In this document: positions 1 to 37,457 of the stretch, one piece after another | How positions within the stretch are numbered: the first letter of the stretch is position 1 | How the letters are laid out: every line of letters begins with the position of its first letter | Assembly (NCBI GenBank): GCA_030916965.1 | Contig: JAUPVQ010000034.1 | Location: 1 to 37,457 of the forward strand | DNA length: 37,457 nt | Source of the DNA: Patescibacteria group bacterium | GTDB lineage: Bacteria; Patescibacteriota; Minisyncoccia; Phycocordibacterales; UBA9973 | Direction of reading: 5' to 3' | Position numbers and translations under genes: made by a program | Notes under the pieces: model-generated | What the model saw: the letters and a program-made list of their open reading frames with translations, nothing else | What the model was told of the DNA's origin: nothing | Databases searched by the model: none

Positions 1-2
1 AT

Positions 3-1463
3 TTTACCAAGTACATGAACATTGTTTCCAAAGTTGAAAAAGTCCCAGTACTCCAAATTACTCCCAAGTATCCCAATTCTCATAGCGTAGAAATCTCAGG
101 TAGTGCAACTGTTATGCCAGGTTGTTTCTATCGAGATTTCGAAGTTGCGACTCTTAAACAAGATTTACTATTGCCTTGTTATACTGCATCCAAAAGCCTT
201 AATGCAATAGGTGGAATGATTGGTAACAATAGCGCTGGGGAGAAGACACTAAATTATGGCAAGACCGAGGACTATATAAAAGAATTGCAAGTAGTTTTTG
301 CAGATGGTAGGGAATACACAGTCCGAGCTCTTAATAAAAAAGAACTGTATGCCAAAATTGCTCAAGGTGATTTCGAAGGTGATATTTACAAAAATATTTT
401 TGCTTTAATAAATGATAACAAAGATACGGTAAAAGGCGCCAAGCCAAATGTTAGCAAGAATTCTGCAGGGTATTATGTATGGAATGTTTGGGACGAAGAA
501 AAAGAGATCTTTGACCTTACCAAATTAATAGTAGGATCCCAAGGAACACTTGGAATTGTTACAAATATCACCTTGCATTTAGTAGAGGTAAAGAAGTCTT
601 CGAAATTAGTTGTAGTGTTTATGAAGGACTTGTCACACCTTGGTGAGCTTGTCGATGCAATCTTGCCATTCCATCCAGAGAGTGTCGAGAGCTATGATGA
701 CGCTACTATGAAATTGGCTATCAAATTCTTCCCAGATTTTCTCAAGAAGAAAGGGATGTGGGGTATGATCAAATTTATGTGGAGCTTCTGGCCTGAAGCA
801 TTTATGATGCTAGTCCGTGGCATGCCGAAGTTGATATTACTTGTAGAGTTTGCTGGCAATAATGAGACAGAGGTCAAAAGTGAATCAAAGAAATTAGCTC
901 AAAATTTGAAATCATTTAATTTGCCAACACGTATTACAAAAAGCAAATCAGATGCCGATAAATATTGGGATATTCGTCGAGAAAGTTTTGCACTACTACG
1001 CAAGCATATAAAAGACAAGCATACAGCTCCGTTTATCGACGATATAGTTGTTCGCCCAGAATTCTTACCAGAATTTTTGCCTAAGCTCAATGCGATTTTA
1101 AAAGAGTATCCGATTACTTATACAATTGCAGGGCACGCAGGTAATGGAAATTTCCACATCATTCCACTTATGGATTTCGCAGATGAAAATACTTCCAAGA
1201 TTATCCTTGAGCTTTCGACAAAAGTTTATGATTTAGTATTACAATACAAAGGCTCTATAACAGGTGAACACAATGACGGCATAATCCGCACACCATATTT
1301 GAAGCAAATGTATGGAGAAGAGGTGTATGGTTTATTTGAACAGATTAAAAATATATTCGATATTAGCAATATCCTAAACCCAGGCAAAAAGGTTGGGGGT
1401 AGTATACAGTATATTAGTGACCATATAATAAAAGAGTCTCATACACAGATTCCTAAAATATAA
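3..1463 (+). CDS. FAD-binding oxidoreductase, GlcD/D-lactate dehydrogenase-like, 5' end truncated by the window
   Basis: Frame open from base 3; NAIGGMIGNNSAGEKTLNYGKTEDYI and C-terminal TIAGHAGNGNFHIIPLMD...GEHNDGIIRTPYLKQMYG...NPGKK are typical of FAD-linked oxidases (PCMH plus C-terminal domain). Confidence 0.85.
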   Translation, partial: FTKYMNIVSKVEKVPVLQITPKYPNSHSVEISGSATVMPGCFYRDFEVATLKQDLLLPCYTASKSLNAIGGMIGNNSAGEKTLNYGKTEDYIKELQVVFADGREYTVRALNKKELYAKIAQGDFEGDIYKNIFALINDNKDTVKGAKPNVSKNSAGYYVWNVWDEEKEIFDLTKLIVGSQGTLGIVTNITLHLVEVKKSSKLVVVFMKDLSHLGELVDAILPFHPESVESYDDATMKLAIKFFPDFLKKKGMWGMIKFMWSFWPEAFMMLVRGMPKLILLVEFAGNNETEVKSESKKLAQNLKSFNLPTRITKSKSDADKYWDIRRESFALLRKHIKDKHTAPFIDDIVVRPEFLPEFLPKLNAILKEYPITYTIAGHAGNGNFHIIPLMDFADENTSKIILELSTKVYDLVLQYKGSITGEHNDGIIRTPYLKQMYGEEVYGLFEQIKNIFDISNILNPGKKVGGSIQYISDHIIKESHTQIPKI

Positions 1464-1478
1464 GCCTGAATTTCTAGC

Positions 1479-1507
1479 TTGACTTTTAGCCTTTTTGGGT
1501 GTATAAT
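1479..1507 (+). promoter_or_regulatory. sigma70-type promoter TTGACT-17-TATAAT
   Basis: TTGACT 1479-1484, 17-nt spacer, TATAAT 1502-1507. Confidence 0.75.
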
Positions 1508-1531
1508 ACCCATGAACTAATTATCAAAAAT

Positions 1532-1699
1532 ATGAAAGTATTTGTAAAAGATCATACACTGATCACAAATGAGGACATTCATGATTTTAATTATATTAAA
1601 CACTTCATGGCTGTATCTTTCGAGTTGGCATTATCACTAAAAAAAATGCCGAAAAAATTTGCAAACACCATGAGGCGTAAAAAACGCCTTACTAAATAA
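1532..1699 (+). CDS. small basic protein of unknown function (55 aa)
   Basis: MKVFVKDHTLITNEDIHDFNYIKHF...; start placed downstream of the promoter rather than at 1499, which lies inside it; followed by a terminator. Confidence 0.5.
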   Translation: MKVFVKDHTLITNEDIHDFNYIKHFMAVSFELALSLKKMPKKFANTMRRKKRLTK

Positions 1700-1736
1700 A
1701 AAAAATCCCGCCTTTAAAAAAGCGGGATTTTTTTAT
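1698..1736 (+). terminator. intrinsic terminator
   Basis: AAATCCCGC / GCGGGATTT stem followed by a T run. Confidence 0.85.
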
Positions 1737-1738
1737 AT

Positions 1739-1767
1739 TTGCCTGAAGGGCGATTTTGTGCTAGTAT
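1739..1767 (+). promoter_or_regulatory. promoter of the L25 gene, TTGCCT-17-TAGTAT with TGC extended -10
   Basis: TTGCCT 1739-1744, TAGTAT 1762-1767, 7 nt before ATG 1775. Confidence 0.65.
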
Positions 1768-1774
1768 TGGACCT

Positions 1775-2413
1775 ATGAAAACATTAAATGCAACAATGCG
1801 AAGTAAGGCTGATAAGCTTTCAACTGTACGCCTTAACGGTATGGTTCCGGCTGTGGTCTATGGCGCTAGCATGGAGAACACACAAATCTCTGTATCTAGC
1901 ATCGAATTTATAAAAGTTTTTAAAGATGCTGGTGAGTCTAGTACAATCGTACTTGATATGGGCAAGAAAAAGGTAGATGTACTGATTCATGATGTACAAT
2001 TCGACCCTGTAAAAAGCTTCCCACTCCACATAGATTTCCTAGCTGTGGATATGAACAAGCCAGTTGAGGTTAGTATCCCTCTTGAATTTACAGGCGTAGC
2101 TCCTGCTGAGAAGTCAGGACTAGGAACACTTGTAAAAGCTCTTCACGAAGTAGAGATCAAGGCATTGCCAAAAGATCTACCACACAATTTCACTATCGAT
2201 ATATCAAGTCTTGCAACACTAGAAGACAAGATCCATGTTAGCGACATAAAAGTTGGCTCTGGTATTACAATGCTTACAGATGGCGAAGAAATTGTAGCCC
2301 TCGTAGCAGTTGTAAAAGAAGTGAAAGAAGCAGACGTAGCAGTAGATCTATCTGCTATTGAAGTTGAGAAAAAAGGTAAGAAAGAAGAAGAAGGCGGAGC
2401 TGCAGCAGAATAA
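1775..2413 (+). CDS. rplY: 50S ribosomal protein L25/Ctc
   Basis: MKTLNATMRSKADKLSTVRLNGMVPAVVYG...; typical L25/TL5 two-domain length. The ORF-track start at 1739 overlaps the promoter. Confidence 0.9.
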   Translation: MKTLNATMRSKADKLSTVRLNGMVPAVVYGASMENTQISVSSIEFIKVFKDAGESSTIVLDMGKKKVDVLIHDVQFDPVKSFPLHIDFLAVDMNKPVEVSIPLEFTGVAPAEKSGLGTLVKALHEVEIKALPKDLPHNFTIDISSLATLEDKIHVSDIKVGSGITMLTDGEEIVALVAVVKEVKEADVAVDLSAIEVEKKGKKEEEGGAAAE

Positions 2414-2427
2414 TATTATTGATATTA

Positions 2428-2466
2428 AAAAATATCCCCAACCAAGTACTGGTAGGGGATATTTTT
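2428..2466 (+). terminator. intrinsic terminator
   Basis: AAAAATATCCCC / GGGGATATTTTT 12-bp stem. Confidence 0.85.
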
Positions 2467-2490
2467 GTATAAAATGAGGCCCAAATATGG

Positions 2491-2496
2491 TATAAT
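2491..2496 (+). promoter_or_regulatory. extended -10 (TGgTATAAT), 6 nt before ATG
   Basis: TATAAT 2491-2496, ATG 2503. Confidence 0.65.
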
Positions 2497-2502
2497 AGAG
2501 CC

Positions 2503-3924
2503 ATGAGTTTATTCAAACGCAGTATTGTTTTTTCTTTTATATTGATTTTGACTTTTGGTTTCAATCCTCTTGTTTTTGCCGTTGAAAACCAGCAATTACA
2601 AATGGCTCAGTCAGACAAAGCAAAGCTCGAAGCAGAATTGTCTAACCTAGAACGCGAAATAGCTCAAAAGCAAAAGGAACTTGAAGGTCAAAAAGGCCAA
2701 TCAGTATCTTTATCACGAGATATTTCTATATTAACGACCGAGATTAACAAGTCTAAATTAAACATTCAAGCCAAAAATCTTACAATCAAAAAGTTGGGTG
2801 GCGAAATAGTAGACAAAAACAAAAAAATCCAAAGCCTAACAGAGAAAATAGAATTAGAAAAGCAATCTCTTGCCCAATTGATCCGCAAAGATCGCGAACT
2901 TGATGATATGCAAATTTTATCTTTAGCATTATCTCGTACTAGTATCTCTGAAATGTATGGCGACGTACAAAACTTTTCTTCTATTAAAAATGCTGTAAAA
3001 AATTCAGTTGATGCAATCCGTGGTGTGCGTACAGAGACTCAAACAGAGAAAAAAACCTTGGAAGAAAAAAAGAACAAAGAAACAGATGTCAAAGTCCAAT
3101 TAGAAAATGAGAAAAAGAGAGTAGAACAAAACGAAGCCGATAAAAAGAAATTACTTTCGATAAGTAAAAATAAAGAATCTGAATACCAAAAGGTTCTAGC
3201 AGACAAAGCTAAACGCAAGGCCCAAATCCTTTCTGCCTTGTTTAATCTGCGTGATACTGGTGCTATTCCATTTGGTAGAGCTCTTGATTATGCCAATGAA
3301 GCATCCAAAGTAACTGGTGTAAGACCTGCATTTATTCTAGCCATCCTTACTCAAGAAAGTAATTTGGGAACAGATCAAGGGTCTTGTTTGGTGACAGACA
3401 TGAAAACAGGCGAGGGAATGAGCTCTAGAACAAAAAAAGTATTTAAGAATGTTATGGCACCAATGCGTTTCAATAATGTGGATAAAGGTGATATAAAATA
3501 TTTTTTACAAATTACATCAGAGCTTGGTCGTGATCCATACAAGACTCTAATATCTTGTCCTATTGGTGGAGTAGGCTGGGGTGGGGCAATGGGTCCTTCA
3601 CAGTTCATCCCTTCAACTTGGGTTGGAATGAGGGGCAAGGTCGCAAAAGCTTTAGGTAAGACTAGCGCTGATCCATGGATTGCTCGAGATGCTTTTTTTG
3701 CTTCTGCTATTTTTCTAGGTGATTTGGGTGCTAGTAGTGGCGGGTATACGGCTGAATGGAACGCAGCTTGTAAATACTATTCTGGTGGCAAGTGTCCAAC
3801 TGTACTAAAAACAGATACAGAAAATGAAAAAAAACGTAAGTCTAATATTATTGCTTATGGAAATCAAGTTATGGCTAGAATTACTAAGATCCAGACTACT
3901 ATGATCGACCCTTTGCAAAACTAG
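2503..3924 (+). CDS. secreted coiled-coil protein with C-terminal lytic transglycosylase domain
   Basis: Signal peptide; EnvC/PcsB-like coiled coil (about residues 30-240); FILAILTQESNLG...GWGGAMGPSQFIPSTW SLT/MltB-type motifs. Confidence 0.85.
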   Translation: MSLFKRSIVFSFILILTFGFNPLVFAVENQQLQMAQSDKAKLEAELSNLEREIAQKQKELEGQKGQSVSLSRDISILTTEINKSKLNIQAKNLTIKKLGGEIVDKNKKIQSLTEKIELEKQSLAQLIRKDRELDDMQILSLALSRTSISEMYGDVQNFSSIKNAVKNSVDAIRGVRTETQTEKKTLEEKKNKETDVKVQLENEKKRVEQNEADKKKLLSISKNKESEYQKVLADKAKRKAQILSALFNLRDTGAIPFGRALDYANEASKVTGVRPAFILAILTQESNLGTDQGSCLVTDMKTGEGMSSRTKKVFKNVMAPMRFNNVDKGDIKYFLQITSELGRDPYKTLISCPIGGVGWGGAMGPSQFIPSTWVGMRGKVAKALGKTSADPWIARDAFFASAIFLGDLGASSGGYTAEWNAACKYYSGGKCPTVLKTDTENEKKRKSNIIAYGNQVMARITKIQTTMIDPLQN

Positions 3925-3950
3925 GAATTCTGTGCTAGTATAAGCCCTAT

Positions 3951-4169
3951 ATGAAAAAAGAAATTCACCCAAAATACAATGTAAATTCAGAGGTAAATTG
4001 CGCTTGTGGCGCCAAGTTTACTGTTGGCTCTACTATGGAGACAATAAATGTTGAAATCTGTAGCCAATGTCACCCTTTCTATACAGGTAATGAAAAGGTT
4101 CTAGATACTGCTGGACGTGTAGATCGTTTCAAGAAGCGCGCAGCTTTGGTTACAAAAACAAAGAAGTAA
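3951..4169 (+). CDS. rpmE: 50S ribosomal protein L31 (Zn-binding type)
   Basis: MKKEIHPKYN...CACGAKFTVGST...CSQCHPFYTG. Confidence 0.93.
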   Translation: MKKEIHPKYNVNSEVNCACGAKFTVGSTMETINVEICSQCHPFYTGNEKVLDTAGRVDRFKKRAALVTKTKK

Positions 4170-4173
4170 GTAG

Positions 4174-4290
4174 AAAAATTCTTAAATAAACTCTCCCCAG
4201 AGGGTACTCAAATTTTTTGGTAAAAATTTGCTCAGTTCTCCGGCCGTCGCCGTGCGAAGCCCCTCTGGAAAGATTTATTTAGGAATTTTT
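4174..4290 (+). ncRNA. candidate structured RNA / elaborate 3' UTR between rpmE and prfA
   Basis: 17-bp outer stem (4174-4190/4274-4290, one G.U), inner 8-bp stem CCAGAGGG/CCCTCTGG (4197-4204/4261-4268), enclosed 9-bp hairpin CAAATTTTT-TGGT-AAAAATTTG (4209-4230) and GC-rich arm CGGC-CGTC-GCCG. Confidence 0.55.
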
Positions 4291-4307
4291 TTTATAGCGT
4301 TTCGTAG

Positions 4308-4313
4308 TATAAT
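4308..4313 (+). promoter_or_regulatory. -10 TATAAT, 6 nt before prfA ATG
   Basis: TATAAT 4308-4313, ATG 4320. Confidence 0.6.
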
Positions 4314-4319
4314 AAACAT

Positions 4320-5297
4320 ATGAATTTCGACTTAGAAGAACTAAAAAAGAATCACAAGACAAGCTATCTCGCAGGTGAATACGAGCATCTTTTGCGTGAG
4401 GAAGAGAAGGTAAACAAAATGATAGAAGAGGATGAAAGTCTGCGTGAATTGGCAGTAGAAGAATTGCAGAATATTACATTTCAAAAAGAAGCAATAGAAA
4501 GGCAGTTGGAAGAAATTAGCAAGAAAGACAAAGAGGAAGAGGAATTCCCAAATGAAATAATCTTGGAAGTTCGCGCAGGTGCAGGTGGAGACGAAGCGTC
4601 ACTTTTCGCATGGGAGCTTGCTCATATGTATGATAGGTATGCCGAGGACAAGGGTTGGTCTTGGAAGATACTTGATGAATCCAAAAACGAAGTTGGTGGT
4701 TACAAAGAAGCAAGTTTTGAAATCCGTGGCAAAGATGTATACAGAGAATTGCGGTACGAGACAGGTGTGCACCGTGTACAACGTGTGCCAGCTACAGAGA
4801 AGAATGGACGTATCCATACATCGACAGCATCTGTTGCTGTGCTTCCAATGCGCAAAAAGGTAAGTTTCGTGATTAATCCCGCAGATTTGGAAATGGAATA
4901 TTCACGTAGTGGTGGTGCAGGGGGACAAAATGTGAACAAGGTGGAGACTGCTGTGCGTTTGATTCACAAGCCCACAGGTATCGATGTACGCTGTACTACA
5001 GAGCGTAGCCAGCTTGGTAACCGCGAGAAGGCGATGGAGATATTGCTTTCCAAATTGCAATTACAGAAAGACGAAGAAGAGGCCAAGAAATATTCTGCAG
5101 ACAGAAAAAATCAGATTGGAACAGGGGACCGAAGCGAGAAGATTCGTACTTACAACTTCCCTCAAGACCGCGTCACTGATCACCGTATCCGCCAATCTTG
5201 GTCCAATATTCCAGGCCTAATGGAGGGCAAAATCACCAAAATAATCGAAGCACTATCAGAGGGTGTAGTAGGCGACGCCGAATCAGAAGAAGAATAA
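4320..5297 (+). CDS. prfA: peptide chain release factor 1
   Basis: [26 protein letters not shown] carries the GGQ motif; class I RF organisation. Confidence 0.93.
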
Positions 5298-5519
5298 AAT
5301 TGTGCAATCATAATTGACATCTTGTCAAGATGTATATTTGCATTGTATTATGGTATATTTTTCAACAGTAGTTTGACTATGTTTTGGTATTTGTTTCATT
5401 TTCGTTGTTTAAACATTGAGAATGTAAATGAAAATCGGCTAGCGATTACATTTATAAATTAGTTATCTTCATCTTTGATATAAACACGATGTATCTTATA
5501 TGAAGCGTATATTGTCAAT

Positions 5520-5780
5520 ATGGCAAAAAAATTATACGTTGGTGGTCTTCCTTACAAGACTACTAATGACGAGCTCAAAGCTCACTTTGAAGCGGCAGGT
5601 CCTGTCGAATCAGCAACTATTATCATGGATAAGATGACAAACCGATCAAAAGGTTTTGGATTCGTAGAAATGACAAATGATGCAGACGCAGATAATGCTG
5701 TCTCAATGTTTAACGGCAAAGATTTCGATGGTCGAAATCTAACTGTGAACGAAGCACGCCCAATGGCTCCACGAGCATAA
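5520..5780 (+). CDS. RRM-domain RNA-binding protein
   Basis: KLYVGGLPYKTTNDEL (RNP2) and SKGFGFVEM (RNP1). Confidence 0.92.
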   Translation: MAKKLYVGGLPYKTTNDELKAHFEAAGPVESATIIMDKMTNRSKGFGFVEMTNDADADNAVSMFNGKDFDGRNLTVNEARPMAPRA

Positions 5781-5782
5781 GG

Positions 5783-5822
5783 CAACAAAAAATACCCCGA
5801 GAAATCGGGGTATTTTTTGTTG
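5783..5822 (+). terminator. intrinsic terminator, 18-bp perfect stem with GAAA loop
   Basis: CAACAAAAAATACCCCGA-GAAA-TCGGGGTATTTTTTGTTG. Confidence 0.93.
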
Positions 5823-5865
5823 ACAAATAGTATATAGAGTATAGACTAAAAGAAAAAAAAGAACT

Positions 5866-6471
5866 ATGGAAAATTTTATAGAAAAACGATCACTAAAGGT
5901 AGATCTTACAGCCCACCAATTTTTATCAATTGAGGATAAGTTTGAAAAAAATGATGCCAAAACTATAAAAATAGTTGACGAGTATTATGATTCTAAAACA
6001 TTACATTTACTGAAAAGTGGTTCAAGTTTTAAAATCAGAGAATATTTTGATTCAGATTTTGACCACCCTGTATCCAAGCTTTCATTGGTTAAACATGAGG
6101 ATAAGGATATAAAAATGTATTTTTCGCATTCGCCATTGTGCATAGATGATCGAAACCATTTTTATGCTGGATTTATTCCTGAAGGTCAACTTAAAGATGA
6201 GTTATATAAATTAACTTATCAGAATGAAGTTTCTCCGATCGGTAAAGTTCAAATTACCAGAAAACTTATTGTCGATCATAATTCTATAAAGAAATTAGAT
6301 ATAAATTCTTTTGGATCAGATATTGAAAGTTATTCAATAACATTCGAGGAGACAAACGGCTTATATTCTCTGTTAGATTTCAGTAATATTTTAACAGAGA
6401 ATAATGTTAAATATTCACAACCTATCACGAATTACAAGAGGATTGTGAAATGTTGTTCTATTAATTCTTAA
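5866..6471 (+). CDS. uncharacterised protein, possibly CYTH/triphosphate-tunnel-like
   Basis: EKRSLKVDLT... and DEYYDSKTLHLLKSGSSFKIRE resemble a CYTH core by eye; TTGACA -35 at 5820. Confidence 0.6.
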   Translation: MENFIEKRSLKVDLTAHQFLSIEDKFEKNDAKTIKIVDEYYDSKTLHLLKSGSSFKIREYFDSDFDHPVSKLSLVKHEDKDIKMYFSHSPLCIDDRNHFYAGFIPEGQLKDELYKLTYQNEVSPIGKVQITRKLIVDHNSIKKLDINSFGSDIESYSITFEETNGLYSLLDFSNILTENNVKYSQPITNYKRIVKCCSINS

Positions 6472-6487
6472 ATTAATTCTTAAAATT

Positions 6488-6520
6488 AAAAAAACGGACT
6501 TTATATAAGTTCGTTTTTTT
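6488..6520 (+). terminator. intrinsic terminator
   Basis: AAAAAACGGACTT-TATAT-AAGTTCGTTTTTT. Confidence 0.85.
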
Positions 6521-6553
6521 ATTGTGGGCAAGTTGTATTTTGTGGTCACACAT

Positions 6554-6582
6554 GAGAAAACCTGCCGAAGGGCAGGTTTTCT
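6554..6582 (-). terminator. intrinsic terminator for the - strand tRNA
   Basis: GAAAACCTGCC-GAAG-GGCAGGTTTTC inverted repeat just 3' of the tRNA on the - strand. Confidence 0.75.
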
Positions 6583-6590
6583 TTATTTAG

Positions 6591-6662
6591 TGAGCGTGGA
6601 TGGAATCGGACCATCGACCTCTGTCTTATCAGGACAGCGTTCTACCACTGAACTACACGCTC
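6591..6662 (-). tRNA. tRNA-Ile(GAT)
   Basis: Reverse complement GAGCGTG TA GTTC AGTGGTA GAAC G CTGTC CTGATAA GACAG AGGTC GATGG TCCGATT CCATC CACGCTC A: complete cloverleaf, anticodon GAT, CCA not encoded. Confidence 0.93.
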
Positions 6663-6753
6663 ATATTAACTTAGGTTTTACCAACAACTACACTCTCTAT
6701 ATAAAGACCTTACTTTACAAAATCTAAATAAGTAAGAATACTATAGCAAAAAC

Positions 6754-6782
6754 TAGCAAATATCGCAATTATTTGCTATATT
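6754..6782 (+). promoter_or_regulatory. atp operon promoter overlapped by an inverted repeat
   Basis: TAGCAA-17-TATATT; TAGCAAAT-N9-ATTTGCTA palindrome 6754-6778. Confidence 0.5.
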
Positions 6783-6814
6783 GATGTCAGGCAAAGATTG
6801 CCCTTTTGTTATTT

Positions 6815-7087
6815 ATGAAAGAAAATATTAACACAAAACAAGCATGGTGGATGCCAGCATTGGTACTTTTTATTCGGATGTCATTCTGGATAGCAGGGCC
6901 TATTGTTATAGCTTTGTTTGTTGGTAAGTATTTTGACAAGCGATTTAATTCTGAACCCAAAATTTTCATACTTTCTACCGTAATAGCATTTTTAATATCA
7001 GTGATTTCAATTGTAAGAATTTCAAAAAAGTATATCGAAAAATTAGAAAAAGAAGCAAGAGAAAAAAATGTCAACAACAATCAATAA
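6815..7087 (+). CDS. AtpI/AtpZ-like F1Fo ATPase accessory membrane protein
   Basis: Two predicted TM segments, first gene of the atp operon, overlaps atpB. Confidence 0.65.
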   Translation: MKENINTKQAWWMPALVLFIRMSFWIAGPIVIALFVGKYFDKRFNSEPKIFILSTVIAFLISVISIVRISKKYIEKLEKEAREKNVNNNQ

Positions 7088-8021
7088 TAGTAATCAATAC
7101 AACGAAAATACAGAGAATCCTTCAGTGGAGGCTTTTACAACCGAATCTACAGAAAGTACACATGAAGAAATATCCCATGAAGCAACCCTTTATGCAGAGC
7201 CTATTGCTCATTTTGGATCGTTTACTGTTACAAATGCATTGTTTACTAGCTGGATAGTTGTTTTGATTATAATTGCAATTTCGATTACTATCCGAATAAA
7301 AATCAAGAAAATTCCAAAAGGTATCCAAAATCTTTTCGAAATTATAATTGTAGGTGCTATAAATTTATGCAACCAAGTTACAAATGACGAACGCGTGACC
7401 AAAAAGGCTTTTCCTATAGTATTTGCTGTGTTCATGTTTGTTCTTATAAATAACTGGATGGGGATAGTGCCACTTGGAGGCTTCGGCCTTATCGAAAATA
7501 CTGAGCATGGCAAGGCCTTTATTCCACTTATTCGTAGCGGTACAGCTGATATAAATGGTACATTACCTCTCGCTATACTTTCAGTTCTAGGTGCCAATTT
7601 GTTTGGTGTATTCTCAATTGGCCTCTGGAAAACTTTCAATAAATATGTTAATCTGAAGGCGTTGGGAGGAATTTTTACAAAAATTCGTAAAGATCCAATG
7701 GTCCTTTTGACTGCTCCCATCATGATTTTCGTAAGTGCTCTTGAGTTGATAGGTGAATTTGCAAAAATCGCATCACTGTCATTTCGTCTATTTGGTAATG
7801 TCTTTGCGGGAGAGGTACTCCTTGCTTCAATGGCAGCCCTAATTGCCTACATATTACCGACACCCTTTTTACTTCTTGAGGTAATGGTGGGGGTGATTCA
7901 AGCATTTATTTTCTCCATACTGACACTTGTGTACTATACGATTGCATCACAAGATCACGAGGAACACGATGAAAAGCATGACGAAGCCCATCATACAAAA
8001 GAAATGATTGGGGCACACTAA
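7068..8021 (+). CDS. atpB: F0F1 ATP synthase subunit a
   Basis: Multi-TM; ALELIGEFAKIASLSFRLFGNVFAGEVLL and C-terminal QAFIFSILTLVY. Confidence 0.93.
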   Translation: MSTTINNSNQYNENTENPSVEAFTTESTESTHEEISHEATLYAEPIAHFGSFTVTNALFTSWIVVLIIIAISITIRIKIKKIPKGIQNLFEIIIVGAINLCNQVTNDERVTKKAFPIVFAVFMFVLINNWMGIVPLGGFGLIENTEHGKAFIPLIRSGTADINGTLPLAILSVLGANLFGVFSIGLWKTFNKYVNLKALGGIFTKIRKDPMVLLTAPIMIFVSALELIGEFAKIASLSFRLFGNVFAGEVLLASMAALIAYILPTPFLLLEVMVGVIQAFIFSILTLVYYTIASQDHEEHDEKHDEAHHTKEMIGAH

Positions 8022-8043
8022 AATAAAGGTCAAACATTATTAA

Positions 8044-8286
<243 letters not shown>

Positions 8287-8287
8287 T

Positions 8288-8344
8288 TTCGCTACTGACA
8301 TTCTCGCCACTTTTCTATCAAAGTGGTTAGGAGTTAGGAGCGAA
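8288..8344 (+). other. long imperfect intergenic RNA hairpin (not a terminator)
   Basis: TTCGCT-a-CTGAC-a-TTCT-cg-CCACTTT-tctatc-AAAGTGG-tt-AGGA-GTTAG-g-AGCGAA; no T tract follows. Confidence 0.65.
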
Positions 8345-8368
8345 TATTTAAAAATTTAACAAATTACC

Positions 8369-8863
8369 ATGGATTCATTTATTTCAACATTTCACATAGA
8401 TTGGAAAATAATAATCGCTCAGGCGATTAACTTTGTTGTTGTCTTTTTAGTACTGTATTTCTTAGCAATCAAACCACTAAAGAAAATAATGTCGGAGCGT
8501 ACAGAGACTATCGAAAAAGGATTAAGTGACGCAAAAGAGAATGCTCTTGTTATCGAGAATTCTCGTAAAGAGTACGAAAAAGTTATAAATGATGCTCGTG
8601 CCGAGGCTCATGTAATCTTTCAAGAAGGCAAGAAGGAAGCAGAGATCAAAAAGACCGAAATGTTAGAGGAGGCAAAGACTCAAGTAGAGAGTATGATTGC
8701 AAGTGGCAAAAAGACTCTCGAGAGTGAGAAGGCTCGTATGGTAGATGAAGCAAAGACTGAAATTGTATCATTGGTAGTAAAAGCCACTGAGAAATTATTG
8801 GGACAAACTGCAGATAGTAAATTGGATGATAAATTAACTAAAAAGATTGGTGATATTAAATAG
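8369..8863 (+). CDS. atpF: F0F1 ATP synthase subunit b
   Basis: Single N-terminal TM then charged helix; operon position. Confidence 0.92.
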   Translation: MDSFISTFHIDWKIIIAQAINFVVVFLVLYFLAIKPLKKIMSERTETIEKGLSDAKENALVIENSRKEYEKVINDARAEAHVIFQEGKKEAEIKKTEMLEEAKTQVESMIASGKKTLESEKARMVDEAKTEIVSLVVKATEKLLGQTADSKLDDKLTKKIGDIK

Positions 8864-8866
8864 TAT

Positions 8867-9274
8867 ATGTCTAATCTCAAGAACAACGACATAGCTTACG
8901 CAATACACCATGCCACCGTTGACAAGACAGGCAAGGAGCTTGATGTTGTTTTGGCAAATACAGCCAAATTCCTCACACGCCACAGATTACTGGGCAAGAG
9001 ATTAAATGTTATTTTCCAGACATTGCATCAAATACAAAATAAGGCAGATGGAATCGTCGAAGCAAAAGTCAAAAGTAAAAACAAATTAAGTCATACGAGC
9101 ATGGAAGAGATAAAAGATTTTTTGAAAAAGCATTACAAAGCCGAAAGCATACACATAGAAGAGGAACTTGATGATAGTTTGATTGGTGGAGTAAAGATAC
9201 AGGCAGGTGAGACAATCATAGATTTAACATTACAGAATCAATTGGGTCAATTACAAAAACATTTACTAAAATAA
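8867..9274 (+). CDS. atpH: F0F1 ATP synthase subunit delta
   Basis: C-terminal [28 protein letters not shown] matches the OSCP/delta signature; operon position. Confidence 0.9.
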
Positions 9275-9278
9275 GCTT

Positions 9279-10781
9279 ATGAAAAAGAATACAATAATAG
9301 ACAATTTAAAAAAGCAGATCGAGAATTTCAATACTGAAATAAAGGTAGAGAAAGTGGGCAAGGTTGTGGAAGTTTTCGACGGTATTGCCAAAGTAAGTGG
9401 ACTCTCTGATATCAAAGCATCTGAAATGGTGAATTTCGCTGGTGGGGAAGTTGGTGTTGCTCTAAACTTGGAAGAAGATTCAGTAGGTATCATTATTCTT
9501 TCAGATTTCTCCAAGATCAAAGAAGGTGACGAAGTTCGTGCAACAGGCAAGATTTTGGAAGTCCCAGTTAGTGATTCTCAAATCGGCCGCGTGCTCAACG
9601 CACTTGGTGAACCAATCGATGGTAAAGGTGCAATCAAGACTGATAAGTCCAATCCAATCGAAAAAGTTGCTCCAGGTGTTATCACTCGAAAAAGTGTGGA
9701 CCAACCAGTCCAAACAGGTATCAAAGCTATCGACGCGATTATTCCGATCGGTCGCGGACAACGCGAGCTCATTATTGGTGACCGTCAAACTGGAAAGACT
9801 GCAATTGCTATTGATGCGATATTAAACCAAAAAGGCCAAAACATGATTTGTGTTTATGTCTCTATTGGTCAAAAGGATTCCAAGCTACGCAAACTCCAAG
9901 CTCGTTTGGAGGAAGGTGGTGCTATGGATTATACAATCATCGTTTCTGCAGGTGCATCCGAGCCATCACCATTGGCGTACATTGCTCCCTACACTGGAGT
10001 ATCAATCGCCGAATATTTCATGGATCAAGGTAAAGATGTTTTGATTATTTATGATGATCTTTCCAAACACGCTGTTGCTTACCGCGAAATCTCACTTCTA
10101 CTTCGTCGTCCACCAGGTCGCGAAGCTTATCCTGGAGACGTTTTCTATTTGCACTCCCGTTTGCTTGAGCGTGCATGTCGTAGAAATGCTGAATACGGTG
10201 GTGGATCAATTACAGCATTGCCGATTATCGAAACACAAGCCGGAGATATTTCTGCTTACATTCCAACCAACGTTATTTCGATTACAGACGGTCAAATTTT
10301 CTTGGAAACTGATTTGTTTTACAAAGGTATCCGCCCAGCCGTGAACGTTGGATTCTCCGTGTCTCGTGTGGGGTCAAGTGCTCAGATAAAAGCAATGAAG
10401 AAAGTTGCCGGAACTCTCAAGCTCGACCTTGCGCAATTCCGCGAATTGGAAGCCTTTGCTCAATTCGGATCTGATCTCGACGATGCTACAAAGCGCCAAC
10501 TAGAGCGTGGTAAAAGAGCCGTGGAAGTCCTCAAGCAACCTCAATACTCTCCAATCATTGTAGAGCACCAAGTGGCAGTATTGTATGCGCTAGTCAAAGG
10601 GTATATGGATGACATAGCAATCGACAAAATCAAAGAATTCGAAACTGGATTGGTGGAATACACAGAGCGTGCAGTCCCAGCATTCTTCAAAGAAGTTAAA
10701 GAAAAAGGAATGTACAGTGAAGAGTCCGAAGAAGCATTTAAAAAGTCACTAGCAGATTTCAAGCTTTCATTTGTGAAATAA
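9279..10781 (+). CDS. atpA: F0F1 ATP synthase subunit alpha
   Basis: [13 protein letters not shown] Walker [18 protein letters not shown]. Confidence 0.97.
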
Positions 10782-10793
10782 TAGTTTTAATTT

Positions 10794-11699
10794 ATGGCAT
10801 CGACAAAAGAAATCAAATCACGAATAAAGAGTGTCAAGAACACAAAAAAGATCACCAAGGCTATGGAGCTTGTTGCTGCTTCCAAAATGAAGCGCGCAGT
10901 TTCTAGTACTCTTGCATCTCGATTGTATGCGGAATATTCTTGGCAGATTTTGACTTCGATTTCAGACAAGCTCGATGAAGTAACTCATCCATTTTTCGCA
11001 GAGAATACAGAAGGCAAAGTATTGATAGTGCTTATATCTTCCAACCGAGGGCTATGCGGTGGATACAATGCCCAAGTGATAAAAAAGACAATTTTAAAAA
11101 TCCAATCACTAGAGAATGAACAAGTAGAATTCATTACAATAGGCAAGAAAGGGGATGGTGCTATGCGCCGTACAGGTCAGAATGTTGTTGCATCCTTTGT
11201 CGAATTACCAGACAATCTTGCTCTTTCTGATATTAATTCTATCTCGAGATTGATTGCTACAGAATACAAAAATGGTACTTACATGAATGTGTATGTTGCC
11301 TATACAGATTTTATCTCTGCTTTGACTCAAATACCGAGGATTAGGAAATTGCTACCAGTTACAAAAAAAGAATTAAAGAAAGCAATTCAAGATATCGGAG
11401 ACCAACAATCAAGAGAAATGTTAGATACAAAGATAGATACGAATCAATATGTTTTTGAAGGAGATATAAATACATTAATCGAATCATTAGCGGAGAAATT
11501 GGTCAAAATGCAAATCTATCAGATGATCCTTGAGTCCAATGCTTCCGAGCAAAGTTCCAGAATGGTCGCCATGAAGAACGCAAGTGATGCAGCTGGAGAA
11601 ATGATTGATGATTTGACATTAGTATTCAACAAAGCCCGCCAAGCGTCGATCACGCAGGAAATATCAGAAATTAGTGCCGGTATGGCAAGTGTCTCTTAA
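10794..11699 (+). CDS. atpG: F0F1 ATP synthase subunit gamma
   Basis: KEIKSRIKSVKNTKKITKAMELVAASKMKRA; SSNRGLCGGYN; AMKNASDAAGEMIDDLTLVFNKARQASITQEISEI. Confidence 0.97.
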   Translation: MASTKEIKSRIKSVKNTKKITKAMELVAASKMKRAVSSTLASRLYAEYSWQILTSISDKLDEVTHPFFAENTEGKVLIVLISSNRGLCGGYNAQVIKKTILKIQSLENEQVEFITIGKKGDGAMRRTGQNVVASFVELPDNLALSDINSISRLIATEYKNGTYMNVYVAYTDFISALTQIPRIRKLLPVTKKELKKAIQDIGDQQSREMLDTKIDTNQYVFEGDINTLIESLAEKLVKMQIYQMILESNASEQSSRMVAMKNASDAAGEMIDDLTLVFNKARQASITQEISEISAGMASVS

Positions 11700-11721
11700 A
11701 AAATATTATTAATATTATTAA

Positions 11722-13083
<1,362 letters not shown>

Positions 13084-13090
13084 AAAAACA

Positions 13091-13534
13091 ATGTCAACAA
13101 AATTAGAATTAAAAATAGTTACACCAGAGCGTTTGATTCTCCAAGAAATGGTAGATCAGGTGACTTTGCCAACGACAGAAGGTGAGGTGACAATCTTGGC
13201 CAACCACATTCCTATTATTGCTGGGCTTGCATCTGGCGATATTGTAGCGATGAACGATGGGGAATATGTGCCGATGGCTGTATCTGGTGGATTCGTAGAA
13301 GTGAAAAAGGAGAACAATATCACTATAGTTGCAATCTTGGCTGACTTTGCAGAACATGTAAGCAATATTACTGATGAGGAAATATCGAAAGCAAAAGCTA
13401 AATCCGAAGAATTGCGCAAGCTTGCTCTAGACAAAGGCACAGTGGACTACGAGCATTTTGCAGCTGAACTCGAACGCTCACTCACTCGTGTTAAAATTGC
13501 AGATAAGTGGAAGAGTAAAAAATATCGAAAGTAA
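13091..13534 (+). CDS. atpC: F0F1 ATP synthase subunit epsilon
   Basis: TKLELKIVTPERLILQEMVDQVTLPTTEGEVTILANHIPIIAGL. Confidence 0.92.
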   Translation: MSTKLELKIVTPERLILQEMVDQVTLPTTEGEVTILANHIPIIAGLASGDIVAMNDGEYVPMAVSGGFVEVKKENNITIVAILADFAEHVSNITDEEISKAKAKSEELRKLALDKGTVDYEHFAAELERSLTRVKIADKWKSKKYRK

Positions 13535-13536
13535 AA

Positions 13537-14484
13537 GTGTATAAAATTATTTTATTTTATAAATATGTGTATATTGCCGACCCCAAAATGGAGCGGGATC
13601 TTCAGTTTGAGCTTGCACAGCGCTTAGGATTCAAAGGGCGTGCAATTGTTGCCCATGAAGGTATCAATTGTACTTTTGAGGGTACAAAAGAAGCTTGCGA
13701 GGAATATATGGCAATTATGAAAGCTGACCCACGCTATGCAGATATTCACTGGAAGATAAGTGATGGCTCAGCTGACGGTACATCTTTCCCGAGATTATCT
13801 GTTAAAGCCCGTCCCGAGATTGTGTCACTTCATTTAGGTGAAGAGGACGACATAGACCCAAATCAAACTACAGGAGTTCATTTGAAGCCAGAAGATCTGC
13901 ATAAATGGTACGAAGAAGGCCGAGAATTTCATATAGTAGATATGCGTAATGATTACGAATTGAAAGTAGGGAAATTTGAAGGCACCGTTTTCCCAGATTT
14001 AAATAATTTCCGCGACTTAAAAGAAAATTTAAATAAAATAGAAGACTTGAAAGACAAAACTGTTCTAACTGTGTGTACTGGCGGGGTCCGGTGTGAGAAG
14101 GCTTCAGGATTACTTGTCCGCGAAGGCTTCAAAGATGTATACCAGCTCGACGGTGGAATCGTGAGCTATATGGCCAAATATCCGGGTCAAGATTTCAAAG
14201 GATCACTCTATGTATTCGACAAGCGCAAGGTTATGCATTTCGAAGATAAAGATAAGCACGAAATTATTGGTAGGTGTGAGAAGTGCGATACTCCAAGCGA
14301 GCATTATGTGAACTGCGCCAATCTACTTTGTCATAGACATTTCATCTGTTGTGCAGATTGTCTAGAAGAGCCAGAAGGCAATCATCCATCAGGAGGAGTA
14401 GCATACTGTAATTGGAAGTGTGACCTCAAATGGAAATTATATACAGCAAAGAAGAATCTTTTGAAAAAGTTTGCATATAAATAA
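13537..14484 (+). CDS. trhO: rhodanese-related tRNA uridine hydroxylase (TrhO/YceA-like), GTG start
   Basis: N-terminal acylphosphatase-like part (AHEGINCTFEGT), rhodanese CTGGVRCEKAS, C-terminal Cys-rich CEKCDTPSEHYVNCAN...C. Confidence 0.9.
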   Translation: MYKIILFYKYVYIADPKMERDLQFELAQRLGFKGRAIVAHEGINCTFEGTKEACEEYMAIMKADPRYADIHWKISDGSADGTSFPRLSVKARPEIVSLHLGEEDDIDPNQTTGVHLKPEDLHKWYEEGREFHIVDMRNDYELKVGKFEGTVFPDLNNFRDLKENLNKIEDLKDKTVLTVCTGGVRCEKASGLLVREGFKDVYQLDGGIVSYMAKYPGQDFKGSLYVFDKRKVMHFEDKDKHEIIGRCEKCDTPSEHYVNCANLLCHRHFICCADCLEEPEGNHPSGGVAYCNWKCDLKWKLYTAKKNLLKKFAYK

Positions 14485-15098
14485 TGAATAGTTTTTCTAA
14501 AAAAGAAATAGCTCTATTAAAAAAGTTGAATACTCCTGCCAAGGTGCAGGATTTTATTAATAAAATTCCTTTTAATTTCGAACATAATAAAATAGATACT
14601 ATCAAATCACCTTTGAGAGTTTTGCGCGAGAGGAACTGTCACTGCATAGAGGGTGCAATATTTTCTACGTATGTTTTGTCATTACATGGATACAAACCAA
14701 GGCTTGTACATCTAAAGACTACAACTGATGATATGGATCATGTGATAACTATTTTTAAACAAGATGGCCTGTTCGGTGCAATTTCCAAGACCAATCATTC
14801 AGTACTTCGCTATCGCGACCCAATTTACAAAACTCTACGCGAATTGGTAATGTCGTATTTCCACGAATACTTTTTAAACAATGGTAGCAAAACTCTGCGC
14901 CAATATTCCGCACCACTTGATTTAAATATTTTTGAAGATGGTTGGGATGTGGAAACCGAAGACTTGTGGGGGATAGATGATGAACTCGATAATATTAGGC
15001 ACTACGACATATTTCCAAGAAAAGCACTAAAGAATCTAAGAAAAGCAGAGAAAATAGAAACAGAAGCCGCGAAGTCTGAAGAGTATAAGGCGAAATAG
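14484..15098 (+). CDS. transglutaminase/papain-like fold conserved protein
   Basis: RNCHCIEGAIFSTYVLSLHGYKPRLVHL...DHVITIFKQDGLFGAISKTNHSVLRYRDPIY: plausible Cys/His/Asn catalytic arrangement; ATG overlaps the trhO stop. Confidence 0.65.
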   Translation: MNSFSKKEIALLKKLNTPAKVQDFINKIPFNFEHNKIDTIKSPLRVLRERNCHCIEGAIFSTYVLSLHGYKPRLVHLKTTTDDMDHVITIFKQDGLFGAISKTNHSVLRYRDPIYKTLRELVMSYFHEYFLNNGSKTLRQYSAPLDLNIFEDGWDVETEDLWGIDDELDNIRHYDIFPRKALKNLRKAEKIETEAAKSEEYKAK

Positions 15099-15105
15099 AG
15101 ATAGT

Positions 15106-15134
15106 TTGCAAAAATTCAGAGTTGGGTGTAGTAT
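15106..15134 (+). promoter_or_regulatory. metK leader promoter TTGCAA-17-TAGTAT
   Basis: TTGCAA 15106-15111, TAGTAT 15129-15134. Confidence 0.7.
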
Positions 15135-15149
15135 ACAAATACAATTAAA

Positions 15150-15287
15150 TAGTTTTATCAAGAGTGGTGGTAGAGAATTGGCTCCATGACCCCACAGCAA
15201 CCCCTGTTACGGAAGGTGCTAACTCCAACCTTTATTAAAAAGGAAAGATACTAGTCTCTATCTTTCCTGTATTAACAGGAATTTTTT
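15150..15287 (+). promoter_or_regulatory. SAM-I (S-box) riboswitch with terminator/antiterminator expression platform
   Basis: TTATCAAGAGTGGTGGTAGAGAATTGGCTCCATGACCCCACAGCAACC...GGAAGGTGCTAACTCC matches the S-box core; P4 CCTTT-ATTAA-AAAGG; terminator TTCCTGT-ATTA-ACAGGAA-TTTTTT overlapped by antiterminator AGGAAAGATA/TATCTTTCCT. Confidence 0.92.
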
Positions 15288-15293
15288 AATTTT

Positions 15294-16229
15294 ATGATAA
15301 AAACATGTGAATTCGTGAGCCCAATGCATCCAGACAAAATTTGCGATTATATAGCAGACAGTATTCTCGATGCGTATTTGGAGGGGGATAAAAACAGTCG
15401 CGTAGCGACAGAGGTGATGGGTGGTCACAATCTTATTACTATCAATGGCGAAGTCACTTCAACTTCAAAACCAGATCTAGAGAAAATTGTGAAGGGTATT
15501 GTAGGTGAGAGCTACAAAGTAATTATAAATATTGTTCAACAGAGTCCCGAGATTGCTGCCGGTGTAGACACAGGTGGTGCCGGTGACCAAGGTATAATGA
15601 AGGGCTATGCTACAAGTGAGACTCCTGAATGTCTACCACTTGAATACACACTGGCTCGCAATTTGTGCCAAAAGATTTTCGAAGTGTATCCGTATGATGG
15701 CAAGACTCAAGTAACTATCGAAGACGGTGTAGTTACAACTGTTGTTGCAAGTTTCCAAAATGCAAAAAATGCAGAATTGTTGCCATTAGTCCAAAGTATA
15801 ATTACAGCGAAAGAGTATCTTATTAATCCAGCTGGTGAATGGAATCAAGGTGGATTTGATGCCGATACCGGACTCTCTGGACGCAAATTGATTATCGACA
15901 ACTATGGTCCAGAAGTTCCAATTGGTGGGGGCTCATTTAGTGGCAAGGATTATACAAAGGTTGATCGCTCTGGTGCATATATGGCACGCAAGATCGCAGT
16001 AGAAATATTGAAAGCACGTGGTGGAAAAGAAGTGTACACCAAGCTCGCATATGCAATCGGCAAAGCTGAGCCTGTAATGGCAGTTGCGGTAATTGATGGC
16101 AAAGAGGAGCAAATCACAGGCTACAACCTTACTCCAAAAGGTATAAGAGAATTTTTGAAATTAGATACTGTGTCATACAAAGACACTTGCACTTGGGGAC
16201 ATTTCGGACACAATTTTAATTGGGATTAA
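15294..16229 (+). CDS. metK: S-adenosylmethionine synthetase, compact form (311 aa)
   Basis: HPDKICDYIADSILDA; GAGDQGIMKGYATSETPECLPL; GGGSFSGKDYTKVDRSGAYMAR; downstream of a SAM riboswitch. Confidence 0.95.
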   Translation: MIKTCEFVSPMHPDKICDYIADSILDAYLEGDKNSRVATEVMGGHNLITINGEVTSTSKPDLEKIVKGIVGESYKVIINIVQQSPEIAAGVDTGGAGDQGIMKGYATSETPECLPLEYTLARNLCQKIFEVYPYDGKTQVTIEDGVVTTVVASFQNAKNAELLPLVQSIITAKEYLINPAGEWNQGGFDADTGLSGRKLIIDNYGPEVPIGGGSFSGKDYTKVDRSGAYMARKIAVEILKARGGKEVYTKLAYAIGKAEPVMAVAVIDGKEEQITGYNLTPKGIREFLKLDTVSYKDTCTWGHFGHNFNWD

Positions 16230-16268
16230 ATACACTTGCTAAAATTAAATATATGGTACAATAAATAC

Positions 16269-16331
16269 ATGAGATACATAGATGTCATTTCTCATAGTCG
16301 ATTTATTAATAGTTTAAAATTAAATATATGA
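16269..16331 (+). CDS. 20-aa leaderless upstream ORF MRYIDVISHSRFINSLKLNI
   Basis: TGgTACAAT at 16257-16262, ATG 6 nt later; stop TGA overlaps the ATG of the next gene (ATGA). Confidence 0.5.
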   Translation: MRYIDVISHSRFINSLKLNI

Positions 16332-17518
16332 AAAAATATAAGTTACATGCGTTTTTATTTGCATTTGCAATAATGTTTACTACATTTTCAGCTTTTGCTG
16401 AAGAGAGTAAGGACGGAGCACTTGTTCCATCTACACGAGAGGATATTAAAAACAAAAGAATGGAAGTAAAAGGTGAGTTCAAGCAAGAACGCGAAGATTT
16501 AGAGGATGAGCGCGAAGCCATGCGTGAAGGTATTAAAAATACTCGACTTGAGGGCAAGGAAGGTATAAAAGCTGAGAGAAAGAATTTCCAAGATGAGCGT
16601 AAGGACCTAAAAGAACAAAAAAAGGGTCAAGTAGCAGGTATTCGTCAAACAGCTGCAACTGAGGTTGCAAAATTGCGAGAAGATCTGAAAGCAAAAGTCG
16701 AGTCAGGTGAGATTAAAAAGGAAGATGCTTACAAGGAATTCAATGAAGCTGCAAAAAAAGAAAGAGAGCAAGCAAAGGAAGAAATCAAAAAAGCTAGAGA
16801 AGATTTTCAATCAACATTGAAAGAGAACAAAGATGATGTAGAAAGTGTTGTTAAAGAAAAGAGAGAGAGTCTCCTACAAGGTATTCAAGACAAAAGGGAG
16901 TTATTCAAAGAAGAATTTGAGGCAAAAAGAGAGGAAATGAAAGCCGAGCGTGAAGCAAACAAGGAAGCCTTTAAAAAAGATCTAGAGATAATAAAGGATC
17001 AAAATAAAAAGGTAAAAGTAGAGGATATTGCAAATAAGATTGATGAAGTAAATACAAAAATTACAGAAAGTTCATCTAAGTTGGTAGACAATCTAGAAGC
17101 AGTACTGATCAAGATTGAGTCTCGTGCCGACAAAGCAGCTGCTAATGGTGTAGATGTGTCTAACACACGCACATTGATAGCAAGTGCAGAGAGTGCAATA
17201 GCCTCTGCTCGTGCAGCAATCACAACACAAGCTGGTAAGGTCTATACTATTGATATAGTAGACGAGGCTACAGTAAAGGATACAATTAAGTCTACACGTG
17301 ATTTATTGCGTGCTGATGCAGAGGTTATGAAAGCAGCTATCAAGTCCGCTCACAAAGCTGTGAGAGCTTCTGCTGAATCATTAAAAGTAATTCCAAAAGT
17401 AGATGAACTCGAAGTTAAATCTTCAGAATCTAGTGAGGTATCAACTCCAGTTTCAGCAACAAACACAACAGAGACAGAAGCAAAAGTCGAAACAAATGAA
17501 CAAGCAACTACTAATTAA
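16328..17518 (+). CDS. secreted, highly charged coiled-coil protein
   Basis: Signal peptide MKKYKLHAFLFAFAIMFTTFSAFA, then long Glu/Lys/Arg-rich helical region. Confidence 0.8.
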   Translation: MKKYKLHAFLFAFAIMFTTFSAFAEESKDGALVPSTREDIKNKRMEVKGEFKQEREDLEDEREAMREGIKNTRLEGKEGIKAERKNFQDERKDLKEQKKGQVAGIRQTAATEVAKLREDLKAKVESGEIKKEDAYKEFNEAAKKEREQAKEEIKKAREDFQSTLKENKDDVESVVKEKRESLLQGIQDKRELFKEEFEAKREEMKAEREANKEAFKKDLEIIKDQNKKVKVEDIANKIDEVNTKITESSSKLVDNLEAVLIKIESRADKAAANGVDVSNTRTLIASAESAIASARAAITTQAGKVYTIDIVDEATVKDTIKSTRDLLRADAEVMKAAIKSAHKAVRASAESLKVIPKVDELEVKSSESSEVSTPVSATNTTETEAKVETNEQATTN

Positions 17519-17529
17519 TTTTAATCTAT

Positions 17530-17769
17530 ATGAATAAAAATAATACAATCATTTCAATTATAATCATTGTTGTGGCAGGGGTCATTGGGTATTTATTGTT
17601 CAAATATTTCCCTAAACAAGAGGAAGTTCAATCTCCAGTTCAGCAATTAGACACAGAGACACAAGCTGATACTACAACTTCAATCGATGAGAATTTGAAC
17701 TCTATTGATACCAATACTAGTACTGATGCAGACCTGAAAGCAATTGATGACCAGTTAAATAATCTTTAA
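17530..17769 (+). CDS. small single-pass membrane protein
   Basis: TM IISIIIIVVAGVIGYLLFKYF followed by an acidic Ser/Thr-rich tail. Confidence 0.7.
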   Translation: MNKNNTIISIIIIVVAGVIGYLLFKYFPKQEEVQSPVQQLDTETQADTTTSIDENLNSIDTNTSTDADLKAIDDQLNNL

Positions 17770-17779
17770 TTCTTTCAGT

Positions 17780-17810
17780 AAAATCCCCTCTATAAACGAG
17801 GGGATTTTAT
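17780..17810 (+). terminator. intrinsic terminator
   Basis: AAAATCCCCTC-TATAAAC-GAGGGGATTTT. Confidence 0.85.
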
Positions 17811-17824
17811 GTTATAATAACGGG

Positions 17825-18379
17825 ATGGATATTTTAGCACACACACTTTGGGCCAACTATGGGGTTCGTATCGCCAATAAGAAAATTAAAGATAACAATA
17901 AAAAAATCCCAAAAATTAAAGTTTTTTGGACATCATTCTTTGGGATTTTTCCAGATTTATTTGCTTTTACTATTCCATTTGTAATTGGAATATATAGTAT
18001 TTTAATTACAGGTGAATCATTTAGTTCTATGAGGTCACATCATGGGCCTGTTGGTGGTTTGAATATTGCTGGGACATTATATCAATACAGCCATAGTCTG
18101 GTAATATGGGCGACAGTTTTTATAATTATTTGGTTTTTGTACAAGCGGCCACGCTTCGAACTATTTGGCTGGCTGCTACATATACTCATAGATATTCCAT
18201 CACACGCAATAGAGTTTTATCCTACACCATTTTTATTTCCGTTTTCAGAATACAGATTCCCATATGGTGTATCTTGGGGTAATAAGTACTATATGATTAT
18301 TAATTATTCTCTACTATTGATAGTTAGTATTTATATGATAGTAAAATATAGTAAGCACAAGAAAAATGTCCGAAAATAA
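17825..18379 (+). CDS. YdjM/DUF457-like membrane-bound metal-dependent hydrolase family protein
   Basis: MDILAHTLW N-terminus, GIFPDLFAF, LLHILIDIPSH histidine motifs; multi-TM. Confidence 0.65.
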   Translation: MDILAHTLWANYGVRIANKKIKDNNKKIPKIKVFWTSFFGIFPDLFAFTIPFVIGIYSILITGESFSSMRSHHGPVGGLNIAGTLYQYSHSLVIWATVFIIIWFLYKRPRFELFGWLLHILIDIPSHAIEFYPTPFLFPFSEYRFPYGVSWGNKYYMIINYSLLLIVSIYMIVKYSKHKKNVRK

Positions 18380-19616
18380 ATACGACACTATAGTAGTAGG
18401 TGGAGGAGCTTCCGGCTTGATGGCTTGTGGCCGACTTGCCGAGCAAGGCTATAGGGTGTTGCTTGTCGAGAAGAATAAAAAGCTTGGCGAGAAGTTGAGG
18501 ATTTCTGGCGGGGGACGATGCAATATCACCAATGGTGAAAAGGATATTCACAAATTCGTCGCTACGTATGGCAAGAAGGGCAAATTTCTTTATTCAGTTT
18601 TCGACCAGTTCAGCCCAGCCGACACTTTCAAATTTTTTGAATCTCGAGGTTTACCACTTGTGATCCAAGCGCGCCAAAGAGCATTCCCAAATACTGAACG
18701 AGCAGAGGATGTAGTAAAATTAATGGAGAATTATGCCCAAGGTGGGAAGGTAACTATCAAGACAGGTTCGCCTGTCACACGTATACATTCCGAGAATAAT
18801 TTAATTACTGGTATAAGCTGTGGCAAAAATTTATATACTGCCAAGGATTATATTTTTGCCACAGGGGGAGTCTCACACCCCGAGACAGGTTCAACAGGTG
18901 ATGGATTCAAATGGCTGAGAGATCTGGGTCACAATATAGCAGAGCCTACGCCATCTATCGTTCCATTGGCCACAAACGAGAGCTGGAGTCATGAGCTCGC
19001 AGGAGTGTCACTCTCATTTATGAAAATTACATTTTTTGTGGAAGGCAAAAAAGCATTTTCAAAAACAGGCAAAATTCTTTTTACCCATTTTGGATTATCT
19101 GGGCCATTGATTCTCAATAGCGCAACAAAAGTATCGGATCTACTATATGATGGGCAAGTTACAGCGAAGATTGATGCATATCCCGATACAGACCTAGGTG
19201 CCCTAGATAAAAGACTCGTTGCAATTTTTGATATAAATAAAAATAAAATTCTTAAAAATATCGTAAAAGAATTTACCCCAGAAGGAACTCATAAAGGTAT
19301 ACTTATGCTATTGGCAGACAAAATTGATTTGGAAAAGAAAGTTCATTCCATAAGTCGCGATGAGCGCAAGCTGATTGTACATTTATTGAAAGCTTTGCCA
19401 CTTACAATTGACGGATTGATGGGATTCGACCGTGCTGTAATAGCAGATGGTGGGGTACCGCTGGAGGAAATAGACATGCGTACAATGCGATCCACAATAA
19501 TAAATAATCTTTATATAACAGGAGATTTACTTCACATTAATCGCCCATCAGGTGGATTCTCTTTGCAGTTAATCTGGAGCACAGGTTATGTGGCAGGTAG
19601 TCATGCAGGCATTTAA
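18366..19616 (+). CDS. NAD(P)/FAD-dependent oxidoreductase, HI0933/YhiN family
   Basis: VVGGGASGLMACGRLAEQGYRVLLVEKNKKLGEKLRISGGGRCNITN. Confidence 0.92.
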   Translation: MSENKYDTIVVGGGASGLMACGRLAEQGYRVLLVEKNKKLGEKLRISGGGRCNITNGEKDIHKFVATYGKKGKFLYSVFDQFSPADTFKFFESRGLPLVIQARQRAFPNTERAEDVVKLMENYAQGGKVTIKTGSPVTRIHSENNLITGISCGKNLYTAKDYIFATGGVSHPETGSTGDGFKWLRDLGHNIAEPTPSIVPLATNESWSHELAGVSLSFMKITFFVEGKKAFSKTGKILFTHFGLSGPLILNSATKVSDLLYDGQVTAKIDAYPDTDLGALDKRLVAIFDINKNKILKNIVKEFTPEGTHKGILMLLADKIDLEKKVHSISRDERKLIVHLLKALPLTIDGLMGFDRAVIADGGVPLEEIDMRTMRSTIINNLYITGDLLHINRPSGGFSLQLIWSTGYVAGSHAGI

Positions 19617-19631
19617 TGCTATAATTATTTT

Positions 19632-19865
19632 ATGATTTATATAGATGTCCGTACAAAAGGTGAATATGATAGTGGTCACAAAGATGGCGCACTCAATCAC
19701 GATATTATGGAGATGATGGAAGGCAAGTTCCCAAACCTCCCAAAAGATTCCGAAATAATCTTGTATTGCGAATCTGGCAACCGCTCAATGATGGCCAAGG
19801 GCATGATGGAAGGTGTAGGTTTTACAAATATTACCAACGGCGGTAGCTATAGTGATGTAGCTTAA
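19632..19865 (+). CDS. rhodanese-like domain protein
   Basis: YIDVRTKGEYDSGHKDGALNH...ILYCESGNRSMMAKGMMEGVGFTNITNGGSY. Confidence 0.88.
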   Translation: MIYIDVRTKGEYDSGHKDGALNHDIMEMMEGKFPNLPKDSEIILYCESGNRSMMAKGMMEGVGFTNITNGGSYSDVA

Positions 19866-19883
19866 TAGTGGTATAATATTTAT

Positions 19884-20462
19884 ATGAAAAAATGGTTAAT
19901 TATAGTTGTATCTGTAGTTTTAGTATTAATTGTTTTTAGATATCAAACATTTTTTGTCTACGTAAACGGTAGTGATATTTGTTATATGCAACCAATGACA
20001 GATTATATAAAAGGTGATGATGGGGTGACCAGAGCGTACCAAAATAATTATATGGTTGTTGAATCAAAAGGTGTTATAAATTTCATTTTCCCATATTCCA
20101 AAACTACCTACACCCCAAACCCAGACGGCAAATTATCTTGTAATACAAATGTTATCGATGAAAAAAAAGTTGAAAATGAGGATGCTCCAGTCAAAGATGT
20201 AATATTAGATGTAAAATTACCGAACACTAAGGTTACCACCACATACATGTGTGACAATAAGGTAAAAATTGTGGAGGAGCAGGATTCGCCTTCTTTGCCA
20301 CCTCGGATTTCTTATTCACGAGTTAGCGACAATGCTGGAATAGCTTATTATGGAGACATGGGTGCATATATTAGGCCTGAATATTTCAGTATTGATAGGG
20401 CACAAATTGAGCAAGGTTATAGCTTTAATGAAATAAATTTTTGTAAGTATTTGAAAAACTAA
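19884..20462 (+). CDS. uncharacterised protein with N-terminal TM
   Basis: MKKWLIIVVSVVLVLIVFRYQTFFVYV; leaderless -10 upstream. Confidence 0.7.
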   Translation: MKKWLIIVVSVVLVLIVFRYQTFFVYVNGSDICYMQPMTDYIKGDDGVTRAYQNNYMVVESKGVINFIFPYSKTTYTPNPDGKLSCNTNVIDEKKVENEDAPVKDVILDVKLPNTKVTTTYMCDNKVKIVEEQDSPSLPPRISYSRVSDNAGIAYYGDMGAYIRPEYFSIDRAQIEQGYSFNEINFCKYLKN

Positions 20463-20507
20463 AATCCCTCCCTTATTAAATAATTTATTTTGTGGTAAAA
20501 TATATTT

Positions 20508-20762
20508 ATGAAGCACTTATATAGAAGCATAGATAATCGAATATTTTCAGGTATCTTGGGAGGTTTAGGGGAGTATTACAATATAGACCCAGTTGTTTTG
20601 CGCGCTGCTTATGTATTACTAACTATTATGACAGGTATTATCCCATGTATTTTAGCTTATTTTATCTGTACATTTATCATACCCCAAAGGCCACTTCCAC
20701 CAATACACGAAGCTAAAGTTAAGGATAAGGCTGAGCCTGTAGATGTAGAAAATAATAATTAA
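20508..20762 (+). CDS. PspC-domain membrane protein
   Basis: LYRSIDNRIFSGILGGLGEYYNIDPVVLRAAYVLLTI. Confidence 0.9.
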   Translation: MKHLYRSIDNRIFSGILGGLGEYYNIDPVVLRAAYVLLTIMTGIIPCILAYFICTFIIPQRPLPPIHEAKVKDKAEPVDVENNN

Positions 20763-20776
20763 ATAGATAAATAATT

Positions 20777-21175
20777 ATGGACAAAGCATACAATTGGTAC
20801 AGCACATTAATCAGGCCAACATGGGCGCCACCAAGCTATTTATTCGGTCCGGTATGGAGTGTGCTATATGTTCTGATTGCAATTTCGTTTGGCAAAGTTT
20901 TTATAATGTTCTCTCAAAAGAAATTGCCATTTATTGTAGTCCTACCTTTCATCTTGAATCTATTTTTTAATTTTATATTTACATATTTACAATTCGGACT
21001 CAAAAATAATTTACTCGCGGCAATAGATATAGTTCTAGTATTGACTACAATAATTTGGCTTATGATTGCAATTTATCCGTATGTTAAGTGGGTAACTTAC
21101 ATTCAAATACCATACTTACTCTGGGTATCTTTTGCCACAGTTTTGCAACTCACTATTACATATTTGAATAGATAA
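20777..21175 (+). CDS. TspO/MBR family protein
   Basis: WYSTLIRPTWAPPSYLFGPVWSVLYVLIAISFG; five TM segments. Confidence 0.9.
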   Translation: MDKAYNWYSTLIRPTWAPPSYLFGPVWSVLYVLIAISFGKVFIMFSQKKLPFIVVLPFILNLFFNFIFTYLQFGLKNNLLAAIDIVLVLTTIIWLMIAIYPYVKWVTYIQIPYLLWVSFATVLQLTITYLNR

Positions 21176-21237
21176 AGCTTTTTTTCTCTATTGTTAAATC
21201 ATTTAAATAATGCTAATTTTATATCAAAAGGTATATT

Positions 21238-22071
21238 ATGAGCAAAAAAATAAATTTAAATGAAATTTCAACCGAAAAAAGCTCTAATTATAACAATTTA
21301 GAGAACATGAGCGTTAATGATATTTTGTACAATATCAACAACGAGGACCAAATTGTTCCTATGACTATAAAGAAATCTATTCCAGCAATTGCAACTCTAA
21401 TAGAGAAGTGTATTGCAGTGCTAAAGAATGGAGGAAGGATCTTCTATATTGGCTCAGGTACTAGTGGCCGACTAGGTATTGTAGATGCCAGCGAATGTCC
21501 ACCAACATACGGTGTGGACCCTGGTGTGGTAATAGGTATTATCGCCGGTGGTGATAGTGCTATTCGTAAATCCATAGAAGGTGCTGAGGATAGCTTGATC
21601 CAAGGTTATAGAGATTTGAAAGCTCATAAAATAAATCCACACGATATCGTCATAGGTATATCAGCCAGTGGCCGTACACCCTATGTTGTGGGAGCTTTGA
21701 AAAAATGCCAAGAAAAAAATATTGCTACTGGATGCATTGTTTGTAGCAGTAATAGTATTGTATCTACTTATTCAGATTATCCGATAGAGGTAATTGTCGG
21801 ACCCGAATTCGTTACAGGTAGTACACGGATGAAGGCAGGCACAGCTGAGAAGTTGGTCTTGAACATGATTACAACTACCTCCATGATTTGTACTGGTCAT
21901 GTTGAAGGTAATAGGATGATAGATATGCAGTTGAGCAATTCTAAATTGACCGAAAGGGGAATTAAGACAGTAATGGAAAAGACACAACTCTCATACTCTA
22001 ATGCTAAAAAGTTGTTAGAAATAAATGACAACAAAATCCGAAAAGCTCTTGAAAGCTTTAGAAAAAAATAA
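21238..22071 (+). CDS. murQ: N-acetylmuramic acid 6-phosphate etherase
   Basis: RIFYIGSGTSGRLGIVDASECPPTYG; EGAEDS; VGPEFVTGSTRMKAGTAEKLVLNMITT. Confidence 0.93.
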   Translation: MSKKINLNEISTEKSSNYNNLENMSVNDILYNINNEDQIVPMTIKKSIPAIATLIEKCIAVLKNGGRIFYIGSGTSGRLGIVDASECPPTYGVDPGVVIGIIAGGDSAIRKSIEGAEDSLIQGYRDLKAHKINPHDIVIGISASGRTPYVVGALKKCQEKNIATGCIVCSSNSIVSTYSDYPIEVIVGPEFVTGSTRMKAGTAEKLVLNMITTTSMICTGHVEGNRMIDMQLSNSKLTERGIKTVMEKTQLSYSNAKKLLEINDNKIRKALESFRKK

Positions 22072-22074
22072 ATT

Positions 22075-22107
22075 AAACCTTACTGTCTAAACGGATAGTA
22101 AGGTTTT
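22075..22107 (+). terminator. intrinsic terminator
   Basis: AAACCTTACT...AGTAAGGTTTTATT. Confidence 0.75.
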
Positions 22108-22184
22108 ATTTATATATGAAATATAAGCCCGTTTTATGGTATAATATACACAGTTAATTATTAATTAGTGTAGATAATAAATAT

Positions 22185-22658
22185 ATGAAAAAGCTTCTCA
22201 TGATTTCGTCAGTGTTTGCGATAGTCGCAGGTGTTATTTTAGTAGCAGGTGGTGTGTGGGGTATAACTTTTACTTACAAGAATATTGCACAGGAGAAAAT
22301 TGAAACTCCAGAAGATGCAAAAATTCCAAAAGCATCTGTACGTGGACCGATGACGCTTATGGCGCAGTCCGATATTATTCGTGAACATACACTCAAGACA
22401 ACAGGTGGCAAGACATATGCCGAGATGCCACGCCAAATTGCAAAAGTAGATGCAGAGGGCAAACCAGTTCTAGATGACAAAGGTGCACCTGTCATGGGGC
22501 CAAACACAGCTCGTGATATGTGGATCACAGCTACAAGTCTTACTACAGCATTACACTTAGCAGTATTCTCATATGTATTCTCTGGCTTGGTAATTTTGTT
22601 TGGATTAATCTCATTTTGGACTGGTATCGTTTTCTGTAAGCTAAGTACTAAGGCTTAA
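22185..22658 (+). CDS. two-TM membrane protein of unknown function
   Basis: N- and C-terminal TM segments with a central soluble loop. Confidence 0.75.
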   Translation: MKKLLMISSVFAIVAGVILVAGGVWGITFTYKNIAQEKIETPEDAKIPKASVRGPMTLMAQSDIIREHTLKTTGGKTYAEMPRQIAKVDAEGKPVLDDKGAPVMGPNTARDMWITATSLTTALHLAVFSYVFSGLVILFGLISFWTGIVFCKLSTKA

Positions 22659-22664
22659 TATAAT

Positions 22665-23555
22665 ATGAAGAACACATTAGCTTCTCTTATTGGTAATACA
22701 CCAATGGTTAAAATTAGTGATAAGTTGTATGCGAAATTGGAGACAACTAATCCAAGCGGTAGTATCAAAGACCGTATGGCATTGGCCATTATCGAAGAAG
22801 CAGAGAGGCGTGGGGAATTAAAGGAGGGCGCGACAATTGTCGAAGCTACAAGTGGCAACACTGGTATTGCACTTTCTATGATTGCCGCTGAGCGTGGCTA
22901 CAAAATGATTGTGGTCATGCCAAGTAATATGAGTATTGAACGCAAGAAGATGATTCGAGGTTTTGGTGCAGAAATTGTCGAAGTTGGTCCGAGTGATTTC
23001 GCAGGAGCTGTTGCCAAGCGCGACGAGCTCGTAAAGGAGCTAGGCGCATTCAACCCAAACCAATTCGAGAATCCCGACAATACATATTGCCATTACAAGA
23101 CTACTGGCCAAGAAATTATCAAGCAGATTGCTGAGTTAGCACCAGGGCAAACAATTTCTGCAATTGTGGCTGGTACTGGCACTGGTGGTACATTAATGGG
23201 TATAAGCCGTGCATTGAAAGAGAAATTCCCAAATGTTCAAACTATTGCAGTGGAGCCTACAGAATCGCAAGCGATGCTTGGGGGACCACTTGGTCCTCAT
23301 GGTATTCAAGGTATTGGAGACGGATTTATTCCACCAATTGTTGATATGAGCTTGGTAGATAGTGTCATTGCTGTTTCGACAGAGGAATCTCTTGCTCGTC
23401 GAGCTCGATTAGCAAAAGAGTGCGGATTATTTGTTGGTGTGAGTGCTGGAGCAAATGTATTGTCTGCTGAGAAGTATATCGAGAAGGAAAATCCAGAGGG
23501 TATAGTTGTGACAATTCTATGTGATCGCGGAGAACGCTATCTAAGCATGGAATAA
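22665..23555 (+). CDS. cysK: PLP-dependent cysteine synthase family protein
   Basis: GNTPMVKI; NPSGSIKDRMA (PLP Lys); EATSGNTGIALSM; GTGTGGTLMGISR. Confidence 0.9.
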   Translation: MKNTLASLIGNTPMVKISDKLYAKLETTNPSGSIKDRMALAIIEEAERRGELKEGATIVEATSGNTGIALSMIAAERGYKMIVVMPSNMSIERKKMIRGFGAEIVEVGPSDFAGAVAKRDELVKELGAFNPNQFENPDNTYCHYKTTGQEIIKQIAELAPGQTISAIVAGTGTGGTLMGISRALKEKFPNVQTIAVEPTESQAMLGGPLGPHGIQGIGDGFIPPIVDMSLVDSVIAVSTEESLARRARLAKECGLFVGVSAGANVLSAEKYIEKENPEGIVVTILCDRGERYLSME

Positions 23556-23572
23556 TAAGTTATAATTATATT

Positions 23573-23710
23573 ATGAAAAAAGTAACAAAAAAAGTTGTAA
23601 AAGTAAAAAAGGAAATAGTGCATGTATTAAATGATGCAAGTCACATCAAAAAGGAATTTGCAGTCAAGCACCCACCCAATCTTAAGCCAAAAGGTAAAAG
23701 AGCAAAGTAG
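23573..23710 (+). CDS. 45-aa very basic small protein, absent from the ORF track
   Basis: MKKVTKKVVKVKKEIVHVLNDASHIKKEFAVKHPPNLKPKGKRAK; TATAAT 23561-23566 exactly 6 nt before the ATG. Confidence 0.65.
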   Translation: MKKVTKKVVKVKKEIVHVLNDASHIKKEFAVKHPPNLKPKGKRAK

Positions 23711-23713
23711 ATA

Positions 23714-24238
23714 ATGATACCCTATATTATCAAATCCAACTCAAGATCAAAAAGCTTGCGCATATCTGTGCATGTCGATGGTTCTGTTGTGGTTACCAAA
23801 CCAAAGAGAATTTCTAATTTACAAGCAAGATTTCTAGTTGCAAGAAGAGAAAGTTGGATAAAAGAAAAAATAGATGAATTGAGCAAGAAGCCAAAGAAAT
23901 TATTGGCTCATTATTCGGTGCAAGATTACAAAGAAAATAGGCAAAAAGCTTACGAAATAGTCTGGAACAAAGTTCTACATTACAACAAATTTTACAAATA
24001 TGATGTAGGTACAATTTATATAAGAAATCAAAAAACAAGATGGGGAAGTTGCAGTGGTAAAAAGAATCTTAATTTCAATTACAAAATTGTTTTCCTTCCA
24101 GAGGAATTGCAGGATTATATTATAGTTCATGAGCTTTGCCATTTAAAAGAGATGAATCACAGTAGTAGATTCTGGGCAAATGTTGCATTACAAATACCTG
24201 ATTATAAAGATAGAAGAAAAATAATTAAGTTGTACTAG
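23714..24238 (+). CDS. YgjP-like (DUF45) zinc metallopeptidase
   Basis: TRWGSCSGKKNLNFNYKIVFLPEELQDYIIVHELCHLKEMNHSSRFW (HExxH-like HELCH). Confidence 0.9.
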   Translation: MIPYIIKSNSRSKSLRISVHVDGSVVVTKPKRISNLQARFLVARRESWIKEKIDELSKKPKKLLAHYSVQDYKENRQKAYEIVWNKVLHYNKFYKYDVGTIYIRNQKTRWGSCSGKKNLNFNYKIVFLPEELQDYIIVHELCHLKEMNHSSRFWANVALQIPDYKDRRKIIKLY

Positions 24239-24239
24239 C

Positions 24240-24268
24240 TTGCATTTACGACTTAAAAATGCTAATAT
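24240..24268 (+). promoter_or_regulatory. promoter TTGCAT-17-TAATAT with TGC extended -10
   Basis: TTGCAT 24240-24245, TAATAT 24263-24268; leader of about 40 nt to ATG 24315. Confidence 0.65.
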
Positions 24269-24314
24269 GTCAATATTAAAAATAAGGTCCGCCACTGGTG
24301 GAGAATAAAAACAT

Positions 24315-24908
24315 ATGGGAGATTTTAATCGAGGAGGTAGTAGAGGGGGTGGAGGAGGATTTCGAGGCGGCAGCGACCGCGGTGGCCGACCAAGTTTCCA
24401 AAAAAGAAGTTTCGGTGGTGATCGTGGTGGAGATAGAGAAAGAGCTGAGATGCACAAAGCAACTTGCAGTGAATGTAGCAAGATTTGTGAAGTTCCATTC
24501 CGTCCTTCAAATGATAAGCCAGTTTACTGTAATGATTGTTTCAGTAGTAAGCGTGAAGGTGTAGACCGTAAGCCAAGAGGAGATTTTGGTGACCGTGCTC
24601 CACGCAGAGAATTTGATCGTCCGGCTCAACGCCCAGAGATTGCGCGCGTACAACCTGCAAACGATGAAATGAAAAATCAATTACGAGATTTGAATTCAAA
24701 AATGGATCGCCTAGTAACATTGATGGAAAAGATGACAAACTCATCAACTCCTAAAGTTACTGCTCCGGTTACAGCAAAACCAGCTGAAATTAAAAAGGTA
24801 GTAGTAGCTTCAAAGCCTGTTGTTAAAGTTGTTGCAAAGAAAGTTGTTACAAAAGCAAAAGTAGCTAAAGTTGCTGCAAAAAAAGTAGTAGCAAAAAAGA
24901 AGAAATAA
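24315..24908 (+). CDS. RGG-rich, CxxC zinc-ribbon, Lys/Ala-tail protein (putative nucleic-acid binding)
   Basis: N-terminal RGGSRGGGGGFRGG; CSECSKICEVPFRPSNDKPVYCNDCF; C-terminal KVVAKKVVTKAKVAKVAAKKVVAKKKK. Confidence 0.85.
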   Translation: MGDFNRGGSRGGGGGFRGGSDRGGRPSFQKRSFGGDRGGDRERAEMHKATCSECSKICEVPFRPSNDKPVYCNDCFSSKREGVDRKPRGDFGDRAPRREFDRPAQRPEIARVQPANDEMKNQLRDLNSKMDRLVTLMEKMTNSSTPKVTAPVTAKPAEIKKVVVASKPVVKVVAKKVVTKAKVAKVAAKKVVAKKKK

Positions 24909-24920
24909 TCAAAATAAATA

Positions 24921-24956
24921 TAACAAAAAATCTCCCACCCGGGAGATTTTTTGTTA
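24921..24956 (+). terminator. intrinsic terminator, 16-bp perfect stem
   Basis: TAACAAAAAATCTCCC-ACCC-GGGAGATTTTTTGTTA. Confidence 0.92.
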
Positions 24957-24985
24957 GCATTTTGATATTCCATGTTTTAAATAAT

Positions 24986-25055
24986 CAGGTGTTGGACACC
25001 TGTGAGGTTATCCACAGGTATGGGGCTTGCATGTGAACGAGCGTTCACATATACT
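24986..25055 (+). promoter_or_regulatory. composite regulatory region: overlapping palindromes, DnaA box, SOS-type box inside a promoter
   Basis: CAGGTGT-TGG-ACACCTG; ACCTGTG-N8-CACAGGT containing TTATCCACA 25008-25016; ATGTGAAC-GAGC-GTTCACAT 25031-25050 between TTGCAT 25027-25032 and TATACT 25050-25055. Confidence 0.75.
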
Positions 25056-25061
25056 ATATAC

Positions 25062-25271
25062 ATGACACGGGAACAATATATCAAAATTTTACAAAGGGAA
25101 TTAGAGCGAATCAACCGCGAGATAGATATCAAGATAATCGCAGGCGAGGTTTATGCCAAGCAAGCCCGCGAGCACAAGATATTGCTTCGCAAGATTCACA
25201 ATCATTACCACAAAAGCTCATTCAAAGGTATAATAAATAAATTGTTTACTAGACCCAAGTTTCAATTCTAA
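25062..25271 (+). CDS. 69-aa charged helical protein, candidate SOS-regulated
   Basis: MTREQYIKILQRELERINREIDIKIIAGEVYAKQAREHKILLRKIHNHYHKS...; start 6 nt after TATACT. The ORF-track start at 25002 would include the promoter. Confidence 0.7.
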   Translation: MTREQYIKILQRELERINREIDIKIIAGEVYAKQAREHKILLRKIHNHYHKSSFKGIINKLFTRPKFQF

Positions 25272-25275
25272 AATG

Positions 25276-25409
25276 ATCCGGTAGTGAAAAATAGCATAGC
25301 CTTTGTGTTCAAACATAATCTAAAATTATATATGAAAAAAAACATTATATTTATTACAAGCATATTATCGAAATGGCATATACACAATGCTATTTTCTAC
25401 TAACCGGAT
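25276..25409. repeat. 134-bp element bounded by long imperfect inverted repeats
   Basis: ATCCGGTAGTGAAAAATAGCATagccttTGTGT vs reverse complement of ACACAATGCTATTTTCTACTAACCGGAT. Confidence 0.6.
25332..25403 (+). CDS. 23-aa upstream ORF MKKNIIFITSILSKWHIHNAIFY before lexA
   Basis: TAAAAT 25321-25326, ATG 25332, stop TAA 25401-25403, lexA ATG 25408. Confidence 0.35.
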   Translation: MKKNIIFITSILSKWHIHNAIFY

Positions 25410-25977
25410 GACACTCTCAGAATACAAAAATAAATTATCATCCTTTTATTCATCATCGAACCGTATGCCTACATACACCGAGATGATGAAGATTTTTGGC
25501 TTCAAGTCCAAGAATGCAGTTGCACGATTGGTAGAGAAGTTAGTAGATGCTGGTATTGTAGACAAGGATCCACTCGGACGTCTAGTCCCAACAGATTCTT
25601 TTTCAGATGTACCACTGTTAGGATTAGTCAAAGCCGGCTTTCCATCACCAAGCGAAGATGTATTGGAAACAACTATCAATCTCAATAATTTTTTAATACA
25701 GAAAAAAGAGAAGACATATATCTTGGAAGTTGATGGCGATTCAATGATAGATGCACATATTGCCGATGGTGACATGGTAGTAGCTGAGCGTACAGAATTT
25801 GCCCGCGATCACGATATTGTAATCGCAGAAGTAGATGGGGAATTTACAATGAAGTATTTTCGTAAATTGGGCGATAAAGTGTGGCTCGAGCCTGCCAACA
25901 AAGATTTCCATAATATTTACCCAGAGAACGATCTCAAAATTTGCGCAATAGTCAGGGGTGTAATTCGTAAATTTTAG
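25408..25977 (+). CDS. lexA: LexA repressor
   Basis: N-terminal winged-helix; VKAGFPSP cleavage site (Ala-Gly); VDGDSMIDAHIADGDMVV S24 catalytic Ser; catalytic Lys region EFTMKYFRK. Start revised from 25387 to 25408. Confidence 0.9.
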   Translation: MTLSEYKNKLSSFYSSSNRMPTYTEMMKIFGFKSKNAVARLVEKLVDAGIVDKDPLGRLVPTDSFSDVPLLGLVKAGFPSPSEDVLETTINLNNFLIQKKEKTYILEVDGDSMIDAHIADGDMVVAERTEFARDHDIVIAEVDGEFTMKYFRKLGDKVWLEPANKDFHNIYPENDLKICAIVRGVIRKF

Positions 25978-26044
25978 GATTTAGTGATATAATCAATATA
26001 TTAGAAGTTAAATTTACCCGCATAGTGTGGGTGTATCAAATTTT

Positions 26045-26110
26045 ATGGGAAAAGGTGATAATCGTCAGAGGAAGGAAACAAAAAAACCAAAAAAGGTTGT
26101 AAAGAAATAA
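26045..26110 (+). CDS. 21-aa basic small protein MGKGDNRQRKETKKPKKVVKK
   Basis: Extended -10 TGaTATAAT 25988-25993; leader hairpin ACCCGCA-TAG-TGTGGGT 26016-26032; N-terminus MGKGD resembles ribosomal protein THX only over the first residues. Confidence 0.5.
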   Translation: MGKGDNRQRKETKKPKKVVKK

Positions 26111-26210
26111 TTAGTAAAAAAATCCCCAACCATAGGAGGTTTTTTTATGAAAGAATAATCGATACAATGAGTTTGTGAATTTTATATAGATAAACACTGA
26201 ATGCCAATGT

Positions 26211-29200
26211 ATGCAAAATGGATTTAAAAAATTAATTATAATACTTATCATAGCCGGGATAACACCATGGTCTGTTTTTGCTGTAGGTGAGCCTACAACC
26301 ACTACAGGCGCAACTTCATCTATAAACGTGACTTCTGCTACATTAGGGGGGAGTATAACTACTTTCGGAACAAGTACTCCAACTATTCGAGGTTTTGAAT
26401 ATGGGCTAACAGCAGGTTATGGGTCTACGGTGTCAGAATCTGGTTCATATAGCCCATCTTTTGGGCTTATGAGTAGCTTTGGAAATACAGGCAGTCCTAC
26501 CTCTAACAGATTACTGAATCCACAGGGGGTTTTTCTTGATTCAAGTAGCAATATTTATGTTGCTGATACAGCACGAAATAGAGTCCAAAAGTATAACTCA
26601 AGCGGTGGATTTTTACTCCGGTTTGGTTCTGCGGGTACTGCAAATGGGCAATTTGGTTTACCTAAAGGTATAGCCGTGGATGGAAGTGGAAATATTTTTG
26701 TTACAGATAACAATAATAAAAGAGTCCAGAAATTCAATTCATCTGGTGTCTATCAATCAAAATTTGGAAGTTCTGGAACAGGTGATGGGCAATTTGGTAG
26801 TACAATGGATGGTATTGTTTTTGATTCAGGGGGTAATATCTATGTGGTTGATCCTGGTAACAATAGAGTACAGAAGTTCGACTCTTCAGGTGTATATATA
26901 TCACAATTTGGTTCATACGGAGCAGGTGACGGGCAGTTCGACACACCCTCAGGTATAGCAATTGATTCAGGAGGCAATATATATGTTGTGGATACCAACA
27001 ATCATAGGGTGCAAAAGTTTAATTCATCAGGTGTTTACCAGTCACAATTTGGATCAAATGGCGCAGGAAATGGTGAATTAGAAAGTCCGAGTGGAATTAA
27101 TTTCGATACATATGGAAATATTTTTGTTGCTGATGTTGGTAATAATAGAATTCAGAAATTTGATTCTTCCGGTACTTATATAATGCAATATAGCACAGGG
27201 CTAACAACTCCTTATGGTGTTGTGGTGAATGCCAATAACGAGACCTATGTTTCAAATACAGGTCAAAGTAAAATCACCAAACTTAATTACGCCTCCATAT
27301 CTTATTCACTTGGGATTACTGGTTTAACTTGTGGAACAACATATCACTACCGTGCTTATTCCACCAACGCAAGTGGCACAGGCTACGGATCTGATGCTAC
27401 TTTTACCACAAGCAATTGTGCTCCAACATTAACAACATCAAGCGCTTCTTCTATAGCTCAAACAACTGCGACTTTTAATGGTAACATCACAAATACGGGC
27501 ATATCAACACCAACCGTACGTGGTTTTGAATATGGTACAACGCAAAGTTACGGATCAACAATTACTGAAAATGGATCATTTTCTACTGGTGCGTATACCG
27601 CAAGTGCGACTTCTCTTCTTTGCGGAACGACATATTATTACCGTTCTTATGCAACCAACACTACTGGTACAGGTTATGGTAGCGAATCAACTTTTGATAC
27701 TACTGGTAATTGTACCCCAAGCGTTAGTACTACTTCTTCTTCGTCAGTACTTGATACAACCGCGACGATTACCGGAGATATTACAAGTATCGGTGTCGAA
27801 GCACCAAATATTCGAGGTTTTGAATATGGACTAACAACAAGCTATGGATCAACAGTTTCAGAGTCTGGTTCATTTTCTACTGGATCTTTTTCATTACCTG
27901 TAACCACATTGACTTGCGGGGTTACTTATCGTTATCGCGCCTATGCCACAAATAGTTATGGAACAAGTACTGGTTCCAATGATACATTTACTACTATTTG
28001 TGGTCCAGATGTACAAACAGGAAATGCTTCGTTGGTAACACAGAATACATCAACAATTAGTGGAGATATTTTGGATACTAGGGATTCAAATGCGACTGTA
28101 CGAGGTTTTGAATACGGCCCAACAGCAAGCTACGGAACAACAACAACTGAAAGTGGGTCATTTTTTGCCGGTTTAGAATATTCATCACAATTTGGTACAA
28201 ACGGTAGTGGTAATGGTCAATTTACAGATCCAGAATATTTAAAGGTTGATAGTGGTGACAATGTCTATGTTGTAGATAATAATAATTACAATATTCAGAA
28301 ATTCAATTCGTCTGGTGTCTATCAATCACAGTTTGGTACTAGTGGGTCAGGGAATGGTCAATTCCAAGGACCATCAGATATTGATTTTGATTCACTAGGA
28401 AATATATATGTTGTAGATAGTAATAATTCACGTGTTCAAAAATTCAATTCATCTGGTGTCTACCAATCAGAATTTGGTACAAATGGTAGTGGTGATGGTC
28501 AGTTTAATTTTCCCAGGGGCATTGCCATAGATTCTCTTGATAATATTTTTGTGGTTGATGGTTCAAACCATAGGATCCAAAAATTCAATTCATCTGGTGT
28601 CTATCAATCACAATTCGGAACCAACGGATCAGGTGATGGACAATTTGCTTATCCTATGGGTATTGAAATAGACTCAAATGACAATATATATGTTGCCGAT
28701 ACAAACAATCGTCGTATCCAGAAATTCAATTCATCAGGTGTTTATCAATCACAGTTTGGTCAATATGGAGAGGGGAATTCTGAATTCATAAATCCAATGG
28801 ATATTAGTATCGACTCAGGTGGTAATATTTATGTTATTGATACGAATCGTCGTATCCAAAAATTCAATTCATCTGGTGTCTATCAATCACGATTTGGTGA
28901 ATACGGAACAGATAATGGGCAGTTTCGAATACCTCTTGCTTTGGCATTTGATTCAAATGATAATTTGTATGTAGCTGATAGAGATAATTACAGAGTTCAA
29001 AAACTTGCAAAAACCACAAGTTCATATACAACATCGATTTCCAGTCTTGTGTGCGGTACTACATACCACTATCGTGCATATGCTACTAATGATGGGGCGA
29101 CTGAATATGGTAGTGATACAACTTTTACTACAAATGCATGCACAAATCCTACAAGCACAACTGCGAGTACTGGATCATCAGCTGGGTCTAGAATTCAAAA

Positions 29201-29534
29201 TTTATATAACATGGGCAAAATAAATGAAGCTCAGAAAGTGGCTAACCAATTCCCAAATGCAGTTAAGGATATAAATGATAAAAATATTGTAAAGAAGTTA
29301 TCTTTACCTAGTACTGAATTTACTAAAAAAGTAACCAACACCTTAAGAGTTGGCAATACAAATCCAAAAATTGAAGTAGTTACGCTTCAAAAAGTAATCG
29401 GAGTAGAAGCTGATGGCAAATTTGGCCCTATTACACTCAAAGCTGTTAAGGAATTCCAAACTAAAAATGATCTCAAACCTGATGGTATTGTAGGTCCAAA
29501 GACTTGGGCTGTGGTGAGTGGTTTGGTTAAATAG
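26211..29534 (+). CDS. secreted surface protein: FN3-like repeats, two six-unit NHL blocks, C-terminal peptidoglycan-binding domain
   Basis: Signal peptide; repeated YVVDxxNxRVQKFNSSGVYQSQFG NHL units; CGTTYHYRAYATN modules; PG-binding ADGKFGPITLKAVKEFQTKNDLKPDGIVGPKTW. Confidence 0.9.
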   Translation: MQNGFKKLIIILIIAGITPWSVFAVGEPTTTTGATSSINVTSATLGGSITTFGTSTPTIRGFEYGLTAGYGSTVSESGSYSPSFGLMSSFGNTGSPTSNRLLNPQGVFLDSSSNIYVADTARNRVQKYNSSGGFLLRFGSAGTANGQFGLPKGIAVDGSGNIFVTDNNNKRVQKFNSSGVYQSKFGSSGTGDGQFGSTMDGIVFDSGGNIYVVDPGNNRVQKFDSSGVYISQFGSYGAGDGQFDTPSGIAIDSGGNIYVVDTNNHRVQKFNSSGVYQSQFGSNGAGNGELESPSGINFDTYGNIFVADVGNNRIQKFDSSGTYIMQYSTGLTTPYGVVVNANNETYVSNTGQSKITKLNYASISYSLGITGLTCGTTYHYRAYSTNASGTGYGSDATFTTSNCAPTLTTSSASSIAQTTATFNGNITNTGISTPTVRGFEYGTTQSYGSTITENGSFSTGAYTASATSLLCGTTYYYRSYATNTTGTGYGSESTFDTTGNCTPSVSTTSSSSVLDTTATITGDITSIGVEAPNIRGFEYGLTTSYGSTVSESGSFSTGSFSLPVTTLTCGVTYRYRAYATNSYGTSTGSNDTFTTICGPDVQTGNASLVTQNTSTISGDILDTRDSNATVRGFEYGPTASYGTTTTESGSFFAGLEYSSQFGTNGSGNGQFTDPEYLKVDSGDNVYVVDNNNYNIQKFNSSGVYQSQFGTSGSGNGQFQGPSDIDFDSLGNIYVVDSNNSRVQKFNSSGVYQSEFGTNGSGDGQFNFPRGIAIDSLDNIFVVDGSNHRIQKFNSSGVYQSQFGTNGSGDGQFAYPMGIEIDSNDNIYVADTNNRRIQKFNSSGVYQSQFGQYGEGNSEFINPMDISIDSGGNIYVIDTNRRIQKFNSSGVYQSRFGEYGTDNGQFRIPLALAFDSNDNLYVADRDNYRVQKLAKTTSSYTTSISSLVCGTTYHYRAYATNDGATEYGSDTTFTTNACTNPTSTTASTGSSAGSRIQNLYNMGKINEAQKVANQFPNAVKDINDKNIVKKLSLPSTEFTKKVTNTLRVGNTNPKIEVVTLQKVIGVEADGKFGPITLKAVKEFQTKNDLKPDGIVGPKTWAVVSGLVK
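28299..28890 (+). repeat. tandem NHL-coding repeats, about 141-bp units
   Basis: AAATTCAATTCATCTGGTGTCTATCAATCA near-identical near 28300, 28441, 28582, 28723, 28861. Confidence 0.85.
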
Positions 29535-29557
29535 CAAAAGCATAATATAATAAGTTT

Positions 29558-30061
29558 ATGAATATACACCCAATAATAGTGCATTTTCCAATAGCGTTTT
29601 TGTTTATATGGAGTTTGTGTGAATTATTACCAATAAGTAGATGGTTTAAAAGTATTAATTGGACTCCTATCAAGAACTTCTTGATAGTAATAGGTTTCCT
29701 TGGTGGTTGGGTAGCTCAAATGACTGGGGAGATTGCCGAGGAGCTAGTTGGCGAAACAGAGCTTGTAAATACACATTCCGCATTTGCTCAAGCGAGCATG
29801 ATATTGTTTGGAATTTTTGCTGTAGAAGTTGTCATTAATTTTATTAAAACAAAATATTTCAATATTTATTACAAATTTGGAATCTTGGCAAAAATAGTAG
29901 ATAAAGCTTTGCAATTAATACAAAATAAGCCATTCCGCTTCTTGTTAGTATTGCTTGCACTTATTGCAATCTTTGTAACTGGAGTGCTCGGTGGAGTGTT
30001 GGTATATGGGACAAGTGCTGATCCACTAGCTCCATTTGTGTTAAAAATTCTTGGCCTATAA
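29558..30061 (+). CDS. DUF2231-like membrane protein
   Basis: MNIHPIIVHFPIAFLFIWSLCELL; four TM segments. Confidence 0.8.
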   Translation: MNIHPIIVHFPIAFLFIWSLCELLPISRWFKSINWTPIKNFLIVIGFLGGWVAQMTGEIAEELVGETELVNTHSAFAQASMILFGIFAVEVVINFIKTKYFNIYYKFGILAKIVDKALQLIQNKPFRFLLVLLALIAIFVTGVLGGVLVYGTSADPLAPFVLKILGL

Positions 30062-30065
30062 TTAT

Positions 30066-30542
30066 ATGAAAATAATACTAAATACAAACAAGGGTGACAT
30101 AACTCTCGAATTAGACGCTATAAATACCCCAAATACTGTTGCAAATTTTATCAAGCTTGCAACATCTGGATTTTATAATGGGGTCAAATTTCATAGAGTC
30201 ATAAAAGGCTTTATGATTCAAGGTGGTGACCCACTTACAAAAGATGATTCTATGGAGCGTATGTGGGGCACAGGGGATCCAGGCTACAAGTTCAACGACG
30301 AGATAGGCCCGAATAACAAAAATAATAAATATACAATTTCAATGGCGAATTCTGGTCCAAATACAAATGGTAGCCAATTTTTTATCAATACAAACGATAA
30401 CAATTTTCTCGATACCAAGCACACCGTTTTCGGAAAAGTTGAAAGTGGTACTGATGTTGTAGGTATGATAGAGTCAACTCCTGTTAATGATAATGATAGG
30501 CCTACTACACCTGTTGTCATAGGTAGTGTGACAATACAATAA
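30066..30542 (+). CDS. cyclophilin-type peptidyl-prolyl isomerase
   Basis: YNGVKFHRVIKGFMIQGGDP...NGSQFFINTNDNNFLDTKHTVFGKV. Confidence 0.93.
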   Translation: MKIILNTNKGDITLELDAINTPNTVANFIKLATSGFYNGVKFHRVIKGFMIQGGDPLTKDDSMERMWGTGDPGYKFNDEIGPNNKNNKYTISMANSGPNTNGSQFFINTNDNNFLDTKHTVFGKVESGTDVVGMIESTPVNDNDRPTTPVVIGSVTIQ

Positions 30543-30589
30543 AAAACAACATTTTTGCAATTTAGTCAATATTTTGCTATAATACAAAT

Positions 30590-31159
30590 ATGCAAATAAA
30601 GTCAGCGAAATTCATGAAAGGCCTAATGGGGACCAACGATATTTTAGACGACGGTATATCCCAAGTGGCATTTATTGGACGATCCAATGTAGGTAAATCG
30701 ACAACTATCAATGCCATAACAAACCAGAACAAGCTTGCAATTACGAGCTCTTTTCCAGGGCGTACTCAACAAATAAATGTTTTCCTAATCAATGACAATA
30801 CATATTTTCTAGATTTACCTGGGTACGGATACGCACGAGCAAGCGGCAAAGGCAGGGAGAAAATCCAGGAGCTTATATATTGGTATTTTTTCAATTCATC
30901 TTGCAACCCTAAGTTTGTTGTAGTAATTATCGATGCCGAGATTGGTCCAACAAAAGATGACCTTGAAATGCTTCACCACTTGGAAGAGGCCGGCAAGAAC
31001 ATAATAATTCTTGCTAACAAAATAGACAAGATCAAGAAATCTGCATACCAAAAACAGATGAATAATTTAAATAAATTATTTCCAAACTACAAAATTATCC
31101 CTTTTTCTGGGCTTAAAAAGACAGGGGTACAAGAATTACTAGACACAATCCTGGGTTAA
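30590..31159 (+). CDS. engB: ribosome biogenesis GTP-binding protein YsxC/EngB
   Basis: FIGRSNVGKST; PGRTQQIN; DLPGYGYA; NKIDK. Confidence 0.93.
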   Translation: MQIKSAKFMKGLMGTNDILDDGISQVAFIGRSNVGKSTTINAITNQNKLAITSSFPGRTQQINVFLINDNTYFLDLPGYGYARASGKGREKIQELIYWYFFNSSCNPKFVVVIIDAEIGPTKDDLEMLHHLEEAGKNIIILANKIDKIKKSAYQKQMNNLNKLFPNYKIIPFSGLKKTGVQELLDTILG

Positions 31160-31173
31160 TTATTATATAGTTT

Positions 31174-31199
31174 AACCATTATTATATGTTATAATGGTT
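31174..31199. promoter_or_regulatory. inverted repeat AACCATTAT-N8-ATAATGGTT over the -10 of the next gene
   Basis: Perfect 9-bp arms; right arm contains TATAAT 31190-31195. Confidence 0.5.
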
Positions 31200-31201
31200 T
31201 T

Positions 31202-32230
31202 ATGACAAATAAAAACATTCAACTGTATTTCTTTTTAATACTCATTTCTATTGTGTTTATATTCAATGTTGCAATATTCTTGCCATTTTTGACACTATTC
31301 TCTGTTGTTGCTATATTCGCCGTTATATTCTACCCATTGTTCAAGAAGATTAAGAAAACTATTGTAAAGAATAGTAACTTTGCTGCACTACTGACTATCC
31401 TAGTAGTAGCAATTATTGTACTTATTCCAATTACATTTTTTACTATGCAAGTATTCCTAGAGGCAAAGGGTATATATACAAATATGGATTCATTCCAGAG
31501 CACTCTATCTACTATGTCTACAAATATAAACCATAAATTGGGTGCATTTAATCCAAATACTACAATTGATCTTTCTTCTTATATTGCATCTATCTTCAAT
31601 GGGCTAACTTCAAGTATTGGTAGCATTTTCTCAAGTGTATTTCATTTCATTACAATATTATTTCTTGGTTTTATTGCACTATTCTTCTTTTTAAGAGATG
31701 GTAGTAAATTTATTGATAAGCTTATTTTAGTAAGTCCACTTGATGATCATTACGATGAGAAGATTTTAGATAAACTCAAGCGTACAATTAATTCTACAGT
31801 CAAAGGTTCACTTGTTGTTGCTATATTGCAAGGAATACTTGCATGGCTTGGATTCATTATTTTCGGTATACCAAATCCCGCACTCTGGGGCGCATTGACT
31901 GTATTTGCTTCACTCATTCCTGGTATTGGGACAGCAATCGTCATGACACCTGCAATCATATATCTATTTTATACAGGTACATTATTCAACTCTGTAGGAT
32001 TACTAGTTTGGGGTGTGATTATCGTAGGTCTTATAGACAATGTAGTTCGCCCATTTCTTGTTAGTAAAGATGTAAATATTCATCCTTTTATGGTCTTGAT
32101 GTCAATTTTCGGCGGATTGTTAATGTTTGGACCAATTGGGTTCTTGCTAGGGCCACTAATGCTATCATTCTTTGCTGTCTTGATTGAGCTTTATCCAACT
32201 ATTACAAAAAACGTCCTAGACAAGAGATAA
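31202..32230 (+). CDS. AI-2E family transporter (PerM-like)
   Basis: Multi-TM; GILAWLGFIIFGIPNPALWGALTVFASLIPGIGTAIVMTPAIIYL; VRPFLVSKDVNIHPFMVLMSIFGGLLMFGPIGFLLGPL. Confidence 0.9.
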   Translation: MTNKNIQLYFFLILISIVFIFNVAIFLPFLTLFSVVAIFAVIFYPLFKKIKKTIVKNSNFAALLTILVVAIIVLIPITFFTMQVFLEAKGIYTNMDSFQSTLSTMSTNINHKLGAFNPNTTIDLSSYIASIFNGLTSSIGSIFSSVFHFITILFLGFIALFFFLRDGSKFIDKLILVSPLDDHYDEKILDKLKRTINSTVKGSLVVAILQGILAWLGFIIFGIPNPALWGALTVFASLIPGIGTAIVMTPAIIYLFYTGTLFNSVGLLVWGVIIVGLIDNVVRPFLVSKDVNIHPFMVLMSIFGGLLMFGPIGFLLGPLMLSFFAVLIELYPTITKNVLDKR

Positions 32231-32236
32231 TCTAAA

Positions 32237-32989
32237 ATGAGCATTAGTAAAAATACAGGTAAGTTAATCAAATCTCTCCATCTAAAGAAGTATCGTAAAG
32301 AGGAGGGGTTATTTCTAGTAGAAGGCGAAAAAAGTATCATCGAGCTTTTAGAATCAGATTTTGAAATAATAAATATTTATGTCACACGAGATGTTTTTGA
32401 AAATTACAGAGAGTCATTTAGAAAATTTGATGAAATTATACATATATCAGATACAGAAGAACTTACTAAATTGAGTACTCTTGAATACAACGATACAGGT
32501 ATTGCAGTAGTAAAACAAAAAGAAAATATTGAAATCTCAATAGAAGAAGATGATGAATTAATTGTAGCACTCGACGATATTCGTGACCCTGGCAATTTGG
32601 GTACTATTATTCGTACTTGTGATTGGTATGGGATAAAAAAGATTGTTTGCTCTGAGACAACTGCAGAATTTTATAACAATAAAACTATTTCTGCATCTAT
32701 GGGTTCATTTACGCGAGTTGAGGTATGCTATACGGATTTAAGTAATTTTTTACAAAATAATAAAATACCTGTCTTAGGCGCATATCTGGATGGTGTGGAT
32801 GTGCATACATTTAAATATCCTAAACAAGCAATATTACTTATGGGTAGCGAGTCAAACGGCATAAATAAAGAGTTGGAGAAATATGTTACTGGTAAAATTA
32901 CTATCCCAAAATACGGTAATGCAGAATCCCTCAATGTATCTATGGCAACTGGAATAATTTTAGATAATTTAAAGAGAAATAGTAAATAA
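32237..32989 (+). CDS. SpoU/TrmH family RNA methyltransferase
   Basis: ALDDIRDPGNLGTIIRTCDWYGI; LLMGSESNGI; IPKYGNAESLNVSMATGIIL. Confidence 0.92.
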   Translation: MSISKNTGKLIKSLHLKKYRKEEGLFLVEGEKSIIELLESDFEIINIYVTRDVFENYRESFRKFDEIIHISDTEELTKLSTLEYNDTGIAVVKQKENIEISIEEDDELIVALDDIRDPGNLGTIIRTCDWYGIKKIVCSETTAEFYNNKTISASMGSFTRVEVCYTDLSNFLQNNKIPVLGAYLDGVDVHTFKYPKQAILLMGSESNGINKELEKYVTGKITIPKYGNAESLNVSMATGIILDNLKRNSK

Positions 32990-32992
32990 TAT

Positions 32993-35671
32993 ATGGAATG
33001 GTACAACAAAACACACGAGAAAGTATTAGAAGAACTCAAGAGTAATATTACTGGCTTATCACAAAAGGAGGTAGTAGATCGTATTGTAGAATATGGGGAA
33101 AATAAATTACCTGAGGTAAAGCAACAAGGGTATTTCCAGATTTTCTTGAGCCAATTTAAAAGCCCGTTAATCTACATACTTCTTATATCTGTTGTAATAG
33201 TATTATTAATGGGAGATACAGAGAGTGGAATAGTGATTGGAGTAGTATTAATGCTCAATTCTGTAATAGGCACCTTTCAGGAAGGCAAAGCCCAAAATAC
33301 TCTAAATGCACTAAAGAAATTCGTTACCACAAAAGCAACAGCAAGAAGAGAAAATATTGAAATAATTATTAATGATTACGAACTTGCCCCAGGAGATATA
33401 GTTGTGTTAGTAGAAGGTGATAAAATACCAAGCGATATGAGACTTATATCTATCAACGAACTTTTGGTAGACGAGTCTGCTCTTACCGGAGAATCCGAGC
33501 CTGTACAAAAGTCTATTGAGGCTATGGATGGGGACAATCTATCTCCACAAGATCAAAAGAACATGGTATTTCGTGGTACATATGTTGTAGGTGGACAAGC
33601 TCTTGGAGTGGTTGTTGCTACTGGTAGTAATACATTGATAGGTAAAATATCATTTAAATTACAAAGTCTTGATACAGATGTACCTCTGAAAGCTCAAATC
33701 AAGTCTTTATCAAAAGTATTAATTATTATTGTTCTATTAGTTGTAGGCATATTATTTTTGATTGGAATTAATTCTGGTATAGCTACGGTAGATATGTTTA
33801 GTATTGCTGTAGCTGTAGCTGTGTCTGCTATTCCCGAGGGTCTGCCAGTAGTTGTGACTCTAATACTTGCTACAGGGGTTAATCGTATGACTAAGCGCAA
33901 TGCTCTGGTAAAGAACCTACAAGCAGTAGAGGCTCTGGGGCAAGCAGATGTAATCGCAGTCGACAAAACTGGAACAATAACTCTCAATCAAATGCAGGTT
34001 ATGCAAGTATATGTTGATAGTGGTCTGTACGATGTCTCGGGGCAAGGTTATGAGCCAAAGGGTACAATAGAGCAAGATGGTAGCATCGTAAATTTTACAG
34101 ACAAAGAAGACCTAATGCTTGTTGGCAAAATATCTGCACTTACTGCAATTGCTCATGTATCATACAATGAAGAAAATAAAATGTGGCAGAGAATAAGTGG
34201 CGATCCCACCGAGGTTGCGTTGCTCGTTTTTGCACAAAAATTAAGCATAAATAAAGAGATCGAGGAAAAGGACAATCCAAAAATCCAAGAAATTCCTTTT
34301 AGTTCAGCAAATCGTTACCATGCCACAATCAATAATTGCAAAAATAAAAATACACTTTTTATTGCAGGAGCACCAGAATTAATTTTTGATTCATCTGTAG
34401 ATATTTTTACAAATGATGGCAAAATTCCTTTTACAGATGAGAAGAAAAATGAAATTTTATCTAAAATGAAAGAGATGTCGGATAGTGGATTGAGGATTAT
34501 TGCACTTGCAACATCTGACCGCATGATAAATGATGTAAATTCAAAAAGTCTCCCAGAGCTTACATATGTCGGTATTGCTGGTATAGAGGATGCAATTAGA
34601 ACAGAGGTGTACGAATCTGTACAAAGAGCCCAAACAGCTGGAATAAAAGTCGTAATGATAACAGGAGATCATATTGATACAGCTTGCGCTATTGCTCGTA
34701 CAGTAGGAATCTACAAGGAGGGTGATAGTATCATAACAGATAAAGATTTTTTGGATTTAAATGCGAAACAATTAAGCGAGAAAATTGTCCAAACTAGTGT
34801 GTTTGCTCGTGTGACACCAGATCACAAGATGGCAATCGTAGATGCCTACAAGAGTGCAGGTCTTGTGATTGCAATGACCGGAGATGGTGTAAACGATGCA
34901 TTGTCACTGGCTAGTGCGGATCTTGGAGTATCTATGGGTAAGACTGGTACAGAGGTTGCAAAAGAGGCTTCGGATATAGTACTACTCGATGATAATTTTG
35001 GTAGTATTGTTTATGCTGTTGAAGAGGGTAGGAATATTTACCGGACAATAAAAAAAGTTTTAATGTATTTATTGTCTACAGGATTGGGAGAGATTTTTGC
35101 AATTGGAGGGTTCATGCTGCTTGGACTCGAGATGCCATTTACAGCTGCACAAATAATATGGCTCAACTTTGTAACGGATGGATTCCTAGTTGTGGCGCTC
35201 GCATTTGAGCCAAAAGACAAAACTCTAATTTCTCATAAGATGAATAAGAAGGACCAAAAATTGATCAATATAGATATGCTCGTGAGAATGTTCCTAATGG
35301 GAGTAGTGATGATGGCAGGGACTATAATTATCTTTATGTATTACAAAGGGCTTGGAACAAGCTTTATAAGATCTACTACGATTGCTCTGACACTCCTTGC
35401 TGTGTATCAATGGTTCAATGCATTTAATTGCCGATCCGATTCAAAATCGATTTTCAAGATGAATTTACTTTCAAACTTGTACTTAATGGTTGCCCTCGTT
35501 TGCGTTGTGATATTGCAATTTATTGCAGTTTATAATCCTTGGTTTAATAAATTCCTAGATACTACACCTATCAGTACCTATGAATGGCTTGTTGTTGTAA
35601 TTGTTGGACTATCAATCATTTTATTTGATGAAATTTACAAATTAATTAAATTTGGACTAAATAAATTTTGA
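32993..35671 (+). CDS. cation-translocating P-type ATPase, Ca2+-type
   Basis: DKTGTITLNQM; TGES; AIPEGLPVVVTLILATGVNRM; MTGDGVNDALSLASADLGVSMG. Confidence 0.94.
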   Translation: MEWYNKTHEKVLEELKSNITGLSQKEVVDRIVEYGENKLPEVKQQGYFQIFLSQFKSPLIYILLISVVIVLLMGDTESGIVIGVVLMLNSVIGTFQEGKAQNTLNALKKFVTTKATARRENIEIIINDYELAPGDIVVLVEGDKIPSDMRLISINELLVDESALTGESEPVQKSIEAMDGDNLSPQDQKNMVFRGTYVVGGQALGVVVATGSNTLIGKISFKLQSLDTDVPLKAQIKSLSKVLIIIVLLVVGILFLIGINSGIATVDMFSIAVAVAVSAIPEGLPVVVTLILATGVNRMTKRNALVKNLQAVEALGQADVIAVDKTGTITLNQMQVMQVYVDSGLYDVSGQGYEPKGTIEQDGSIVNFTDKEDLMLVGKISALTAIAHVSYNEENKMWQRISGDPTEVALLVFAQKLSINKEIEEKDNPKIQEIPFSSANRYHATINNCKNKNTLFIAGAPELIFDSSVDIFTNDGKIPFTDEKKNEILSKMKEMSDSGLRIIALATSDRMINDVNSKSLPELTYVGIAGIEDAIRTEVYESVQRAQTAGIKVVMITGDHIDTACAIARTVGIYKEGDSIITDKDFLDLNAKQLSEKIVQTSVFARVTPDHKMAIVDAYKSAGLVIAMTGDGVNDALSLASADLGVSMGKTGTEVAKEASDIVLLDDNFGSIVYAVEEGRNIYRTIKKVLMYLLSTGLGEIFAIGGFMLLGLEMPFTAAQIIWLNFVTDGFLVVALAFEPKDKTLISHKMNKKDQKLINIDMLVRMFLMGVVMMAGTIIIFMYYKGLGTSFIRSTTIALTLLAVYQWFNAFNCRSDSKSIFKMNLLSNLYLMVALVCVVILQFIAVYNPWFNKFLDTTPISTYEWLVVVIVGLSIILFDEIYKLIKFGLNKF

Positions 35672-35717
35672 TAAATTATAGATATCAGAATTATTAAAGA
35701 CCTGTTATAATACACAC

Positions 35718-36719
35718 ATGATAGTTACATTTGTCTCAATATTACTCTTGATTTCAGGGCTATTTTCAGCTTTGACTATTGCATATATGGGCTTTGATCT
35801 TGGTGTACTACACCGTCTCGCAAAGCAAAAGGACAAAAATGCAATTGCCATACTTGCTATCAGGTCAAATGGTATGAGGCTACTAATTACTTTGATTCTT
35901 GGTACAACACTTGCAAATGCCTTTGCGACGATATTGATAGGGGATCAGTTCTCAGGATTTGTGGCTGGAATAGTGAGTGCGTCACTTATATTCTTGCTTG
36001 CAGATGTACTACCGCAAGCATTTGGTAGTAGATATGCTCTAGCTTTTGGCGGTTTCTGCGCACCTCTTGTAAAGGTATTTTTATTTATCTTTTACCCCAT
36101 ATCTGCTCCAGTTGCATACTTACTAAAATATTTATTAGGAGAAGAAAAAGTGAATAAATTATCAAAGATTGATTTATTAACAATTCTAGAAGAGAGTGAC
36201 AAGAGTGGAGTTACAGATGTAGACACAGACGAGCGTCGTATTGCCCGTGGATCACTACAATTTTCTGATCGTCGTGTAAACAATGTTATGACACCAAATA
36301 CAGTAGTTAAAACAATTTCTCACGACGAGGTTATAGACCATGATAGGCTTATTGATCTGCGAAATACTGGATACTCTCGTATTCCTGTTTATGAAAATAA
36401 TCAACACAATTTTACAGGTATTTTGTATTTAAAAGATTTGATTGGAATTGACGTTCCTTGCAAGGTAAGTAGCATAATGGATAATACAATTCATTTCGTG
36501 CATTCAAATGACCCGTTGGACAAAGTGTTGAGTGAATTCATTTCAACCAAGATGCATTTGTTTGTAGTACTAGATGAATTTGGAGGTTTTGAGGGAGTGA
36601 TCACTGTAGAGGATATTTTAGAAGAAATTATTGGTCAGGAGATAATGGATGAAGATGATGTAATCCCAGACTTGCGCCAGTATGCCAAGGCTCGTCAGAA
36701 AAATAAAATGAAAAAATAA
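35718..36719 (+). CDS. CNNM/CorC (HlyC)-like CBS-pair membrane protein
   Basis: N-terminal CNNM TM domain; VMTPNTVVKTIS...YSRIPVYENNQHNFTGILYLKDLI; FVVLDEFGGFEGVITVEDILEEIIGQEIMDE. Confidence 0.9.
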   Translation: MIVTFVSILLLISGLFSALTIAYMGFDLGVLHRLAKQKDKNAIAILAIRSNGMRLLITLILGTTLANAFATILIGDQFSGFVAGIVSASLIFLLADVLPQAFGSRYALAFGGFCAPLVKVFLFIFYPISAPVAYLLKYLLGEEKVNKLSKIDLLTILEESDKSGVTDVDTDERRIARGSLQFSDRRVNNVMTPNTVVKTISHDEVIDHDRLIDLRNTGYSRIPVYENNQHNFTGILYLKDLIGIDVPCKVSSIMDNTIHFVHSNDPLDKVLSEFISTKMHLFVVLDEFGGFEGVITVEDILEEIIGQEIMDEDDVIPDLRQYAKARQKNKMKK

Positions 36720-36720
36720 T

Positions 36721-37221
36721 ATGATAAAAAAAACACTAAAAGAATTATTAAAAGAAATAGAGAACAAAGAGAATGCATGTATTGTGGTTCTCGATGAGCT
36801 CACTGATGTACACAATGTAGGTGCTATTATCCGTACCGCTGTTGCTACGGGCGCAGATGCAGTAGTAGTAGGCAAGCACAATCAAGCTCCTATAAACGAC
36901 ACAGTAATGCGTACAAGCGCATATACAGCCGATATGATACCTATAATCGAAATGAATATTAATGACAGCCTTCGGATACTCAAAGACAATGATTTCTGGG
37001 TCCATGGCTTGTTTATGAAAGGGGATAGTAGTCTATGGAATAGTGACCTGAAAGGCAAAGTTGCGATAGTAGTAGGCAGTGAAGGCGATGGTATACATGA
37101 CCTCACCCGCAAACTCTGCGATTTCGCCCTAGCAATTCCAATGGACGAAAAAGTTGAATCCCTAAACGCCTCAGTCTCTGCCGGCATAGCCCTCTACGAA
37201 CGCTTGAGGCAGATATCGTAA
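36721..37221 (+). CDS. SpoU/TrmH family RNA methyltransferase, SPOUT domain only
   Basis: VLDELTDVHNVGAIIRTAVATGADAVVV; IVVGSEGDGI; IPMDEKVESLNASVSAGIALYE. Confidence 0.92.
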   Translation: MIKKTLKELLKEIENKENACIVVLDELTDVHNVGAIIRTAVATGADAVVVGKHNQAPINDTVMRTSAYTADMIPIIEMNINDSLRILKDNDFWVHGLFMKGDSSLWNSDLKGKVAIVVGSEGDGIHDLTRKLCDFALAIPMDEKVESLNASVSAGIALYERLRQIS

Positions 37222-37277
37222 AAAAGCTTCGAAATTTTGGACTGGTTAAAAGTTTAAATCTATGGTATAATCATTTC

Positions 37278-37457
37278 ATGAAAAATAAAATTTTATTTAG
37301 CTTATTGTTTGTTTTCATGTTTAGTTTTTCTTTTACAGCATCTGCTTATAATTTTGGAACTACCACTCTAAAAAATGGAAGTAAAGGAGAAGCTGTTATG
37401 GAACTTCAAAGGTTTTTGAATGCAACTCTAAACCTAGGGTTGGTAGTTGATGGTAAA
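37278..37457 (+). CDS. secreted peptidoglycan-binding-domain protein, 3' truncated by the window
   Basis: MKNKILFSLLFVFMFSFSFTASAYNFGTTTLKNGSKGEAVMELQRFLNATLNLGLVVDGK; TATAAT 37266-37271 6 nt before the ATG. Confidence 0.8.
   Translation, partial: MKNKILFSLLFVFMFSFSFTASAYNFGTTTLKNGSKGEAVMELQRFLNATLNLGLVVDGK

Follow-up and report, generated by a model that had tools for sequence, protein, structure and literature searches.

A predicted LexA-autorepressed operon of a small conserved protein and lexA, with a phased candidate DnaA box, in a Nomurabacteria-like Patescibacterium

The autoregulated lexA operons of Bacillus subtilis and Escherichia coli have a palindromic operator inside their own promoter, encode a repressor with self-cleavage residues and share their box with the genes for Pol IV and RecA. 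LexA also governs the small SOS-induced division inhibitors YneA, SulA, SidA and DidA, of which the gene for the first adjoins lexA. Leaderless mRNAs are a feature of the radiation/desiccation (RDR) regulon of Deinococcus, where the transcripts of damage genes start at or near the AUG. The SOS network of the Patescibacteria, the same bacterial group and the same regulator as treated here, was reportedly the subject of work by Sanchez-Osuna, Barbe and Erill (2017, Environ Microbiol 19:3465), which probably describes this LexA motif. Passages of PMC8565304 and PMC7739468 cite that 2017 paper. At uvrB of E. coli, DnaA and LexA both repress (PMC6015884), the SOS promoter region holding sites for the two proteins, with the LexA box between the -35 and -10 elements.

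The locus described here lies in the window, meaning the whole stretch of 37,457 nucleotides that was analysed (Table 1). As in the B. subtilis and E. coli operons, a palindrome sits inside the promoter and self-cleavage residues are encoded downstream, and Pol IV and recA genes stand under the same box in relatives; it differs from both in having one strong site in its own genome, as in most of the genus, and in an operon whose first gene encodes an uncharacterised small protein. The earlier note had described a -35 element, a 17-bp palindromic spacer and a -10 element, and each was found in its place. It had also warned that the start of the open reading frame track, at 25002, would bury the operator within the coding sequence, which is borne out by the conserved protein beginning at the methionine at 25062. 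The operator overlaps the promoter and is kept across species, as is the mark of SOS (LexA-box) promoters, and comparative sequence makes it very probable that positions 25008-25977 constitute an operon of the small gene and lexA that is repressed by its own LexA.

Table 1. Features of the small gene-lexA locus, with positions in the window
Feature	Position	Strand	Remarks
DnaA box (predicted), TTATCCACA	25008..25016	+	10 bp 5' of the -35
-35 element, TTGCAT	25027..25032	+	from sequence reading and aligned promoters
LexA operator (predicted), 20-bp palindrome ATGTGAAC-GAGC-GTTCACAT	25031..25050	none	conserved part 25033-25048; fills the spacer
Spacer, GTGAACGAGCGTTCACA	25033-25049		17 bp, between -35 and -10
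-10 element, TATACT	25050..25055	+	from sequence reading and aligned promoters
Gene for the 69-aa small protein	25062..25271	+	ATG 6 nt after the -10, predicted leaderless start; no known family
Dispersed repeat, about 130 bp, terminal inverted repeats	25278..25407	none	inserted between small gene and lexA in this lineage
lexA	25408..25977	+	likely start 25408; longest ORF starts 25387

lexA was found downstream of the promoter, where the earlier note had put it, and the alignment of relatives favours the later of its two possible starts; LexA homology begins near 25408, so the longest reading frame is probably too long. The protein matches the NCBIfam model TIGR00498 over its full length with 127.7 bits, above the curated cut-off of 110.95, and its match to the Pfam LexA_DNA_bind family is weak (17.3 bits, below the cut-off of that family). 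The Ala-Gly cleavage site and the Ser/Lys dyad are present, with KAG, GDSM and TMK motifs that align with those of solved LexA and UmuD structures. The C-terminal domain of the same protein also passes an NCBIfam model of the UmuD type, and in relatives the gene that comes after lexA is often one for a Y-family polymerase, an order reminiscent of umuDC. LexA-like S24 peptidase segments were seen within longer frames of about 500-680 aa as well (e.g., G077:C6:2741-3265 and G036:C9:58023-58619), which are possibly fusions.

The prediction of a leaderless promoter is supported at this locus and in one class of SOS promoters, and does not extend to most relatives that carry the small gene. At LexA-box promoters, 20 of the 30 open frames have an in-frame ATG or GTG at a distance of exactly 6 nt from the -10, compared with 0/29 at offset 0, 0/30 at offset 3 and 1/22 at offset 9 (p about 1e-13, a value that is indicative, the species being related). 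Transcription initiating some 7 nt past the -10 would put that very start codon at the 5' end of the RNA, and the counts thus support leaderless starts at such promoters. For the small gene, a leaderless start is predicted in a few species, that of the window included, whereas in most relatives its ATG stands about 30-90 nt downstream. In the annotation of these genomes, the fixed distance from -10 to start can be used as a rule to recognise leaderless SOS genes. Leaderless damage genes recall the Deinococcus RDR regulon, which differs in its repressor (DdrO/IrrE) and its motif.

Two features of the locus did not figure in the earlier note, namely a DnaA box upstream of the promoter and the repeat element ahead of lexA. 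The first, TTATCCACA, agrees perfectly with the DnaA consensus TTATNCACA. Of the 84 promoters of small-gene operons, 67 have an exact copy of TTATNCACA in the 45 bp ahead of the -35, in a single orientation throughout, where chance would give about 0.1; other LexA-box promoters have it in 6 of 40 cases (p about 6e-12 for the comparison, the relatedness of the species being ignored). Over all lexA and small-gene promoters, the distance to the -35 falls at 0-1 bp (9 promoters), 7-10 bp (59) or 19-20 bp (5), a spacing of about one helical turn, as would result if a protein made its contact from one side of the helix. A consensus box held at a conserved position and phase is what is looked for in the sequence of a DnaA-regulated promoter, and DnaA probably acts here. 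It is possible, though rather unlikely, that TTATCCACA instead binds some other activator, or that RNA polymerase itself reads it as a promoter-upstream element, as its presence upstream of several other promoters in these genomes would allow; the perfect consensus match, the uniform orientation, the phasing and the appearance of dnaN and mraZ among the other carriers all speak for DnaA, and positions at 0, 9 and 19 bp would not be expected of an element read by the polymerase. With DnaA as the bound protein, activation would be the favoured effect, because the box is both upstream and phased. The arrangement shares with E. coli uvrB a LexA box between -35 and -10 in company with DnaA binding sites, but uvrB has several of these and is repressed by DnaA, whereas here a single phased box stands 5' of the -35 of the lexA operon in many species.

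The same TTATCCACA precedes promoters of mraZ, dnaN, a gene for a pilin-like protein, an ORF for a lysine-rich histone-like protein and others (L349-L388; genomes G000, G004, G017 and G041; gene names assigned by eye), a pattern consistent with a DnaA regulon in Nomurabacteria. By the same token, DnaA may supply a general input tied to growth and not be part of the damage circuit. Two of these loci (L355 and L356, at G000:C14:30715-31923 and 34131-36474) have near-identical promoters with the DnaA box 10 bp 5' of TTGACT, and their spacer holds a palindrome, CTTGC-N6/7-GCAAG, that is possibly the site of another repressor with the same layout.

The adjacency of the small gene to lexA in related genomes, which had been put forward as a check, was found in all 39 of the 100 relatives that have a homolog of the 69-aa protein, and these loci share the promoter-operator arrangement of the window. 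The gap between the two genes is usually 1-35 nt in relatives, and in some cases the small gene lies downstream of lexA (L112, L201). The family gave no significant and consistent match in Pfam, NCBIfam, PHROGs, PADLOC or the PDB. Its predicted structure is a confident hairpin of two helices, residues 3-27 and 32-50, with pLDDT of about 87-98 by block, followed by an amphipathic C-terminal tail that is modelled with uncertainty; the protein is strongly positively charged with a basic stretch, and no transmembrane segment is evident in it. A Foldseek search with the model returned generic helical hairpins only, the best PDB match being SSV1 D-63 at an E-value of 0.77. Residues N18, I21, D22, I25, G28, Y31 and H38 are invariant in several families of the order, and their clustering around the turn of the hairpin suggests a binding surface there.

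Since the ORF is short and ends 1-35 nt before lexA in most relatives, it could serve mainly as a leader peptide, setting how lexA is translated or how stable the transcript is, its product having no function of its own. This is improbable in view of the residues kept invariant across families, the codon changes between the two closest species (16 synonymous vs 8 non-synonymous), the confident model and the loci in which the gene is 3' of lexA. For the protein as a functional product, the leading guess, a tentative one, is that it modulates replication or division as part of a checkpoint. No sequence relation was found to YneA, SulA, SidA or DidA, from which it also differs in its predicted helical hairpin, basic stretch and amphipathic C-terminal tail.

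The repeat that separates the small gene from lexA has further copies in the genome of the window and in G014, the copies listed being those in the window, at G000:C14:19217-19353 and on four contigs of G014 (C13, C41, C43 and C61). All five distinct insertions seen end exactly at the ATG of an ORF, these being lexA and, by eye, recR-, bL9-, DciA- and glutamate-dehydrogenase-like genes, and where the left end is visible it carries a duplicate of the ATG and the next bases. Such a preference of a repeat element for start codons is unusual. Its strong inverted repeats might lower read-through into lexA in this lineage.

The core of the operator, GAAC-N4-GTTC, resembles LexA boxes of the Gram-positive type. 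The palindrome could not be accepted as significant on its own, as the core is expected 0.44 times per window by chance and was found once, and 38 of 100 shuffles of the window contain it at least once; the significance of the operator comes instead from its conservation across relatives. On that conservation the earlier note had staked its reading in advance, and it proved strong: the exact GTGAACN4GTTCAC is present in 43 of 51 lexA-positive genomes vs 3 of 49 others among 100 relatives (p about 1.7e-16 by Fisher's test, which overstates independence because the sampled species are related). Among the three lexA-negative genomes with the box, one has it at recA with the full promoter and two have it without promoter elements. 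The boxes in G009, G075 and G014:C48 were judged to be chance or non-promoter occurrences. The layout TTG-GTGAACN4GTTCAC-TATAMT is common to 41 aligned promoters. In a species-level genome collection, the matches listed place the site before small gene-lexA operons or lexA in Nomura-, Zambryski-, Taylor- and Kaiserbacteria, and also before lexA in Nitrospirota, Omnitrophota and WOR-3. It is very improbable that the palindrome is the operator of some other repressor, such as one of the TetR family, with lexA adjacent by accident: in Firmicutes, among the matches listed, GTGAACN4GTTCAC with a -10 does stand before TetR-family genes (L193, L250, L288 and L294), but in relatives the box tracks lexA as counted above, stands immediately ahead of lexA at loci that lack the small gene and also precedes genes for Pol IV and RecA, and these loci hold no TetR gene. 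The occurrences in Firmicutes do mean that motif scans alone would misassign such sites to LexA.

As for other SOS genes, the operator recurs before some of them in relatives, and no second site was found in the genome of the window. In relatives, it stands before operons of lexA and Pol IV, Pol IV genes on their own, a gene for a BRO-N protein, one for a cysteine-rich protein (HNH nuclease-like by eye, with no Pfam match) and, in three cases, recA. A regular membership of recA was rejected, since almost none of 30 recA loci inspected has the full box, with G007 the exception. The genus of the window has mostly one operator site per genome, and in the whole 730-kb genome of the window TGAACN4GTTCA occurs exactly at this promoter only. 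Its degenerate form is not enriched genome-wide (258 sites at up to 2 mismatches vs a control of 419), the longer ATGTGAACN4GTTCACATATA finds no second locus in the 730-kb assembly even with 3 mismatches, and neither does a search of that genome with a profile of the whole promoter. A wider regulon in the same genome was considered and set aside, the one-mismatch sites (L002-L014) being mostly intragenic and none standing before a DNA-repair gene with a promoter. The Pol IV gene of this genome has no operator upstream, and a -10 lies exactly 6 nt before its ATG. LexA here appears to control little besides its own operon.

A search for recA in the assembly of the window, which comprises 42 contigs at 95.7% completeness, did not find the gene. 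As recA is near-universal in relatives (91 of 100), its absence is treated as a gap in the assembly, and loss of RecA from the organism was not concluded from contigs of that number and completeness. In two relatives (G055:C4:47518-49401 and G076:C40:26167-28053), the recA frames exceed 700 aa and the RecA domain is split by a long insert, probably an intein.

From the comparisons we infer a circuit in which LexA would occupy the spacer palindrome and block RNA polymerase, and DNA damage would free the promoter through RecA-stimulated self-cleavage of LexA. The transcript would then begin at or next to the ATG of the small gene and continue into lexA, while DnaA, bound on one helix face just 5' of the -35, would contact RNA polymerase, making the output also track the replication state. 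The fullest form of the proposal is doubtful as a whole. In it, the 69-aa protein would be the first member to be described of a family of SOS effectors that, after damage, restrain division or the initiation of replication in Patescibacteria, LexA would control essentially one operon and DnaA would set the output of that operon through the phased box; if true, replication state and DNA damage would be sensed at one promoter. The LexA box itself may already be known from the 2017 study of SOS control in Patescibacteria. Unless that paper covers them too, the family of the small gene, the rule on -10-to-start spacing and the phased DnaA box are probably unreported. The Patescibacteria, whose genomes are very small, have hardly been approached by genetics, and their response to DNA damage is poorly understood. 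An SOS circuit of about one operon, led by a conserved and uncharacterised small protein, would narrow that response to a single gene to study, and, given the phased DnaA box, whether replication control is directly tied to the damage response can be tested on a single short promoter.
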